Shown here in pieces: positions 1 through 64,000 of a stretch of 64,000 nt of DNA. A program made the translations under genes and the position numbers. Numbering within the stretch: position 1 is the stretch's first letter; the number at the start of each line of letters is the position of its first letter. The stretch is from Claveliimonas bilis. Its GTDB lineage: Bacteria > Bacillota > Clostridia > Lachnospirales > Lachnospiraceae. The stretch is from the NCBI RefSeq assembly GCF_020892095.1, contig NZ_AP024845.1:1178001-1242000 (forward strand), in the 5' to 3' direction. A model generated the notes under the pieces. That model ran no database searches. It had not been told where the DNA came from and saw nothing but the letters and a program-made list of their open reading frames with translations.

Positions 1-3000
1 TATCCAGTTTTACATCGCGGTATTTTCTCATTCCTGTACCTGCCGGAATGTGTTTACCGATAATAACATTTTCCTTCAGACCTACCAGCGGATCGATCTT
101 TCCTTTGATAGCTGCTTCTGTCAGTACCTTTGTCGTCTCCTGGAAGGATGCTGCGGACAGGAAGGAATTGGTTGCCAGAGATGCTTTTGTGATACCAAGC
201 ATGATCTGTTCGCCTGTTGCAGGTTCTTTTCCTTCTGCTTCCAGCTCAATGTTCTTATCTTCAAATTCCAGTGCGTCAACCATCGTTCCCGGAAGGAAAT
301 CGGAATCTCCGCTCTCTTCCACACGAACTTTCTTCAGCATCTGGCGGACAATGACCTCGATGTGCTTATCATTGATCTCAACACCCTGGAGACGGTATAC
401 TCTCTGCACTTCCTGGATCATGTAATCCTGTACGGCGCGAAGTCCTTTGATCTTCAGGATATCATGCGGATTTACGCTACCTTCTGTCAGCTCATCGCCG
501 GCTTCAAGCTCTGCTCCGTCCTGAATCTTGATTCTGGAGCCGTAAGGAATGAGATAAGCCTTGGACTCGCCAGTCTCTTCATTTGTAACGATGATCTCGC
601 GTTTTTTCTTTGTATCGTTGATGACAGCCTTGCCGCCGAACTCTGTGATGATTGCAAGACCCTTCGGCTTTCTGGCCTCAAAGAGCTCTTCGACACGGGG
701 AAGACCCTGTGTGATGTCATCGCCGGCAACACCACCGGTATGGAACGTACGCATGGTAAGCTGTGTACCCGGTTCACCGATAGACTGTGCGGCAATGATT
801 CCAACCGCTTCACCAACCTGTACCGGTTCACCTGTAGCCATGTTTGCGCCATAGCATTTTGCACATACGCCCATATGGGATTTACATGTAAGGATTGTAC
901 GGATCTTAATCTTCTTAAGAGGTTCTCCGTTCTCATCCACACCTTTTTTCATGATCAGCTCCGCTCTCTTCGGCGTTACCATATGGTTTGCCTTTACGAG
1001 CACATTGCCGTCTTTATCTTTAATGCTTTCGCACAGGTAGCGTCCTGTAATACGCTCCTGCAGGCTTTCGATCTCTTCATTTCCGTCCATGAATGCTTTT
1101 ACATACATTCCCGGGATCTCTCCGCCTTCCGGACGGCAGTCTACTTCATGAATGATCAGTTCCTGTGAAACGTCAACCAGACGTCTTGTCAGGTAACCTG
1201 AGTCGGCTGTACGAAGGGCGGTATCGGACAGACCTTTACGCGCTCCGTGAGCAGACATGAAATATTCCAGTACGTCAAGACCTTCACGGAAGTTGGACTT
1301 GATAGGCAGCTCGATGGTACGTCCTGTTGTATCTGCCATCAGACCACGCATACCTGCAAGCTGTTTGATCTGCTTGTCGGAACCACGGGCTCCTGAATCA
1401 GCCATCATAAAGATGTTATTGTATTTATCCAGACCAGAAAGAAGCGCCTCTGTCAGAGCATCGTCTGTTGCTTTCCATGTCTCAACAACTTCTTTGTAAC
1501 GTTCTTCTTCCGTGATCAGACCACGTTTGTAGTTCTTGGTAATCCTGTCTACCGTTTCCTGTGCCTCTTCGATCATCTGCGGCTTCTGCGGAGGTACTGT
1601 CATATCGGAAATAGATACAGTCATAGCTGCTCTTGTAGAATATTTGTATCCGATCGCCTTTACATTGTCCAGAACTTCCGCTGTCGCGGTTGCTCCATGG
1701 GTATTAATTACTTTCTCCAGGATCTGTTTGAGCTGTTTCTTTCCTACATGGAAATCAATCTCCGGAAGCAGCTCGTTTCCTTCAATCTCACGATCTACGA
1801 ACCCAAGATCCTGCGGAATAATCTCATTGAAGAGGAATCTTCCCAGGGTGGATTCCACTGTTCCCGATTTCACCGTTCCGTCCGGCATTGTCTTTGTCAC
1901 GCGGACTTTGATCTTGGAATGAAGGGTGATGGCCTCGTTTTCATAGGCAAGGATCGCCTCATTTACACTCTTGAATACCTTCCCTTCTCCCAGTGCTCCC
2001 GGTCTTTCCTGTGTCAGATAGTAGATACCAAGCACCATATCCTGTGAAGGAACTGCCACCGGTCCACCGTCTGAAGGCTTCAGAAGGTTGTTTGGTGAAA
2101 GCAGAAGGAAACGGCACTCTGCCTGCGCTTCCACAGAAAGGGGAAGATGGACAGCCATCTGGTCTCCGTCGAAGTCAGCATTGTAGGCAGTACATACAAG
2201 CGGATGCAGCTTGATCGCTTTACCTTCAACAAGGATCGGCTCAAACGCCTGGATACCAAGCCTGTGCAGGGTAGGGGCACGGTTCAGCATAACCGGGTGC
2301 TCTTTGATGACATCTTCCAGCACATCCCAAACCTCTGGCTGCAGCCTTTCTACCATTTTCTTTGCATTTTTGATATTGTGCGCTGTTCCGTTCTGAACCA
2401 GCTCTTTCATAACAAAAGGCTTGAACAGCTCAATTGCCATTTCTTTGGGCAGACCGCACTGATAAATCTTCAGTTCCGGTCCTACAACGATAACGGAACG
2501 TCCGGAATAGTCTACACGTTTTCCCAGAAGGTTCTGGCGGAAACGTCCGGATTTTCCTTTCAGCATATCGGAAAGAGATTTCAGGGCGCGGTTTCCAGGT
2601 CCGGTTACCGGACGGCCTCTTCTTCCATTGTCAATGAGGGCGTCTACCGCCTCCTGCAGCATTCTCTTTTCGTTTCTTACGATAATGTCCGGTGCTCCCA
2701 GCTCAAGCAGGCGTTTCAGACGGTTATTTCTGTTGATGATTCTTCTGTAGAGATCATTGAGGTCGCTGGTTGCAAAACGTCCGCCGTCCAGCTGTACCAT
2801 CGGACGAAGATCCGGCGGAATGACCGGAATTGCAGTCATGATCATCCACTCCGGTTTATTTCCGGATTCACGGAATGCTTCCACAACTTCCAGACGTTTC
2901 ACGATCCTTGCACGTTTCTGTCCGGTAGCGCCTTCAAGTCCTGCCTGAAGTTCCTCATATTCCTTATCCAGGTCGATCGCTTCCAGAAGTTCTTTGATGG

Positions 3001-3544
3001 ATTCAGCGCCCATTCCCACACGGAATGCGCTTCCCCATTTTTCTCTTGCTTCCTGGTACTCCTGCTCGGAGAGAACCTGTTTATACATCAGGTCTGTCTC
3101 TCCTTTGTCCAGTACAATATAAGAAGCAAAGTACAGAACCTTCTCCAGTGTTCGCGGAGAAAGATCCAGGATCAGTCCCATACGGCTGGGGATTCCCTTA
3201 AAATACCAGATATGGGATACCGGAGCCGCCAGCGCGATGTGTCCCATACGCTCGCGGCGCACGCTTGCTTTGGTGACCTCTACGCCGCATCGGTCGCAGA
3301 CTACACCTTTGTAACGGATTTTTTTGTATTTACCGCAGTGGCATTCCCAGTCCTTGCTTGGTCCGAAAATTCTCTCGCAGAATAATCCGTCCTTCTCCGG
3401 TTTCAGCGTTCTATAGTTAATGGTCTCCGGTTTTGTAACCTCTCCCCTGGACCATTCCAGCACTTTTTCAGGTGATGCCAACCCTATTCTGATCGCATCA
3501 AAAGTCATCGGCTGATAATTTTTATCATTATTTGTTTCCGGCAT
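1..3544 (-). CDS. rpoC: RNA polymerase beta' subunit (3' end cut by window edge)
   Basis: Catalytic beta' subunit of RNA polymerase, about 1,181 residues visible and the last few tens missing past position 1. Seen: N-terminal [13 protein letters not shown], then the zinc-finger stretch with CHCGK...CDRCG near residues 66-90, and the absolutely conserved NADFDGDQ magnesium-binding motif near residue 455 (around 2161-2181). The ATG at 3544 follows AGGAAGGGG at a good distance and sits 14 nt after the rpoB stop, so it is translated from the rpoBC message. No frameshift or insertion was noticed. The long open frames on the opposite strand here are shadows. Confidence 0.98.
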
Positions 3545-3558
3545 ACTGGCACCCCTTC

Positions 3559-6500
3559 CTAAAATTCATCGTCTGACACTTCGTCAAAATCAATTGCGAA
3601 ATCACTATCGTCAAAATCTTCCTCCGGTTCTTCCACATCCACGAGTTCTTCACCCTGAAATTCCTGCGCAGTGTATCCGTGTTCTCCCAGATTTTCTCCG
3701 TCATCCTGGTACTTTCTGTCTTCATTCATCAGTGAGCGGAAGTCTGTTTCTCCCATATCCACAGTCTCCATGATCTCAACTTCTGTGTTGTCATCGCGCA
3801 GAACGCGGACATCCAGACCGAGGGACTGCAGCTCTTTGAGCAATACCTTGAAGGATTCCGGAATACCCGGTTCAGGAATATTCTCCCCTTTGATGATGGC
3901 TTCATAAGTCTTGACACGTCCCACCACATCGTCAGATTTCACTGTAAGGATTTCCTGCAGTGTGTAAGATGCGCCGTAAGCTTCCAGCGCCCAAACTTCC
4001 ATTTCTCCGAAACGCTGTCCGCCGAACTGCGCTTTTCCTCCAAGAGGCTGCTGTGTTACCAGAGAGTACGGACCGGTAGATCTTGCATGGATCTTATCGT
4101 CTACCAGGTGATGCAGTTTCAGATAGTGCATGTGTCCGATGGTAACCGGACTGTCGAAAAATTCACCGGTACGTCCGTCGCGGAGACGCACTTTACCATC
4201 TCTGGAAATAGGCACTCCTTTCCACAGTTTTCTGTGATCTCTGTTATCATACAGATACTGCATTACTTCCGGAAGCAGTTCTTCTTCATGCTTTGCTTCA
4301 AACTCTTCCCAGCTTAAGTTTACGTAATCATTCGCCAGGTCAAGTGTATCCATGATGTCATTTTCATCCGCGCCGTCAAATACCGGTGTTGCAATGTTAA
4401 AGCCAAGAGCCTTAGCCGCCAGAGACAGATGGATCTCCAATACCTGTCCGATGTTCATACGGGAAGGCACGCCCAGCGGGTTCAGCACGATATCCAAGGG
4501 ACGTCCGTTAGGCAGGAACGGCATGTCTTCCACTGGAAGCACACGGGAAACGACACCCTTGTTACCGTGACGTCCGGCCATTTTATCACCGACAGAGATT
4601 TTTCTCTTCTGTGCGATGTAAATGCGCACTGCCTGATTTACGCCAGGAGACAGCTCGTCGCCGTGTTCTCTTGTAAACACCTTGGCATCTACAACGATAC
4701 CGTATTCTCCGTGAGGCACTTTCAAAGAAGTATCTCTTACTTCACGGGCCTTTTCACCGAAGATGGCGCGAAGCAGTCGTTCTTCTGCAGTCAGCTCTGT
4801 CTCTCCCTTCGGAGTTACTTTACCAACCAGGATATCTCCTGCACGTACTTCCGCACCGATGCGGATGATACCTCTTTCGTCCAGATTCTTCAGAGCGTCA
4901 TCGCCCACACCAGGAATATCTCTTGTGATCTCTTCCGGCCCCAGTTTGGTATCACGGGCTTCTGCTTCATATTCTTCAATGTGTACGGATGTGTAAACAT
5001 CATCCTGTACCAGTCTTTCACTTAACAGTACCGCGTCCTCGTAGTTATAACCTTCCCAGGTCATAAATCCGATCAGCGGGTTTTTACCCAGAGCCATCTC
5101 ACCGTTGGATGTAGAAGGACCGTCAGCGATTACCTGACCTTTCTCTACTCTGTCGCCTTTAAAGACGATCGGTCTCTGATTGTAACAGTTGCTCTGGTTA
5201 CTTCTCAAGAATTTAGTCAGTTTATATTTTTTCAGCACATTGTCGTCCTGACGTACTGTGATCTCTGTAGAAGTAGAACGTTCTACCACTCCGCCTTCTT
5301 CTGCAACCACACATACACCGGAGTCCACGGCTGCTTTTTCTTCCATACCTGTTCCTACAACCGGCGCCTCTGTCATAAGAAGCGGTACTGCCTGACGCTG
5401 CATGTTGGATCCCATCAGCGCACGGTTCGCATCATCGTTTTCCAGGAACGGGATCAGGGCTGTCGCCACAGAGAACACCATCTTCGGAGATACGTCCATA
5501 TAATCAAACATGGTTCTTTCATATTCCTGTGTCTCATCACGATAACGTCCGGATACATTTTTACGGATAAAATGGCCTTCTTCATCAAGCGGCTCATTCG
5601 CCTGTGCCACATGATAATTATCCTCTTCATCCGCCGTCATATAGACAACTTCGTCTGTGACTCTCGGATTCTTCGGGTCAGATTTATCTACCTTACGGTA
5701 CGGAGCCTCTACAAAGCCGTACTGGTTGATTCTCGCATAAGTTGCAAGAGAGTTGATCAGACCGATGTTCGGACCTTCAGGAGTCTCGATCGGACACATT
5801 CTTCCGTAATGGGAATAGTGAACGTCACGCACCTCAAATCCGGCGCGGTCTCTGGAAAGACCGCCAGGTCCCAGGGCGGAGAGACGTCTCTTGTGTGTCA
5901 GCTCTCCAAGCGGGTTGTTCTGATCCATGAACTGTGACAGCTGTGAGGATCCGAAGAACTCTTTTACCGCTGCTGTAACCGGCTTAATGTTGATCAGTGA
6001 CTGCGGAGAAATTCCTTCCAGGTCCTGTGTTGTCATTCTTTCACGCACAACTCTTTCCAGACGGGAAAGTCCGATACGGTACTGGTTCTGCAAAAGTTCG
6101 CCTACCGCACGGATACGGCGGTTGCCAAGGTGGTCAATGTCGTCATCGTTTCCAAGTCCGTATTCCAGATGAATATTATAGTTAATGGAAGCCAAAATAT
6201 CTTCCTTTGTAATATGCTTTGGAATCAGATCATGGATATCTCTGCGGATAGCGCTTTTCAGCTCTTCAATATCTCCCGCCGTCTCTTCCAGAAGTCCGGA
6301 AAGTACCGGATAATATACCAGCTCAGTCACGCCGACTTCCTGGGGATCAATATCCACGATTGATTTCAGATCTACCATCATGTTGGAGAGAACCTTGATT
6401 TTGCGCTCATCTTCAGAATGCTCGATCCATACATATGGAACAGCGGCATTCTGAATATCGTCTGCCATTTCTCTCGTCACAAGGGTTCCTGCTTCTGCGA

Positions 6501-7419
6501 TCACTTCCCCTGTCAGCGGGCTTACCACATCTTCCGCCAAAGTATGCCCTGCGATACGGTTGCGGAGCAGAAGCTTCTTATTAAATTTATAACGGCCGAC
6601 CTTTGCAAGATCATAACGTCTCGGATCAAAGAACATGCTTGTGATCAGGCTTTCCGCACTGTCCACTGCAAGCGGCTCGCCCGGACGGATCTTCTTGTAA
6701 AGTTCCAGAAGACCTTCCTGATAATTTGTAGCCGCATCCTTTTCAAAACTTGCAAGGATCTTCGGTTCTTCGCCAAACAGTTCGATAATTTCCGGATTTG
6801 TCCCGATTCCCAGCGCACGGATCAGTACTGTAATCGGTACTTTTCTTGTCCGGTCAACACGCACATAGAAAACGTCATTGGAATCTGTCTCATATTCCAG
6901 CCATGCTCCACGGTTTGGAATGACGGTAGAGGAAAACAGTCTTTTACCAAGCTTATCATGCGCAATGGCATAATAAATACCGGGCGAACGCACAAGCTGA
7001 CTTACGATAACACGCTCTGCACCATTGATCACAAAAGTACCGGTTGCTGTCATAAGCGGCAGATCACCCATAAAGATTTCATGTTCATTGATTTCGTCTG
7101 TTTCTTTGTTGTGAAGCCGTACCCGCACCTTCAGCGGAGCAGCATATGTGGCGTCACGTTCTTTACACTCTTCGATTGTGTACTTCACGTCTTTCTCGCA
7201 TAAGGTGAAATCCACAAATTCCAGGCTCAAATGACCACTATAGTCAGAAATTGGAGAAATGTCATCAAATACTTCTTTTAATCCTTCGTCAAGGAACCAC
7301 TGATAGGAATCCTTCTGGACTTCGATCAGGTTTGGCATCTGAAGCACTTCTTTTTGTCTGGAATAGCTCATGCGTGAACTTTTTCCGCTTTTGATAGGAC
7401 GAATTCTGTTTTTCTCCAT
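3559..7419 (-). CDS. rpoB: RNA polymerase beta subunit
   Basis: Beta subunit of RNA polymerase, 1,286 residues. The frame is open to a GTG at 7431, but that codon overlaps the GAGGAG ribosome binding site, so the ATG at 7419 ([10 protein letters not shown]), about 11 nt downstream of it, is the better start. The rifampicin region near residues 487-520 reads [15 protein letters not shown] then [13 protein letters not shown]; the residues equivalent to E. coli Q513, D516, H526 and S531 are all wild type, so no classical resistance mutation is visible. The C-terminus ends in an Asp/Glu-rich tail of roughly 45 residues, longer than in many relatives. It is cotranscribed with rpoC and has its own promoter upstream. 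Confidence 0.98.
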
Positions 7420-7541
7420 ATGACGTTTCACTCCTCGTTTATTTTTTCGTGAGGTTTTGCCGAGAAACCCCGATTTTTACTACATTTCCGCACATATGGC
7501 CCCATCTGCATGCAGACGTTTCCACAATAAGTGCACCATAT

Positions 7542-7571
7542 ATGATACTACAAATAGCGAAGGGGTGTCAA
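7542..7571 (-). promoter_or_regulatory. Promoter for rpoBC
   Basis: On the minus strand TTGACA (7566-7571), an 18-bp spacer and TATCAT (7542-7547). It lies between the rplL terminator and rpoB, so rpoBC can be transcribed apart from rplJL, leaving a leader of about 115 nt. Confidence 0.75.
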
Positions 7572-7584
7572 GGATTTTTTAATC

Positions 7585-7645
7585 GGGGACGTAACAAAGT
7601 TTAAAAGTGTTACGTGTCAGATTGCAATATACCCCGGTCAAAACT
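7585..7645. repeat. Dispersed hairpin repeat, copy A
   Basis: Contains the palindromic core GGGACGTAACA, AAGTTTAAAAG, TGTTACGTGTC followed by an ATTGCAATATACC-type tail. Copies B (24957-25040) and C (28240-28325) share the same order of blocks. In this copy the outer two or three pairs of the stem are mismatched. It lies between the rplL terminator and the rpoBC promoter. Confidence 0.8.
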
Positions 7646-7684
7646 GAAAAAGACCGCCTCCAAGCTTTCGCTCTTCCGCGGTCT
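7646..7684 (-). terminator. Intrinsic terminator after rplL
   Basis: Minus-strand stem AGACCGC / GCGGTCT with an inner GCGAAAGC hairpin, followed by TTTTTC. It lies about 20 nt after the rplL stop and explains the separate rpoBC promoter. Confidence 0.8.
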
Positions 7685-7703
7685 GTTCTTCGTAGAAGTG
7701 AAA

Positions 7704-8081
7704 TTATTTAAGGTTAACTTCTGCTCCTTCGCCTTCCAGTTTAGCCTTGATTTCTTCAGCCTCAGCCTTGGAAACACCTTCTTTTACTACCTTCGGTGCT
7801 CCGTCAACTAATTCTTTTGCTTCTTTCAGTCCAAGTCCTGTAAGCTCACGAACTACTTTGATTACTTTAACTTTGGAAGCTCCTGCAGAAACTAATTCTA
7901 CATCGAACTCATCTTTCTCTTCTGCTGCTGCAGCTCCATCTCCAGCTGCTGCTGCAACTACAACGCCTGCTGCTGCAGATACGCCAAATTCTTCTTCACA
8001 TGCTTTAACTAATTCATTTAATTCTAATACTGATAATTCTTTGATCGCTTCGATCATTTCAGCTGTTGTCATTTTAGCCAT
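7704..8081 (-). CDS. rplL: 50S ribosomal protein L7/L12
   Basis: Stalk protein of the large ribosomal subunit that recruits translation GTPases; it forms dimers on L10. 125 residues: N-terminal dimerisation part ([16 protein letters not shown]), an Ala/Gly-rich hinge around residues 35-55, and the globular C-terminal domain ([21 protein letters not shown]). The frame extends to an ATG at 8096, but GGAGG lies 8 nt upstream of the ATG at 8081, which gives the standard L7/L12 N-terminus. Second gene of the rplJL operon. Confidence 0.98.
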
Positions 8082-8124
8082 TTCTTTGTCCTCCATTTAA
8101 TTTCTTTTTCGTTCTTAAAATTGA

Positions 8125-8691
8125 TTACTCCTCAGCCGGAGCTTCTTCTGCTGCCGGAGCCTCTGCCTCTGCAGGAGCTTCAGTTGCCTCTTCTGCTGGA
8201 GCGGCCTCTCCGCCGTTCTCTGCAATCTGCTTAATAACACGAGCAAAGTTTGTAATAGGTGACTGTAAGCTTCCAAGCAGCTTGGAGAGCAGTTCTTCTC
8301 TTGAAGGAATCTTTGCAAGCTCTGTAAGTCCTGCAACGTCATATACAGTACCTTCTACAACTCCACCTTTCAGTTCAAGAGCTTTGGCATCTTTTGCAAA
8401 TTTGCAAAGGATTCTTGCCGGAGCTGTCGCATCATCTTTGGAAATAGCAATAGCGCTTGGTCCTTCCAGATGCTCCTCCAGAGCTGCAAACTCTGTTCCT
8501 TCAAAAGCTCTCTTCATCATTGTGTTCTTGCAGACTTTGTAGATCACGCCAGCTTCTCTCATCTGTTTACGAAGCTCTGTATCCTGTGCAACAGTCAGTC
8601 CACGGTAATCAACAAGTACAACTGACTCTGCGCCCTGGATATCGTCTACGATAGCCTGTACGACAGGTTGTTTTAATTCAACTTTTGCCAC
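8125..8691 (-). CDS. rplJ: 50S ribosomal protein L10
   Basis: Base of the ribosomal stalk; binds 23S rRNA and the L7/L12 dimers, and in this family the L10-L12 complex represses its own mRNA through the leader. 188 residues. The N-terminal domain is canonical (VVLVDYRGLTV, YKVCKNTMMKRA). The C-terminus has an Ala/Glu/Pro-rich extension of roughly 35 residues beyond the usual end. The start codon is GTG at 8691, preceded by AAGGAGGT at 9 nt; no ATG fits. The operon is preceded by an L10 leader and attenuator. Confidence 0.97.
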   Translation of the reverse strand: MAKVELKQPVVQAIVDDIQGAESVVLVDYRGLTVAQDTELRKQMREAGVIYKVCKNTMMKRAFEGTEFAALEEHLEGPSAIAISKDDATAPARILCKFAKDAKALELKGGVVEGTVYDVAGLTELAKIPSREELLSKLLGSLQSPITNFARVIKQIAENGGEAAPAEEATEAPAEAEAPAAEEAPAEE

Positions 8692-8701
8692 GAATGGTGC
8701 A

Positions 8702-8897
8702 CCTCCTTATTAGATTTTGGTTTTTGCACCGCCGATGGATTTAATTCCTATTACAGTAAAAAACCTCCGTGCCCAAAGACACAGAGGGATTATAAATTCA
8801 TACGTTACGTACTAAATCCAATCTTCCTCGGTAGGCGTTTTTATCCTTACGCTTTGCAGCACCTACTGTCTTCGGCAGTTACGATGGTACTTTAGCA
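8702..8897 (-). ncRNA. Ribosomal protein L10 leader RNA
   Basis: The roughly 195-nt untranslated leader between the promoter and rplJ contains the L10-leader hallmarks: ACTGCCGAAGACAGTAGGTGC near its 5' end, GCCTACCGAGGAAG further on, and a terminator stem near the 3' end. In Firmicutes this RNA binds L10 or L10(L12)4 and controls rplJL by attenuation. The class assignment comes from these strings and position; a covariance-model search (RF00557) would settle it. Confidence 0.85.
8758..8787 (-). terminator. Attenuator hairpin in the L10 leader
   Basis: CCTCTGTG (8780-8787) pairs with CACGGAGG (8764-8771), followed by TTTTTT. It sits inside the leader, about 65 nt before rplJ, as expected of a transcription attenuator. 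Confidence 0.8.
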
Positions 8898-8898
8898 C

Positions 8899-8907
8899 AT
8901 TATACCA
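8899..8907 (-). promoter_or_regulatory. Extended -10 promoter of rplJL
   Basis: TGG-TATAAT on the minus strand with TATAAT at 8899-8904. The nearby TTGACA is only 7 bp upstream, too close to act as the -35, so this reads as an extended -10 promoter. Confidence 0.6.
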
Positions 8908-8938
8908 AAAATGTCAAGCTTTTATTTATTACATATAT

Positions 8939-9131
8939 GATTACTATTCACAGCCACCCACATGCGCACTCGTCGCGCTTACGCGCTTCAGTCCCGCCCC
9001 TTGCGGGGCTAAGATTGCTTATGTGGGTAGGGTGACTGCTTCACAGTCCCGTTTCAGACCTGGCCGCAAGTACTTTTGTGCAAGCACAACGCACATGCGG
9101 CCAGGTCTGAAACAACTGTGAATCGTAACCG
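8939..9131. mobile_element. MITE-like nested palindromic element
   Basis: About 190 bp with no coding potential, bounded by imperfect terminal inverted repeats: ATTCACAG at 8947-8954 and CTGTGAAT at 9116-9123, extending outward as GATTAC / GTAACC. Inside are ACCCACAT (8957-8964) / ATGTGGGT (9021-9028), small GC hairpins, and a perfect 18-bp inverted repeat GTTTCAGACCTGGCCGCA (9051-9068) / its complement (9096-9113). There is no U-tract, so it is not a simple terminator. It looks like a non-autonomous mobile element or a structured RNA. It lies between the glpP-like gene and rplJ. Confidence 0.55.
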
Positions 9132-9135
9132 TATA

Positions 9136-9696
9136 TTACATATCCCACACCGTATGATTCGTGCTGCAGATAGCAATTGCTCCTGCTTTCAGATTCTCTA
9201 TCACCAGCTGCCTGTCACATACAAGTCCTGCTGCAATGACAGGCCTGTCATGCTCCTCTACTGCCCATTGTACTACCATCGGCCATCCCGGAACAATATT
9301 GATCATATCCGGCCGGCTGATTTCCAACTGTTTCCCGATATTGCGGTAAGCCAGAGCATCCAGGATAAAAAATCGATGTACTGTATACAGCCCTTCTTCC
9401 TTTGCCGCCCGGACGAGAGATGCTTTAGAACTGATAATTCCATCCGCCTCTGTATTTTTCTTGATAAACTTCACTACCGACGTCCGTCCTGCGAATCCGT
9501 CCACCATATCGATATTTACAAAAACCAGTTTCCCGCCTTCTTTTAACGTATGGACAATGTCCCCGATCCTGACAAGGTCTCCGTATAGAACAAATACAAC
9601 TTTGGCCTCGTTTTCCAGAACGACCGGTATGTCCTCGTCTTTGCTCAGCCCGAGTATTACAGGGTTTTCTTCCATTACTTCCATTAAGTCCTTCAT
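9136..9696 (-). CDS. glpP: GlpP-type glycerol-3-phosphate-responsive antiterminator
   Basis: 186 residues, full length for the GlpP family of mRNA-binding TIM-barrel-like antiterminators. Recognisable stretches: VFVNIDMVDGFAGRTSVV, ADGIISSKASLVRAAKEEG, VHRFFILDALAYRNI and DMINIVPGWP. In Bacillus, GlpP with glycerol-3-phosphate lets polymerase read through a leader terminator of glpD and glpFK. Here the gene is the last of the Etf/oxidase/kinase operon, and that operon has a leader terminator (16655-16713) that could be its target; this is inference, as is the identity of the effector. It may also have its own promoter. The ATG follows AAGGAGG. Confidence 0.85.
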   Translation of the reverse strand: MKDLMEVMEENPVILGLSKDEDIPVVLENEAKVVFVLYGDLVRIGDIVHTLKEGGKLVFVNIDMVDGFAGRTSVVKFIKKNTEADGIISSKASLVRAAKEEGLYTVHRFFILDALAYRNIGKQLEISRPDMINIVPGWPMVVQWAVEEHDRPVIAAGLVCDRQLVIENLKAGAIAICSTNHTVWDM

Positions 9697-9770
9697 GAGA
9701 TCACCTTCCTCCTTGTCAGCCTTTTCAAAAGGCCGGCCTCATCCAAAACAGCTTCCTATATTATATATAC

Positions 9771-9799
9771 ATGTTAAATTGTGCAGAGCCTCCTGTCAA
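9771..9799 (-). promoter_or_regulatory. Possible promoter for glpP
   Basis: TTGACA (9794-9799), 17-bp spacer, TAACAT (9771-9776) on the minus strand, partly inside the hairpin at 9777-9824. Confidence 0.4.
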
Positions 9800-9833
9800 T
9801 CCACTCGCAAGGCTCTGCACAATGTTTTTTTCA
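9777..9833. terminator. Hairpin between etfA and glpP
   Basis: TTGTGCAGAGCC-type arm pairs with GGCTCTGCACAA over a loop of about 20 nt. A strong T-run (TGTTTTTTT) follows only on the plus strand; on the minus strand, the direction of the genes, the tail is weak. It may attenuate rather than end transcription into glpP. Confidence 0.5.
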
Positions 9834-9862
9834 AAACGTAATGTTGATTTTAATTTTTTACT

Positions 9863-10756
9863 CTACAAAATCTGTTCCATCCGAGGCCAGATATTTTTAT
9901 AATCATCCGTAAAGGATGCATCCGACATTTTAATGATCGGCGCCTTGGGATCTGAATTTATGGATACAATCCAGCTGCTTCCTTCAATTCCTGCATAAAA
10001 AGCCGCCGATCCTGATACCCCCACCGCAATACAGACTTTCGGCTGGTAAATATGTCCGGACACGCCGATGATCTCGTCAATCTTCGCCCATCCGTTCATT
10101 GCCACCGGTCTGCTGACTCCAAAAAGAAACTTCCGGCTTTTCGCATAATTCCGGAACTGCTCTACCATCTCTTTGGATCCCACTCCTTTTCCCACCGCAA
10201 TCAGGACTGCAGATTCTTCCTGCATTCCTTTCTCCTGTATTCTCCGGCGATTCTTCAAATAAGGAGAGGCCGCTGCTTCAATCTCCATTTCTTTTCGGGA
10301 AATACCGTCGCCGTCTTCTCTATCTTCCGTGTCCTCTTCCCTCCAGACATCCAGACTCACTGCAAATTGCCCTTTCAGACAAAATCCCGCCTCTACATTG
10401 CAGTTATAAGCCATTTTGTAAAACACCGGATAATATCCGGAAAATTCCAGCCGCCTGGCGTCAGTCACACAATCACACCCCAAAACGGCTGCCAGCTTCC
10501 CGGCTGCTCTTCCTGCATAAAATTGGCTTGTAAAAACAAACCCGTCATATTGCTCCACCTGATGCCGGGAAAGGACCTGACCGACCATATAGTCTATAAC
10601 TTCCGCCCCTTGGGCCTGATAACGATATACTACTATTTCTGTCTCTATGCCCTGGTCTTTGCACAGCTTAGCAATCCGGAGGCTTTGCGCTTCCTGCTTC
10701 TCCAAACGCTGCCATTTGGCCCCGCACAAAATAATCAGCCATTTTTTCATAACCAT
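9863..10756 (-). CDS. etfA: Electron transfer flavoprotein alpha subunit
   Basis: FAD-binding subunit of an electron transfer flavoprotein, 297 residues, slightly short for the family. The C-terminal FAD domain is clear: SRPVAMNGW, GVSGHIYQPKVCIAVGVSGS and VSINSDPKAPI. Its ATG at 10756 directly follows the TAA of etfB, with GAGGG 5 nt upstream, so the two subunits are translationally coupled. The neighbouring FAD-linked oxidase is the probable electron donor. Whether the complex bifurcates electrons cannot be told by eye. The last residues (ARRASFTDDYKN-like region) keep the usual aspartate-containing tail. Confidence 0.9.
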   Translation of the reverse strand: MVMKKWLIILCGAKWQRLEKQEAQSLRIAKLCKDQGIETEIVVYRYQAQGAEVIDYMVGQVLSRHQVEQYDGFVFTSQFYAGRAAGKLAAVLGCDCVTDARRLEFSGYYPVFYKMAYNCNVEAGFCLKGQFAVSLDVWREEDTEDREDGDGISRKEMEIEAAASPYLKNRRRIQEKGMQEESAVLIAVGKGVGSKEMVEQFRNYAKSRKFLFGVSRPVAMNGWAKIDEIIGVSGHIYQPKVCIAVGVSGSAAFYAGIEGSSWIVSINSDPKAPIIKMSDASFTDDYKNIWPRMEQIL

Positions 10757-11542
10757 TTATTCCCTCTTATTTTTTTCATATTTTTCAGCAAATATGCGAA
10801 GTCCTTCATCACCCTCCAGAATTTCTCCTGCACGTTCCCGGTTCACGTACTTTAACGATACAAGAGTCTTTTTCCTTCGCTCTGATTGCTCCGGCATTTT
10901 CAAAAATTCACTTTCTTTTTCTTTGGACGCCATCCTGGCTTTCAAAGTAGGAACTCTAAGCTTACTGATCACTGCGTTGCCAATAGAAAGAATTGCCGGC
11001 ACAGATATCTCCTGTACATAGACTCCGTCTTCTTCCTCTGTAGTGACCTCCAGCTCCCCATCTTCTTTCACATGAAGATCGATCACATTTTCCAACAGCA
11101 AAACTCCCAGCTTTTCCGCCAGGATTTTCGGAGTCAGACCATTATTTCCAGGCGCCGCCTGATTTCCCATAATAATATAGTCCTGCGGATGTTCTTTGCA
11201 GTATCTGTAAACAGACTCCGCAACTGATTCCGGCTCAAATCTAAGATCCCTTCCCTCGGCGTTTACACAGACTGTGTGGCTGTATTTCAGGGCTGCCAGT
11301 GTTTTCAGATAAAGTTCTGCCTGCTTTTCTGCAACAGTAAGGGCAGTCGTTTCTACAACCAGATTAAGACTTTCTGCCTCATCAGAAAGTCTTAATCCAA
11401 ATTCCAATCCGCTTTCATCAAAGCAGTTGAGTATTGTACGGACAAAGGAAGTGTCAACCATCATCCTTTCATCCGCACAGTAATCGCCCGCCGACATCTG
11501 GTCAAGGTCCGGAATCACCTTAAATGTTACCAGTATCTTCAT
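10757..11542 (-). CDS. etfB: Electron transfer flavoprotein beta subunit
   Basis: 261 residues, normal length. It begins MKILVTFKVIPD, typical of EtfB, and keeps the nucleotide-binding stretch near residues 125-145 (IMGNQAAPGNNGLTPKILAE) and the recognition-loop region (ISKLRVPTLKARM). It forms the heterodimer with etfA next door. The ATG overlaps the stop of the upstream oxidase gene (TAATG), so translation is coupled. As in other oxidase-Etf operons, electrons from the oxidase would pass to this Etf and on to ferredoxin, NAD or quinone, which is not determined. Confidence 0.9.
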   Translation of the reverse strand: MKILVTFKVIPDLDQMSAGDYCADERMMVDTSFVRTILNCFDESGLEFGLRLSDEAESLNLVVETTALTVAEKQAELYLKTLAALKYSHTVCVNAEGRDLRFEPESVAESVYRYCKEHPQDYIIMGNQAAPGNNGLTPKILAEKLGVLLLENVIDLHVKEDGELEVTTEEEDGVYVQEISVPAILSIGNAVISKLRVPTLKARMASKEKESEFLKMPEQSERRKKTLVSLKYVNRERAGEILEGDEGLRIFAEKYEKNKRE

Positions 11543-12987
11543 TATTTCTTATATGGCAGAATGGTTCCGATATTCATGATTCCATTGGGGTCGAACGCTG
11601 CTTTCAGACGTTTTACGATATACAGCGCTGATCCGTGTTCTTTATCGATCCAGTGTACACGATGTTTGCCTACACCATGGTGATGGCACATGGATCCTCC
11701 GGCCTTGATCGTTTCCTCGCAGATGATCTTCTTGATCGGAAGGTGATATTTATTGATCTCATCTTCCGGAGCACAGTCAACTACATTGTACCAGTATACG
11801 AAATAGAGGTTGATTCCGTTAGAATAGCAGTGTGATGCATGTGCACCGAATACAGTAATATCCGGAATTTCATTCACTACTCTTTCCTTGCAGATGCGGT
11901 AAATATCTTCTACCGCGCTCCAGCTTGCGGAAATCTCTGTTGTACAGCATACATTCTTTGTTTCCAGCACTTCTTTTCTTTCTTCTTCAATTCTGGCTGC
12001 ATCCCAGTTCAGATTTGCAAACCATGTTTCGATCAGTTTGTGATCAACCTCTTCGCATTCCGGATGCTGGGAAATGATTTCTCTGATTCCCTCTGCATTT
12101 GCCTTGGACACCTTTTCCGGACCCTCTGTCACAAACAGAAGCACACATTTTCCAGGTGCGAAATGGGAGAAATGCTCTTTTCCGTCTTCTTCATCATAGA
12201 GTCTTGCCACTGCCGGTTTGTATCCTGCCGCCATAACATCATGCATGATCCGAAGTCCTGTGATCATATCATCTAAAGTATATCCCTGGCATACGTTGTA
12301 TTCCGGATAATAGCGGAACAGCTTCACTGTTACTTCTGTAATAAAGCAAAGTGTTCCTTCATTTCCCAGTACTACGTGACGGATATCCGGACCTGCTGAT
12401 CTTCTCGGAACTGCCTTGATATTTGTAATCGTACCATCCGGAAATACCGCTTCCACTCCTGCAAGCATATCCTCAATACCGCCGTAAAGTGTGGAAAACT
12501 GTCCGATACTTCTTGTTGCTACAAGTCCGCCCATCTGTGCCAGAGGTTTTGACTGCGGAGAATGTCCTGTTGTATATCCCAGTTCTCTTACATGATTTTC
12601 AAGATCTTCCAGCACAACACCGCATTCACAGGTTGCCTGCATATTATATGTATCTACGTTGATGATTTTCTTCATCTGGGAGCCGTCCAGTACAATGGAG
12701 TTTTCTACGATCGTCTCCAGGCCGCCTTCTGTCGCAGAATGTCCTGTTCTTGGCACTACATTAATTCCATATGCATTGGCAAAGCGCAGAACTTCTGATA
12801 CCTGGTATTTATCTTTTACAAAAACCACTGCTGCCGGAAGGGGGTTGGTAAACACCTTATTGTACCCTTCATATTTCCGGAATCTGTCATAAGAACTTTC
12901 CTGCAGTACTTCAATGTCAGTAACGACAGCTTCCTCCCCGCAAATTTTCACTAACTCTTCCACAATTTTTTCTCTTGATAAACTCAT
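11542..12987 (-). CDS. FAD-linked oxidase, alkyl-DHAP-synthase-like (VAO/PCMH family)
   Basis: 481 residues. N-terminal FAD-binding PCMH domain (VVFVKDKYQVSEVLRFAN, VVPRTGHSATEGGLE) and C-terminal cap. The run TGHSPQSKPLAQMGGLVATRS...YGGIEDM and the C-terminal GGSMCHHHGVGKHR match alkyldihydroxyacetonephosphate synthases more closely than glycolate or D-lactate dehydrogenases; the HHHG histidines are catalytic in that family. With EtfAB directly downstream and a kinase and SDR upstream, it more likely oxidises a polyol- or hydroxyacid-type substrate, possibly phosphorylated, and passes electrons to Etf. The substrate is unknown. AGGAGG precedes the ATG. Confidence 0.85.
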   Translation of the reverse strand: MSLSREKIVEELVKICGEEAVVTDIEVLQESSYDRFRKYEGYNKVFTNPLPAAVVFVKDKYQVSEVLRFANAYGINVVPRTGHSATEGGLETIVENSIVLDGSQMKKIINVDTYNMQATCECGVVLEDLENHVRELGYTTGHSPQSKPLAQMGGLVATRSIGQFSTLYGGIEDMLAGVEAVFPDGTITNIKAVPRRSAGPDIRHVVLGNEGTLCFITEVTVKLFRYYPEYNVCQGYTLDDMITGLRIMHDVMAAGYKPAVARLYDEEDGKEHFSHFAPGKCVLLFVTEGPEKVSKANAEGIREIISQHPECEEVDHKLIETWFANLNWDAARIEEERKEVLETKNVCCTTEISASWSAVEDIYRICKERVVNEIPDITVFGAHASHCYSNGINLYFVYWYNVVDCAPEDEINKYHLPIKKIICEETIKAGGSMCHHHGVGKHRVHWIDKEHGSALYIVKRLKAAFDPNGIMNIGTILPYKK

Positions 12988-13037
12988 GATTTTCCTCCTG
13001 CTGATATGATCTTTCTTATATATTCTGGCCTCAATAA

Positions 13038-14471
13038 CTAGCCGAACATATCATAAATTTTCTGATTGATAGGATCTGAATAGTCTTTAATGTTTCTATA
13101 TATATTGTTGATAATATCGTCATAAACTTTCGTGTGCTCCAGATTTGGCTCAAATCCGTCACGGATCCGAACCATGTTATCTATTGCAGTCTCATAATCC
13201 GGATATTCTCCCACGCCTACAGCCGCATTGATGGCTGCTCCCAGGCCCGCTGCATTGTTTATGACATTTCTGACACTTCTGATTCCAAATACATCGGCAA
13301 AGATCTGCATGAACAAAGGACTGTTGGATCCTCCTCCTGATACGATCACCTGGCTCGGCTTCATTTGAAGCTCGTTGCACATAGCGTCCACATTTATCTT
13401 CATTGTCATTGCGATCGCTTCCAGGATGGACCGGTACATATGCGCTCTTTTGTGGCGTCCGTCAAAACCGATAAACATTGCTTTGCGGTACGGCATATTG
13501 TTTGGCGCCAGAAATTCTCCCACTGTGATCAGTCCTTCGCTTCCGGGAGCAACCTGCTTTGCCTCTTCCTCCAAAAGCTCTTCCACACTGACTCCGAGAG
13601 ACGCCGCCTTCTCTTCCATAGGTTCTCCCAGAAGTTCCTTGAACCAGGATACGCTCCACATACCTCTGCGGATGCCGACACTTGTTTCATATAAATATTC
13701 GTGAGGGATCGCCGACAGGTTGGACCAGTAATCTACGGAAGTGTCCGTATACTCTTTCCCGCGTACCATACCTCCGATGTAAGTTCCAAGTGATACCAGG
13801 CAGGAACCGTCGTCCCGGATTCCGGCTCCCAGACCTTCCGCCGCCTTGTCATTGGCAGTAGCGATCACCGGGCAGCCTTCCGGAAGCAATGTAGCTTCAC
13901 TGGCCTCTTTTGTCACATAACCAAGAATATCTCCCGGCATAACAAGGTCAAACAGATTTTCGCGGGTAATATTGTAAGGCTCATAATCTGCCGGATTGTC
14001 GCTCCAATCCCATTTCTTTTTGTCAAACGGCCCATACACTCCTTCATAATTTGCCGCCGTATCCTTAAACTCACCCGTCATCCTGACTGTCAGATAACCT
14101 GTGGTCGTAGAAAGATATGCCATTTCAGGAATATCCTTCTGATAAGGTTTCGCCAGACGCTTATCCATCCAGTTGATCACCGGATAGGCAAGCGTTCCGT
14201 CTTTTTTCAGATACGTTCTGCAGCACCGGATACTTCCCAGGCCAATTCCTATAATATTTTCCTTTCCTCCCTCGAATTTCTGCATCAGTCTTCTGCTTGC
14301 AGTAATCAGGGAATCCCACAGATCATCGTCCGGGTGCTCTGCTGTATCTGCATCCGGCACATACAGCGGGCGAAGTGAAACTTTTTCTTCGCATACCAGA
14401 TTTCCCTTCAGGTCGTAAATCCCAACCTTGGTACTCTGGGTTCCTCCGTCAATCCCGATCACATATTTCAT
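13038..14471 (-). CDS. FGGY-family carbohydrate kinase
   Basis: 477 residues, full length. The phosphate-1 motif GIDGGTQSTKVGIYD is at residues 5-19, the FGGY N-domain substrate face includes AEHPDDDLW and NWMDKR, and the C-domain has VSLGTY and the adenosine motif VIVSGGGSNSPLFMQI. The family phosphorylates sugars or polyols (xylulose, glycerol, erythritol, AI-2); the substrate cannot be assigned. It overlaps the upstream transporter stop by 4 nt and is followed by the FAD oxidase, so it probably acts in the same catabolic route. A truncated paralog lies at 17725-18990. Confidence 0.9.
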   Translation of the reverse strand: MKYVIGIDGGTQSTKVGIYDLKGNLVCEEKVSLRPLYVPDADTAEHPDDDLWDSLITASRRLMQKFEGGKENIIGIGLGSIRCCRTYLKKDGTLAYPVINWMDKRLAKPYQKDIPEMAYLSTTTGYLTVRMTGEFKDTAANYEGVYGPFDKKKWDWSDNPADYEPYNITRENLFDLVMPGDILGYVTKEASEATLLPEGCPVIATANDKAAEGLGAGIRDDGSCLVSLGTYIGGMVRGKEYTDTSVDYWSNLSAIPHEYLYETSVGIRRGMWSVSWFKELLGEPMEEKAASLGVSVEELLEEEAKQVAPGSEGLITVGEFLAPNNMPYRKAMFIGFDGRHKRAHMYRSILEAIAMTMKINVDAMCNELQMKPSQVIVSGGGSNSPLFMQIFADVFGIRSVRNVINNAAGLGAAINAAVGVGEYPDYETAIDNMVRIRDGFEPNLEHTKVYDDIINNIYRNIKDYSDPINQKIYDMFG

Positions 14472-15742
14472 TCTGCAACTTCTCCTTTCAGTTCCTGCTG
14501 ATTTTTCCTGATCTGCTCTTTGTTTTTACTGATGTAGCGCAGAAGTATTCCTATCAGTATAACATTTACAATGATCAGCACCAGCATATAAATGAAGATA
14601 TTCCGATATCCCTGTGCACCCGGATACGCATCCAGCCAGTATCCGCACAGTGTGGAGTTAAAAGCGTCCGGAAGGAAGCCGATAAACATCGCAAAACCAG
14701 CTACTGCTCCGTATATTTTCTTCGGTGTTCCGATCTCATCAATAATAGCATAATACATACCGCGCATACCGTAAATAGCAAAGGATGTCGCTACCAGGAT
14801 AACAACTGTAACAACTGTATACTGTGCGCCTACAGGAAGCACCAGAAGGATTGCCAGAGAAATGATAAACAGGATATCAAAGATTCCGATCAGAAGAGCA
14901 CATCTTCCGCCCATTTTCTCTGAAATAAATCCACTGATAGGAGCGCCCAGAAGACGGATCGCGTCTTTTCTCAAGATTCCTACATAGCCTGCTGCCACCG
15001 CGGACATTCCAAGAACTGTCTCACAATAGGGCTGCATATAGGAAGAAGCGGAATATGTAGCGTAAATCGTAAAGATAACGATTGCCACAACCCATACGGA
15101 CGGGGTTTTTAATGCGGTCGCCATATCTTTCATAACAGACTGGCTGCTCGTCGTTGCCTCTCCTGTATTATCTGCCATGAAGAAGAAACTGATCACTCCT
15201 GTGATAATGGACAGGATAGACAAAGCCAGGATAACCGCCTGGATACCGCCCAGCTTTTCAAACACCTGCATCAATCCCAGCCACATAACCAGAACGAATA
15301 CTCCTCTGACTCCTTCAAAGAGTCCGAATATCTTTCCCTGGCCCTCACTTTCTTCCAGAAGAGAAATCGCTTTTGTCATTGCCGGCCAGAACATTCCGAT
15401 GTTTGTCACTGCCCACAGTGCATGAATGATCATGGTTGCTGTAAAGGAAGGCATCGTAGAAAGCCACAGTCCCAGGATTCCGCATCCGATCGCCGAAGCT
15501 GTAAACAGCTTCCGGTGTGAAATTCTGTCTGCAAGCCATCCGCCCGGTATGTACAGAATTGCTGCCAGAACTCCAAATAAGCTCATTGACAGGCCAAATT
15601 CCGTATTCGTCTGTCCCAGCGCTTCTCTTAACGGTTCATATAGCTGCCACCTCAAATATGGAAGCTCGGTGATAACACCTGTTGTCATACAAACAATTAT
15701 AAAAGTCACCCATTTATTTCTTTTCTTCGCTGTCTGTCCCAT
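14468..15742 (-). CDS. MFS transporter
   Basis: 424 residues with about 12 hydrophobic segments and the family loop motif in the form GGWLADRISHRKLF after helix 2. It begins MGQTAKKRNKWVTF, with GGAGAATAAGA ahead of the ATG. It lies between the SDR gene and the kinase, overlapping the kinase start by 4 nt, so it is probably the importer of the operon's sugar, polyol or glycerol-phosphate-like substrate. Nothing in the sequence fixes the substrate. Confidence 0.9.
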   Translation of the reverse strand: MGQTAKKRNKWVTFIIVCMTTGVITELPYLRWQLYEPLREALGQTNTEFGLSMSLFGVLAAILYIPGGWLADRISHRKLFTASAIGCGILGLWLSTMPSFTATMIIHALWAVTNIGMFWPAMTKAISLLEESEGQGKIFGLFEGVRGVFVLVMWLGLMQVFEKLGGIQAVILALSILSIITGVISFFFMADNTGEATTSSQSVMKDMATALKTPSVWVVAIVIFTIYATYSASSYMQPYCETVLGMSAVAAGYVGILRKDAIRLLGAPISGFISEKMGGRCALLIGIFDILFIISLAILLVLPVGAQYTVVTVVILVATSFAIYGMRGMYYAIIDEIGTPKKIYGAVAGFAMFIGFLPDAFNSTLCGYWLDAYPGAQGYRNIFIYMLVLIIVNVILIGILLRYISKNKEQIRKNQQELKGEVAE

Positions 15743-15791
15743 TCTTATTCTCCATTCCTGATTTTATCTGTCACTTAGTTTCCGTTCTTCG

Positions 15792-16574
15792 TTATCTCAT
15801 CAAAAATCCGCCGTCTACTGTAAGAATATGTCCGTTTACGTAGTCGGAAGCATTGCTTGCAAGGAATACGCATGCTCCCATAAGGTCATACAGATCGCCC
15901 CATCTGTTTGCCGGAATGTGGGCAAGGATCTCTGCGTTTCTCTTCGGATCACTTCTTGTCTTCTCTGTCAGTTTTGTTGCAAAATATCCGGGAGCAATGG
16001 TATTTACCTGGATATTAAACTGTGCAAGTTCGTCGCACATTGCTTTGGCAAGTCCTGCAATACCATGCTTTGTTGCCGCATAAGCCGGGGACCACTGTCC
16101 GCCAAGGAATGTATAAAGAGATCCGATGTTGATGATCTTTCCGCTGTTCTGCGGGATCATGTATTTTAACGCCTCGTGTGTCATCTCAAATGCCGCTGTC
16201 AGGTTAACAGCTACCATTTTGTCCCAGGGCTCTCTGGTGTACTGTGTAACATCTTCGATATTAATGCTAAGTCCTGCACAGTTCACAAGGATATCAATAC
16301 TTCCCCATGTGTTCACACATTCGTCTACTACTCTTTTACATTCTCCATCTGCCGTAATATCTGCTTTTACAAACCGATATTCTTTGCCGCATCCTTCGAT
16401 CAGCTCTTTTGTCTCCCCGTCATCATCTACGATACTGGCTGCCAACACATTTGCTCCGCCTTTTGCAAGGGCAAGTGAAAACGCCTGTCCAAGTCCGGAG
16501 TTTCCTCCTGTTACTACTGCATTTTTCCCCTCCAGAGAAAATAATCCCATGTGAAAATCGTTAATTTGATGCAT
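15792..16574 (-). CDS. Short-chain dehydrogenase/reductase (polyol/gluconate 5-dehydrogenase type)
   Basis: 260 residues, classical SDR. NAD(P) motif TGGNSGLG near residue 22, NCAG, the catalytic YAATK pair and C-terminal NGHILTVDGGF. It resembles 2-deoxy-gluconate or gluconate 5-dehydrogenases (LFSLEGKNAVVTGG), which interconvert sugar acids or polyols and ketoses. First gene of the operon that continues with MFS, kinase, oxidase and Etf. GAGG is 4 nt before the ATG at 16574; an inner ATG at 16550 has no binding site. The 185-nt leader holds a terminator hairpin. Confidence 0.9.
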   Translation of the reverse strand: MHQINDFHMGLFSLEGKNAVVTGGNSGLGQAFSLALAKGGANVLAASIVDDDGETKELIEGCGKEYRFVKADITADGECKRVVDECVNTWGSIDILVNCAGLSINIEDVTQYTREPWDKMVAVNLTAAFEMTHEALKYMIPQNSGKIINIGSLYTFLGGQWSPAYAATKHGIAGLAKAMCDELAQFNIQVNTIAPGYFATKLTEKTRSDPKRNAEILAHIPANRWGDLYDLMGACVFLASNASDYVNGHILTVDGGFLMR

Positions 16575-16654
16575 AAAACCTCATCTTCCTTTCCTTTTGT
16601 TTTTGTAGTTTTCTCTTTTGCGCCGTCAGAATAGAGTGAACGTTTCCGGCAAAC

Positions 16655-16713
16655 AAAAAAAGACGCATCAAATATAATCTGTTGCTGTTACAACAATATA
16701 TCTGATCGTCTTT
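16655..16713 (-). terminator. Leader terminator of the SDR-Etf operon (candidate antitermination site)
   Basis: On the minus strand AAAGACGATCAGATATATTG... pairs with ...TATATTTGATGCGTCTTT over more than 20 bp with small bulges, followed by TTTTTTT. It lies between the promoter (16767-16795) and the first gene, so it would stop transcription unless opposed. An antiterminator of the GlpP type is encoded at the operon's end. The structure is seen; the regulatory role is inferred. Confidence 0.7.
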
Positions 16714-16766
16714 CTGCATTTTATCTTCTAACGATTCTTCGCTCTATTCAGTTTTAACTTGCTTTA

Positions 16767-16795
16767 ACCATAGCAAATGCAGTTGTTTTCGTCAA
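16767..16795 (-). promoter_or_regulatory. Promoter of the SDR-MFS-kinase-oxidase-Etf operon
   Basis: TTGACG (16790-16795), 17-bp spacer, TATGGT (16767-16772), with TGC directly before the -10. Transcription would start about 190 nt before the SDR gene. Confidence 0.75.
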
Positions 16796-16890
16796 TCCCC
16801 TTTTGTCATTTTTGTGAAAAACGCAGATTTTTCACGATTATTTTTGTATATTTCGTCAGTCATTTTATGGTTATCTAAAAATTTTGTTTC

Positions 16891-16919
16891 TTTACATCTC
16901 TTTTTTAATCATATAAAAT
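16891..16919 (+). promoter_or_regulatory. Promoter of the RpiR regulator gene
   Basis: TTTACA (16891-16896), 17-bp spacer, TAAAAT (16914-16919). Between it and the gene lies the small palindrome GATAGT-CCCGAA-ACTATC (16956-16973), a possible operator. Confidence 0.6.
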
Positions 16920-16999
16920 ATTTACTAAAGAACATCTCACTATTTCAAATATACGGATAGTCCCGAAACTATCGGGCCAAAACAGGAGGAGACTTTAAC

Positions 17000-17710
17000 A
17001 TGTTAGAAATTGATATGAGCGGACAACTAAACGCTCTGGACACAGAGATTCATAAAATCCTCACAGAAGAATGCCAGAAAAATGAAAAACTGACGATCGT
17101 GGAAGCTTCCGAAATCTGCCATTGTTCTCCGTCCAAGATATCAAAATTCGTCAAAAAACTTGGCTTCCAGAACTACAAACAGTACCGGGACTATATTTGC
17201 AAACGCCAGCCAGTCACCAAAACTTTTTCTGATGAATTTGCTCGTATCCGTCACTTCCTGGACACTTTTGACCAGTCTCTCATCGATCGGTTCATCAGCG
17301 AAATACGTCAGTATAAAAAGATTGTCCTGGTAGGCTACGGTCCTTCCAAGTACTGCGCCCAGTATTTCCAGTTTAAACTGCAGCTCTTCAGCAGCCAGAC
17401 CATCATCGTAAGCGAGGATGAACTTGCTGCGGCTTCCGTTATAGATTCCGACACGATCGTGGTAATCTTCTCCGCCACCGGCACTTATGATTCCTTCCGC
17501 AATTATAAGAGAGTGGCAAAAGAAAAGGGAGCCCAGCTTCTTCTGCTGGTGGAGGAATACAACACCTCCATCATCCCGGATTACGGACAGATCATCTTTC
17601 TCACCGATACGTTCCAGACGCTCTCTCCGATTGCCTATGAAAAATCCAGGATCATTTTCTTTATATTTATCGAGGAAGTTATCGCCCGCTATGTCAAAGA
17701 ACGGGCGTAA
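17000..17710 (+). CDS. MurR/RpiR-family transcriptional regulator
   Basis: 236 residues: N-terminal RpiR helix-turn-helix (LTIVEASEICHCSPSKISKFVKKLGFQNYKQYRDYI, residues about 31-67) and C-terminal SIS sugar-phosphate-binding domain (IVLVGYGPSKYCAQYFQFKL, VIFSATGTYDSFRNYKRVAKEKGA). Such regulators sense phosphosugars and control nearby catabolic genes. It is divergent from the SDR-MFS-kinase operon and most likely its repressor or activator. AGGAGGA precedes the ATG. It ends 14 nt from the convergent truncated kinase. Confidence 0.9.
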   Translation: MLEIDMSGQLNALDTEIHKILTEECQKNEKLTIVEASEICHCSPSKISKFVKKLGFQNYKQYRDYICKRQPVTKTFSDEFARIRHFLDTFDQSLIDRFISEIRQYKKIVLVGYGPSKYCAQYFQFKLQLFSSQTIIVSEDELAAASVIDSDTIVVIFSATGTYDSFRNYKRVAKEKGAQLLLLVEEYNTSIIPDYGQIIFLTDTFQTLSPIAYEKSRIIFFIFIEEVIARYVKERA

Positions 17711-17724
17711 CTTCCCCAAAGGCA

Positions 17725-18990
17725 TCAGGTGGTAGACCTTTTACACTCTTCATTATAGACGTTGTAAATTTCTTTCAGTACGCCATCTGTATAATTTGCC
17801 ATGTTCTTATATGCCCGCTGGTTCAGCTTCTGATACAGCTGTGCATTCTTTTCGATCGGCATAAATACATCTTTTATCTCTACCATCTCTTCTACAGCTT
17901 TTTCGTAGCTTTCATATTCTCCCAGCGCAACTGCAGTGTTGATAACAGCGCCCAGACTTGCTGACTCATTTACCACATTTCTCTTCGCAGGTACATTGAA
18001 AATATCCGCAAAAATCTGCATAAACAGGTCGCTGTTGGAACCGCCTCCCGAGATCACGATCTCTTTCAGAGGCTTACCCAGCTCTTCACACATAGCATCG
18101 CAGTTGTTCTTCATTGTATAAGCAATACCTTCCAGAATAGACCGGTACATATATGCTTCATCCATATGAGCACCGAAACCGATCATGATTCCCTTTTTGT
18201 ACGGCTCCCACAGATTTGCCAGCCAGTCAAGAACTGTCATCAGTCCGTCTGATCCTGCCGGAACCTTCTCTGCTTTCTTATTCAGCAGCTCTTCCGGGGA
18301 CAATCCCTGTTTTGCCGCTTCCTGCATGAGCCCGTCTCCAAAGAGATCGCGGAACCAGCTTACTGTCCACATTCCCCGGCGGATACCGTAGCTTTCGTAC
18401 AGATATTTTCCCGGCACAGATGAGATGATTGCCCAAAGCGCCTTTGGATCCTTTGGAAGTTCCTTACCCTGGATCATCAGAGTAATGTATGTTCCAAGGG
18501 AAATCACTGCCGTCTGATCGTTCACCAGTCCGGCTCCCAGGCCCTCTACTGCCTTGTCATTGGTCACGCTGACTACCGGAAGCCCTTCCGGCAATCCTGT
18601 TTTTTCAGAGGCCGCCTTTGTCACATGTCCGAGAATTTCTCCCGGCCCTACTGCCTCGAATAACATTTCCCTCGGGATCTGATATTTGCGGATCACTTCC
18701 TCATCTTCGCTCCAGTTCCATGTCTCCATGTCCACCGGCCATTCGCCGAAAGCATTTCCGATACAGTCTTTAAATTCTCCCGTCAGACGGCAGGACAGAT
18801 ATCCTGTGGTGGAAGTCACATAAGCGACCTCCGGATTCGTGTGTTCATATGGCACTGCTGTTCTTGCATCCATCCAGCTGATCACCGGCTGCGCCAAAGT
18901 ACCGTCTTTTTTGAGAAGTACTCTGCAGCAGCGGATACCTCCGATACCAACGCCGATTAGTCCTCCACTTCCTTTTTTGTAAACATTCAC
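17725..18990 (-). pseudogene. 5'-truncated FGGY kinase
   Basis: 421 residues open from a GTG at 18990. It is clearly a paralog of the kinase at 13038-14471 (shared KKDGTLAxPVIxWMD, STTGYL, VSLGTY, RRGMWxVSWF, VISGGGSNSDLFMQIFADIF) but lacks about the first 66 residues, including the GIDGGTQSTK phosphate-binding motif. In-frame similarity continues upstream as ALNLV to a TAA at 19003-19005, and no missing half was found in other frames up to 19140. An FGGY enzyme without that motif should not bind ATP, so this is probably a remnant. A regulatory or pseudoenzyme role is possible, since the rest has no frameshift. Confidence 0.75.
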
Positions 18991-19140
18991 TAAATTAAGC
19001 GCTTATTTTATTTAATGTATGTTACTTTTGTTGGACTCAGGTTAGCACATTTGCATTATAGTTTCAATGCTTTTTTGGAAAGTTTTCCGTATTTTGCATA
19101 TTTATATTTTTTACGGAAAATTTTCCATTTCCCACTGAGC

Positions 19141-19174
19141 AAAAAAGGAGATAGGGGGTTTTATCCCTATCTCC
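19141..19174 (-). terminator. Intrinsic terminator after the surface-protein gene
   Basis: Perfect 10-bp stem GGAGATAGGG / CCCTATCTCC with an 8-nt loop, followed by TTTTTT on the minus strand. Confidence 0.85.
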
Positions 19175-19198
19175 ATGTAAACACCTTATTTTATCTTT

Positions 19199-22100
19199 TT
19201 ATTTCTCCGAGTTCCTTCTCTTCAGCACAACCACAGATACTGATGCCAAAGCTGCCAACATTAAAACGATAAGCATTCCTACAGGAGCCGTGTCGCCTGT
19301 TCTGGCCGCGTTGCCCGCCTGCGCTGCATTACCTGCTCCACCGCCTGATAATGGCTGCAGATCATTCGGCACATCACTTTGAGACATCTGTTTTTCGTTG
19401 AAGACAACAACATAATCCGAAGCGTGACTGAAAGTCAGCGACAGGTTCCCTTCCGGTGTCACCAGACCGGCGTCAATATATACCATCTTTCCATCGCTGT
19501 CATAATAGAACAGATTTCCATATTCTCCGGCATACTGGCTTCCTACATTTAAAGTCAAAGTAGCCAGGAATCCAAATTCTCCTTCATGCGCCAAAGACAG
19601 CTGCATTGTCGGATTATCTCCTGCCAGTTTCTTCACAACACTGCTTGGAACCGCATTTGTGTTTACATCTACCTTCAGGTTGATATCCTTCAGATCAGAA
19701 GCCTTGATATCCTGTCCGTTGACCGTCCATGTATAGCTGCCCATATTAAGCTTAAGATCAACATCTTTGCCCTTGGCAGCCTCAAGAACCTCTTTGGAAA
19801 TGACTGTTGCACTGCCCATATCTACACTGACATCTTCTCCAGGTTCTGCGCTTTCGATCACTTCAATAATATCCGACACTGCGCTGTCAGGAAGTTTTGT
19901 TCCCTCCTCTTCTCCAGGTACAGACGGATCTGTCGGCTGTTCCGGATCTTCCGGTACGGACGGCTCGTCCGGGTCCTCCGGCTGTGAGCTTCCTCCTGCC
20001 ACGTAACCATATACTGTTCTGTCGTAATCTCCTGTTACTTTTCCGCCTTCCGGATAGTTGAGCCAGGTAACATTTTCATATCCCTCAAAACTGGATGGCA
20101 GAGTGATCTCATCCCCTCTGTCCACAACGAAACATTTGATGAACTCGACCTCTTCTTCCGGTCCTGCTCCTGCTCCGTCCAGTTTCTCAAACTTCGGATC
20201 AATAAGCATACGGATCATCGCCTGCTTGTATACCGCATAAATACTGATTACCTCTCCACTGTTCTTTATCTCTGTGCTGTCATCATAATCTTTCCCCCAG
20301 CGTTCAAGGTCGAGTCCCGGATACATCTCCGGCATATCCAGATTTTCAAGCATTTCATAAACCTCTGAATATTTCGCGCCTTTATCTACAATATAGATAT
20401 CCGAATCCTCTGCCTGGTACCCGTCTTTCGTGTAATAGAACCTGCATCCTGTCACAACATACTTGTCGCCATATTCTCCTTCCAGATTGATGTAGCTGTA
20501 ATTGTCCAGCGCTTCATCTTTCATAGATTCCTCATATTCGCCTGCAGTCCAGCCAGTCAGCTCTATCTCGTCAGAGAGATCATCCGGGCGGAATGTTTCT
20601 GCCTGTTCTATCACATCCCCGTAGGTCGATCCCTTTTCTACAGGGTAAATCTTTGTGGCGTGTTTCCATTCTCCTTTGCTGTCCAGGTAGCCAAAGGAAA
20701 CAATACCCAGATTCTTATCATATGAAGCGCTGACAGATACAAAATTCGAAGTTATCAGCGGATCGTCTGCATCCTGATAAGAAGCAAGCTCCCACTTCTG
20801 GAATACAAGATCCCCAAAACTTTCTTCCGGCGCCGAAACATTCTGCAGATAAGTTTCTACATCACCATAGGTAGCATCACCAGGCATAAATACGGGTTCT
20901 TTTGTTTCTTTATATTTCTCATCTCCATCCGCGCCTACATAACGGTAAGAAATGTAAACCGGGAGCTTGTCATATTTGGCATAGACATACATATAGCCCA
21001 TATTTCCCATAACCTGCGTATCGGCAGTTATTTCTCCGCCCGTGGACATCTGCCATCCGATCTGCTGGATGCCCTCATATTGGCTTGAGTACTCCGGCAG
21101 GGTGATCCCGGCCTCCGCCAACGTAGTACGTCTCTCCACATTTTCTTTGGTAACTCGTCCCGCCTCCTGCCATTTTCCATCAGCGTCTAATGTCATAAAG
21201 CTGATATTGACCGTATAAGTCGGATTCACAAAGGTAGACCCGTTCATTACCTGAACATACCAGGGATAAGTAGCGCCAGAATTCGGACCGATTTCATTTA
21301 CAGACGCTCTGTTGCCGGACATATCGGAAATGTCCACTTCACCGATATACCATTCGCATGGATAGGTATCCTCTGTCACTTCAAATACGCCTTCAAATAC
21401 CTGTGCTTCTTCGTTCCACGTCAGCTCAATGTATCTGCTTCCCTCTGCAATGTCAGCCGCTGCGTACATACTTATGCCGGCGTTAGAAGTGTCAAGCTCC
21501 ACATTATCCTCCGCCTTGATACGGATTGCTGCAGAGTCACCCGCCTCAAGGATCTCACCATTCTTATCTATTTCAATGGATGTGATCTTCGGCGCTTCTG
21601 TATCTTCATCCACAACATCGTTGCCAGTTACTTCAAACCAAAGGTTCTCCTGCCCTTCTGTTACGAGAGGAATATTTCCGCTGTCAGTGGAAAGCTCTAT
21701 CTCTGACAACATCCATTTTCCATTAGCCATATAAGAAGTAATATCAAAGCTGACAGAATATTCTCCGGTATCGTTCAAATCTGCATATACAGACCAATAA
21801 TATCTTTCCGTCTCATTTTTAATCTCAACTGTGATGGAACGTGCATCTGTAATGCTGTCCGGTATATCCGCCTCAAACGTGCAGGTAACCTTGTCCCCCT
21901 CCTTCAGCGTCTGCTGATTTGGAGTAAACTGAACATTCTTTGCCTGGATGACCGGATCTTCCCTCGGGGTAATATCAAACGTATAAAGATAACCCGTACT
22001 GTCCGATACGGTCCAGTCTGCATAATTTTCACTGTTGTCTACCACCCTGATACTGTCGATATGACCACTTACTGCACGGATGCTCTTCAAAGAACAGGTC

Positions 22101-22549
22101 AGCACATAGCATCCTCTCTCTGCATCATAGGTATCGTTCATCGGATAAGATGAGTAAGTTTCCTCTCCGTCATTAAAATAAGCTCTGGCTTCCACACGGT
22201 TGATCCCGCTCTCCATATCCTGTGCATACACAAAAATCTCCAGAGTACTGTCTGATGCCAGGGTCTGACCGTTCTGTGGAAATTCAACTTTTTCAATTAC
22301 AGGCTTCGTAATGTCATACTGTCCATCCCCTGTCTTTTCCAGCACTGATTCCTTTGTATTTTCCGACACAGATTCCTTTGTATCTTCTGTGTCTGTCTCC
22401 GGATTTACAGAGGGCTGCTCCTGCTTTACAGACGGCGCTTCTGTTTCTGTCTGCTCTGCAGCGCCCTCTTCTGCCTGAAGCGTCACAGGCGTAAAGGCAA
22501 GAGCCAGAGCCAGAAGAAGCGCACCTCCTCTTTTGATCCTCTTTCTCAT
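19199..22549 (-). CDS. Large multidomain cell-surface protein with sortase-like C-terminus
   Basis: 1,116 residues from the ATG at 22549, chosen because AAGGAGGAG lies 9 nt upstream; in-frame ATGs at 22576 and 22558 overlap that site. Signal peptide (MRKRIKRGGALLLALALAF...QA), a Glu/Thr/Ser-rich linker, then Ig-like beta domains to about residue 440. Next come three similar modules of roughly 95 residues with the pattern [YG]DV or YSEV...L.W (about 500-800), resembling internalin/MucBP-type beta-grasp repeats, then a Pro/Glu linker (PEDPDEPSVPEDPEQPTDP) and a further domain. The C-terminus is TGD, a hydrophobic segment and KRRNSEK, a sortase-like tail without a classical LPxTG. Function unknown; adhesion is a guess. 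Divergent from an XRE regulator. Confidence 0.85.
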   Translation of the reverse strand: MRKRIKRGGALLLALALAFTPVTLQAEEGAAEQTETEAPSVKQEQPSVNPETDTEDTKESVSENTKESVLEKTGDGQYDITKPVIEKVEFPQNGQTLASDSTLEIFVYAQDMESGINRVEARAYFNDGEETYSSYPMNDTYDAERGCYVLTCSLKSIRAVSGHIDSIRVVDNSENYADWTVSDSTGYLYTFDITPREDPVIQAKNVQFTPNQQTLKEGDKVTCTFEADIPDSITDARSITVEIKNETERYYWSVYADLNDTGEYSVSFDITSYMANGKWMLSEIELSTDSGNIPLVTEGQENLWFEVTGNDVVDEDTEAPKITSIEIDKNGEILEAGDSAAIRIKAEDNVELDTSNAGISMYAAADIAEGSRYIELTWNEEAQVFEGVFEVTEDTYPCEWYIGEVDISDMSGNRASVNEIGPNSGATYPWYVQVMNGSTFVNPTYTVNISFMTLDADGKWQEAGRVTKENVERRTTLAEAGITLPEYSSQYEGIQQIGWQMSTGGEITADTQVMGNMGYMYVYAKYDKLPVYISYRYVGADGDEKYKETKEPVFMPGDATYGDVETYLQNVSAPEESFGDLVFQKWELASYQDADDPLITSNFVSVSASYDKNLGIVSFGYLDSKGEWKHATKIYPVEKGSTYGDVIEQAETFRPDDLSDEIELTGWTAGEYEESMKDEALDNYSYINLEGEYGDKYVVTGCRFYYTKDGYQAEDSDIYIVDKGAKYSEVYEMLENLDMPEMYPGLDLERWGKDYDDSTEIKNSGEVISIYAVYKQAMIRMLIDPKFEKLDGAGAGPEEEVEFIKCFVVDRGDEITLPSSFEGYENVTWLNYPEGGKVTGDYDRTVYGYVAGGSSQPEDPDEPSVPEDPEQPTDPSVPGEEEGTKLPDSAVSDIIEVIESAEPGEDVSVDMGSATVISKEVLEAAKGKDVDLKLNMGSYTWTVNGQDIKASDLKDINLKVDVNTNAVPSSVVKKLAGDNPTMQLSLAHEGEFGFLATLTLNVGSQYAGEYGNLFYYDSDGKMVYIDAGLVTPEGNLSLTFSHASDYVVVFNEKQMSQSDVPNDLQPLSGGGAGNAAQAGNAARTGDTAPVGMLIVLMLAALASVSVVVLKRRNSEK

Positions 22550-22654
22550 ACTTTCCATCTCCTCCTTTTGCAGCATAACCGCTGCTCTTTATCTCCTTTC
22601 GGGATTCTTCCCGGACATACTCCTTCCATAATACCGAAAAATCCCCATATTTTA

Positions 22655-22684
22655 AATATACTCCCGCTTCGCTGTGACAGGCAA
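22655..22684 (-). promoter_or_regulatory. Possible promoter of the surface-protein gene
   Basis: TTGCCT (22679-22684), 18-bp spacer, TATATT (22655-22660) on the minus strand. Confidence 0.45.
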
Positions 22685-22698
22685 TATGTGCTCTCTTC

Positions 22699-22756
22699 TG
22701 TGCAGCCTTTTTTTCCTCTTTTTGCACAAGACGGGCTATTTGTGCAGCCTGTCTTG
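22699..22756. promoter_or_regulatory. TGTGCA/TGCACA repeat cluster between divergent genes
   Basis: TGTGCA at 22699-22704, TGCACA at 22723-22728 and TGTGCA at 22741-22746, plus an 11-bp inverted repeat CAAGACGGGCT (22727-22737) / AGCCTGTCTTG (22746-22756) with one G-T pair. The cluster lies between the two divergent promoters and may be the operator of the XRE regulator. Confidence 0.45.
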
Positions 22757-22782
22757 TAAATTTTTCTGTTCTTCTGTATCAT
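22754..22782 (+). promoter_or_regulatory. Promoter of the XRE regulator gene
   Basis: TTGTAA (22754-22759), 17-bp spacer, TATCAT (22777-22782), about 50 bp before the start codon. Confidence 0.55.
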
Positions 22783-22832
22783 TTAAGAAAATATCACATA
22801 ATAAGTGTATTTTATTTGAAGGGGGATTTATT

Positions 22833-24260
22833 ATGTCAGATTTCAGCGAAAAATGTCGCCAATATATAGAAGATACCGGAACAAATATTTATCAGCTTTC
22901 CAAAATATCCGGTCTGGATCGTACTTCACTGCAGCGAATGGTGACGGGGAAGCGCCTTCCCGGGCCGGAATTTATTTCTCAATTCTGTCTCTATCTGCGC
23001 ATCAATCCGCAGCAAAGGCAGGAACTCATAGAACTCTACGAATTAGAGCGTATCGGGAAACCAGCTTATTATAACCGGAAGTATATACAAAATATTCTGG
23101 AGAATCTGGCAACGCCGGATTTTTCCGCCCTCTCTTACTCTCCGGTTATTTCAGCGAAACATCAGATACAACTTTCCTTTGCCATCGAGGAAAAACTTCA
23201 GCACTTTTTGGAACACTCTTTGCTTCGTTCTGAAAACGCGCCTGTTTTGCTGACGAACTTTCCGCCTGACTGTATTTCTTTTTTTCGGATCATTCTTCAT
23301 CTTTCTGAAAAACTCGGCCGGAAATTTGATCTGAAACATTTATTCTGCCTTTGTCAGAATCCGGAAAAATCCGAAAATGTTAATTCCAACCTGGAACTTT
23401 TACAATGTACTTTGGCTTTTGCTCTGACCCGCTATCCTTACCAGCCGTTTTTTTATTACAGCAAAGAAGCGCACATTGATACAAGTGCGCTTCTATATCC
23501 CTACTATTTGGTAACAGAAAGCAGTGTCCTTCTGCTGACAGCTGATTTAAAATCATCCATTTTACTGGACAAGGCGGATGTCGTAAAACAATATCTCCGG
23601 GAAGCAGAAAAACAATTTCAGTCCGCTGCGCCTTTCCTTTTTATGCGCCGCGAGCCGGAAGAAATTTTAAATTTCTACGGAGAGATCACTATGGCCAAAC
23701 AGACCTCTTCCCGTGTGCTGGAGTCACAGCCCTGTGTGTTTTCCATGCTCTACGATCCGGATGTGTGGGCATCCTCTCCGGAAAACACGGATTTCATCGA
23801 TCCGAAAATGCTGAAAGACAGCTTTAAAAACCGGTTTACGGCGCCCTATACTTTTCACAACTATTTCACGCTAAGCGGCCTTGAGCGTTTCTGCCAGACA
23901 GGGCGTTTCGCCGGGCCATACGCCTGTATCTCGGTAGAATTTTCGCCTTTGGTACGTCAAAAAATGCTGGAATACTTCCTGGAGACAAGCCTGGAAACAG
24001 GAGAATATACCATGCTGAAACCAAGTCCGCTTCTTACTGACCGGGCATATTATGAGGCGTTTTCCGACTATTCTATTTTCCTATGCTTTCTGGACAGCCA
24101 AAATAAATTCCTTGGCTTCTATATATCAGAAAGCTATATCGGTCAGGCCTTCTTTGATTATTTCTCCAGCCTGGAAAACTCTTCCATCGCTTACAGCCGC
24201 GAAGAAACCAGGCAGATCATTCAAAAGCAGATCCAGATATTAAAGGAGATGCAAGATTAG
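22833..24260 (+). CDS. XRE-family transcriptional regulator with large C-terminal domain
   Basis: 475 residues. The frame is open to 22674, but the first 53 codons read as noise and GGGGG lies 8 nt before the ATG at 22833. Residues 1-60 form an XRE-type helix-turn-helix (YQLSKISGLDRTSLQRMVTGKRLPGPEFI). The remaining 400 residues resemble no family I can name; they are mixed alpha/beta with no transmembrane segment and could be a ligand- or peptide-sensing domain. Divergent from the large surface protein, suggesting it controls that gene. Confidence 0.85.
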   Translation: MSDFSEKCRQYIEDTGTNIYQLSKISGLDRTSLQRMVTGKRLPGPEFISQFCLYLRINPQQRQELIELYELERIGKPAYYNRKYIQNILENLATPDFSALSYSPVISAKHQIQLSFAIEEKLQHFLEHSLLRSENAPVLLTNFPPDCISFFRIILHLSEKLGRKFDLKHLFCLCQNPEKSENVNSNLELLQCTLAFALTRYPYQPFFYYSKEAHIDTSALLYPYYLVTESSVLLLTADLKSSILLDKADVVKQYLREAEKQFQSAAPFLFMRREPEEILNFYGEITMAKQTSSRVLESQPCVFSMLYDPDVWASSPENTDFIDPKMLKDSFKNRFTAPYTFHNYFTLSGLERFCQTGRFAGPYACISVEFSPLVRQKMLEYFLETSLETGEYTMLKPSPLLTDRAYYEAFSDYSIFLCFLDSQNKFLGFYISESYIGQAFFDYFSSLENSSIAYSREETRQIIQKQIQILKEMQD

Positions 24261-24290
24261 GGGCGGCCATTTATACTCCGCCCCTATATT
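24259..24290 (+). terminator. Terminator between convergent XRE and LytTR genes
   Basis: AGGGGCGG (24259-24266) pairs with CCGCCCCT (24278-24285), overlapping the stop codon; the following tail is only moderately T-rich. Confidence 0.6.
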
Positions 24291-24301
24291 TCCTCTATAG
24301 C

Positions 24302-24787
24302 TTATTCCTCTTCGCTCCCTGTCTGCTCCTCCTCTGACGGCTTCTTTGCCTGGCGGAATCTCTTCATGTATCTTCCTGCCCAGTTGTCAAAAGTTTCTTT
24401 CGTATTTTTCCAGTGGGAGCGGCTGATCGGAATGACTTCACCGCTTCTTAATGTAATCTCTGATCTGTTGAAAATTCTTATTTTTTCCAGATTTACAATG
24501 AAACTGTTATGACAGAGAACAAATCTCGTATGATCGAGATGTGTATAGACTTCCGAAACCTTCATAGTTGTAATAACATCGCCCTGCTCTGTATGGATCC
24601 GCGTCACACGCTTATCCCGCTCTATAAAGCTGATTTCTCCTTCTTCCAGTACAATCTCATTTTTCCTGCACGGAAGGATGATAAACCATTTTTCATTTTC
24701 CTGAAGTTCTTTCAGATATTCTTCCACCTTATGTTCTATACCTTCCGGATCTTTCCCCTCTTTACAGAACGCTAAAATCTTCTGCAC
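24302..24787 (-). CDS. LytTR-domain DNA-binding protein
   Basis: 161 residues, with no receiver domain. Residues about 45-140 are a LytTR DNA-binding domain (ISFIERDKRVTRIHTEQGD, HLDHTRFVLCHNSFIVNLEKI, GEVIPISRSHWKNTKE). The C-terminus is acidic (KKPSEEEQTGSEEE). Stand-alone LytTR proteins usually regulate a neighbouring membrane or surface gene. The start is GTG at 24787 with AAGGAG 9 nt upstream. Located 3' of rplA, separated by a terminator and repeat copy B; its targets are unknown. Confidence 0.85.
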   Translation of the reverse strand: MQKILAFCKEGKDPEGIEHKVEEYLKELQENEKWFIILPCRKNEIVLEEGEISFIERDKRVTRIHTEQGDVITTMKVSEVYTHLDHTRFVLCHNSFIVNLEKIRIFNRSEITLRSGEVIPISRSHWKNTKETFDNWAGRYMKRFRQAKKPSEEEQTGSEEE

Positions 24788-24956
24788 TGCTCTCGACTCC
24801 TTTAAAACTTTTTCCTTACATTTCCTCCGGGAGACTCCACTTATGATCTCCCCAAAATAGTAGCCGTAATGTTTATTATGCCTTAACAGTCTATTATCTG
24901 CAATATGTGCCAGCAGGTGTGCTCGACAAGTTGGCTCTGCTTGGCATATAAATATA

Positions 24957-25040
24957 TGACACGTAACAAAGTTTAAAAGTGTTACGTGTCAAATTGCAGT
25001 ATACCCTGGGTAAAACTGCGTAACACCCCGGGCATTTCTG
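24957..25040. repeat. Dispersed hairpin repeat, copy B
   Basis: Perfect 12-bp stem TGACACGTAACA (24957-24968) / TGTTACGTGTCA (24980-24991), then a tail AAATTGCAGTATACCCTGGG and further AAAACTGCGTAACACCCCGGGC, shared with copy C. The stem differs from C at two base pairs, and in each case both strands have changed. Positioned just beyond the rplA terminator. Confidence 0.85.
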
Positions 25041-25050
25041 AAACTTTCAC

Positions 25051-25089
25051 AAAAAACGCCCTTCGGCAAAAGCCGAAGGGCGTTTTTTT
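25051..25089 (-). terminator. Intrinsic terminator after rplA
   Basis: CGCCCTTCGGC / GCCGAAGGGCG stem (25057-25067 with 25072-25082), 4-nt loop, T-runs on both strands. Ends the rpmG-secE-nusG-rplKA unit. Confidence 0.9.
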
Positions 25090-25106
25090 CATATATGCAT
25101 TTCAAA

Positions 25107-25799
25107 TTAAACCAGTTTAGCCGGATTAACTTTCACACCAGGTCCCATTGTAGATGTAAGTGTCACGCTCTTAAGGAACTGACCTTTTACAGCTGCCGGT
25201 CTGGCTTTGTTTACTGCATCAATAAGCGTCTGGAAGTTGTCTGCAAGCTGCTCCTCAGTAAAGGATGCTTTACCGATCGGCACATGGATAATATTTGTCT
25301 TATCAAGTCTGTATTCAATCTTACCAGCTTTGATATCCTGGATTGCCTTTGTAACATCCATAGTAACTGTTCCGGCTTTCGGGTTCGGCATAAGACCTTT
25401 TGGTCCAAGTACACGTCCAAGACGTCCAACAATACCCATCATATCCGGTGTAGCAACTACTACGTCAAATTCAAACCAGTTCTCATTCTGGATCTTTGGA
25501 ATCAGCTCATCTCCGCCTACAAAATCTGCTCCTGCTGCTTTTGCTTCTTCAGCTTTTGCATCTTTTGCAAACACAAGAATGCGGACTTTCTTTCCAGTTC
25601 CGTGAGGAAGTACAACTGCACCACGGATCTGCTGATCAGCATGACGTCCGTCACATCCTGTTCTGATATGAGCTTCGATTGTTTCGTCAAATTTAGCTAC
25701 TGCTGTCTTTTTCACTAAAGAAACTGCCTCATCCTTATCGTAAAGTGTTCCTCTTTCGATTACTTTTGCAGCTTCTGTATATTTTTTTCCTCTTTTCAT
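25107..25799 (-). CDS. rplA: 50S ribosomal protein L1
   Basis: 230 residues, normal length. Binds 23S rRNA at the L1 stalk, and in many bacteria represses the rplKA message. Recognisable L1 strings: [41 protein letters not shown] and [18 protein letters not shown] is well placed before the ATG. It follows rplK with a 75-nt gap. In most Firmicutes rplJ would come next; here a strong terminator and about 16 kb of unrelated genes intervene. Confidence 0.98.
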
Positions 25800-25874
25800 T
25801 AAAAAATACCTCCTTGTGGTAATGTCGGGATAACCCTCCCACTCTTATTACAATTAACTTTATAAAGAAAGTGC

Positions 25875-26300
25875 TTATTCTTCTACTGTTACACCCATAC
25901 TTCTGCAGGTACCGGCAATCATGCTCATTGCTGCTTCAACGCTTGCAGCGTTAAGGTCTGGCATCTTTGTCTCTGCAATTTCCTGCAGCTGTGCTTTTGT
26001 AATTGTAGCAACCTTTTTCTTGTTCGGCACGCCTGAACCAGATTTGATCTTGCATGCTTTCTTAATCAAAACTGCTGCCGGAGGTGTCTTTGTCACGAAG
26101 CTGAAGCTTCTGTCGTTGTAAACTGTGATAACTACAGGAATGATCAGATCTCCCTGATCAGCTGTTCTAGCATTAAACTGCTTTGTAAATTCAACGATGT
26201 TTACACCATGCTGTCCAAGTGCAGGTCCAACCGGAGGAGCCGGTGTTGCCTTTCCAGCAGGAATCTGTAATTTAATATAACCTTCTACTTTTTTTGCCAT
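25875..26300 (-). CDS. rplK: 50S ribosomal protein L11
   Basis: 141 residues. GTPase-associated centre protein that binds 23S rRNA and mediates the stringent response. Hallmark [14 protein letters not shown] near residue 20 and the C-terminal RNA-binding domain ([24 protein letters not shown]). The upstream ATG at 26306 lies only 2 nt from GGAGG; the ATG at 26300 ([14 protein letters not shown]) has the correct 8-nt spacing and gives the standard N-terminus. Confidence 0.98.
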
Positions 26301-26355
26301 TTTCATTACCTCCTTGTGGTATTGGCGGGAATTTGAAATCCCCTCCCACTATTGA

Positions 26356-26871
26356 CTACATTTTTTTCACTTCAGCGAAACTTATCTCTACTGGCGTTTC
26401 GCGGCCAAACAGCTCAACATTGATGGTGAGACTTCCTTTTGCCATATTAATGGCCTGAACCACACCCACTGTATCCGCCCAGGCTCCCGCGATCACCTGA
26501 ACATTGTCACCGATTTCATAATCCACAACAATGTTTTCTCTCTTGATTCCAAGAGGGGCCATTTCTGCATCCGTCAATGGAACCGGCTTGGATCCGGGAC
26601 CGACAAATCCGGTTACTCCTCTTGTATTCCGCACTACATACCATGTGTCATCATTCATAACCATATGAATCAGGACATACCCTGGAAACATCTTTTTCTG
26701 GGTAGCTTTCTGCACCCCGTTTTTCATCTCCACGACATCTTCCATCGGTACGCGCACTTCAAGGATCTGATCTTCCAGGTGTCTGTTTTCGATCGTTTTA
26801 TCAATGTTGGCCTTTACTTTGTTTTCATACCCGGAATAAGTATGAACAACATACCATTTTGCCTCTGACAT
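26356..26871 (-). CDS. nusG: Transcription termination/antitermination protein NusG
   Basis: 171 residues: NGN domain (WYVVHTYSGYENKVKANIDK, PGYVLIHMVMNDDTWYVVRNTRGVTGFVG) and C-terminal KOW domain (VQVIAGAWADTVGVVQAIN). Binds RNA polymerase to affect pausing and termination. AAAGGTG precedes the ATG. In the classical secE-nusG-rplK order, 30 nt after secE. Confidence 0.98.
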   Translation of the reverse strand: MSEAKWYVVHTYSGYENKVKANIDKTIENRHLEDQILEVRVPMEDVVEMKNGVQKATQKKMFPGYVLIHMVMNDDTWYVVRNTRGVTGFVGPGSKPVPLTDAEMAPLGIKRENIVVDYEIGDNVQVIAGAWADTVGVVQAINMAKGSLTINVELFGRETPVEISFAEVKKM

Positions 26872-26901
26872 AAAATCACCTTTCTCGCTTACAGTCTACG
26901 A

Positions 26902-27096
26902 TTATCCAACCAGCATATCTACGCCATTCTGGGCAAGAAAGTCAACAACTGCTATGATGACTCCCAGAACAACAGTGACCGAAACAACCGCTACTGTCTG
27001 CTTTGCAAGTGTTAACTTATCCGGCCAGATAATTTTCTTAAATTCTGCTTTAAGACCCTTAAACCAGCCTTTTTTCTGAGTTTTCTCTCCACTCAT
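26902..27096 (-). CDS. secE: Preprotein translocase subunit SecE
   Basis: 64 residues with one transmembrane segment (residues about 35-57, VAVVSVTVVLGVIIAVVDFL). The short single-span form is typical of Gram-positives. The preceding KKIIWPDK matches the conserved KxVxWP amphipathic motif that contacts SecY. The frame opens at a GTG (27105), but AAGGAG with 8-nt spacing favours the ATG at 27096 (MSGEKTQ). Confidence 0.96.
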   Translation of the reverse strand: MSGEKTQKKGWFKGLKAEFKKIIWPDKLTLAKQTVAVVSVTVVLGVIIAVVDFLAQNGVDMLVG

Positions 27097-27120
27097 GACG
27101 ACCACTCCTTCTGCCAGCGA

Positions 27121-27270
27121 CTATTTTGTTTCTTTGTGCACTGTGTGTGATTTGCAGAATCTGCAGTACTTCTTTGTTTCCATGCGCTCCGGATGTGTTT
27201 TCTTATCCTTTGTCATGTTGTAGTTCCGCTGCTTGCATTCTGTACATTCTAATGTAATTCTTGTACGCAC
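27121..27270 (-). CDS. rpmG: 50S ribosomal protein L33 (zinc-binding type)
   Basis: 49 codons, GTG start at 27270 with GAGGTGG upstream: [17 protein letters not shown], then ...[17 protein letters not shown]. The four cysteines in two CxxC pairs make it the zinc-containing C+ form, so it is not the form induced by zinc starvation. First gene of the rpmG-secE-nusG-rplK-rplA unit. Confidence 0.95.
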
Positions 27271-27375
27271 AACTTCCACCTCGCTTCATTTCATAATGTT
27301 GACGTGTTACCGGCAGCCCGCGACAGCTGCCCGAATTTTAGGCATAAAAAAAAGACCTACTTCCATCGCCAGACT

Positions 27376-27405
27376 ACTATACCATAGTGCAGCGCCGGAA
27401 GTCAA
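27376..27405 (-). promoter_or_regulatory. Promoter of rpmG-secE-nusG-rplKA
   Basis: TTGACT (27400-27405), 18-bp spacer, TATAGT (27376-27381) on the minus strand. The roughly 100-nt leader contains a GGCAGC / GCTGCC hairpin. Confidence 0.75.
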
Positions 27406-27428
27406 GCCTTATCCTCATTTTAACGCAA

Positions 27429-27465
27429 CTATTTAGCCATGCGGCTGACAGGGCAAGAAGTCGAT
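27429..27465. repeat. Partial duplicate of the 3' end of the SGNH hydrolase gene
   Basis: The run TTAGCCATGCGGCTGACAGG...GAAGTCGATGCA at about 27432-27465 repeats, with one difference, the end of the hydrolase gene (27600-27634). The 135 nt between the copies hold several short GC hairpins and no gene that I can support. Confidence 0.75.
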
Positions 27466-27600
27466 GCAAGTTTACTTGCAGCGAATTTTATGCCCTGGCA
27501 GACATATGGCGTTTAGCCATAAGCGAGGATTTAGCCGCGTATGCGGCGGAAAAACAGCGCAAGCTGTGAATCCGAGCTGCATGGCAGAAAGTTCATTCTC

Positions 27601-28224
27601 TTAGCCATGCAGCTGACAGGGCAAGAAGTCGATGCAGTGTATCCATTCGTCAGCTACAATATGTGCACCACGTTCCGTCAGATGGATGCCATCTGTCGTA
27701 ACGGCATAATATCCTATTTCCCTGGCCACCTCATTTAGTCTGTCATGAAGAGGCAGGAAGACAGCCCCATATTTCTCCGCGGCTCTTCGCTCAATGTTTT
27801 CTGCTTCCCTGATTGTAGGAATCCAATTGGCATACTCTTCCGGAAACGGAAAGATAAAAGGTCCCATACAGACTACAGAAGCTTTTGTTTCGTATGTCAG
27901 CCGCCGAAGCAATTCTTCATAATTTTGCTGAAATCCCTGCTCTTTCAGAGTTTTTCCTGTATTCATGTATATGCCTGCATCATTGCATCCAACCAACACG
28001 GAAACCAGATCCGGCTGATGCCGGAGGCAGTCATACTCCGGCATCCGCAGCACTCCGGCTGCTGTGAAGCCGTCGTGTCCTGCATTACGGATTTCCCCTT
28101 TGTATCCATCATCATACAGCCTGTCCGCAATCCGCCTGACATAGCCTCTCCCCAACGAATTTGCTCCATCCATATTGTGGAACGCATCCGTGATACTGTC
28201 TCCCAGGAAAATAATATTGTTCAT
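27601..28224 (-). CDS. SGNH/GDSL-family hydrolase
   Basis: 207 residues from the ATG at 28224 (MNNIIFLGDSITD), which follows AAAGGA; the longer frame starts at a TTG inside repeat copy C. SGNH blocks: nucleophile Ser in GDSIT (residue 10), the GCND block III Asn, and DGIHLT with the catalytic Asp-His near the end. The family includes lipases, esterases and carbohydrate deacetylases; no signal peptide is seen, so it is probably cytoplasmic. Directly 3' of the ABC exporter operon, after the hairpin repeat, so its transcription may depend on that hairpin. Confidence 0.88.
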   Translation of the reverse strand: MNNIIFLGDSITDAFHNMDGANSLGRGYVRRIADRLYDDGYKGEIRNAGHDGFTAAGVLRMPEYDCLRHQPDLVSVLVGCNDAGIYMNTGKTLKEQGFQQNYEELLRRLTYETKASVVCMGPFIFPFPEEYANWIPTIREAENIERRAAEKYGAVFLPLHDRLNEVAREIGYYAVTTDGIHLTERGAHIVADEWIHCIDFLPCQLHG

Positions 28225-28239
28225 ATGGAGTCCTTTCTG

Positions 28240-28325
28240 CAATTTGGGACGTAACAAACTTGAAAAGTGTTACGTCCCAAATTGACATATACCCTGTGTA
28301 AAACTGCAAAACACCCCGGGCTAAA
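28240..28325. repeat. Dispersed hairpin repeat, copy C
   Basis: Perfect 17-bp inverted repeat CAATTTGGGACGTAACA (28240-28256) / its complement (28268-28284) around an 11-nt loop, then ACATATACCCTGTGTAAAACTGC and ACACCCCGGGC. It ends a few nucleotides before the ribosome binding site of the hydrolase gene. Compared with copy B, two stem pairs changed on both sides. Confidence 0.88.
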
Positions 28326-28329
28326 CTGT

Positions 28330-30222
28330 TTACGACAACTCCAGCTTACCGGTGTACAACTGGTAATAGGTCCCTTTCTGTGCGATCAGTTCCTCATGGT
28401 CCCCTCTTTCGATGATACGGCCATGTTCCAGTACCATGATCGCGTTGCTGTTGCGGATGGTGGACAGTCTGTGGGCGATAACGAATACAGTTCTTCCCTT
28501 CATCAGGTTATCCATACCTTTCTGCACAATGCTCTCGGTACGTGTATCGATACTGGAGGTCGCTTCATCCAGGATCAATACCGGAGGATCTGCAATTGCC
28601 GCCCGGGCAATTGCCAGAAGCTGTCTTTGTCCCTGTGACAGTTCTTCGCCGTCGCTGGTAAGCATGGTATCATATCCTTGAGGAAGCATTTTGATAAACT
28701 GATCTGCATGGGCCAGTTTTGCAGCGTTGTATACTTCTTCGTCTGTAGCATCCAGCTTTCCGTAACGGATATTCTCCATAATTGTTCCGGTAAACAGATG
28801 GGTATCCTGGAGTACGATTCCAAGGGAATGACGCAGGTCGGCTTTTTTGATCTTATTAATATTAATGCCGTCGTACCGGATCTTTCCATCCTGTACATCG
28901 TAAAAACGGTTGATCAGGTTAGTGATCGTTGTTTTTCCTGCGCCGGTTGAACCTACGAACGCAAGCTTCTGTCCCGGTTTCGCATAAAGGGTCAGATCAT
29001 GAAGAACCATATGATCCGGCTCATATCCAAAGGACATATCAAAGAACCGTACATCACCCTTCAATTCCGTATAAGTAACGGTTCCATCTGCCTGATGGGG
29101 ATGTTTCCACGCCCACATTCCGGTACGCTCTTCGCACTCTTCAATGGTGCCGTCTTCGTTCTTTCTTGCATTGACTAAAGTTACATATCCTTCATCAACC
29201 TCCGGCTCCTCATCCATCATATTAAAGATACGCTCTGCTCCTGCCAGCGCCATGATAATAGAGTTGAACTGCTGTGCCACCTGCATGAAAGGCTGTGTAA
29301 AACTCTTTGTGAACTGCAGATAGGAAGCCATCACGCCCAGTGTAATATTTCCGATTCCCATAATGGAAAGGAAACCTCCCAGCACCGCTGTCAGCACAAA
29401 CTGAAGATTTCCGATATTTCCGATGATCGGCCCCATGATACTGGCAAAGGTATGTGCATTGGATGCGCTCTCAAACAACTTCTCATTTAAAACATCAAAT
29501 TCTTCTTCTGATTTTTTCTCATGATTAAACACTTTTACTACACGCTGTCCATTCATGCGTTCTTCCACAAATCCGGTAATGTTGGCAAGATCCAGCTGCT
29601 GCCGGATAAAATACTTTCCGCTGTTTCCTCCGATCTTATTGGAAACGGCAATCATCAGTACAATAATAATAACCGCCAGAATTGTCAGAATCGGACTCAA
29701 TACCAGCATAGCAATAAATGTAACAACGATCATAAGCGCCGACATCAGAACCTGTGGAATCGACTGATTGATCATCTGGCGCAGAGTATCCGTGTCATTT
29801 GTATAAAGACTCATGATAGATCCGTTTGTATTCTGATCAAAATATCGGATCGGCAATGTCTGCATATGCTCAAACATCTCGTCTCTCACTCGTTTCAGCA
29901 CGCCCTGCCCTATGACAACCATCAGCCTTGTATACAGGAAGGAAGCCAGTACGCCAAAGGCAAAAATCGTAGCCAGTACGCCAAGAGCTGTATACAGCTC
30001 CGTAAAATCAGGATTTTGATTTCCTATCAACGGAATAATGTAATCATCCAGCAAAAATTTCAGTGACAGGGATACGGAAATGCTGGCAATAGAGCTGATC
30101 AAAATACAGATCAGCACCAGTACAAACTGTACTTTATACGTACTCGTCACATAGCCGAGAAGTCTTTTTGCTGTTTTTAATGTATTTTTGGTCACCGTCG
30201 GTTTTCCGCCTCTATTACTCAT
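28330..30222 (-). CDS. ABC exporter half-transporter (catalytic-site subunit)
   Basis: 630 residues: N-terminal six-helix ABC exporter membrane domain and C-terminal ATPase with Walker A GSTGAGKTT, signature LSQGQRQ and Walker B VLILDEATSSID, so the catalytic Glu is present. The linker between them carries an unusual hydrophilic insert (ERTGMWAWKHPHQADGTVTY). Pairs with the adjacent subunit (8-nt gene overlap) as a heterodimeric multidrug-type exporter similar to BmrCD or TM287/288. Substrates are unknown. Under MarR control in the same operon. Confidence 0.92.
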   Translation of the reverse strand: MSNRGGKPTVTKNTLKTAKRLLGYVTSTYKVQFVLVLICILISSIASISVSLSLKFLLDDYIIPLIGNQNPDFTELYTALGVLATIFAFGVLASFLYTRLMVVIGQGVLKRVRDEMFEHMQTLPIRYFDQNTNGSIMSLYTNDTDTLRQMINQSIPQVLMSALMIVVTFIAMLVLSPILTILAVIIIVLMIAVSNKIGGNSGKYFIRQQLDLANITGFVEERMNGQRVVKVFNHEKKSEEEFDVLNEKLFESASNAHTFASIMGPIIGNIGNLQFVLTAVLGGFLSIMGIGNITLGVMASYLQFTKSFTQPFMQVAQQFNSIIMALAGAERIFNMMDEEPEVDEGYVTLVNARKNEDGTIEECEERTGMWAWKHPHQADGTVTYTELKGDVRFFDMSFGYEPDHMVLHDLTLYAKPGQKLAFVGSTGAGKTTITNLINRFYDVQDGKIRYDGININKIKKADLRHSLGIVLQDTHLFTGTIMENIRYGKLDATDEEVYNAAKLAHADQFIKMLPQGYDTMLTSDGEELSQGQRQLLAIARAAIADPPVLILDEATSSIDTRTESIVQKGMDNLMKGRTVFVIAHRLSTIRNSNAIMVLEHGRIIERGDHEELIAQKGTYYQLYTGKLELS

Positions 30223-31948
30223 TTTCCTCTCCTCCTTTCACCTGTGATTCGTATACTTCTCTGTAAATCGCATTGTTCTTCAGCAATTCTTCTGATGTTC
30301 CGATACCATTGATCTCTCCATTATCCATAACAATGATCACATCCGCATCTTCCACAGAAGAGATTCTCTGTGCAATAATAATTTTGGTAGTATCCGGAAT
30401 TTCCTCCCGGAATGCCTGGCGGATCAATGCGTCTGTCCTTGTGTCAACCGCACTGGTAGAGTCATCCAGGATCAGGATCTTCGGTTTTTTCAAAAGAGCT
30501 CTTGCAATACAAAGTCTCTGCTTCTGTCCTCCGGAAACGTTATTTCCGCCCTCCACAATCATTGTATTGTATTTAGCCGGAAATTCATTGATAAAGCCAT
30601 CTGCCTGTGCCAGTTTACAAACTCTCTGTACTTCTTCATCACTGGCATTTTCATCGCCCCACCTGATATTTTCATAAATACTTCCTGTAAAAAGCACATT
30701 TTTCTGGAGCACCATGGATACCTGATCACGGAGTTTCTCCAGATTATATCGGCGCACATCCTGTCCGCCCACTTTCACACAACCACTCGTCACATCATAA
30801 AGTCTGGGAATCAGCTGCACCAGAGTAGACTTCGCGCTTCCGGTACCGCCGATGATGCCGACGATCTGCCCGCTCTTAATATGCAGGTTAACATCCTTCA
30901 AAGATAAATTTCCATCCTCACCGGCATAACTGAAATTCACATGTTCGAAGTCGATATCTCCATTTTCCACAGTTGTCAGAGCATCTTCTTTATCCCGCAT
31001 TTCCGGAACTTCTTCCAATACCTCTTTGATACGATCCGAAGATGCCTCCGCAATCATGATCATAACGAATACAAAGGATACCATCATAAGCGACATCAGG
31101 ATCTGCATGGCATATACCATGATACTCGTCAGCTCTCCTGTCTGCATATTTCCGGTTACAATATTTTCTCCTCCAATTAAAACAAGCAGCAGAACAACCG
31201 TATACATAACAAACTGCATAACCGGAGAGTTCCATGCGACAATCTTCTCCGCCTTTGTAAACAGGTCAAATACCTTGAGGGAAATTTTATGGAACTTCTC
31301 ATTTTCGTGTTCTTCTCTTACATAAGCTTTCACGACCCTTGCAGCGTTTACATTTTCCTGCACGGTATTATTCAGCACATCATACTCATCAAACACCTGA
31401 ATAAAATGAGGATGCGCTTTTTTTGCGATAAAAATCAAAATTCCTCCAAGGACCGGTATTGTAACAAGTAGACAAAATGCAATCTTCAGATTAATGGTCG
31501 CAGTCATGATCCACGACAAAACAACCATGATCGGTGCTCTGGCCAAAAGACGGATTGTAAACATATATGCCATCTGCACATTTGTAATATCTGTCGTCAG
31601 TCTGGTCACGAGACTTGAGGTTGAAAAATGATCAATATTTCCGAAGGAAAACTCCTGGATTTTATAAAAAATATCGTGACGCAAGTTTTTTGCATATCCC
31701 GCGGATGCAATTGCCCCCATTTTCCCTGCCAACGCTCCGAACAGCAAAGCCAGCATTGCCATCACAACAAGAAGAATCCCCATTTTGATAATGTATGGCA
31801 TGTTTCCTTCCATAATTCCAATGTCGATGATGTTAGCCATTAAAAGCGGAATCAGAACTTCCATCAGAACTTCCAGCGCCACCAGAACCGGAGTGATAAA
31901 TGACTGTTTCTTATATTCCCGCACAGATTTCAGTAATTTCCTATTCAT
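30215..31948 (-). CDS. ABC exporter half-transporter (degenerate-site subunit)
   Basis: 577 residues, six-helix membrane domain plus ATPase. Walker A is GGTGSAKST and Walker B ends LILDDSTSAVD: Asp replaces the catalytic Glu, the usual sign of the non-catalytic site in heterodimeric exporters. Signature VSGGQKQR is intact. Overlaps the MarR gene end and the partner subunit start by 8 nt each, so all three are translationally coupled. AAAGGAAGAG precedes the ATG. Confidence 0.92.
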   Translation of the reverse strand: MNRKLLKSVREYKKQSFITPVLVALEVLMEVLIPLLMANIIDIGIMEGNMPYIIKMGILLVVMAMLALLFGALAGKMGAIASAGYAKNLRHDIFYKIQEFSFGNIDHFSTSSLVTRLTTDITNVQMAYMFTIRLLARAPIMVVLSWIMTATINLKIAFCLLVTIPVLGGILIFIAKKAHPHFIQVFDEYDVLNNTVQENVNAARVVKAYVREEHENEKFHKISLKVFDLFTKAEKIVAWNSPVMQFVMYTVVLLLVLIGGENIVTGNMQTGELTSIMVYAMQILMSLMMVSFVFVMIMIAEASSDRIKEVLEEVPEMRDKEDALTTVENGDIDFEHVNFSYAGEDGNLSLKDVNLHIKSGQIVGIIGGTGSAKSTLVQLIPRLYDVTSGCVKVGGQDVRRYNLEKLRDQVSMVLQKNVLFTGSIYENIRWGDENASDEEVQRVCKLAQADGFINEFPAKYNTMIVEGGNNVSGGQKQRLCIARALLKKPKILILDDSTSAVDTRTDALIRQAFREEIPDTTKIIIAQRISSVEDADVIIVMDNGEINGIGTSEELLKNNAIYREVYESQVKGGEENE

Positions 31949-32429
31949 CTGACTCTTCCTTTCTATATATCATATCGTTTTCTTTCGCCCTTTCCCCCGA
32001 AGAAAGGTTTTCGGATATCTGCTTCAGAACCCGGATAAAAACTTCCATATCATCGGCCGGAATCCCCTCTCTGATCTGTGCTTCCCTCCTTCTGATATTC
32101 TTAAGAAGCTTTGATCGCAGCTGAAGGGCCTTTTCTGTCGGCACAATTCGTTTCAGCCTGGCGTCTTCCTTCACTGGTTCACGGTATAGATATCCCTTCT
32201 TTTCCAGAAGCTGCAGCGCTCCTGTTGCCGTGGATCTTCTTACTTTAAATTCCTTTTCCAGATCCCTCTGAAAAAGATCCCTGTTCAAACCTTCTAACAG
32301 AATAAAATGCAGAATATGTTTCTGCATATTAGTCAGTTCTCTTTCTTCCTCCGCGTCCTCTTCATAGGACATCTGTCTTTTCAGCTGATGGGAAACACGG
32401 CTGATCCACTTTCCCGCATCTTCTCCCAT
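31941..32429 (-). CDS. MarR-family transcriptional regulator
   Basis: 162 residues from the ATG at 32429 (MGEDAGKWISRV), chosen because GGAAGG is just upstream; the outer ATG at 32453 has no binding site. Winged helix-turn-helix with NRDLFQRDLEKEF, VRRSTATGALQLLEKKGYLYRE and the wing KEDARLKRIVPT. First gene of the exporter operon. Two 12-bp direct repeats at the transcription start are likely its own operator, so it probably represses the exporter until a toxic ligand binds. Confidence 0.9.
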   Translation of the reverse strand: MGEDAGKWISRVSHQLKRQMSYEEDAEEERELTNMQKHILHFILLEGLNRDLFQRDLEKEFKVRRSTATGALQLLEKKGYLYREPVKEDARLKRIVPTEKALQLRSKLLKNIRRREAQIREGIPADDMEVFIRVLKQISENLSSGERAKENDMIYRKEESDE

Positions 32430-32462
32430 TTTCCTTCCGTTCCTTTCCTTCATAATTGTTCT

Positions 32463-32490
32463 GTAGCTAACAATTTGGTAGCTAACAATA
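32463..32490. promoter_or_regulatory. Direct-repeat operator of the MarR/exporter operon
   Basis: GTAGCTAACAAT occurs at 32463-32474 and again at 32478-32489, 15 bp apart, just downstream of the -10 box. The site would block transcription start when bound. Confidence 0.6.
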
Positions 32491-32494
32491 TAGT

Positions 32495-32523
32495 AGTATA
32501 TGAACTTTTCACAAAATTGTCAA
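32495..32523 (-). promoter_or_regulatory. Promoter of the MarR/exporter operon
   Basis: TTGACA (32518-32523), 17-bp spacer, TATACT (32495-32500) on the minus strand. Confidence 0.8.
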
Positions 32524-32604
32524 CATGGTTTCTGTAAAATCTGCCGTAAGAAATTTGGGACAAAGTTTCCTGTTGAAAAACAAAGAGTTCTGTTGAATAA
32601 GAAA

Positions 32605-32644
32605 CAGCGGGCTGCCGCGCCATCACTGGCACAGCAGCCCGCTG
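32605..32644 (-). terminator. Terminator after the nucleoside-recognition-type transporter
   Basis: CAGCGGGCTGC (32605-32615) pairs with GCAGCCCGCTG (32634-32644); short T-runs on both sides. Confidence 0.7.
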
Positions 32645-32679
32645 TTTTACTCTGTAAAATTTTTGCATTCGTCACACAG

Positions 32680-33846
32680 TTACATGATCATGCCGACAAG
32701 CTGAAAAATAAAGTTTGCTGCAACTCCGGCGCACAGACCGCCGATCGTATGACTGATGATAGCTTTTCCTGTCATATGCGGACAGTTCAGGGCAGACATC
32801 ATGCCGACATGTGTGCTTAAATATCCGCTCCAGCACATACACATTGCCGTAAACACAGCAATATCGTTTGCGTGGGCAATGCCTGTGCTTACCATCTCCG
32901 GCACAAGGCCAATTGCCGCTCCGGCAGCTCCAAGAGCCGTGATCGGAACTGCCACTGCAGAAGCAGAAGTAAAACCAAACAAAGGTTTCAAAATGAAGTC
33001 AATCTTCTCACCAATCCATGGAAGCAGCGCTACTCCTTCATATGCGGCTCCGGTGTATGTTCCGTCTGCAGAAGGACCGTTTGTCAGCATCATTACGATG
33101 GTGCAGATTACAAGCACTCCCGGAATGATAGCCATACCCACGTTAACACCATTTTTACCTCCGTCCAGCAGAGACTCCAGAAGTCGTCCTCCTACACTTC
33201 CGCCCCGCACTTCGCGCTGGTTCAGGAAATCGTCAAGAGATTCTCCTTCTTTAGCCGGAATACAATATTCTGTAACTCCAAATTCTTTCTTGGTAAAGAT
33301 CATCATGATCCTTACGCTGACGATACTTCCTATAATCGCCCCAAGATTTCCGATCAAAACAGCCAGTCCGAGATTTTCTCCCGGCGCATTGATTCCAAGC
33401 ATAAATGTTGTGACGATCAGCCCCATACCAAAGGCTGTCCCAAGATTCGTCAACGCCGGCAGCTGGAACTTTTTAAAATAACGCCGGAAGTTTCTGTCTT
33501 CTGCAAGACCCAGAATCGCCGGATTATCGGACAGATATGTTGTCATGACTCCAACAGAAGCCGCTCCCGGCAGGTTGTACAAAGGCTTCATCAGCGGAGT
33601 GATCGCTTTATTCAAAAGGGCAATAACTCCAAATTCAGACAATACTCCGGACAAAGCTCCTGCAATAACCGCAATCGCCATGATATTAAATACTGTGTCT
33701 ATCAAAAGCTCGTATGCGGTAGCCATCAATGTCTGCATCATGTTTGCCCCGCCCATTTTCATGGCAATGCCGCCAAATATCAGCAGAAAGATCACCAGGA
33801 AAATGAAGGCCTCCAAACTGACCGCTTTTTTGTATCTCTTCTCCAT
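32680..33846 (-). CDS. Nucleoside-recognition/Gate-domain membrane protein (CD0519/CD1768-like)
   Basis: 388 residues from the ATG at 33846 (MEKRYKKAVSLEAF), preceded by GGAG at 6 nt; the frame opens 60 nt earlier without a binding site. About ten hydrophobic segments and two Gate-type repeats (AGALSGVLSEFGVIALLNKAITPLMKPLYNLPG, then PITALGAAGAAIGLVPEMV). Polar motifs such as TTYLSDNPAILGLAEDRNF are typical of this poorly characterised clostridial family, thought to be transporters. Monocistronic, with its own promoter and terminator. Substrate unknown. Confidence 0.8.
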   Translation of the reverse strand: MEKRYKKAVSLEAFIFLVIFLLIFGGIAMKMGGANMMQTLMATAYELLIDTVFNIMAIAVIAGALSGVLSEFGVIALLNKAITPLMKPLYNLPGAASVGVMTTYLSDNPAILGLAEDRNFRRYFKKFQLPALTNLGTAFGMGLIVTTFMLGINAPGENLGLAVLIGNLGAIIGSIVSVRIMMIFTKKEFGVTEYCIPAKEGESLDDFLNQREVRGGSVGGRLLESLLDGGKNGVNVGMAIIPGVLVICTIVMMLTNGPSADGTYTGAAYEGVALLPWIGEKIDFILKPLFGFTSASAVAVPITALGAAGAAIGLVPEMVSTGIAHANDIAVFTAMCMCWSGYLSTHVGMMSALNCPHMTGKAIISHTIGGLCAGVAANFIFQLVGMIM

Positions 33847-33869
33847 ACTCTTCTCCATTTCTTTGTTAA

Positions 33870-33930
33870 TTTTAAGACAATCTTTTGTCTTAGTCCTGAT
33901 TAGCATATACTAATTTTCTGTAAATTGCAA
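33870..33930 (-). promoter_or_regulatory. Promoter and palindromes ahead of the Gate-domain transporter
   Basis: TTGCAA (33925-33930), 17-bp spacer, TATGCT (33902-33907). Two palindromes overlap or follow it: TTAGCATATACTAA around the -10 and AAGACAA / TTGTCTT near 33870-33888. Both are possible operators. Confidence 0.5.
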
Positions 33931-34071
33931 CTTCTTTTTTCATGTCCCTAAAATCATTTCTGCAGTTTTTTTATTTTTTCAACCGCCTGTCTGCAAATTT
34001 CTATTTCGCGCGAGTGCGCATCCCTCAAAGCGTTTTATTCGATAGGGAGTGAAATTTTTTGTCCAACCAAG

Positions 34072-34109
34072 AAAAGAGTTCCGCCTGCGGAACTCCGCAG
34101 GCGGAACTC
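34072..34109 (-). terminator. Terminator after the TauE/SafE permease
   Basis: Perfect 15-bp stem GAGTTCCGCCTGCGG / CCGCAGGCGGAACTC with a 4-nt loop, then TTTTC on the minus strand. Confidence 0.8.
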
Positions 34110-34173
34110 TCATATTTATCTCTTACATTTTCTGTGATATCCTGCCGGCTCCGGACAGAACCGAAGCGGTATC

Positions 34174-35043
34174 TTAACCTCTCTTCTTCGCATCGTGGAA
34201 GAACATTACTGCACAGATTACCATGACAACGCAGACCAGATATGTCAGTACTGTCAGCGGAAGCGATGTAACGATAAATCCGGCGATCAGTACGCCGATC
34301 GCGCCGCTTATGATCATAGGTATCGTGGACGCACGGTTGTATTTGCCTTCCTTGATGAACGTAATACCACATGCCGGACAAAGGTATGCGCAGGATCCCA
34401 TCATAACAGGAAATGCCACATCAGCGCTCATACCGAGCAGAAGAACGATAGCCATACATGGTGCATAGAGTCCGATCCCTGCTGTCATAAGAATACCAAG
34501 AATGAAATTAGCAATGACACCCACTGCCAGCAGTCCGCCTGTCAGTCCTCTTGCTGTTCCAAGGATACCGAAAGGTCCTACTTCGTTGATCTTGCAAAGA
34601 GTAATAGCTGCCACCAAAATAAGTGCGACACCCATCACAACACGAATTTTCATAATGTCAAGCCGGGAAATAATTCTGGCTCCGATCACTGAGCCGACAA
34701 TAGATGCTGCAATCATAAGAACCAGAGTCAACGGATCCATATCAATCCTCTGGATAAAGATAGTGGCTTCCACACAGATAGGAATACCGAATGCTACATT
34801 TAACGTACCTGGAATCAGGTCATCATCAACAGCCTTGTTGAACTTCCATGCTGATGTAGCAATCGCATAACTTCCAATTCCAAGCGTATCGAAAAAGTTA
34901 GCGATCATACTGACAATCACATTGTACCCCATTTTGCTCTTGTCAAGTTCATCTTTGTGGGCTACCACATCCTTCACCAGCACTACAAAAAATACCGCTG
35001 CGAATACCCACATGATAATAAGTAATATCGTTGCTGCACTCAT
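34174..35043 (-). CDS. TauE/SafE-family (sulfite exporter-like) permease
   Basis: 289 residues with about eight hydrophobic segments and the duplicated TauE/SafE pattern: GIGSYAIATSAW near residue 55 and MTAGIGLYAPCMAIVLLLGMS near residue 190. The family moves sulfite, sulfoacetate, taurine-derived or other small organic anions; the substrate here is unknown. Expressed alone from a good promoter, with a palindrome in its leader. AGGAGG precedes the ATG. Confidence 0.88.
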   Translation of the reverse strand: MSAATILLIIMWVFAAVFFVVLVKDVVAHKDELDKSKMGYNVIVSMIANFFDTLGIGSYAIATSAWKFNKAVDDDLIPGTLNVAFGIPICVEATIFIQRIDMDPLTLVLMIAASIVGSVIGARIISRLDIMKIRVVMGVALILVAAITLCKINEVGPFGILGTARGLTGGLLAVGVIANFILGILMTAGIGLYAPCMAIVLLLGMSADVAFPVMMGSCAYLCPACGITFIKEGKYNRASTIPMIISGAIGVLIAGFIVTSLPLTVLTYLVCVVMVICAVMFFHDAKKRG

Positions 35044-35067
35044 AAAATTCCCTCCTTTGCAACCTCT

Positions 35068-35127
35068 TTGTATATTTTATACAAAAGATATAACTTTATT
35101 ATACTATTTTTGTTAAAAATATGTCAA
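35068..35127 (-). promoter_or_regulatory. Promoter and leader palindrome of the TauE/SafE gene
   Basis: TTGACA (35122-35127), 18-bp spacer, TATAAT (35098-35103). Just downstream lies TTTGTATA-TTT-TATACAAA (35068-35086), a likely repressor operator. Confidence 0.75.
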
Positions 35128-35230
35128 GCATTATTTTTATATTCTTCTATTTCTTAATATTTTTGAGATTATTTTAGAAATTTCTCAGATTTTTTCGCAC
35201 AAAATCATGGAAAGTAACCGCTCTGGAATA

Positions 35231-35236
35231 TATAAT
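35231..35236 (+). promoter_or_regulatory. -10 box of glgC
   Basis: TATAAT 33 nt before the glgC start. The -35 region is weak, so activation may be needed. Confidence 0.5.
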
Positions 35237-35268
35237 AGAAGTATCACACAAAGGAGGAGGGCGCATAT

Positions 35269-36408
35269 ATGAAACAAGATAATATGTTAGCCATGATCTT
35301 AGCCGGCGGCCGTGGTACAAGACTGCACGAGCTAACCAACAAAGTTGCAAAGCCTGCCGTTTCGTATGGTGGTAAATACAAAATCATTGATTTTCCAATC
35401 AGTAATTGTGCCAACAGTGGAATCGATGTTGTAGGAGTTCTTACACAGTATGAATCCATTCTGCTCAACAGCTATGTAGCTGCCGGAAGACGCTGGGGAC
35501 TGGATGCAAAAAACAGCGGCGTCTATGTTCTTCCGCCCCGTGAAAAGGCGGACGCAAATCTGGATGTGTACCGGGGTACTGCCGATGCGATCTCGCAGAA
35601 TATTGATTTTGTAGATACCTTCTCTCCGGACTATCTTCTGATTCTTTCCGGAGATCACATTTACAAAATGAATTATGCAAAAATGCTTCAGTACCACAAG
35701 GAATGCGGTGCCGATGCTACGATCGCCGTCATTGAAGTTCCGATGAAAGAAGCGAGCCGTTTCGGAATCATGAATACCGATGAAAACGGACGTATCGTTG
35801 AATTTCAGGAAAAACCGGCAGAGCCTAAGAGCAACCTTGCATCTATGGGAATCTATATTTTTGACTGGAAACTGCTTCGCAAAATGCTTACCTCTGACAT
35901 GAAAAATCCTGATTCCAGTCACGATTTCGGCAAGGACATCATCCCTACTCTGTTAAAAGAAGGGAAAAACCTGTACGCCTATAAGTTTAAAGGCTACTGG
36001 AAAGATGTTGGAACAATTGATTCGCTCTGGGAAGCAAATATGGATCTGCTGGACAAGAACAACGAACTGGATCTTAACGATCCCACCTGGAAGATCTATA
36101 CAGAAGATGCCACAACGCTTCCACAGTATATCGGACCGGATGCCGAGATCAAAGAGGCCTTCATTAACCAGGGATGCATCATTGAAGGAATGGTTCAAAA
36201 TTCTGTATTATTCACCGGAGCACGAGTAGGCGCCGGCGCAAAGATCATCGACAGTGTTCTGATGCCCGGAGTAGAGGTGGCAGAAGGAGCCGTTGTACAG
36301 CGCGCACTGGTTGCTGACAATGTGAAGATCGGCAGGGAAGCCGTTGTGGGAAGCGCTGACAGCGAACACATCGAGCTTGTAGCCAAACGTGTAAAGGGGG
36401 TTGAATAG
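35269..36408 (+). CDS. glgC: Glucose-1-phosphate adenylyltransferase, catalytic subunit
   Basis: 379 residues. Makes ADP-glucose from ATP and glucose-1-phosphate for glycogen synthesis. Catalytic AGGRGTRL at residues 12-19, [15 protein letters not shown], the SGDHIYKM metal site, and the C-terminal left-handed beta-helix. AAAGGAGGAGG lies before the ATG. Followed after 1 nt by glgD, which forms the regulatory partner in Firmicutes. Other glycogen genes (glgA, glgP) are not in the window. Confidence 0.97.
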
Positions 36409-36409
36409 T

Positions 36410-37525
36410 ATGAATAAAGCATTTGGTATTGTAAACTTTTCCGGAAACCATATCTGGGTAGAAGGTCTGCAGCCTTATCGCCCCGTCGGCGCTTTTTCCT
36501 TTCTCGGAAGATACCGTGTCATTGATTTTCCGATCTCAAACATGAGCAACAGCGGTATTGACCAGATTCAGGTATACATTCGCCGTAAGCCCCGCTCTCT
36601 GACTGAGCATCTTGGCACAGGCCGTCATTATAATATTAATTCCAAGCGCGGAAGACTCCACATTTTGTTTTCGGAGACCGGTCTGGATCATGATATTTAC
36701 AACAACGACATTGCAGCGTTCCAGGAAAATATGGAATGCATTGAACAGGTACACTGCCCTTACGTTGTCATTGCGCCCAGTTATATGATCTACGCCCAGG
36801 ACTTCAGTACACTGCTTCAGACTCACATTGATTCCGGCGCTGACATCACGCTGCTCTATCATTCTACTGATGACGCCAAGGAAAAATTCCTGAACTGCAA
36901 CACTGTGAACCTGAACAGGCAGAAAGGTGTCCTTTCTCTGGAAATGAACCGCGGAACTGCCAAAAACCGCCACATTTTCATGGATACTTATATTATGAAA
37001 AAGGAATTGCTCATTGAGCTGATAAACAAAGCGCATAAGACCTCTTCCATGTACAGTCTGGCAGACATTGTCAACGCCTCCTGTGAAGAACTGGATGTGC
37101 GCGGCGTTTCCCACCGCGGATACTTTGCAGCCATTACCGATTTCAAGAGCTATTATGATGCAAATATCTCTCTGATCGATTTCAAGACAGCACTCAGCCT
37201 GTTTGATGACCAGTGGCCGATCTACACCCGCACAAATGATTCCTGCCCGACTCAGTATTTTGAAGGTGCAGACGTAAAGAACTCCGTTGTATCCAACGGA
37301 TGCCTGATCGAGGGAACGATCGAAAATTCCATTATCGGACGCGGATGCGTCATCAAGAAAGGCGCCGTTGTCAAGAACAGCGTTATCCTTCCTGATGTTT
37401 TAGTGGGCGAAGGAGCTCATATAGAAAATATTGTTGCAGACAAACACGCACAGATTACCCATGTAAAGGAGATCATCGCTGATCCCGCATCTCCGGGATA
37501 TATCCGAAGAGATGATAAAATCTGA
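36410..37525 (+). CDS. glgD: Glucose-1-phosphate adenylyltransferase, GlgD subunit
   Basis: 371 residues. Same fold as GlgC, but the GGxGTRL catalytic loop is replaced (MNKAFGIVNFSGNHIWVEGLQPYRPVG shape), as is usual for GlgD, which has little activity and stimulates GlgC. C-terminal beta-helix (VVSNGCLIEGTIENSIIGRGCVI). The open frame begins at a TTG at 36401; the ATG at 36410 has AAGGGGG 9 nt upstream. A strong terminator follows. Confidence 0.96.
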   Translation: MNKAFGIVNFSGNHIWVEGLQPYRPVGAFSFLGRYRVIDFPISNMSNSGIDQIQVYIRRKPRSLTEHLGTGRHYNINSKRGRLHILFSETGLDHDIYNNDIAAFQENMECIEQVHCPYVVIAPSYMIYAQDFSTLLQTHIDSGADITLLYHSTDDAKEKFLNCNTVNLNRQKGVLSLEMNRGTAKNRHIFMDTYIMKKELLIELINKAHKTSSMYSLADIVNASCEELDVRGVSHRGYFAAITDFKSYYDANISLIDFKTALSLFDDQWPIYTRTNDSCPTQYFEGADVKNSVVSNGCLIEGTIENSIIGRGCVIKKGAVVKNSVILPDVLVGEGAHIENIVADKHAQITHVKEIIADPASPGYIRRDDKI

Positions 37526-37573
37526 AAATATCCCCGCCGGAATCCTAATTATATTCCGGTGGGGATATTTTTC
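37526..37573 (+). terminator. Terminator after glgCD
   Basis: ATATCCCCGCCGGAAT / ATTCCGGTGGGGATAT stem, then TTTTTC. The stem starts right after the glgD stop. Confidence 0.9.
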
Positions 37574-37588
37574 TGCTGTTTTTTCTGT

Positions 37589-37594
37589 TATAAT
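37589..37594 (+). promoter_or_regulatory. -10 box of the putative nuclease gene
   Basis: TATAAT about 54 nt before the start; no good -35 within 16-18 bp. Confidence 0.4.
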
Positions 37595-37647
37595 ACATCT
37601 ATCTAACTGGATATACATACAAATTTGGAAAGAGAGGCTGACAGATC

Positions 37648-38631
37648 ATGGATCAGTTAAACCAATATCTTACACAGAAATACTCTCCTTATTATATCCC
37701 CGGCTCCGGAAGCGGGGACATCCTTATGTGGGGAACAACCCGGGATTCACAGATCATTCCCGGCTTTCTTTCTTTGAATGTGGGAGTGGATTATGATCCC
37801 CTCTCTCCTAATCCGAATCTTACAAAAGGAATGATCACCGACACTCTGAATCAAAGTTATGCGGATTTTGACGGGAACTCTCCTTTTGCCGCCTTTTTCA
37901 GGATCTTCCGGCTGCTTTCATACCGCGCGGACCTTCCCTGCATTTTTATCGCATATCCGACACTTCCTGCATACAGTGATGATCAATGGGAAAAGACGCT
38001 GGAAGCATATCCTTTGGAAGATGTTCGTTTTTATGTTTGGAATTTGAAAGAACCCAAAGCAAAATTTTTGACGGGCAAAGAGCTGAAGAACGAGATTTAT
38101 TCTATTCTGGATGTAAATTTCCAGGATCAGGGCACCGGAAAGGAAAAAAATAAAAGCATTCACGATTATTTTCATTACTGGAGCCGCTGCTTTTTATCCG
38201 CCCATATCCGCAAGCAGGACTGTGATGGAATCCTCTTTGACAAAAGCGGAACAAACTGTTCTCTGATCGAGATCAAACGTTCTTCCAATCCGCCCATCCC
38301 CAAGTGGCGTCCCTATATTGACGATGAAAACAATTACCGGAATCAGCTTGCCTTTGCCCGCAGTCTGAAAGCCTGTTTCTGGCTTCTCCAGCATGATGGG
38401 ATCCCTGTCACAGAAGCAGGACAGGTGTCTTTCTGGGATATCCGGGGTATAAATGAGACGGAGGCAGAGCGCCTTCGCCGTCTTCAGGCAGAAGGACATC
38501 GCGGGGTACATGGCGACTATCTTACCTGCTCCCGCTTTTTCTCTCCCCTGCCTGTCTCTGCAGAAGAGGAAAACCTTCCCTCTTTACATTCCCTGATAGA
38601 GTCTTTTATTGACTGCAGCCCGGGAGACTGA
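37648..38631 (+). CDS. Uncharacterised protein with PD-(D/E)XK-like nuclease motif
   Basis: 327 residues, no family recognised. Seen: D193 in CDGILF, then SLIEIKRS with E208 and K210, followed by an NQLAFA helix. This fits the D...ExK core of PD-(D/E)XK nucleases, with the usual beta-hairpin spacing. The N-terminal 150 residues (KYSPYYIPGSGSGDILMWGT...) could be a target-recognition part. It converges on an adenine methyltransferase gene that ends 17 nt away, the arrangement of a restriction-modification pair. I infer a restriction endonuclease; the fold is not proven. AGAGAGG precedes the ATG. Confidence 0.6.
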   Translation: MDQLNQYLTQKYSPYYIPGSGSGDILMWGTTRDSQIIPGFLSLNVGVDYDPLSPNPNLTKGMITDTLNQSYADFDGNSPFAAFFRIFRLLSYRADLPCIFIAYPTLPAYSDDQWEKTLEAYPLEDVRFYVWNLKEPKAKFLTGKELKNEIYSILDVNFQDQGTGKEKNKSIHDYFHYWSRCFLSAHIRKQDCDGILFDKSGTNCSLIEIKRSSNPPIPKWRPYIDDENNYRNQLAFARSLKACFWLLQHDGIPVTEAGQVSFWDIRGINETEAERLRRLQAEGHRGVHGDYLTCSRFFSPLPVSAEEENLPSLHSLIESFIDCSPGD

Positions 38632-38647
38632 TCCTTCTCCTCATTTA

Positions 38648-40063
38648 TCATTTTTCTTCAAAATCTGTACGGAAATATTTCAGATTGGCGGGAATGCCTT
38701 CTACCTTCCCGCCATCCTTCATCCTGTATCCTTCTATCACTCTCTTTAATCTTATATAAGTAATCTCTTCACAGATGTGATTTTCATTGTTCGTACACAA
38801 AATGAAATGGCGCTTTCCGCCATCCTGGCGGTTCTGTTCCAGAACTGCCTGTCCTGTGGTTCCGCTTCCTGCAAAGAAATCCAGTACAAGAGCGTCCTTC
38901 TTTTTCAGATACCGCAAAAGTATTTTTATCAGTTCTACCGGTTTGGAATATTTAAATACCGTTTCCCCCTGAAAAATACGCTTGATATCCGCTGCGGCAT
39001 TTGCGTTGAGCACAGTCTGGATCACATTTTTGTAGGGCGCGCATTTCTCTACGGGATTTCCTTCATTATCCACGTTGAGATAAATTTTATAGCGGACTGC
39101 CCAGCCGTTTTCCTTTCTTGAAGAAGGCATAATTTCCAGAAATCCGTTTTCCCTGGCCCATTTCACTTTCTCCCTGCTCCATTTCCACGTCCACCCATCC
39201 CGCGCGAACTCTGTACGCCCGTTGGGATAAACAGGTGTGCCGTCGGGAGCTTCGATGGCATAATTCAAAGCGTCGCTGTATCTTACGCTTCCCCGATCCA
39301 GTGAGTCATAGTAAAAAGGCCCTCTCTCCTCCTCGTATTCATCTGTAAAACGGTAACGCTTCCTGTCATAGGCCTGGTAATTTTTATCGAAAATCTGGTC
39401 TGCCCTCCGGATATCCTTTACATAGACCAGGATATATTCTGTAATGGTGGCAATCCCTCTTGCATCAGACGCACCTGTTTTCTTCTGCCATATAATATTT
39501 GTAACAAAATTCTGCTCTCCCATGATCTCGTCGCAGAGCAGTTTCAGAGCATATACTTCGTTGTCATCGATGCTGATAAAGATTACACCATTGTCGGCGA
39601 GCAGTTCTTTTGCCGCTTCCAGTCTTTCTGACATAAAAGAAAGCCACTTACTGTGCCGGAAACCGTCCTTTTCATCCACAATAGCGTCATCATAAATAAA
39701 ATCTTTGTTTCCTGTATTGTAGGGCGGATCAATATAAATGCAGTCCACTTTTTTCCTGCATGTTTCTCCAAGGAGCCTTAGGCTGTGCAGATTATCTCCC
39801 TCCAAAAGGTAATGGTATCCGTCCTCCCGCCCGGCCATACTGATCCTTCGCTCTTTAATCTCAGTAAAAACAGGAACTTTCGTCTGCATTTCCTGGTCAA
39901 TCCGCTCCTCATGCTTTTCCCAGACCAGTCCGTACTTCCTTGTCGTCAGTTCTTCTTCAATATCGCGAACTGTAGACAGTGAAGTCTCATCCGAAAGTCC
40001 CTCTTTGATTTTTTCTAAAAATTCCAGCATCTGCTGACGCTTTTTACCGGACAGATTTGTCAT
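38648..40063 (-). CDS. DNA adenine N6-methyltransferase (beta class, type III Mod-like)
   Basis: 471 residues. Catalytic DPPY at residues 112-115 in CIYIDPPYNTGNKDFIYDD, and the SAM motif FFAGSGTTGQAV near residue 403. DPPY before FxGxG marks the beta class, with the recognition domain between the motifs. The sequence is Mod-like but shorter than type III Mod proteins (over 600 residues), and no res helicase gene is nearby. Together with the convergent putative nuclease it suggests a type II system with a Mod-like methylase. AAGGAG precedes the ATG. Confidence 0.92.
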   Translation of the reverse strand: MTNLSGKKRQQMLEFLEKIKEGLSDETSLSTVRDIEEELTTRKYGLVWEKHEERIDQEMQTKVPVFTEIKERRISMAGREDGYHYLLEGDNLHSLRLLGETCRKKVDCIYIDPPYNTGNKDFIYDDAIVDEKDGFRHSKWLSFMSERLEAAKELLADNGVIFISIDDNEVYALKLLCDEIMGEQNFVTNIIWQKKTGASDARGIATITEYILVYVKDIRRADQIFDKNYQAYDRKRYRFTDEYEEERGPFYYDSLDRGSVRYSDALNYAIEAPDGTPVYPNGRTEFARDGWTWKWSREKVKWARENGFLEIMPSSRKENGWAVRYKIYLNVDNEGNPVEKCAPYKNVIQTVLNANAAADIKRIFQGETVFKYSKPVELIKILLRYLKKKDALVLDFFAGSGTTGQAVLEQNRQDGGKRHFILCTNNENHICEEITYIRLKRVIEGYRMKDGGKVEGIPANLKYFRTDFEEK

Positions 40064-40092
40064 AATGTACTCCTTCTGCTGTGAATAGTAAC

Positions 40093-40132
40093 ACTGTAGG
40101 TACAGTATAACAAATTTTTATAAAAATGTGAA
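40093..40132 (-). promoter_or_regulatory. Promoter and palindrome of the methyltransferase gene
   Basis: TTCACA (40127-40132), 17-bp spacer, TATACT (40104-40109). The perfect palindrome ACTGTA-GG-TACAGT (40093-40106) overlaps the -10 and start site. The nearby CTGTGAATAGTAAC string matches the left end of the MITE-like element at 8939. Confidence 0.6.
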
Positions 40133-40141
40133 AGAGTTTCC

Positions 40142-40945
40142 TTAAGACAGCATCATCCTGTCATTGGCAAACTCATCACCGCTCACTTCCTCAAATTTTG
40201 CCAGAAGATCCGATACGTGAAGATTCCTTTTCTCCTCTCCGGACACATCATATATAATCCGTCCCTCATGCATCATGATCAGACGGTTGCCATGCGCAAT
40301 GGCGTCCTTCATGTTATGGGTCACCATAAGCGCTGTCAACTGATGTTCCTCTATTATTTTATCGGAAATGTCCAGCACCTTGGCTGCTGTCTTCGGATCC
40401 AGCGCTGCGGTATGTTCATCAAGAAGAAGCAGCTTCGGCTTTTTCATAGCTGCCATTAAGAGAGTTACCGCCTGCCTCTGGCCGCCCGAGAGAAGTCCCA
40501 CTTTGGTGCTAAGTCTCTCTTCCAGTCCAAGATCCAGTTCTTTCAACTGCTCTTTATAGTTTTCCCTTTCTTTTCTTGAGATTCCCCATCGCAGCCCCCT
40601 TCTTGCTCCCCGGCGAGCCGCAATAGCCATATTTTCTTCAATGGACATCGTAGCGGCAGTCCCCGTCATCGGATCCTGAAATACTCTTCCAAGATACACC
40701 GCTCTTTTATGCTCCGGAAGCCGTGTAATGTCCGTACCATCTACAATAATATTTCCGGAGTCCACATTCCACACACCCGCTATCGCATTGAGCATAGTAG
40801 ACTTGCCGGCTCCATTTCCTCCGATGATCGTCACAAAATCTCCGGGATTCAGATTCAGGCTTGTTCCTGTGAGCGCCGCTTTTTCATTTATTGTCCCTTT
40901 ATTAAATGTCTTATAAATTTCTTTGATCTCCAGCATGTATCCCAT
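40142..40945 (-). CDS. ABC importer ATP-binding protein (ABC_sub_bind/TrpXYZ-type)
   Basis: 267 residues: Walker A GGNGAGKST, signature LSGGQRQAV, Walker B LLLLDEHTAALD and the H-loop VTHNM. DEHTAALDPKTAA is characteristic of the ATPase paired with ABC_sub_bind (DUF534) transporters such as streptococcal TrpXYZ. Last of three genes; begins 4 nt after the permease stop. AGGAGG is 10 nt before the ATG. Confidence 0.9.
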   Translation of the reverse strand: MGYMLEIKEIYKTFNKGTINEKAALTGTSLNLNPGDFVTIIGGNGAGKSTMLNAIAGVWNVDSGNIIVDGTDITRLPEHKRAVYLGRVFQDPMTGTAATMSIEENMAIAARRGARRGLRWGISRKERENYKEQLKELDLGLEERLSTKVGLLSGGQRQAVTLLMAAMKKPKLLLLDEHTAALDPKTAAKVLDISDKIIEEHQLTALMVTHNMKDAIAHGNRLIMMHEGRIIYDVSGEEKRNLHVSDLLAKFEEVSGDEFANDRMMLS

Positions 40946-40949
40946 AGTT

Positions 40950-41888
40950 TTAAGCCCTCCTCTTCACTGAGCGTTTTTCTTTCAGATATGGTACTGCCAG
41001 GAATGCGGCCACCACCAAAGCGGAGAAAAGCTTCATATAATCCGAAGGCATCTTCAGCCACAATACAAGTGCATATGCCACGTAATACAGGATCGCACCT
41101 ACAAAAACCGCTGTCAGAGTATAGGCAAAGGCAATCTTTTTGCCCGCACACAGTTTTCCGAAAATAACCTCACTGATAATAACAGCTGCAAGGCCTATGA
41201 CAATCGCTCCACGACCCATGTTGACATCTGCCGCCCCCTGATATTGAGCCAGTATACCGCCGCAGAGTCCTACCAGCCCGTTGGAGATCATCAAAGCCAG
41301 CACCTTCATAAAATTCGTATTGATCCCCTGAGCCCTCGCCATCTGTGGATTACATCCCGTAGCCCGGATGGAAGCGCCCATTTCCGTGCCAAAGAGCCAA
41401 TAGATCACTGCCACCAGTACAAGGCAGCCTACAATAAGTTTTACGAAGAAAATCCAACTGTCCTCTCCTGTCACATACCGGGAAGAGGCTACAAGATTCT
41501 GCTGTGTCAGGCCGATCCCCTGATTGGATTTTCCCATAATGCCAAGATTCACCGAATACAGGGATACCTGGGTCAAAATGCTGGCGAGGATGCCGGGAAT
41601 CCCAAGAACCGTGTGCAAAACTCCTGTTGCAAGCCCGGCTGCCATTCCCGCCAGGACAGAAAAGAGCAATGCTGCAGCCGGATGCATTCCTCCCTGTATG
41701 AGCATGACCGCTACAGCGGCGCCTGTAGCCAGAGAACCATCTACCGTAAGATCCGGAAAATCCAGAATGCGGAAGGTAATATATACGCCAAGCGCCATAA
41801 TTCCCCATATGATCCCCTGTGCTGCCGTCCCTGGCATCGCCCGAAAAAACGCCATGGGATCCAGGGAAAGAAAATAATCCAGTATCAT
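40950..41888 (-). CDS. ABC importer permease (ABC_sub_bind/TrpXYZ-type)
   Basis: 312 residues, about eight to nine hydrophobic segments, branched-chain-type permease fold. Strings such as GIIWGIMALGVYITFRILDFPDLTVDGSLATGAA and ATGCNPQMARAQGINTNFMK are typical of the permease paired with ABC_sub_bind proteins. Lies between the binding protein and ATPase genes, with a 62-nt gap after the former. Confidence 0.9.
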   Translation of the reverse strand: MILDYFLSLDPMAFFRAMPGTAAQGIIWGIMALGVYITFRILDFPDLTVDGSLATGAAVAVMLIQGGMHPAAALLFSVLAGMAAGLATGVLHTVLGIPGILASILTQVSLYSVNLGIMGKSNQGIGLTQQNLVASSRYVTGEDSWIFFVKLIVGCLVLVAVIYWLFGTEMGASIRATGCNPQMARAQGINTNFMKVLALMISNGLVGLCGGILAQYQGAADVNMGRGAIVIGLAAVIISEVIFGKLCAGKKIAFAYTLTAVFVGAILYYVAYALVLWLKMPSDYMKLFSALVVAAFLAVPYLKEKRSVKRRA

Positions 41889-41950
41889 TGTCTTTTACCT
41901 CTCTTTTCGTCCGTCATTTTTATTCTGCCATTTCTGACTGCTCCGCCATC

Positions 41951-42964
41951 CTATTCTGTCTCGATGGCCTCATAGTCATCCGGAACGGCAACGCCCAGTT
42001 CTTCACAGATCTGCGCATTGTACATCTTTGTTACTTCCGGAGCAGATTCAATTTCCATTGCAGTAATATCTGCACCCTCTGCAAGAATCTCATATGCCAT
42101 TTCACCGGCTCTGTATCCGATATCATAGTAGCTGATGGACAGGGTTGCCACACCGCATCCGGAACAGATTCCCTGTTCTCCGGCAATGACCGGAACTTTT
42201 GCGGGCAGGCAGATATTATTGATAATCTGAGTATTTGCCGCCATTGTATTATCTGTCGGCACATAAATAACATCACATTCCTCTGCCGCACTCTGTGTCA
42301 CAGACTGGATCTCATTAGAGTCCGCCGCTGTATATTCTTTGTATTCTATCCCGTCTGCCTCCAGCTCCTTCTCAAAAAGCTCTGCCTGATATTTGGAATT
42401 AGATTCAGCGGAACAGTATAAAATTCCCACTGTCTTTGCATCCGGGAAAAGCTCTGTCAGCATATCTTCCTGTTCACTGATCGGAGCCAGGTCACAGGTA
42501 CCGGAAATATTAACTCCTGTCGCTCCCGTCCAATCTTCAATTCCCAATGCTGTTGCATAGTCAGTAACAGAAGTTCCCAGGATCGGAATGTCACTGGTTG
42601 CCTGCGCCGCCGTCTGAAGCGGCAATGTTGCATTTGCAAGAATCAGATCCACATCAGAAGAGACAAAACCATTTACAATGGTACTGCACATAGCCTGCTC
42701 ACCCTGGGCATTCTGCACATCAAATTCCACCTTGTCTTCTCCGAATTTTTCCTTACATGCATCCTGGAATCCTAAGGTTGCCTGATCCAGAGCGTCATGT
42801 TCCATCTGCTGACAGATACCGATCGTATATGTTTCATCGCTCCCTGAATCCGCACTTTGGCTGTCCGATGATGTACTGCCAGAAGAAGAATCGCTTCCGC
42901 AGGCTGCCAGAGATGCTGTCATTGCCATAACCATAAGTATTGCTGCTGCCTTTTTCCTTTTCAT
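41951..42964 (-). CDS. ABC_sub_bind-family substrate-binding lipoprotein
   Basis: 337 residues. Lipoprotein signal with lipobox SLAAC (Cys about residue 22), then a Ser/Asp-rich linker and the ABC_sub_bind (DUF534) domain (YTIGICQQMEHDALDQATLGFQDACKEKFG, IPILGTSVTDYATALG). Characterised relatives bind tryptophan or tyrosine, but many are uncharacterised, so the ligand is open. Delivers substrate to the downstream permease and ATPase. AGAGAGGT precedes the ATG. No T-box or riboswitch is seen in the short leader. Confidence 0.9.
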   Translation of the reverse strand: MKRKKAAAILMVMAMTASLAACGSDSSSGSTSSDSQSADSGSDETYTIGICQQMEHDALDQATLGFQDACKEKFGEDKVEFDVQNAQGEQAMCSTIVNGFVSSDVDLILANATLPLQTAAQATSDIPILGTSVTDYATALGIEDWTGATGVNISGTCDLAPISEQEDMLTELFPDAKTVGILYCSAESNSKYQAELFEKELEADGIEYKEYTAADSNEIQSVTQSAAEECDVIYVPTDNTMAANTQIINNICLPAKVPVIAGEQGICSGCGVATLSISYYDIGYRAGEMAYEILAEGADITAMEIESAPEVTKMYNAQICEELGVAVPDDYEAIETE

Positions 42965-43038
42965 AGTCTCTTACCTCTCTTTTCACTTTCTTGCGCCAAA
43001 GTTTTAAACTTTACCGCGTTGAAGCCTTTATGTGTTGA

Positions 43039-43067
43039 ATTATACGCCCGCGATTTTCAGATGTCAA
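43039..43067 (-). promoter_or_regulatory. Promoter of the ABC_sub_bind importer
   Basis: Consensus TTGACA (43062-43067), 17-bp spacer, TATAAT (43039-43044). It should be strong unless repressed. Confidence 0.85.
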
Positions 43068-43091
43068 GCAATAAATCAGAAATACCACCGT

Positions 43092-43128
43092 AAAAAAATA
43101 AGCCGCCACTATTTCTCATAGTGACGGC
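43092..43128 (-). terminator. Terminator after the acetyltransferase gene
   Basis: GCCGTCACTAT / ATAGTGGCGGC stem overlapping the stop codon, followed by TTATTTTTTT. Confidence 0.85.
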
Positions 43129-43765
43129 AGGCTTCTGTCTCCTCCCGATAGCGGCGGATTTCTTCCATAGCCGCCTCATCAAACTTTCTGTCCTTGTAAT
43201 AATATTCAAAAGCTTCTTCTGTAATCTCCCGTATGACTCTGCAGGGATTTCCTGCCGCCACGACCCAGTCGGGAATATCTTTCGTCACCACGCTTCCCGC
43301 ACCGATCACGGTATTGCTCCCTATATGCACTCCCGGCATGATCACAGTATTTCCGCCGATCCACACATTATCTCCCACAGTCACCTCAATTCCATATTCA
43401 TATAAGGAATTTCTCGCCACGGGATGCAGTGGATGTCCTGCAGTATATATGGAAACATTAGGTGCGAACTGACAGTTATCTCCAATCTTCACCTTTGCCA
43501 CATCAATGATGGTACAGTTGTAATTGGCAAAGAAATTTTTCCCTACTTCTATGTTTTTCCCATAATCACAGTAAAAGGGCGGATTAATAAACGCATTCTC
43601 GGATTTTCCCAGCAGCTCTTTTACAATCTCTGCCAGCGTATCAAAATCTGACCGATCTGCAAAATTCAGTTTCTGAAGGATTCTTCTGCATACTTTCTGT
43701 TCCTCCATGACTGAATCATCGGAAATATAAGGAAGCTGTGCATTTCTTCTTTCTATATGATTCAT
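43109..43765 (-). CDS. Sugar O-acetyltransferase (Maa/LacA type)
   Basis: 218 residues, left-handed beta-helix hexapeptide acetyltransferase. The string NYNCTIIDVAKVKIGDNCQFAPNVSIYTAGHPLHP holds the catalytic His (AGHP), and GNTVIMPGVHIGSNTVIGAGSVVTKDIP follows, as in maltose and galactoside acetyltransferases. Acetylates sugars from acetyl-CoA. Last gene of the operon with the surface protease and the PglD/NahK-like fusion; its ATG is 2 nt after that gene's stop. Confidence 0.9.
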   Translation of the reverse strand: MNHIERRNAQLPYISDDSVMEEQKVCRRILQKLNFADRSDFDTLAEIVKELLGKSENAFINPPFYCDYGKNIEVGKNFFANYNCTIIDVAKVKIGDNCQFAPNVSIYTAGHPLHPVARNSLYEYGIEVTVGDNVWIGGNTVIMPGVHIGSNTVIGAGSVVTKDIPDWVVAAGNPCRVIREITEEAFEYYYKDRKFDEAAMEEIRRYREETEACRHYEK

Positions 43766-43767
43766 TC

Positions 43768-45396
43768 TTACTCTCCTGCTGCATATTTTTGTATGATCTT
43801 TTCCATCTCGTCAAAGTGCTGTTCCATTTCATCTACCAGCCGGAACTGTGTTCTTGCCCTCACCAGATTATGTTCCGGGTAATCGGTTTTAAAATAAGTA
43901 TCTCCCTGCAGGTAATCCGTCAGAAAACGGATGCCGCATTCCAATGTCATCAATCTTGCCCCCCAGGGAAGGCTTCTGATCTCCTCCTCTGTAAGAACAT
44001 CTCTTGTCTCTTTCAGATACCCTTTGACATACAGTTCGTAAAGCTCCAGGTCAAAATGTACCAGATCCAGGTTCTTCTCATCTTCTTCTGCCGTGGCTGC
44101 CCCAAAGCGGATGGAATCCCCGAAATCATTTGCCGCAAGTCCCGGCATGATGGTATCAAGATCGATAATACACAATCCCCTTCCTGTCTTGCTGTCAAAC
44201 AAAATATTGTTAAGCTTTGTGTCATTGTGGGTCACACGAAGCGGAAGAACGCCTTCTTCCTGTTTCTTTACCAGAACCTCACAGTCCTTCTCCCTTTCCA
44301 GAATAAACCGGATCTCCGGCCGGCAGGAAGCCGCTCTGTCTTTCAGATCTCTTTGAAGAGCTGTCTCAAAAGCCCGGAACCGTTTCACTGTATTGTGGAA
44401 ATCCGGGATCGTCTCATTCAACCGGTCGGCAGGGTAATTTCCAAGCTGTTTCAGAAAATGTCCGAAGCTGCTGCCGGACTGATAGAACTGCTCCGGTTCC
44501 TCCACCAGCTGATAGCATTCGGAATCCGGGATGAAGTTATAGCACCGCCATGGCTGTCCTGTACTGTCCTCAAAATAATTGCATCCGCTTTTTGTCTTAA
44601 TGTAGGATAAAGTTTCCCGGTCCGGATCTCCTCCCTCCTGGCGTATCACATTTCTCAAATATTCTGTCACGCCGAAAATATTTTCCATCACGCCCTGGGG
44701 ATCCTTGAATACATTGCTGTTGATCCTTTGAAGGACATAGGAAAGCTCATCTCCATCTTCCCCCGGCATATATACTGCATATGTCTCATTGATATGCCCG
44801 GCGCCAAACGGTTTTACGTAGCTGCATCTGTTTCCGAAACCAAAGGCATAGACTGCATCCTCCAGATTCCGGTCATCTACGCCGTCAATCTTTCTTCTTG
44901 TAGAAAAGATCACTTCCCCGGCTTCCACCTTCTCTCTGGAACCGATCGTACAGTTTGCCTTTACCACGCTGCCAAGGCCGATGTGCGCCCCGCATCCCAC
45001 ATAGGAATCATGGTCGATCACAGCTCCGCTGTTTACCAGCACGCCGTGCTCGATCACGGTATGGGTATTCACAACGGCTCTCTGCATAATAAAGCTTCCT
45101 TTTCCGATCACGGCGCTGGGGCTTACTACGGCAGACGGATGGATCACAGCCGGAACTTCATATCCGGCCTCCATCAGCTTTTCTGTCCAGTAAAGACGCA
45201 TATTGTTATCTCCAAGAGCCGCTACCGCCATGTCGTATTTCCCCAGAAAGCTCTCGTAATCGCAGCATTTCCCCACAACATCCTTATCTCTTACGGCGTC
45301 GTCTAAAAATACCGCCTCTTCATACCCCAGCATAAGAGCTGTTTCCTGTATCATATGGCCGAAACCGCCGGCTCCCAAAATCAATAACCGTTTCAT
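43768..45396 (-). CDS. Fusion of PglD-like acyltransferase and NahK-like sugar kinase
   Basis: 542 residues. Residues 1-170 match sialic-acid/PglD-type acetyltransferases: a Rossmann-like start (LLILGAGGFGHMIQETA) and beta-helix hexapeptides with NSGAVIDHDSYVGCGAHIG, His129 being the likely catalytic base. Residues 180-542 match the aminoglycoside-phosphotransferase fold of N-acetylhexosamine 1-kinases: PFGAGHINETY, VTHNDTKLNNILFD (catalytic HND) and IIDLDTIMPG. The two halves occur normally as separate proteins, so this fusion is unusual. A role in amino-sugar salvage or activation is inferred. AAAGGAG lies in the 3' end of the upstream protease gene, so translation is coupled. Confidence 0.85.
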   Translation of the reverse strand: MKRLLILGAGGFGHMIQETALMLGYEEAVFLDDAVRDKDVVGKCCDYESFLGKYDMAVAALGDNNMRLYWTEKLMEAGYEVPAVIHPSAVVSPSAVIGKGSFIMQRAVVNTHTVIEHGVLVNSGAVIDHDSYVGCGAHIGLGSVVKANCTIGSREKVEAGEVIFSTRRKIDGVDDRNLEDAVYAFGFGNRCSYVKPFGAGHINETYAVYMPGEDGDELSYVLQRINSNVFKDPQGVMENIFGVTEYLRNVIRQEGGDPDRETLSYIKTKSGCNYFEDSTGQPWRCYNFIPDSECYQLVEEPEQFYQSGSSFGHFLKQLGNYPADRLNETIPDFHNTVKRFRAFETALQRDLKDRAASCRPEIRFILEREKDCEVLVKKQEEGVLPLRVTHNDTKLNNILFDSKTGRGLCIIDLDTIMPGLAANDFGDSIRFGAATAEEDEKNLDLVHFDLELYELYVKGYLKETRDVLTEEEIRSLPWGARLMTLECGIRFLTDYLQGDTYFKTDYPEHNLVRARTQFRLVDEMEQHFDEMEKIIQKYAAGE

Positions 45397-45398
45397 TG

Positions 45399-47537
45399 CT
45401 ATCTCCTTTTTCTGCGTATTGCTGCCGCTGCAGCAAAGGCGCTGCTGAGCAGCGCTGCTGCATATACCGCAGTCATCATTCCCTGACTGTCTCCTGTCTT
45501 TGGCGCAGTCTTTACATGCTGCACTGTGTTTGTATTTTGAACCGGCGTATTCTCTCCATTGGGGCTGCCGGAAGCCTGGCCATCGTCCTTTCCATCTTCC
45601 CCGTTTCCTCCGGACGGAGCTGTATCGGATACGTCAACTGTAAAAGTATAAGTGTTTCCGATCCCTCCCGGAACTGCAGTGGTAACTGTTATTTCTGCCC
45701 CTTTCAGTTCCATCCGGGAAATTTTTTCTCCGGGCTGTATCACTCTGTCGCCCACTTTTATTTCCGCTGTTCCGCCATCCGGCTGCACAGCCGCCTCAAA
45801 AGAAACATACTCCATGTCCGCCGGAATGGTAATCTGTGTTTCCGACGGACCCACTTCCAATCCTTCGCCTGCCGGCTGTCCGTTGGCATCAAATCCTTCT
45901 ATCTTTAAGGAAGTCAGTTCCGCTGCCGGGATTTCATCCGTAAATGCCTTGATCAGAACATTTCCCACCTCTACTTGCCGCCCAAAAGATTCCTCCATTT
46001 CTTTTTCCATGGACTCTTTGGCCGTGATCATATCCTCCCATTTCCCATTTAAGAAAATATAACTTTCACCTTCATTTATCTTTGACGTGTACGTCATGCC
46101 TGCTACACTATATTCATATCCAGCTTCCACACTTGTCCACGTAAGTCCATCTGTACCTGTTTTTGTCAGAACAACTGCAAATTTCTCTCCGGCCCTTAAC
46201 ATTACCGGTTCTTCCAGTTCGATCACATGATAGCCTGTATACGGGAAAAACACTTCCTGGCTGGCAGCCTTCTGTCCGTCTTCCGGACTGTCCGCCTCCG
46301 GTCCCAGCTTATAGATATCCACTGTCACCGTCATATTCGCCTCATTTGTTGCCGCTGAAACAGCGCTTATCTGTTCATTGCCCTGCACCTCAAATATATT
46401 TGCCTCCCGGCGCAGGGAACCGTCGTCGTTATAAAAATTCCACCAACTGGCAGTCCCCAGGTAATCATACTGATAATTATGATCATTCCCCTGCTCTTCC
46501 GGCACAACACTGACCTGATTGACATCACAGAGGCTTCTGTCATAATAGGACATATAAAAATAGCCCTCTCCGCCCCAATTGCCGCCAACTCCGCTTCCCC
46601 ACCCGGTTCCCCAGGAATTTTTTACGATCCAGGCGCCGTCGCCTTCCGGCCGGATCTTGAAATTCTCAGCCGGATACGTATCATCCCATCCTACAATGCT
46701 GACCTCATGATTTGCTTCTTTATGCTGATCTGCGTATTGCGCTCCCGTATCATAATTAAAATAATCTTCCGTTGCATATTCAGGACGGCTTCCGTCCATA
46801 TAGTATCCTGCATCCAATACTCCGGTCTCCATCAAAGCGCTTTTTATGATCTCTGTCGCCTGCGGGCGGTAGAGATATTCCCCGGTGTCTGTTATCACCG
46901 TCGGATTCGGAAGGAAATTTATATTTCTCAACTGATAAGACGAATCATATCGCCTGCTCTCATCCACAGACCAATCCCCATCAGGATTATAGGCTTCTCC
47001 ATCACTGTCCGTATAGGGGATATCTTCCTCCAGCGCCGCTCCTTTCCATGCAGACAGCGTTGCTGTCGAATAATACATATGCCCTCCGTACATCAGAGGA
47101 TGACCTGTCACGCTGATGCCCTCACCCGCCTGGGAACCGGAAGTTTCCGGCTGCCAGGTGAACCATGCCAGATGATGCTCGGACAGATCCGTTTCTATAT
47201 CATATTCCCGGAGAAGATTTCCCTCCGCTGCCGACAGGATGCCGAATGTCCAGCAGGTATTCCAGATTCCCTGATCCCTGACCGGCGTAACATCCCCCTC
47301 TTCCCGAAGATCAAATTTCTCCGGAAAGAGCGCATTCGTACTCACTGCCGGAAGCTCCGGATATTGAAACATCCTTTCCTGCTCTTCACTTAGAGGCGCC
47401 CGTCCGAAATCATTGTCCTCCCTAAAAAGTCTGACGGCGTCCTCTCCTTCATCCGCTGAGACCGGTAACGCGGTTGACGCACACAATATCCCCGCCATCA
47501 TTAGTGGCAGTGCCCGGAATATTTTTTTCTTTTTCAT
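45399..47537 (-). CDS. Papain-family (C1) surface cysteine protease, sortase-anchored
   Basis: 712 residues from the ATG at 47537 (MKKKKIFRALPLMM), preceded by AAAGGTGAA; the outer frame starts at a GTG. Signal peptide to about residue 28. Catalytic domain: oxyanion Q89, C95 in QGIWNTCWTF, H277 in ANHEVS, N307 in VKNSWGTGWG. After about residue 340 comes an all-beta region, then a Gly/Asp-rich linker. The C-terminus is APKTGD, a hydrophobic stretch and RRKRR, a non-LPxTG sorting signal. Secreted and wall-bound; may process host or surface proteins. Confidence 0.92.
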   Translation of the reverse strand: MKKKKIFRALPLMMAGILCASTALPVSADEGEDAVRLFREDNDFGRAPLSEEQERMFQYPELPAVSTNALFPEKFDLREEGDVTPVRDQGIWNTCWTFGILSAAEGNLLREYDIETDLSEHHLAWFTWQPETSGSQAGEGISVTGHPLMYGGHMYYSTATLSAWKGAALEEDIPYTDSDGEAYNPDGDWSVDESRRYDSSYQLRNINFLPNPTVITDTGEYLYRPQATEIIKSALMETGVLDAGYYMDGSRPEYATEDYFNYDTGAQYADQHKEANHEVSIVGWDDTYPAENFKIRPEGDGAWIVKNSWGTGWGSGVGGNWGGEGYFYMSYYDRSLCDVNQVSVVPEEQGNDHNYQYDYLGTASWWNFYNDDGSLRREANIFEVQGNEQISAVSAATNEANMTVTVDIYKLGPEADSPEDGQKAASQEVFFPYTGYHVIELEEPVMLRAGEKFAVVLTKTGTDGLTWTSVEAGYEYSVAGMTYTSKINEGESYIFLNGKWEDMITAKESMEKEMEESFGRQVEVGNVLIKAFTDEIPAAELTSLKIEGFDANGQPAGEGLEVGPSETQITIPADMEYVSFEAAVQPDGGTAEIKVGDRVIQPGEKISRMELKGAEITVTTAVPGGIGNTYTFTVDVSDTAPSGGNGEDGKDDGQASGSPNGENTPVQNTNTVQHVKTAPKTGDSQGMMTAVYAAALLSSAFAAAAAIRRKRR

Positions 47538-47589
47538 TTCACCTTTCCTCACTTATTTTCCAATTTACCCCTGAATTGTATATAATTTC

Positions 47590-47618
47590 ACTATACCTGA
47601 TAACCAGGAAGCTGTCAA
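47590..47618 (-). promoter_or_regulatory. Promoter of the protease-fusion-acetyltransferase operon
   Basis: TTGACA (47613-47618), 17-bp spacer, TATAGT (47590-47595). Confidence 0.8.
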
Positions 47619-47624
47619 AAGAAA

Positions 47625-47651
47625 ACGGGGGTTTTTTTCAAAAACCCCCGT
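47625..47651 (-). terminator. Terminator after the fructuronate-reductase-like gene
   Basis: ACGGGGG / CCCCCGT stem closed by AAAAA/TTTTT pairs; acts on the minus strand between this gene and the next promoter. Confidence 0.8.
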
Positions 47652-47663
47652 GTCCGGTTTAAG

Positions 47664-49274
47664 TTACGCCAAATATTTCTGCACCGTTTTTCTGATGGAT
47701 CCCGGTCCGGCGATCTCCTCCCGGATGATCTGCTCGATCTTCTCGCCGATTCCCGCCTCATACAGATTCACGCCGAAGATCACTTCATTGGATAAGATTC
47801 CTTTCAGCTGATCTTTCAGGCTTTCCGGCTCACCATATACGATGGTGGACATCTGCTCTCTAAGTTCCGGTACCATCGGATCCGGAGCCAGCTCGATCGA
47901 TTTGCCTTCGTCGTCCAGAGCCAGCAGATATCTCACCCATCCGGCAATGGCTACCGGAATGGCTTTCAGCATTTTCGCATCCCCGTACTTCTCCATATAA
48001 GATTTGATCGTTTCACCGAAACGGATACCGATCCCCTGTGAAACATCTACCGCCAGTCTCTGCGTGGTATCTCCCAGATACGGATTGGGGAATCTTTCTT
48101 CCATCAATTCATCAAGGAAAGCTTTCGGAGACAGGATCACAGGATCAGGAACAACTGCCATCCCCTCTACATAGCCTACCTGTCTTGCCAGCTCCAGCAT
48201 ATCCGGATCTTTCATTTCATCGGCAAAGAGTTCATATCCCAGCATACATCCGTATGGTCCAAGCGCCGTATGGATCGGATTCAGACACACTGTTACTTTC
48301 ATTCGTTCCGATTTATTCACTGTATCGCGGTCTGTCACATACACTCCGGCCTTCTCCAGCGCCGGACGTCCGTTAGGAAAGCTGTCCTCCACAACAAGGT
48401 ACTGCGGTCCTTCTGCATTAATGAACGGAGCAATATAGGTCTTTTTCGATGTGATGACCGGCTGCATGTTTTCCACACCGGCCTCCTCCAGCTCCTCTGC
48501 AATTTTTTCGCTGGGGCGCGGCGTAATCTTATCGATCATCGTCCACGGGAAGGAGACTTTTGTTTCATCACTGACATATGCAATAAAATCTTCCTCTACA
48601 AATCCTCTCTTTTTCCATTCTTCCGCCATTTCCAAAACAGATCCGCGAAGCCGGGATCCATTCTTGGAGCAGTTATCCATGGAAACAAGGGCCAGAGGTG
48701 CTTTTCCACTTTTATATCGTTCCAGAAGCATCGCTGTTACAACTGCCATAGCGCTCACCGCCTTGTCCGGTCCGTTCTCAATGTCCGATTCTACAAAACT
48801 AAAATAAGCTCCCTCTGCATTTCTCAGCGCATATCCTTTTTCTGTAATGGTAAAAGACACAAGCTGAAGTCCGGGATTTTGGAAAATTTCTTTCATTCTC
48901 TCCCATTGTTTCTCATCAGAAGACTGTGCTTTGATGGCTTCTGTGAGAGAACCCAGCACTTTGCGGTCTGTTGTTCCATCGCCGTGAAGCGTCACACTCA
49001 AAGCCAGGTTGTCAAACGGATCGTAAATCTTATCCACCACATCATAGTCAAATGTTTCAACGCATGTGATCCCCCGGTCCATCAGGCCTTCCTCAAGCAG
49101 TTGGTCTGCAATTCCTCCGATAAAAATACGGAAAATATTTCCGATTCCCATATGTACCCATACCGGATCTCGTCTGGTCGCCTCGGCAACTGCTGCAGCG
49201 TCATAGGACGGCAAGGTAATTCCTGCCTTCTCCCACGACTGACGGTCTTTTAACCCTTCCAATGTCAATTTCAT
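47664..49274 (-). CDS. uxuB: Mannitol-dehydrogenase-family oxidoreductase, probable fructuronate reductase
   Basis: 536 residues from the ATG at 49274 (MKLTLEGLKDRQSW), with GGAG 8 nt upstream; 22 further in-frame codons upstream look untranslated. N-terminal NAD domain (VHMGIGNIFRIFIGG), then SMDNCSKNG, and C-terminal domain with KVTVCLNPIHTALG containing the family Lys/Asn/His site. UxuB reduces D-fructuronate to D-mannonate in glucuronate breakdown; UxaB or mannitol dehydrogenase cannot be excluded. Single gene; no uxuA or uxaC nearby. A palindrome over its -10 suggests uronate-responsive control. Confidence 0.8.
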   Translation of the reverse strand: MKLTLEGLKDRQSWEKAGITLPSYDAAAVAEATRRDPVWVHMGIGNIFRIFIGGIADQLLEEGLMDRGITCVETFDYDVVDKIYDPFDNLALSVTLHGDGTTDRKVLGSLTEAIKAQSSDEKQWERMKEIFQNPGLQLVSFTITEKGYALRNAEGAYFSFVESDIENGPDKAVSAMAVVTAMLLERYKSGKAPLALVSMDNCSKNGSRLRGSVLEMAEEWKKRGFVEEDFIAYVSDETKVSFPWTMIDKITPRPSEKIAEELEEAGVENMQPVITSKKTYIAPFINAEGPQYLVVEDSFPNGRPALEKAGVYVTDRDTVNKSERMKVTVCLNPIHTALGPYGCMLGYELFADEMKDPDMLELARQVGYVEGMAVVPDPVILSPKAFLDELMEERFPNPYLGDTTQRLAVDVSQGIGIRFGETIKSYMEKYGDAKMLKAIPVAIAGWVRYLLALDDEGKSIELAPDPMVPELREQMSTIVYGEPESLKDQLKGILSNEVIFGVNLYEAGIGEKIEQIIREEIAGPGSIRKTVQKYLA

Positions 49275-49316
49275 AGCCTCTTCTCCTTCTTCCTTTTGTC
49301 TATCATACCGTTTCTT

Positions 49317-49351
49317 AATGGTATTATAAATCCATACCATTTAAGAGTCAA
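49317..49351 (-). promoter_or_regulatory. Promoter and operator of the uxuB-like gene
   Basis: TTGACT (49346-49351), 17-bp spacer, TATAAT (49323-49328). The inverted repeat AATGGTAT (49317-49324) / ATACCATT (49334-49341) straddles the -10. The sequence resembles GntR-family uronate operators with TGGTAT half-sites. Confidence 0.75.
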
Positions 49352-49398
49352 TACACTTCCTCCATTCAACCACTCTCCTGTGCCTTTGGATACTGCCC

Positions 49399-49911
49399 TT
49401 ACTGCAGAGAACAGGTCATTTCATGCCACTGTTCTCCTCCCCAGGAGGAATCAGAAATCCCTTCATCATGAAACCCGAATTTTTTATACATTTCCACCTT
49501 AGCCTCAAGGCAGGTGAGCAAAAGCTTCTCTCTTCCTCTGGCCTTCTCCCGGCAGATATACTGGCTCACAATCTCTCTTGCAAGTCCTTGCCTCCGGTAC
49601 CCTGGAAGGACATCAAGCCCCAGCAGCATCACATTTTTCCCTTTCGGATCATAAAGACCGGCGTCCGTAAAAAATTCGTCCCGGAATTTCTCCTCATCCG
49701 TAGAGAGGCCATTTAAAAATCCGGCTATTTCCCCTGTGTGCTTCTCTACTGCTACCAGAAACAATTCCGGCGCCGTCTTAACCCTCTCAAGCATCATTTT
49801 CCTGGAACACGCCTCGTTAGGCGGAAAGCAGATCTCTTCTATCTGCGCGGCATACTCTGCTTCGTCCTGCCGGATCTCTCTAAATTCAAATCTCATACAG
49901 ATATCGTTCAT
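49399..49911 (-). CDS. GNAT-family N-acetyltransferase
   Basis: 170 residues. Acetyl-CoA motif LPGYRRQGLAREIVSQYI around residues 105-120, followed by LTCLEAKVEMYKKFGFHDEG. Substrate unknown. Starts at the base after the BrnQ stop codon, with AGGGAG 9 nt upstream, so it ends the four-gene operon. Confidence 0.88.
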   Translation of the reverse strand: MNDICMRFEFREIRQDEAEYAAQIEEICFPPNEACSRKMMLERVKTAPELFLVAVEKHTGEIAGFLNGLSTDEEKFRDEFFTDAGLYDPKGKNVMLLGLDVLPGYRRQGLAREIVSQYICREKARGREKLLLTCLEAKVEMYKKFGFHDEGISDSSWGGEQWHEMTCSLQ

Positions 49912-51267
49912 TTATTCTGTCTCCCTCTTCCTTTTCATGCGGTATCTGATCACTCCGATCACAATTCCTGCAACAGCCGGACACAGCCAGCCGAATCCCT
50001 TGTCAGACAGGGGCAGTATTCTCCCTGCCAGATCTGTCACTACATCTATGTGCAGTAAAGCTCTGGTGCCTTCCGGCAATGCTCGAAGTCCGTCCGCCAG
50101 CGCTGATACTGCCGTAAAACCAATGCCCCACTGGAATACCGTCCTGTCATTTGCGAAATATTTTCCAAACAGCGTCAAAATAATCAGCACAACTGCAAGA
50201 GGGTAAAGAAACATAAGCACCGGCTGGGAATATGCAATGATCGCATCCAATCCCAGATTTGCGATCAAAAACGAAAGAATGCAGAACATAACTGCCCACT
50301 TATGATAGGAAGGTCCCTTCGGAAAAATCTGCACAAATGCTTCTCCGCAGCTTGTGATGAGTCCTATTGCCGTTTTCAGGCAGGCCATTGTCACGATGAC
50401 AGCCAGAATAAACGCTCCGGCTCTTCCGAAATAATATTCTGCAATCTGCGACAATGCTTCTCCGCCATTACTGCTCACTTCCAGGCCGCCTGCACTCTGG
50501 GCGCCCATCACAGCCACCAGCAGATAGATGACTGCCATCAAAATAGCGCTGAACAATCCGGCGCGGACAGTACTTCCCGCCACTTCTTCCGGTTCCTTTA
50601 CGCCAAGCCTTCTGATCACATCAACCACCACGATACCAAAAGCCAGCCCTGCCAGGGCATCCATTGTATTATATCCTTCCAGAAGACCTGTAAAAAACGC
50701 CCCTTCCGCATAAGCGCCTGTAGGTTCTATCTCACCTACTTTTCCCAGAGGGCTGCTGAGCGCCCTTATGACAAGGACAGCAAGAAAAGCGAGGAACAAA
50801 GGATTCATCACTTTTCCGATCCATGTCATGATCTCGCCCGGCCGCAGAGAGAAAAACAATACCACTGCAAAAAAGGCAAGGGAAAACACGGCTAAAAACA
50901 GCTTGCCTCCCTCTCCGGAGATCAGTCCCTCTATTCCTACTGTATAAGATACCGTAGCGCATCTTGGTATGGCAAAAAAAGGACCGATCGTCAGGTAAAG
51001 GGCACAGGTAAACAAAATCCCATATTTCCTGCCCACCTGGGTTCCAAGTCCCAAAAGTCCGCTTTTGCGGCTGATCCCAAGCGCCGCCACGCCGAGAAGC
51101 GGCAGCCCCACTCCCGTAATAAGGAAGCCTGCTGCCGCCTGCCACACATGTCTCCCCGCCATCTGCCCCATAGATACGGGGAAGATCAGATTTCCTGCTC
51201 CAAAAAACATGCCAAATAACATGCTGGCTACAAAAACAGTTTCTCTAAATTTCAGTTTTTTCATCAT
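49912..51267 (-). CDS. brnQ: Branched-chain amino acid transporter BrnQ
   Basis: 451 residues, about 12 membrane segments. LIVCS family hallmarks: FGAGNLIFPVSMGQMAG near residue 21, and GLAFGIVVVDVIRRLG. Sodium-coupled uptake of Leu, Ile and Val. Its start lies inside the end of the upstream GNAT gene (about 23-nt overlap), so translation is coupled. Confidence 0.93.
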   Translation of the reverse strand: MMKKLKFRETVFVASMLFGMFFGAGNLIFPVSMGQMAGRHVWQAAAGFLITGVGLPLLGVAALGISRKSGLLGLGTQVGRKYGILFTCALYLTIGPFFAIPRCATVSYTVGIEGLISGEGGKLFLAVFSLAFFAVVLFFSLRPGEIMTWIGKVMNPLFLAFLAVLVIRALSSPLGKVGEIEPTGAYAEGAFFTGLLEGYNTMDALAGLAFGIVVVDVIRRLGVKEPEEVAGSTVRAGLFSAILMAVIYLLVAVMGAQSAGGLEVSSNGGEALSQIAEYYFGRAGAFILAVIVTMACLKTAIGLITSCGEAFVQIFPKGPSYHKWAVMFCILSFLIANLGLDAIIAYSQPVLMFLYPLAVVLIILTLFGKYFANDRTVFQWGIGFTAVSALADGLRALPEGTRALLHIDVVTDLAGRILPLSDKGFGWLCPAVAGIVIGVIRYRMKRKRETE

Positions 51268-51751
51268 TTCCTCCTACTGGCCTTCCTAATTCATTATCCG
51301 AAAAACGATACCCTTCCGGCAAAAGAAAGCCAGTCTTTTCCATACGTTTCAGATCATCCGCATTCCCCTGATAGATGGCCATCCCTGTTTTCTGCCGACG
51401 GAATCCGAATTTTTCATACATAGCCACTGTCCTGGGATGGGTATATAAGATAATGTTGCATCCCCTGACCTGCTCTAAGATAGATTCTATCAACATGTGG
51501 CCTAATTTCCGGCCGTGATACTCTCTGGCAAGGGCAATATTGTAAAGAGCTGCTTCACAGACGCCGTCTGACAGCGCGCGGGCACAGCCGATCAGTTTGT
51601 CACCGTCATATAGAAATGACACCGCATAGCTGCTTTTGAAAATTCTCTCCTGTTCATCCGCATTCCGCCCGCTCATTCCAAAGGAATTTAAGAGGGCGGC
51701 AACCGCCTCATAATCGATATCTTCTTTTGTTGTTTTTAAATAAACAGACAT
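51245..51751 (-). CDS. GNAT-family N-acetyltransferase (N-terminal GNAT plus short tail)
   Basis: 168 residues. The motif ALAREYHGRKLGHMLIESIL contains the acetyl-CoA pyrophosphate loop, and YTHPRTVAMYEKFGFRRQKTGMAIY is the family's C-terminal strand. Distinct from the GNAT at the operon's end. Third-party substrate unknown. AAGGAG precedes the ATG; 14 nt after the upstream gene. Confidence 0.88.
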   Translation of the reverse strand: MSVYLKTTKEDIDYEAVAALLNSFGMSGRNADEQERIFKSSYAVSFLYDGDKLIGCARALSDGVCEAALYNIALAREYHGRKLGHMLIESILEQVRGCNIILYTHPRTVAMYEKFGFRRQKTGMAIYQGNADDLKRMEKTGFLLPEGYRFSDNELGRPVGGNDEKTEI

Positions 51752-51765
51752 TCCGCGCTCTCCTT

Positions 51766-52788
51766 TTACTTTATCATAAATCTATGGGAAGGATCCGAAC
51801 TAAGTTTCTCCCTTGCGGCAGGCACTGACCATAGTTCCGGAAAATCTGTACCGGGCACTACCATATCATAATAGGGATGAAAGCGAAAATTCTGCCCTCT
51901 TCTGCCTGAATCCTGCCTGGCTGCAAATTCCTGAAAATGTGTGTGTCTGCGAAAAGCCGGAACCTGATACAGATCTCTTGCATAGTCCCACAAATTCGGA
52001 TAGTCCGAAAGGCCGGGGCAGGGCCCAAGATGCCGTGAATAATTGATATCCAGTCTGGCCAGCGTTGTAAACAGGCGAATATCACTGTCCGTAATATAAT
52101 CGCCAAGCAGGAACCGCTGTTTTTCCAGACATGTGTTCAGCACAGATAAACTGTCAAAAAATGTATGGTATCCTTCATAATAAGCCTCCACGGATCTGGC
52201 AAAACATGCACGGTATATCGCATCATTGACATTTTGATACAGCCAGCTGTTAAGCCTGTCGATCTTATCCTTCTGCCGAACCGGATACAAATCCGGCGCC
52301 TCCGGATGATGCAGAGGAGAAAATTCCGTCTCCAGCAAAACAGTCAGCATCTGGAAATCATTATTCACAACTGTCTTTGTCCGATAATCCACCAAAGCCG
52401 GCACGGTTGTCCTTCCCTTGTAGTCCCCATCCGTATTGTAATAAAGTTCGCTTAAAAACTGTGCTCCCGTTTCCGGATTAATATGACCCGGAGAATGGAC
52501 AAATTCCCATCCAAGATCTTCCGGACGGTCCGTCCAGTCTACCGCTTCTGTTTTCACAGCTTCCGACAGTCCCAGAAGGTCGATCACAATCACAGCCCGA
52601 TTAGACCAGGCACATCCGGTTGACCAAAAAAGAATATACCTTCCTTTTTCCACCGGATGCTCTTTGCTTCCCAAATGTCCGGTAAATGCGTTTGACTGCC
52701 GGCGAAAATAGCCGTTTTCATCAATTTCCGAGACTTCCGGAGTCCTGATCCTTATTTTCCTTCCGTTTACATCAACATAATCTGCCAT
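51766..52788 (-). CDS. Glutathionyl-hydroquinone-reductase-like (ECM4/YqjG) protein
   Basis: 340 residues from the ATG at 52788 (MADYVDVNGRK), preceded by AAAGGA; two further in-frame ATGs upstream have poorer sites. GST-fold: thioredoxin-like domain then helical domain (DSDIRLFTTLARLDINYS, NLWDYARDLYQVPAF). The family catalytic CPW motif is replaced by GCAWSNR: Cys is kept, Pro is Ala. Characterised members reduce glutathionyl-hydroquinones; most clostridia lack glutathione, so the thiol cofactor here is unclear. First gene of an operon with GNAT, BrnQ and GNAT. Confidence 0.85.
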   Translation of the reverse strand: MADYVDVNGRKIRIRTPEVSEIDENGYFRRQSNAFTGHLGSKEHPVEKGRYILFWSTGCAWSNRAVIVIDLLGLSEAVKTEAVDWTDRPEDLGWEFVHSPGHINPETGAQFLSELYYNTDGDYKGRTTVPALVDYRTKTVVNNDFQMLTVLLETEFSPLHHPEAPDLYPVRQKDKIDRLNSWLYQNVNDAIYRACFARSVEAYYEGYHTFFDSLSVLNTCLEKQRFLLGDYITDSDIRLFTTLARLDINYSRHLGPCPGLSDYPNLWDYARDLYQVPAFRRHTHFQEFAARQDSGRRGQNFRFHPYYDMVVPGTDFPELWSVPAAREKLSSDPSHRFMIK

Positions 52789-52842
52789 ATGTTCCTTTCC
52801 CATTTCTGTCTTTCCCATGTAAATTTAACTATTTCCTTCGTA

Positions 52843-52851
52843 ATTATATCA
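52843..52851 (-). promoter_or_regulatory. Extended -10 promoter of the GHQR-GNAT-BrnQ-GNAT operon
   Basis: TGA-TATAAT on the minus strand (TATAAT at 52843-52848); no clear -35. Confidence 0.5.
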
Positions 52852-52920
52852 CAGCCCTGAAATCGGAAAAGAACTTTTTATAAAAATATTTGCAGATTCC
52901 TGTAATGTATATGACAACGT

Positions 52921-52935
52921 ATTGAAAATTTCAAT
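52921..52935. promoter_or_regulatory. Palindrome upstream of the amino-acid importer
   Basis: ATTGAAAATTTCAAT, perfect palindrome about 105 nt before the binding-protein gene. It includes a possible -35 TTGAAA, though no well-spaced -10 follows. Confidence 0.35.
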
Positions 52936-53039
52936 ATGTATCCTGCATATATCGAAATAAGTGATTGGTAAATTGTTTTTTTCTGTGCGACAATATGGAA
53001 TGATGAATAAATGGTTTCACTTTTTACAGGAGGAAAAAA

Positions 53040-53849
53040 ATGAAAAAGAAAAGATTCGTTTCCGCTCTGCTGGTGGCGGCAATCACCGGCGCAATGTTGA
53101 CTGGATGCGGCTCAGACAGCTCGTCAGAAGGCTCCGAAGAAAGCAAGGAAGAAAAGAAAACAATCCGCATTTCCACCACAGGGGAGCATGCATTTTTTTC
53201 AGAAACAAATGAGGACGGCGAGCTTCAGGGATTTGAAATTGATGTATGGAATGAAATTGCGGACCGTCTGAATTATGAGATCGAGTGGGAAACCGCCGGG
53301 TTCCCGGGCGTCATTGAACTGCTTGACAGCGGACGCGTAGATACTGTGGCTGACCAGATCGGTATCACAGATGAAAGAAAGGAAAAATACTATTTTACAG
53401 ATACCTATTTCTATGTGCCATATAAGATTGTTGTAGCAGAGAGCACCAATGATATCAATAGTGTGGAAGACTTATACGGAAGGACCCTTGGACTTCTCAG
53501 CGATGATATTGCCTATGACTATTTTGATGAACTGGATCCGGATGGACAGATCAAGTATGTAAATTACGACGACAGTACAGCAGTGCCGACAGACGTAGCG
53601 CTTGGAAGGATTGACGCCACTTTGATGTCAGCTCTTCATATTGAATCTGTAAAACAGGAATCCGGACTTGAAATCAAGGGCGTAGGTGATGCAGTATATA
53701 CAGAAAATGCCGGATATCCGTTCCAGAAAACAGAGGAAGGCAAAGCCCTGTGTGATGAAGTAAACGCTGTGATCAGCGATCTGAAAGAAGAAGGATTCCT
53801 TCATGATACGTCAGTAAAGTGGTTTGGATTTGATCCTATGGAAGAATAA
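53040..53849 (+). CDS. Polar amino acid (cystine-type) ABC importer binding lipoprotein
   Basis: 269 residues. Lipoprotein signal with lipobox MLTGC (Cys about 22), Ser/Glu-rich linker, then an SBP family 3 fold (GFEIDVWNEIADRL, GRVDTVADQIGITDERKEKYYFTDTYFYVPYKIV). These strings resemble cystine/cysteine-binding proteins of the TcyA/TcyK kind; the ligand is inferred. AGGAGG precedes the ATG. A hairpin after the stop may raise its level over the permease and ATPase. Confidence 0.9.
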   Translation: MKKKRFVSALLVAAITGAMLTGCGSDSSSEGSEESKEEKKTIRISTTGEHAFFSETNEDGELQGFEIDVWNEIADRLNYEIEWETAGFPGVIELLDSGRVDTVADQIGITDERKEKYYFTDTYFYVPYKIVVAESTNDINSVEDLYGRTLGLLSDDIAYDYFDELDPDGQIKYVNYDDSTAVPTDVALGRIDATLMSALHIESVKQESGLEIKGVGDAVYTENAGYPFQKTEEGKALCDEVNAVISDLKEEGFLHDTSVKWFGFDPMEE

Positions 53850-53869
53850 GATTACAACTAACTAACCAA

Positions 53870-53920
53870 AAGGGGCCGTCACATGAGGAATTTAGTTCTC
53901 ATGTGATAAGCCCCTTCTTT
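53870..53920 (+). terminator. Intercistronic attenuator hairpin
   Basis: AAGGGG...CACATGAG / CTCATGTG...CCCCTT stem (53870-53916), then CTTTTG. Lies between binding protein and permease, where partial termination would produce excess binding protein. Confidence 0.7.
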
Positions 53921-53939
53921 TGAAACCTTGGAGAAAAAA

Positions 53940-54608
53940 ATGGATACATTTAGAATCGACTATTTTATTGAAATTATTCCCAAAATACTAAAGCTGCTCC
54001 CGGCGACAGTCATCGTCGCGTTTCTCTCCCTGATCCTTTCCCTGCTACTTGGTATCATACTGGCAGTCATTCGCCAGTACCGGATCAGAGGACTGTTCTC
54101 TTTGAGTACAGTCTATGTTTCTTTCTTCAGAGGGACACCATTTATCGCGCAGTTGTTTCTTTTTTATTATGGGTTTGCCCAGGTCAGCGAGACGATACGG
54201 AACATGAGCGCATTTACAGCTGTTGTTATTTGTCTGAGCGCTAATTACTGCGCTTTTATGTCCGAAGACATCAGGGCCGCTTTAAATTCCGTCACAAAAG
54301 ATCAGTATGAAGCAGGACTTTCCATCGGGATGCGTCCGCTAAAAGTTGTTACCAAAATTATTATTCCGCAGGCTGCAAGAATCGCCGTGCCGGGACTTTC
54401 CAATAATTTTATCAACCTTTTCAAATCAACATCTATCGGATTTATGATCGGCTTCAAAGATATGATGGCAGCGGTCAGCATGGAAACCTCCAGAACCTAC
54501 CGCTTCCTGGAAGGATATCTGGCAACAGTCGTCATCTACTGGATCATTATTTCCGCGTTGAATCTGCTCCAGAGCAAAATGGAAAAACGTCTGAACAGAA
54601 TTTATTAA
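53940..54608 (+). CDS. Polar amino acid ABC importer permease
   Basis: 222 residues from the ATG at 53940 (MDTFRIDYFIEIIP), preceded by GGAG; the outer TTG is not needed. About five membrane segments, family HisM/TcyB. The EAA loop EAGLSIGMRPLKVVTKIIIPQAARIAVPGL contacts the ATPase. Forms the importer with the flanking genes. Confidence 0.92.
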   Translation: MDTFRIDYFIEIIPKILKLLPATVIVAFLSLILSLLLGIILAVIRQYRIRGLFSLSTVYVSFFRGTPFIAQLFLFYYGFAQVSETIRNMSAFTAVVICLSANYCAFMSEDIRAALNSVTKDQYEAGLSIGMRPLKVVTKIIIPQAARIAVPGLSNNFINLFKSTSIGFMIGFKDMMAAVSMETSRTYRFLEGYLATVVIYWIIISALNLLQSKMEKRLNRIY

Positions 54609-54631
54609 TATGAAATGAAAGAGGCAAAACT

Positions 54632-55372
54632 ATGATTCGTATTGACAATTTAAATAAAAGTTTTGGATCGCTGCATGTTTTAAAAGATATCTCTATCCGT
54701 CTGGAAGAAAGAAAAGTATTAGTCCTGATCGGGCCGTCGGGTACCGGAAAGTCTACCCTGCTTCGCTGTATCAATTATCTGGAAAAGCCTGATTCCGGCA
54801 TCATAACAATTGACCAGTTTTCAGTAGACGCCAAAAACCATAAGAAAAACGAAGAATATGAACTTCGCGCCAGGACGGCCATGGTCTTCCAGAATTACAG
54901 CCTGTTCAAAAATAAGACCGCACTGGAAAATATCATGGAACCTCTAACGGCAGTACAAAAGATCCCTAAAAAAGAAGCAGAAGGTCAAGCACGGGAAATC
55001 CTGGAAGCAATCGGTCTGACAGAAAAGGCCGATTCTTATCCGTCCCAGCTGTCGGGCGGACAGCAGCAGCGGATCGGAATCGGACGGGCTATGGCAGTAA
55101 AGCCAAAAGTAATGCTGATCGACGAGCCTACTTCTTCACTGGATCCGGAACTGGTAGGGGAAGTATTGAACCTTTTATATAAACTGGCAAAGGAAAATAC
55201 CACTATGATCATCGCCACCCATGAAATGGCATTTGCCAGACACATTGCCGATCATGTGGTATTTCTGGACGAAGGGGAAATCGCCGAAGAGGGAACCCCC
55301 GAAGAAATTTTTTCCGCCCCAAAGACACAGCGCTTACAGCAGTTTCTCCGCAAATTTGAAAAGCAGTCGTAA
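54632..55372 (+). CDS. Polar amino acid ABC importer ATPase
   Basis: 246 residues, GlnQ/TcyC-type. Walker A GPSGTGKST, signature LSGGQQQR, Walker B VMLIDEPTSSLD, switch His in ATHEM. DEPTSSLDPELVGEVL is typical of the polar amino acid subgroup. Starts 23 nt after the permease. Converges on the UXS gene with only 9 nt between stops and no terminator seen. Confidence 0.93.
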   Translation: MIRIDNLNKSFGSLHVLKDISIRLEERKVLVLIGPSGTGKSTLLRCINYLEKPDSGIITIDQFSVDAKNHKKNEEYELRARTAMVFQNYSLFKNKTALENIMEPLTAVQKIPKKEAEGQAREILEAIGLTEKADSYPSQLSGGQQQRIGIGRAMAVKPKVMLIDEPTSSLDPELVGEVLNLLYKLAKENTTMIIATHEMAFARHIADHVVFLDEGEIAEEGTPEEIFSAPKTQRLQQFLRKFEKQS

Positions 55373-55381
55373 TTTTTCCTT

Positions 55382-56311
55382 TTAGTATTTCTTTTTGAAA
55401 TAAGCGATCGTCCTCTCGATCCCCTGCTCGATATCAACAGTCGGCTCCCAGCCCAACTCCCTTTTCGCATAGGAAATATCCGGTTTCCTTTTCACAGGAT
55501 CATCCTCCGGAAGCGGCTGATGCACGATCCTGGAGCTGGAACCGGTCTTTCTTATGATCATATCTGCCAGCTCCAGGATGGTCATCTCATGGGGATTCCC
55601 CAGATTGACCGGCCCCGGAAAATTCTTTTTCTCCATGACCGCGATCATGCCGGTCACCAGGTCGTCCACATAGCAGAAACTTCTCGTCTGAGTTCCGCTT
55701 CCATATATGGTGATATCCTTGTTGTGTATGGCCTGCATGATAAAGTTGGAGACGACCCGCCCGTCGTTTTCCAGCATATGCGGTCCGTATGTGTTAAATA
55801 TCCTTATGATCTTCGTGTCCGTTCCATATAATCTCCGATAATCGGAAAACAGGGTTTCCGCCACCCTCTTTCCCTCGTCATAACACGCCCTTGGCCCGGT
55901 GGTATTTACATTGCCTCTGTAGCCTTCCTTCTGCGGATGAATCAGAGGATCTCCATAAATTTCGCTTGTACTTGCCTGCAGGACTTTCGCATTCATTTTT
56001 CTGGCCATTTCAAGTACATTAAGCGCTCCCAGAAAACTGATCTTGGTCGTCATGATCGGATCGTACTGATATTGAACCGGACTTGCAGGACAGGCCAGAT
56101 TATAGATTTCATCAATATCAAGATGCATCGGATGGATAATATCTGCATTCACAAACTCAAAATCAGGATTGGAATACAACTCTCCTATATTGTCATACGT
56201 TCCCGTAAACATATTGTCAATACAGATTACTTTATTTCCGGCGTCCAGCAGCCTCCGGCACAAATGAGAGCCTATAAATCCGGCTCCGCCTGTTACTAAT
56301 ATTCTCTTCAT
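55382..56311 (-). CDS. uxs: UDP-glucuronate decarboxylase (UDP-xylose synthase)
   Basis: 309 residues, extended SDR. NAD motif [10 protein letters not shown], catalytic YDEGKR in [16 protein letters not shown], and [14 protein letters not shown], the substrate-loop signature of UXS. Converts UDP-glucuronate to UDP-xylose. Last gene of the radical SAM operon, 23 nt after the Cys-rich partner. Its product could feed xylosylation of the cluster's product; that link is inferred from position only. Confidence 0.88.
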
Positions 56312-56334
56312 CTTTTTTCTCTCCGGTTTCCTTT

Positions 56335-57060
56335 TTATTTTTTCCTGAAAATCAATTCAGCCCCATATTTCTTATGAACAGTTTCCAGTATGTTTTCCGG
56401 TATCATCCGGTACTTTTTCCCAAGCATATATCCGTCTATCGTCATCTCATATTCTTCTCCCCCGGCCCTTAAGCTGTAACATCCCTGGCGGCACAGCTCC
56501 GGCTCGCACCGCCCTGTCTCGTATTCCAGATAACAGATCCTTCCCAGCGTCTGGTATTGAAGGAGTGCGTTGTCAAAAAACGGTACAAGCCCAAATGAAT
56601 ACAGCCTGCCCGCAAGTTCCTGATCCCCTGTCTCCATGCCGGTAAATCCTCTTTCCTTCAGGAACTGAAGAAACTCATCTGAGTACCTCCGCTCCCGCAC
56701 TCTCCCCATCTGTCCCCAGATAAGGCGTATATTCTTATACGATCCGGCAGCCATCCTGGCAGTCCCGAAGTCCTGGACGATCACACAGGATTCCTTTTTA
56801 TATCCGTCCATCAGGCGTAGGATGGCTGTTACTTCTTCTAAGTTTCTCCCGGTAACATACAACGGCGCCTGGTAAACCGCCTCCTTCTTAGAGGCAAGAA
56901 CACGGTCCATCAAAAGGATCAGATCCGCAATTCCATTTTGAAACATACGTTTCTGACAAAACAGATCTCCTAAAATGACCCCCTTTACTTCGCTTTTTTC
57001 AATCAGTTCTTCTATTCTCCCAAGATCATAGGTCTCTCGGCCTGCAAAATATTCCCTCAT
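56335..57060 (-). CDS. Uncharacterised Cys-rich protein paired with a U32 protein
   Basis: 241 residues from the ATG at 57060 ([12 protein letters not shown]), with GAGG 7 nt upstream; a GTG six bases earlier is less likely. Four cysteines cluster near residues 175-195 ([18 protein letters not shown]), able to hold an iron-sulfur cluster. The alternating strand/helix pattern and gene pairing suggest a diverged U32 barrel, analogous to UbiV beside UbiU. That resemblance is weak, and I do not assign a function. The gene start overlaps the U32 gene end. Confidence 0.6.
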
Positions 57061-57062
57061 TT

Positions 57063-57914
57063 TCACACCTCATACCAGTTGCTTCGTCTTATATAATGCA
57101 TCATCCCCGGGATTTCAGACAAATGCTCCAGATAAAACTTCTTGCTTTCCGCCATATCCTTCACTCTTCGCAGAATGTAGTCCAGATTGTTTGTTCTTCC
57201 TTCCACTTTAAAGGAGCGTATGCCCATTCCAAGGTAAATCCCCATTGTGCGGTGTATTTTCCCCGGGGGATTTCCGATCCGTTTTGCAGGCCCAAGGAAT
57301 GTCCCGTCTTTCAAAAGTTCATATTCTTTCTGACAGTACACACTGTATCCTTCCTTTTGCCCGAAATGAGGAAGCAGGCACTGGCGGTTGGAATTGAAAC
57401 AGATCCCGCCATCGGCCACGATCTCATAATCCATATCCGGAACTTTGTCCGTCAGATCCACAATCTCGTCTACAAATAAATCGGAAGACAAAATAATGCG
57501 GCTTACTCCCATTTCCTGCAGCATGCGGACGTCTTCGTGATTATAGACCCCCGTGAGTGTGCTTGCATGAAGCTGAGCATGTCTGACTATTTTGGAAACG
57601 CGGTTCATCAGCCCGTAATCTGACAGGATCAGGGCGTCAATCCCCTTTTCATCCAGCTCTTCTATCAGCCCGCATAGCTCTTCTATTTTCTCTCCGGGAA
57701 CATTTGCATTTATCGCCGCAAACAGTTTTTTTCCCTCTTCGTGAACTGACGGCAGCGCTTCCCATATCTCTTCCGCTGAAAAGTCTGAAGATTCCGGTCT
57801 TGCACTGTACCCGGCAAGCCCGACATAAACAGCATCCGCACCGTTTTTCAGTAAAGGAGCTATATCTGCCGCCCTTCCCGCCGGTGCAAGTATTTCACAC
57901 TCTACTCTCTTCAT
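57063..57914 (-). CDS. U32-family protein (UbiU/RlhA/TrhP-type)
   Basis: 283 residues from the ATG at 57914 (MKRVECEILAPAG), preceded by GAGGTG. Family hallmarks: LAPAGxxxxxxxLLKNGADAVYVGL, LHASTLTGVYN and the cysteines in GGICFNSNRQCLLPHFG plus SVYCQKEYEL that usually bind a [4Fe-4S] cluster. Characterised relatives, though annotated peptidases, act in O2-independent hydroxylation of quinones, tRNA or rRNA. Single-domain length and pairing with the next gene recall UbiU-UbiV. Acting on the cluster's product is inferred. Confidence 0.85.
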   Translation of the reverse strand: MKRVECEILAPAGRAADIAPLLKNGADAVYVGLAGYSARPESSDFSAEEIWEALPSVHEEGKKLFAAINANVPGEKIEELCGLIEELDEKGIDALILSDYGLMNRVSKIVRHAQLHASTLTGVYNHEDVRMLQEMGVSRIILSSDLFVDEIVDLTDKVPDMDYEIVADGGICFNSNRQCLLPHFGQKEGYSVYCQKEYELLKDGTFLGPAKRIGNPPGKIHRTMGIYLGMGIRSFKVEGRTNNLDYILRRVKDMAESKKFYLEHLSEIPGMMHYIRRSNWYEV

Positions 57915-57928
57915 ATTGCACACCTCTT

Positions 57929-59254
57929 TTATCCGCTGCAAAATATTTTCTTAAATATCCTAAGGTACTCCAGGCATAAATAATAATCCAGCTCTGACTC
58001 CCCCGGCCCGTATTTATAAGAGATCCGGAAAGAAGGATCATAAAACTCGTTTGTTTCCTTTACTTTGGCAATAAACGCCTCCTCGTCTTCAGAATCCCGG
58101 AACAATGCGCACAGGGAAGTGCTGCCGGGGTTCTTTCCTACAAGGGTGTTTGTTTCATCATCAAAGTATTTTCGGCACATTTCCTTCTGTCTTATTTTGG
58201 AAACGCCGTTTTCCTCCATTATTTCAGCCCCAAGATCCTGCATTTTTCTGCTGATAAATGGATATAGCCCTGTAATCCCAAATGCCTCCAGCATCAGCAC
58301 ACTCTTTTTCAGTACGACCATGGCCCCCAGTTCATATGGATTATCATTGTAATTTGTCAGATATGGGGGCGCCTTACGGTCATAAAAATTCCGGTTAAAT
58401 ACCTGATCCGCTCCTTCGCCCAGCAAAATATATCGGACATGCTCCTCTTTCAGAAGCTTTGCCAGCGCATATTGAAGGAAAATCCCCCGTTCATAAAGAT
58501 TCCCCTCCAGCGTCTCAACAATTTCTTCCAGACGCTCCCGTATCTTAGGCCCCACGCTTCCTTTCCGAAGGCTGACATTCCCGGCATGAGCACACAAGTT
58601 TGCCGCCACGCCTGTCTCGTCCAATCCCCGGGCCGCACCGACGGAAAATCCACATGATGGTATCCCTCTTTCCTTCAGAAAATGCAGGATGAGATTGGAA
58701 TCAAATCCTCCCGAGATCGCCAGATTAACCTGCCCCTTTTTTGACAACGCCAGATCGATATAGGAATTGATGATTGCTCTTTCTCTTTCATACATCTGAT
58801 CCAGGCTGACCTTCTGCCTGTTCGCTTTTGTCCTTTCCAGTCGATGTATGTTAAGCTCTCCTGCTTCTATTTCCAGGTATTCTTCCGGAAGCAGCTTATA
58901 AACATCACGTACCAGCGTGTCCTTTGTCCGGATAAATCCGTTGTATATAAATTCACTGATCAGTTCCGGATCATCCTGGAAACGGCATTGATAAGAAATG
59001 GCAGACAGCAGTTTCAGTGAAGTGAAAATATAATACCTGCCGTTATGTTTCAGATAAAAGACAGTCTTATTTCCTCCCATTGTGCTCCGGATGACCCGGC
59101 AGGAACCCGGTCCTGCCGGATTTTCAACAGCGGTAAACATCTCTTTATTTCCATATACATACACCTGTTTCCCGTCACGGTCTGTAATCTCTTCCCCTTC
59201 TGTATACAGAAATCTCACAGAACCGGTTCTGCCTGTTTCTAATAAAAAGTTCAT
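57929..59254 (-). CDS. Asparagine-synthetase-like ATP-dependent amidotransferase
   Basis: 441 residues. The second half is the AsnB synthetase fold, with PP-loop LAISGGFDSNLIL near residue 180 and LGEGADQVF. The first 150 residues keep the end of the glutaminase domain (ELISEFIYNGFIRTKDTLVRDVYKLLPEEYLEIEAG) but there is no N-terminal Cys2 (starts MNFLLETG), so glutamine hydrolysis is not expected. Relatives without Cys2 make amides, lactams or macrocycles in natural-product and polysaccharide clusters. Its 4-nt overlap with the radical SAM gene upstream indicates a shared pathway. Confidence 0.85.
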   Translation of the reverse strand: MNFLLETGRTGSVRFLYTEGEEITDRDGKQVYVYGNKEMFTAVENPAGPGSCRVIRSTMGGNKTVFYLKHNGRYYIFTSLKLLSAISYQCRFQDDPELISEFIYNGFIRTKDTLVRDVYKLLPEEYLEIEAGELNIHRLERTKANRQKVSLDQMYERERAIINSYIDLALSKKGQVNLAISGGFDSNLILHFLKERGIPSCGFSVGAARGLDETGVAANLCAHAGNVSLRKGSVGPKIRERLEEIVETLEGNLYERGIFLQYALAKLLKEEHVRYILLGEGADQVFNRNFYDRKAPPYLTNYNDNPYELGAMVVLKKSVLMLEAFGITGLYPFISRKMQDLGAEIMEENGVSKIRQKEMCRKYFDDETNTLVGKNPGSTSLCALFRDSEDEEAFIAKVKETNEFYDPSFRISYKYGPGESELDYYLCLEYLRIFKKIFCSG

Positions 59255-60615
59255 TCTTCTCTTCCCGCCCCCGCCTTTTCCAGAAAATAATTTTTATACT
59301 CCCGAAGATTTACCTTCAGGCAGCCGATCTCATCGCTCATAATGAACGCGCAGTCCATACATACCCTCGGCACTTCTCCTGAAATAAATTTCTTCCGAAA
59401 TGTTTTCAGTTCCTCATAATTATGATCAATCGTTTCTTCTCTTTTTTCCTGTCCTCTGTTATAGGGAATTTCAGAGCATGGCCTCACTTTGCCGGATGAG
59501 TTGACGTACAGCCCGAATCCGATCCAGTGACAGATCCCTTCACAGGAAATTGCTCCTTCCGTAGAGTACAAATGAGGTTCAAACAAATGGGACTCTTTTA
59601 ATTCTTTATATTTTTCTGCCAATCCTTCATAATATTTATCGCCTTTATAAAACGGCTCCTCATGGATCTGTTCCCTTTCCCGCTCCGCCTTCTTACAGTC
59701 AATGACATTGTTCCGCATGATAACAGGCGTTACTACGCGTATCCCGATCCTTTCCCCTTCCTGCTTCGCCCTCTCCAGTTCCCTGCCGGCAAAATTAGGA
59801 TAATAAATCAGCTCGTCTTTTTCATTTCCCAGAAAAAGATTAGACCCCAATCTCCCAAATCTTATTTCTTCAAATCCTAATTCTTTTGCCATGCGCACGA
59901 GACTGACTGCTTCCTCAATATTTTGTCTCATAGCCACGACTGACATAAAAAGCTGCACATCCGGACAGTTTTCACGCAGTATAGTCAAATTTTTGATAAA
60001 TTTGGCAAAAGAAGCTCCTCTTCTTATGGATTCGTACGTTTCTGCACAGGCCCCGTCACAGGAAACGTTCATTCTCGCAAAAACTTTATTGATCTTAGGC
60101 AGGCTGTCCATTGGAAGATGCTGCAGATTTGTCGTAGTGAAAATCTTTACCTGATATGTTTCAAAAATGGAAATGATCTCTGAAATCTGCGGATGAATAA
60201 AGGGTTCCCCATATCCGTTGATCATAACGATCCTGCAGGCTGCAAAATACTGCTTAAGTTCATGGAATTTATCGCGGGACAGGTATTGTGCATCGCTGTT
60301 TTTTTCATAGCAATGTTTGCACATCATACATTCACAGTCGCAGAAGCTGGAAAGTTCCATATGCATCATCACCGGAGTATGGCTGTATGTCTCCATCTGA
60401 TGTTCCGTTTCATATACAGCCAGAATATTATTTGCGATCTTACTGATCTGATAATCTCCTTTTGCTTTAGAATGTTCGATCAATTCCGGCAGCTGTGTGT
60501 GATCAGTCAGTTCATAGCTTTTATGATCGTATTCCAGTTCCATCCTTTGGCTGAAATCAAAGTGAAAAAATATATTACTGTATTCTTTCGTAAGATCCTC
60601 TCTCTTTATCTGCAT
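59251..60615 (-). CDS. Radical SAM/SPASM-type protein 1
   Basis: 454 residues. [4Fe-4S]-SAM motif CDCECMMC (CxxxCxxC) near residue 95, with GYGEPF beyond it, a form of the GGE motif. Auxiliary cysteines near the C-terminus (CEGICHWIG, VRPCSE, VCMDCAF, GCLKV) suggest SPASM-like extra clusters. Strings such as SCDGACAETYESIRRG and VAMRQNIEEAVSLVRMAKELG recur in the radical SAM proteins at 61758 and 62917. Reaction unknown. Confidence 0.88.
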   Translation of the reverse strand: MQIKREDLTKEYSNIFFHFDFSQRMELEYDHKSYELTDHTQLPELIEHSKAKGDYQISKIANNILAVYETEHQMETYSHTPVMMHMELSSFCDCECMMCKHCYEKNSDAQYLSRDKFHELKQYFAACRIVMINGYGEPFIHPQISEIISIFETYQVKIFTTTNLQHLPMDSLPKINKVFARMNVSCDGACAETYESIRRGASFAKFIKNLTILRENCPDVQLFMSVVAMRQNIEEAVSLVRMAKELGFEEIRFGRLGSNLFLGNEKDELIYYPNFAGRELERAKQEGERIGIRVVTPVIMRNNVIDCKKAEREREQIHEEPFYKGDKYYEGLAEKYKELKESHLFEPHLYSTEGAISCEGICHWIGFGLYVNSSGKVRPCSEIPYNRGQEKREETIDHNYEELKTFRKKFISGEVPRVCMDCAFIMSDEIGCLKVNLREYKNYFLEKAGAGREE

Positions 60616-60644
60616 ATTGCCTGTTTCCTCTTAATCTTATAAAA

Positions 60645-61718
60645 CTACTCTTCCCCATTAATAAGAACTGTAAGCTCCCCGGTGCACAGAAGCCAGCAGC
60701 CGGCGCACTGACACTTTTCCATCTTTTTGCGCAGCTCCATGTATTTCTCACCGTACCAGATATCTGACAACGTATGATTTTGAAGATTATCGACCGGCCC
60801 GAATCCGCCGCTCCAGCAGGGAAGCACATTTTCATAGGTATCTACATAGACTGTGGAATATCCTGCCAGACACCGGTATCCGTCAGGCAGTATTTTATTC
60901 TCGCACATAAAAGCTTTAAAGTGCCGCAGAAAAGTAATGGAATTGGTGATCAGATATCCCTCTTTCTTCATCTGTAACAGTTGATCCATAACGGTTTCAA
61001 CCTCCCTGGCGTCAAATTCCGCCAGTTCATCTCTCATATTAAAAACAAATCTGTGGTAGGGGCTGAATTGCAGGGAAACACCTTTTTTTGAATAGTACCG
61101 GACCATTTCCGGCATCTGCCCTATATTTTTGGCTGTGATCACCGGTGTAATATGTAACTTGACAGTTTCATCCTTCTGCATAAGTCCTCTTACTGTTTCA
61201 ATCCCCTCCAGTACAGGGCCGATATCTACTCCCCGCTGTGCAAGGTAATCTTCTGCATCTAAGGAGTCCAGAGAGATGATGAAATATCGCAGTCCGCTTT
61301 CGTAGAGGCTTTCGGCTCTCTCCTTTAAAAGGCAGCCGTTTGTCAGAAGGACAGGAACCACATTGCTGTCGGCGATCTGTCTGACAATCGTCTCCACATC
61401 TTTTCGCACCAGCGGTTCTCCACCGCTTATGCTGATTGCCTTTACGCCCATCTGTATGGCCTCGCCAATGATGGACTGCAGGCGTTCCAGGGAAATTTCC
61501 TGCTTCACTTCATTTTGGATCCTGCTTTTTGCATGATTGCAGTAAACGCAATCCGAATTGCAGTAATTTGTTATTTTCATCATCATATACTGTGGGGGCA
61601 TACTGACCTTTTTCGCTTCTATTTCTTTTCGGATGGCAGAGCGCACTTCATCAAAGCCGGTTCCCTTTTCCCCGAATAGCATTTCTTTTATATCATTTAC
61701 CGAATCATAAATTGTCAT
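60645..61718 (-). CDS. Radical SAM protein 2
   Basis: 357 residues. CNSDCVYC (CxxxCxxC) near residue 53 and SISGGEPLVRKD follow the classic MoaA/PqqE layout. C-terminal CWSGGFGPV, KCQCAGCWLLC give a partial SPASM. It lacks the GEPF and MRQN stretches of the other three, so it belongs to a different subfamily and may act on another step. 29 nt separate it from protein 1. Confidence 0.88.
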   Translation of the reverse strand: MTIYDSVNDIKEMLFGEKGTGFDEVRSAIRKEIEAKKVSMPPQYMMMKITNYCNSDCVYCNHAKSRIQNEVKQEISLERLQSIIGEAIQMGVKAISISGGEPLVRKDVETIVRQIADSNVVPVLLTNGCLLKERAESLYESGLRYFIISLDSLDAEDYLAQRGVDIGPVLEGIETVRGLMQKDETVKLHITPVITAKNIGQMPEMVRYYSKKGVSLQFSPYHRFVFNMRDELAEFDAREVETVMDQLLQMKKEGYLITNSITFLRHFKAFMCENKILPDGYRCLAGYSTVYVDTYENVLPCWSGGFGPVDNLQNHTLSDIWYGEKYMELRKKMEKCQCAGCWLLCTGELTVLINGEE

Positions 61719-61757
61719 TTTCCTCTACCTTCTTTGTCCCTGATATCGTTTCTTTCC

Positions 61758-62912
61758 TTAAAATTCCGGGTTTTTCAGCCACTGGCACTCCCCGCACCAT
61801 TTTGGCAGCTTCCCTTCTCTCATCTTAAGGCGGAGCTTTTTATAAAAAGGTCCGTTCCATATTTCCTCAAAAGTTTGTTCTTTCAGACTGCCATAGCGGT
61901 GGCTCACATCATAGCAGCATGTCGTCAGATTCCCGTTAAGATCAATATAGCACCGTTCCACTGCCCATCTGCACAGATCGCCGTAATCAAATAATTCCCG
62001 CGTAAAATCTTCCTCCCTTACGGAGCTGCCCAGATACTGCCGGGACAATACCTCATGATAAGCTTCTGCTTTTCGGATCCTCTTTTCTGCCTCTTTTTCC
62101 TCGCCGTGTATTTTTTCCAAATCCCGCGCCGCGTCTCCTCTTTCCGGAGACTGAACCCGGGGCAGCTGTATCCTGATCCCCCGCTCCCTGGCTGCATTTG
62201 CCGCTTTTTGGGCCTGCTCCATCAGATAATGGGGATAGAGATCCGGCGCATCTTTTTCATTGCCTATGATGGGGTTTATTCCCAGCGAGTGAAAACGAAC
62301 AGATGCAAATCCATAATCCGCCGCAAAACGGACCAGATTTTCCATATCTCCTATATTCTGGCGCATCAGCACACAGTCCATATTCTTTTTCAAATGGGGG
62401 GCAACCTTGTTCAGCTTTTCAAGATTAGCCTTAAAATCCTCAAAACACAGCCCTTTTCTTATGGATTCATACAAGTCCTTTTCGGCCCCGTCGCATGATA
62501 TGTTAAGAAAGGAAAATGCATGTCCCATATCATTCCACAGCTGCTCCGGAACTACTGTAAAATTCGTGTTCATGCCAACCTTCACTTCATATTTTCCAAA
62601 AAGGGCAAGGGACTTGTCAATATTTCCGTAGAGAAAAGGCTCGCCATCTCCGTTCAGCATCACGGTTTCCGCGTATTTCAGGATATCTTCCAGGGCATAG
62701 AGCACATCCAGGTCAATATCTTTCGCCCCTCTGTTTCCGGTATACAGATGGTTGCACATAATGCACTTTGCGTTGCAGCGGGTCGTATGTTCAATCTGAA
62801 GATATCTGGGATAAAAGGAAACGGACCCGTCCCAGTCCCTGTCCGGTATTTGTTTTCCTTCTTCAAATTCCAGGATTTGATCCCTGTTTTCCTGCTTTTC
62901 CTTCTCAAACAT
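61758..62912 (-). CDS. Radical SAM/SPASM protein 3
   Basis: 384 residues. CNAKCIMC near residue 44, GDGEPF about 40 residues on, then NISCDGAEKDLYESIRKG and LMRQNIGDMENLVRFAADYG shared with proteins 1 and 4. C-terminal SPASM cysteines: LCRWAVERCYIDLNGNLTTCC and WCGEC. Tandem paralog. The ATG is 4 nt beyond the stop of protein 4. Confidence 0.88.
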   Translation of the reverse strand: MFEKEKQENRDQILEFEEGKQIPDRDWDGSVSFYPRYLQIEHTTRCNAKCIMCNHLYTGNRGAKDIDLDVLYALEDILKYAETVMLNGDGEPFLYGNIDKSLALFGKYEVKVGMNTNFTVVPEQLWNDMGHAFSFLNISCDGAEKDLYESIRKGLCFEDFKANLEKLNKVAPHLKKNMDCVLMRQNIGDMENLVRFAADYGFASVRFHSLGINPIIGNEKDAPDLYPHYLMEQAQKAANAARERGIRIQLPRVQSPERGDAARDLEKIHGEEKEAEKRIRKAEAYHEVLSRQYLGSSVREEDFTRELFDYGDLCRWAVERCYIDLNGNLTTCCYDVSHRYGSLKEQTFEEIWNGPFYKKLRLKMREGKLPKWCGECQWLKNPEF

Positions 62913-62916
62913 ATTT

Positions 62917-64000
62917 TTATTCTCCCAGCAGTGTTTTCAGTTCCTGTTTCTGCTTTTTTTTCAGCCTGGTATCCTGATAAAAATCCGGGCTGATATCTAC
63001 TGTCAGATATTTCAGCTCTCCTCCTTCGATCATGCCGCATTTCAGGCACGCCTCCGGAACATAGCCCGAATAGAAGATCTCTCTGCTTTTCTGCATCAAA
63101 GGAGCGTTCCATACAGAGAGGAACTCCCCTTCCTTCGATACGTTTCCGGCGCGGTATATTAAATTTCTGCAGCACATGGAGATATCGCCGTGCAGATTTG
63201 TATAGCAGTTTTTCAGCAGCCAGTCGCAGACTCCGGAACATCTCACCTCTGTCGGTACCGTTGTATTTTGCTCCTGATCATGTGTCTCAATGTAACGATT
63301 CACGATTTCGGCTGTCTCCAGCATTTTCTGCTCTTCTTCTTTCGTTTTCCACATAGGTATCCTTCTCATTTGAGTAAGTTCGTCCTGAATTTCATCAAAT
63401 GTAATTGCACGGTTTAATCCCCCGGCATTTGCCACTACGACATGGATTCCCAGTTCTTCTCCCTTCTCCAGTGCTTTCACGGAATAATATTCGGTCACTT
63501 TAGGGTAATGGAGCATGACATCCCCGGCATTTCCGATGATCAGGTTAGGATTCAGGTTCAAAAAGACCACCTGGTCCGCCCCCGCCTTATGAGCCAGTTC
63601 CACCATCTGCGGCATTTCGCAGACGTTCTGGCGCATCATGACCATGGATATGATCTTCTTCACATGGGGCACTCTCTCTTTTAATTTGTACAGATTGCTG
63701 ATCAGTGTTTCATAGGACATGCCGATCCGAATGGATTCGTAGGTTTCTTTGCTTGCGCCGTCAATAGAGATCGCAAGCCACTCAAAATCTTTCCCTATCC
63801 GCTCTATCAGTTCGTCATCCAGCACAGACAGGTTTGTGTTGGCAACTATCTTATTCCCGTATCCGACATACAGATCGATCTGCTGTTTTACCAGTTTACT
63901 GATGAACGGCTCTCCCATCCCGTTGAGATTAATACGTCTGCTTAGCTGTATCGCATCTCTCATATGCTCCAGCGTCTCCATACTGAGGATCTCCGCTTGT
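62917..64000 (-). CDS. Radical SAM/SPASM protein 4 (5' end beyond window)
   Basis: At least 361 residues visible; the frame is open to the window edge, so the start and the CxxxCxxC motif lie beyond 64000. NGMGEPF, SIDGASKETYESIRIG and MMRQNVCEMPQMVELAHKAG align with proteins 1 and 3. C-terminal SPASM: CSGVCDWLLKNCYTNLHGDISMCC and CLKCGM. An in-frame ATG at 63981 would remove the SAM cluster motif and is not a plausible start. Confidence 0.85.
   Translation of the reverse strand, partial: QAEILSMETLEHMRDAIQLSRRINLNGMGEPFISKLVKQQIDLYVGYGNKIVANTNLSVLDDELIERIGKDFEWLAISIDGASKETYESIRIGMSYETLISNLYKLKERVPHVKKIISMVMMRQNVCEMPQMVELAHKAGADQVVFLNLNPNLIIGNAGDVMLHYPKVTEYYSVKALEKGEELGIHVVVANAGGLNRAITFDEIQDELTQMRRIPMWKTKEEEQKMLETAEIVNRYIETHDQEQNTTVPTEVRCSGVCDWLLKNCYTNLHGDISMCCRNLIYRAGNVSKEGEFLSVWNAPLMQKSREIFYSGYVPEACLKCGMIEGGELKYLTVDISPDFYQDTRLKKKQKQELKTLLGE

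Follow-up and report, generated by a model that had tools for sequence, protein, structure and literature searches.

Moenomycin is a glycosylated prenyl lipid whose prenyl enzymes are MoeO5 and MoeN5, and its MoeH5 is kin to AsnB. MoeH5 is described as an amidotransferase that amidates a uronic acid in this pathway (PMC8778134). Asp motifs have been described for the UbiA family (PMC9385802), and the cysteine motifs reported for UbiU and UbiV are CX6CX16CX38C and C-X140-C-X12-C-X3-C, respectively (PMC6747719). As presented in a 2024 review (PMC11574389), the biochemically characterized U32 oxidases are ubiquinone and RNA enzymes, and it is not settled what becomes of prephenate or what the clusters do. 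The operon of Claveliimonas bilis described here would likewise combine a glycosylated prenyl lipid with an amidotransferase, but it differs from the moenomycin pathway (taken by description only) in having a UbiA in place of MoeO5/MoeN5, plus a set of radical SAM proteins (rSAMs), a U32 pair, a PaaK-like protein and a UDP-xylose synthase (UXS). No PcrB-like family appeared among the family matches of the operon proteins. The archaeal lipid enzymes (DGGGP synthase and geranylgeranyl reductase) are alike in their UbiA with two Asp motifs (as described in PMC9385802), and the geranylgeranyl-reductase-family (GGR) profile of the cluster has digeranylgeranylglycerophospholipid reductase as its best solved match (2.8e-17); however, there is no glycerophosphate-ether gene among the operon proteins, and there are several glycosyltransferases (GTs). 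As in E. coli UbiU-UbiV, a U32 protein stands beside a UbiV-like partner, but the operon proteins have no UbiT-like (SCP2) match and the genome has no second UbiA. A glycan-like plasmid locus of Methylomagnum ishizawai likewise contains rSAM, AsnB, UbiA, FAD enzyme and GT genes together with a polyprenyl synthetase, but it has an ABC transporter, an AsnB annotated as glutamine-hydrolysing (~600 aa) and no annotated U32 pair, and its UbiA is 27% identical to that of the operon over 64% of the query. No published cluster with such content was found in the literature searched, in agreement with the preliminary description, which knew of no pathway with this set.

The window (the whole stretch of 64,000 nucleotides analyzed) contains only the last eight genes of an operon of 20 same-strand genes and 21.4 kb. 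By the ORF listing, all eight ORFs of 55382-64000 are on the minus strand, spaced from a 13-nt overlap to a 39-nt gap, as had been described (one strand, gaps of about 40 nt at most). Past position 64000, where the preliminary description had pointed for glycosyltransferases, there are 12 further genes, four of which code for such enzymes, up to the operon end at G000:C1:1254768. Next to rSAM A, and always on the same strand, come UbiA (L022:9461-10453), IPP isomerase (IDI, L022:10441-11016), an APH-like protein without any informative solved relative (L022:10991-11971), a GH36/raffinose-synthase-like protein (L022:11968-14046), the GGR-like flavoprotein (L022:14082-14984), a fifth radical SAM protein, rSAM E (L022:14981-15898), GT4 (L022:15888-17165), GT2c (L022:17108-17968), the PaaK-like ligase (L022:17986-19176, chosen start), GT2b (L024:2212-3324), GT2a (L024:3347-4471) and, farthest 5' from the window, an HTH regulator (L024:4475-4768). 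A foreign origin was considered by base composition, but the operon (44.8% G+C) is not set apart from its flanks (44.2% and 46.4%). In an empty-site test, the operon-flanking proteins had no match at 1e-60 in nine other genomes of the genus.

The four rSAMs of the window, rSAM A (from 62917 past 64000, truncated where the window stops), B (61758-62912), C (60645-61718) and D (59251-60615, with CX3CX2C), all on the minus strand, match Pfam Radical_SAM, and A, B and C also have a SPASM domain, absent from D. The likely start of rSAM A is at L022:9437, which is window position 64437, so that the whole gene spans about L022:7917-9437 (506 aa). GEPF, DGA..YESIR and MRQN are common to A, B and D, as had been noticed, but the longer version of the second motif, CDGA, is found only in B and D, with IDGA in A. 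The same three had been taken for tandem duplicates, a view that did not survive: since their pairwise identity is 29-33%, they are, by sequence comparison, old paralogues and not recent duplicates. Each forms one supported clade of orthologues in an rSAM tree with 48 rows (including one rSAM cut by a locus end, a long-branch Methylomagnum row and two cases in which overlapping loci contribute the same gene as a pair of rows). The fourth protein, rSAM C, does belong to a different type: its best score makes it MoaA-like, with the models among the matches listed all under their curated cut-offs. In locus L030, rSAM A and UbiA are fused in a single ORF. The N-terminal parts of rSAM A, D and related rSAMs gave no meaningful Pfam match.

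The U32 protein (57063-57941, minus strand; Pfam Peptidase_U32, 5e-30) aligns with E. coli UbiU with an hhalign probability of 99% (E 2.4e-18). Its Cys 181, 188 and 203 align with UbiU C169, C176 and C232, but the column of UbiU C193 is a gap in all eight cluster U32 proteins, where the surrounding segment is absent, and the resulting CX6CX14C differs from the four-Cys motif of UbiU. H230 was dropped as a fourth ligand, as it is not kept in L130, and a peptidase function was set aside, judging from the conserved cysteines. There was no meaningful sequence match in the PDB and no confirmed relative in viral contigs, and the structure search with the predicted model discriminated weakly (the U32 protein Mk0906 was just rank 30 among TIM barrels). 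The listed TTG start (57941) overlaps the AsnB-like gene, and from the alignment an ATG nine codons into the ORF seems the likelier start. The neighboring Cys protein (56335-57066, minus strand) has no Pfam match, no plasmid match and no PDB sequence match better than E 0.36. Its Cys 37, 178 and 192 are present in 8/8 homologues, and their spacing, C-X140-C-X13-C(-X3-C), is close to that of the UbiV ligands (as given in PMC6747719), but the fourth UbiV cysteine (here Cys 196) is absent from four of the eight. Against a profile of seven UbiV proteins the probability was 62% (P 7.6e-5); it was 0.4% against E. coli UbiV alone, 0.2% against UbiU and 45% against the U32 profile. The predicted structure is a TIM barrel with Mk0906 as the top PDB match in Foldseek (E 1.5e-4), a common fold for which VIA-align placed Mk0906 level with unrelated barrels. 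Altogether, the two look like diverged UbiU/UbiV-type proteins, each with three of the four cluster cysteines, and the kinship (the UbiU and UbiV-profile matches and the cysteines) supports the earlier suggestion of an O2-independent hydroxylase-like pair.

The AsnB-like protein (57929-59254, minus strand; Pfam Asn_synthase, 9.3e-13) keeps the SGGFDS motif and, as first described, lacks the glutaminase cysteine at residue 2, which is missing in all five homologues. With CarA (E 0.005) and AsnB (E 0.012) as nearest solved matches, both weak, it is perhaps an ATP-dependent amide synthetase. UXS (55382-56311, minus strand), the last gene of the operon, matches UDP-glucuronate decarboxylase 1 (PDB 4gll/2b69; phmmer E 5e-110) and in relatives adjoins or stands near a UDP-glucose dehydrogenase (UGD), found in seven of 11 clusters, which bears out a supply of UDP-xylose. 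Phenylacetate-CoA ligase is the nearest solved match of the PaaK-like protein (8.5e-58). UbiA, with nine hydrophobic segments, is above the Pfam cut-off (41 versus 34.2 bits) and under that of every NCBIfam model matched. N61, D62, D65, D69, D191 and D195, which make up the two Asp motifs, are invariant in the eight aligned members. The archaeal L034 UbiA is just under the Pfam cut-off and its C-terminal part has no meaningful Pfam match. The only solved match of UbiA, decaprenyl-phosphate phosphoribosyltransferase, falls short of significance (E 0.03, 87 profile positions), and the NCBIfam model of that enzyme was matched by one of the eight members (E 6e-4). Since UbiA is the sole PF01040 match in this one-contig genome, a standard quinone or haem A pathway would have no UbiA-type enzyme of its own; a single PF00348 synthase is present. 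IPP isomerase is over the curated cut-offs of NF002995 (155.5 versus 127 bits) and TIGR02150 (118.1 versus 105.8). By hydropathy count in the clusters other than G813, UbiA, GT2a and GT2b alone among the assigned cluster proteins have at least three hydrophobic segments.

The 11 clusters that we compared belong to Bacillota, one Fibrobacterales bacterium and one Methanomethylophilaceae archaeon. Their common core consists of rSAMs (11/11), UbiA, GT2a, GT2b and PaaK (10/11 each) and GT2c (9/11), and it is accompanied by the U32 pair (8/11; one of the three clusters without it is cut by contig ends), IDI (7/11), GGR (6/11) and AsnB (5/11). It should be noted that genes in overlapping loci were entered twice, that the G813 and G814 clusters are cut by contig ends, that the L030 UbiA was scored inside the ORF shared with rSAM A, and that rSAM E of G810, G811 and G814 reached 53-72 bits only. 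A GT2c of G814 (50 bits, other strand) was left out of the count, a PHP match of G811 was counted though ~4.5 kb past the last core gene, and the PHP, UGD and single-source profiles are thin. In several lineages the genes are kept together, as expected of one pathway. The proposed combination of rSAM, U32 and AsnB is not the core, given the AsnB and U32 counts; besides the rSAMs, the core is made up of UbiA, GT2s and PaaK, none of which lies in the window. The L031 cluster (like the cut G814 cluster) yielded neither UXS nor UGD, so xylose is not universal, and because IDI, GGR and AsnB are missing from some clusters, the product cannot be defined by hydrogenation or amidation. Four MAGs have near-complete synteny at 44-84% identity, with the absent 5' genes recovered in upstream stretches, and diverged, reordered versions retain PaaK, GT2a/b, UbiA and rSAMs. 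G157 has a compact version of 14 genes, with U32, partner, IDI, UbiA, GGR, PaaK, three GT2s and two rSAMs, and also a nucleotidyltransferase. Out of 78 candidate loci, L027-L036 were mapped in detail and 68 (L037-L104) were screened by tblastn counts only; in the sequence covered, the latter, which are the weaker loci, had no relative of UbiA, U32, partner, AsnB, GGR or IDI (E 1e-6), with a PaaK-like match in two and a GT or UXS match in several. In the genome samples (family, class and phylum, which overlap), the AsnB-like protein was found in two of 397 family genomes at E 1e-25, both of one species, and in one of 391 class genomes at 1e-20, the source genome itself. The cluster-type PaaK (1e-70) was in 4/397 family genomes and 1/398 phylum genomes, again the source. 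No cluster-type U32 was detected in the nine other genomes of the genus, where the best hit (E 1.3e-29) is an ordinary U32. The cluster is patchily distributed among scattered anaerobes, some from animal guts and one of them an archaeon, and being so rare in the samples searched it could be missed by species-level surveys.

With gene content, order, families, key motifs and co-occurrence established, the reactions, their order and the class of the product are what we infer. We give about an even chance to the cluster making, on the cytosolic side of the membrane, a small molecule that carries sugars and a prenyl group. IPP isomerase would keep IPP and DMAPP in balance, the prenyl diphosphate would come from the one housekeeping polyprenyl synthase, and UbiA, in the membrane, would transfer the prenyl group to a putative acceptor. 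UXS would make UDP-xylose (as for IPP isomerase, the family assignment is strong, whereas all other steps rest on weaker homology), and GT2a and GT2b, with their hydrophobic segments, GT2c and GT4 would add sugars. The GGR-family flavoprotein may reduce prenyl double bonds, the UbiU/UbiV-like pair may introduce a hydroxyl group without O2, with prephenate as a possible oxygen source, the PaaK-like enzyme may activate a carboxylic acid, the AsnB-like enzyme may form an amide in the C. bilis version of the cluster, and the rSAMs may carry out radical tailoring. The best reading, a glycosylated prenyl compound that contains xylose, undergoes O2-independent hydroxylation and is assembled at the membrane, seems to us evenly balanced between right and wrong. 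Counting against it are the insignificant solved match of UbiA, the modest UbiV link of the partner and the missing UbiU cysteine, the incomplete presence of IDI, GGR and AsnB in the 11 clusters and of the xylose genes, and the location of three of four plasmid UbiA relatives in surface-glycan-like loci with glycosyltransferases.

These relatives (27-31% identity; four records, three of them annotated) are beside GTs and sulfotransferases, with an ABC transporter in two of the three annotated loci, and lead to the strongest rival, a locus for a surface polysaccharide or lipid-linked oligosaccharide, in which UbiA would make a polyprenyl-phospho-sugar, like decaprenyl-phosphate phosphoribosyltransferase, and the rSAMs, PaaK/CapK-like ligase and AsnB would decorate the glycan. 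UGD with UXS, three or four GTs and the nucleotidyltransferase of G157 would fit well there, as would the Methylomagnum locus, with polyprenyl synthetase, twitch rSAM, AsnB and UbiA consecutively, and the phosphoribosyltransferase match of UbiA, though it is not significant. However, apart from UbiA no protein with the many hydrophobic segments of a flippase or polymerase was seen (by hydropathy count of the assigned genes, with a few ORFs unassigned), and IDI and GGR, in the numbers given above, point to isoprenoid chemistry; we consider this explanation unlikely. Even less probable is a glycosylated prenyl-aromatic of the quinone type (a redox carrier or pigment), for which PaaK would activate an aromatic acid, UbiA would prenylate it, the U32 pair would hydroxylate it and GGR would saturate the chain. 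UbiA, the UbiU/UbiV-type pair, the PaaK-like protein and GGR do mirror the O2-independent ubiquinone logic, but none of the 20 operon proteins is a ring methylase of the UbiE/UbiG kind or an aromatic-precursor enzyme, a respiratory quinone leaves no place for the glycosyltransferases and UXS, and the clusters in which the U32 pair was not found also argue against it.

The preliminary description had suggested a modified glycan, nucleotide sugar or peptide; of these, a peptide is disfavored. A ribosomal peptide (RiPP) modified by rSAMs, with its precursor gene elsewhere, and then prenylated and glycosylated, is suggested by the SPASM domains of rSAM A, B and C, but we regard it as very improbable. 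As already remarked for the window genes, no precursor gene fits between genes, the 39-nt gap being the largest anywhere in the 20-gene operon. Moreover, neither the rSAMs nor those N-terminal parts that were tested gave an RRE/PqqD-like Pfam match, and every peptide-maturase model among the NCBIfam matches listed scores far below its cut-off.

Going back to the xylosylated prenyl compound, the widest reading would be a new class of anaerobe natural products, prenyl glycolipids tailored by rSAMs and xylosylated, from a cluster that an archaeon shares with gut bacteria and whose U32 hydroxylase pair would act outside ubiquinone and RNA through two Fe-S sites with three conserved cysteines each. 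Taken as a whole this is tentative and, on balance, somewhat doubtful. With only three conserved cysteines in each putative Fe-S site, an iron might stay open for the substrate. In a small-molecule operon, a U32 pair would offer a substrate to seek and a system with an altered set of cysteines. The cluster itself is a candidate for making a surface or signalling lipid in anaerobes.

The eight open reading frames of the preliminary description proved to be real genes on the minus strand, running from 55382 to the window end, where the upstream-most one is truncated. Pfam confirmed the gene families named there, except for the Cys protein, which has no match in Pfam or NCBIfam, and the UXS is a clear UDP-glucuronate decarboxylase. 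In the source genome (G000, one contig of 3.04 Mb, in which the window occupies C1:1178001-1242000), the extension past position 64000 that the same description had asked for brought in twelve further genes on the same strand, up to an HTH regulator at G000:C1:1254768. The operon thus has 20 genes, 12 of them outside the window, and what had been described was its last 8. In order of transcription, they code for the HTH regulator, the glycosyltransferases GT2a and GT2b, a PaaK-like ligase, GT2c, GT4, radical SAM protein (rSAM) E, a geranylgeranyl-reductase-family flavoprotein (GGR), a GH36/raffinose-synthase-like protein, an APH-like protein, IPP isomerase, UbiA, rSAM A, B, C and D, an AsnB-like protein, a U32 protein, its UbiV-like partner (the Cys protein) and UXS. 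Each intergenic gap across the operon is at most 39 nt. By eye, three genes convergent with it, at window positions 53040 to 55372, resemble an amino-acid ABC transporter (binding protein, permease and ATPase). Upstream of the operon, the large product of L023:3222-7730 combines papain-like, lectin-like and Ig-like domains and has no match at 1e-60 in the 10 other genomes of the genus that were searched, including G329, of the same species.

Scanning GTDB genomes with an alignment of rSAM B, A and D gave 78 loci, 10 of which (L027 to L036) hold the cluster or parts of it. Their hosts are Candidatus Mediterraneibacter excrementavium (L027), two Oscillospiraceae MAGs (L028 and L029), the Clostridiales MAG HAN095 (L030), a Lachnospiraceae MAG (L031), Bacillota S31_Bin1 (L032 and L033, on the same contig), a Methanomethylophilaceae archaeon (L034), a Clostridia MAG (L035) and a Fibrobacterales bacterium (L036); record titles give goat rectum as the sampling source in one case and sheep duodenum in another, the rest of those shown giving none. 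Gene order is nearly identical in L027 to L030, and the genes flanking the clusters, read by eye, differ from genome to genome. The archaeal locus (L034:1280-13977) is a diverged version on two strands with UDP-glucose dehydrogenase (UGD), GT2a, GT2b, PaaK, UXS, GT2c, rSAMs and UbiA. The 68 weaker loci have no relative of UbiA, U32, partner, AsnB, GGR or IPP isomerase (a PaaK-like match is found in two, a glycosyltransferase or UXS match in several), so the gene company of the cluster is specific. No published description of it was found in the open-licence literature, which omits most subscription journals.

The favored product, a glycosylated prenyl-containing membrane molecule whose class we infer, would involve an isoprenoid part. 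The operon has the sole UbiA match in the genome, which also has one polyprenyl synthase match. This UbiA fits every characterized subfamily poorly, and its Asp motifs are kept in 8/8 members. IPP isomerase directly adjoins UbiA in G000, L027, L028 and G157 (a genome of the same family as G000), and in the related cluster of G808 it is at the head, adjoining GT2a. Among solved structures, archaeal lipid reductases are nearest to the GGR-family protein. In L030:7459-9993, one ORF of 844 aa spans both UbiA and rSAM A, which hints that the two work in sequence; alternatively, a stop codon could have been lost in this one MAG. The archaeal UbiA of L034 is extended at its C-terminus by about 270 aa, which have no Pfam match.

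The motif CX3CX2C is present in 47 of the 48 rSAM rows of the tree, the remaining one being truncated at the locus end. For the close clusters, this tree places A, B and D in separate supported clades, so that these paralogues predate the spread of those clusters. With overlapping loci merged, ten rSAM genes lie in the S31_Bin1 region, and the core genes of this contig are interrupted by a carbamoyltransferase, a GDSL lipase and an LRR-like ORF.

The U32 protein matches UbiU. With cluster ligands taken from excerpts of PMC6747719, C169, C176 and C232 of Escherichia coli UbiU align with cysteines in 8/8 U32 homologues, and the stretch bearing C193 is a gap in all eight. The partner has cysteines 37, 178 and 192 in 8/8 homologues and 196 in 4/8, a spacing of C-X140-C-X13-C-X3-C versus C39-X140-C180-X12-C193-X3-C197 in UbiV (same excerpts). 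A partner profile against seven UbiV proteins placed C37 on C39 and C178 on C180, with modest support and an alignment that stops before the last cysteines. AlphaFold models of partner and U32 (mean pLDDT, 76.8 and 69.2) have TIM-barrel-like folds; since the cysteine regions are mostly of low confidence, we make no claim about geometry. As an idea, three cysteines per site could leave iron open for substrate.

Hydropathy was counted for ORFs of at least 90 aa in 10 of the 11 clusters compared. Hydrophobic segments number 7 to 9 in UbiA, rising to 12 in the archaeal long form, and mostly three each in GT2a and GT2b; a few further ORFs with three to five are unassigned or beyond the core run. 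By this count, the 10 clusters gave no recognizable flippase- or exporter-like protein. The picture is compatible with a product put together on the inner side of the membrane. Conceptually, the closest alternative reading is a polysaccharide locus: plasmid relatives of this UbiA in Nostoc, Oscillatoria and Methylomagnum are surrounded by glycosyltransferases, with ABC transporters also nearby in Nostoc and Methylomagnum. On the Nostoc and Oscillatoria plasmids, the UbiA match is part of a larger protein. The Methylomagnum ishizawai plasmid (L108:2389-21477) has one run of polyprenyl synthetase, twitch rSAM, AsnB, UbiA, glycosyltransferases and ABC transporter; this may be a surface glycan locus that follows a related logic.

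Gene content, as profile matches, was compared across 11 clusters: the window's own, the scan loci with wider stretches, and G157 (G813 and G814 are incomplete). The locus of G329, 99% identical, is outside this set. A/B/D-type rSAMs are found in 11/11, PaaK, GT2a, GT2b and UbiA (counting the L030 ORF) in 10, GT2c, rSAM C and UXS in 9, and U32 with its adjoining partner in 8, as is rSAM E (three of its matches weak). Less frequent are UGD and IPP isomerase (7/11), GGR and APH (6/11), AsnB, GT4 and HTH (5/11), PHP (4/11, one beyond the core run) and GH36 (2/11). L029:16646-19636 holds two consecutive PHP-domain-family genes, flanked by the U32 pair and UXS; L028 and L035/L119 have one each. L028:17667-18950, between UXS and UGD, codes for a protein with a microbial PARG (poly(ADP-ribose) glycohydrolase) catalytic domain, and in the Fibrobacterales bacterium (L124:7150-8300) GT2a reads as two overlapping ORFs, perhaps through a frameshift. 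Other varying genes of tailoring type code for carbamoyltransferase, GDSL lipase, leucine-carboxyl-methyltransferase-like protein, FkbM methyltransferase, B12-binding rSAM and AMP ligase. From this constant core with variable tailoring genes, in scattered hosts, we infer the pattern of a natural-product cluster.
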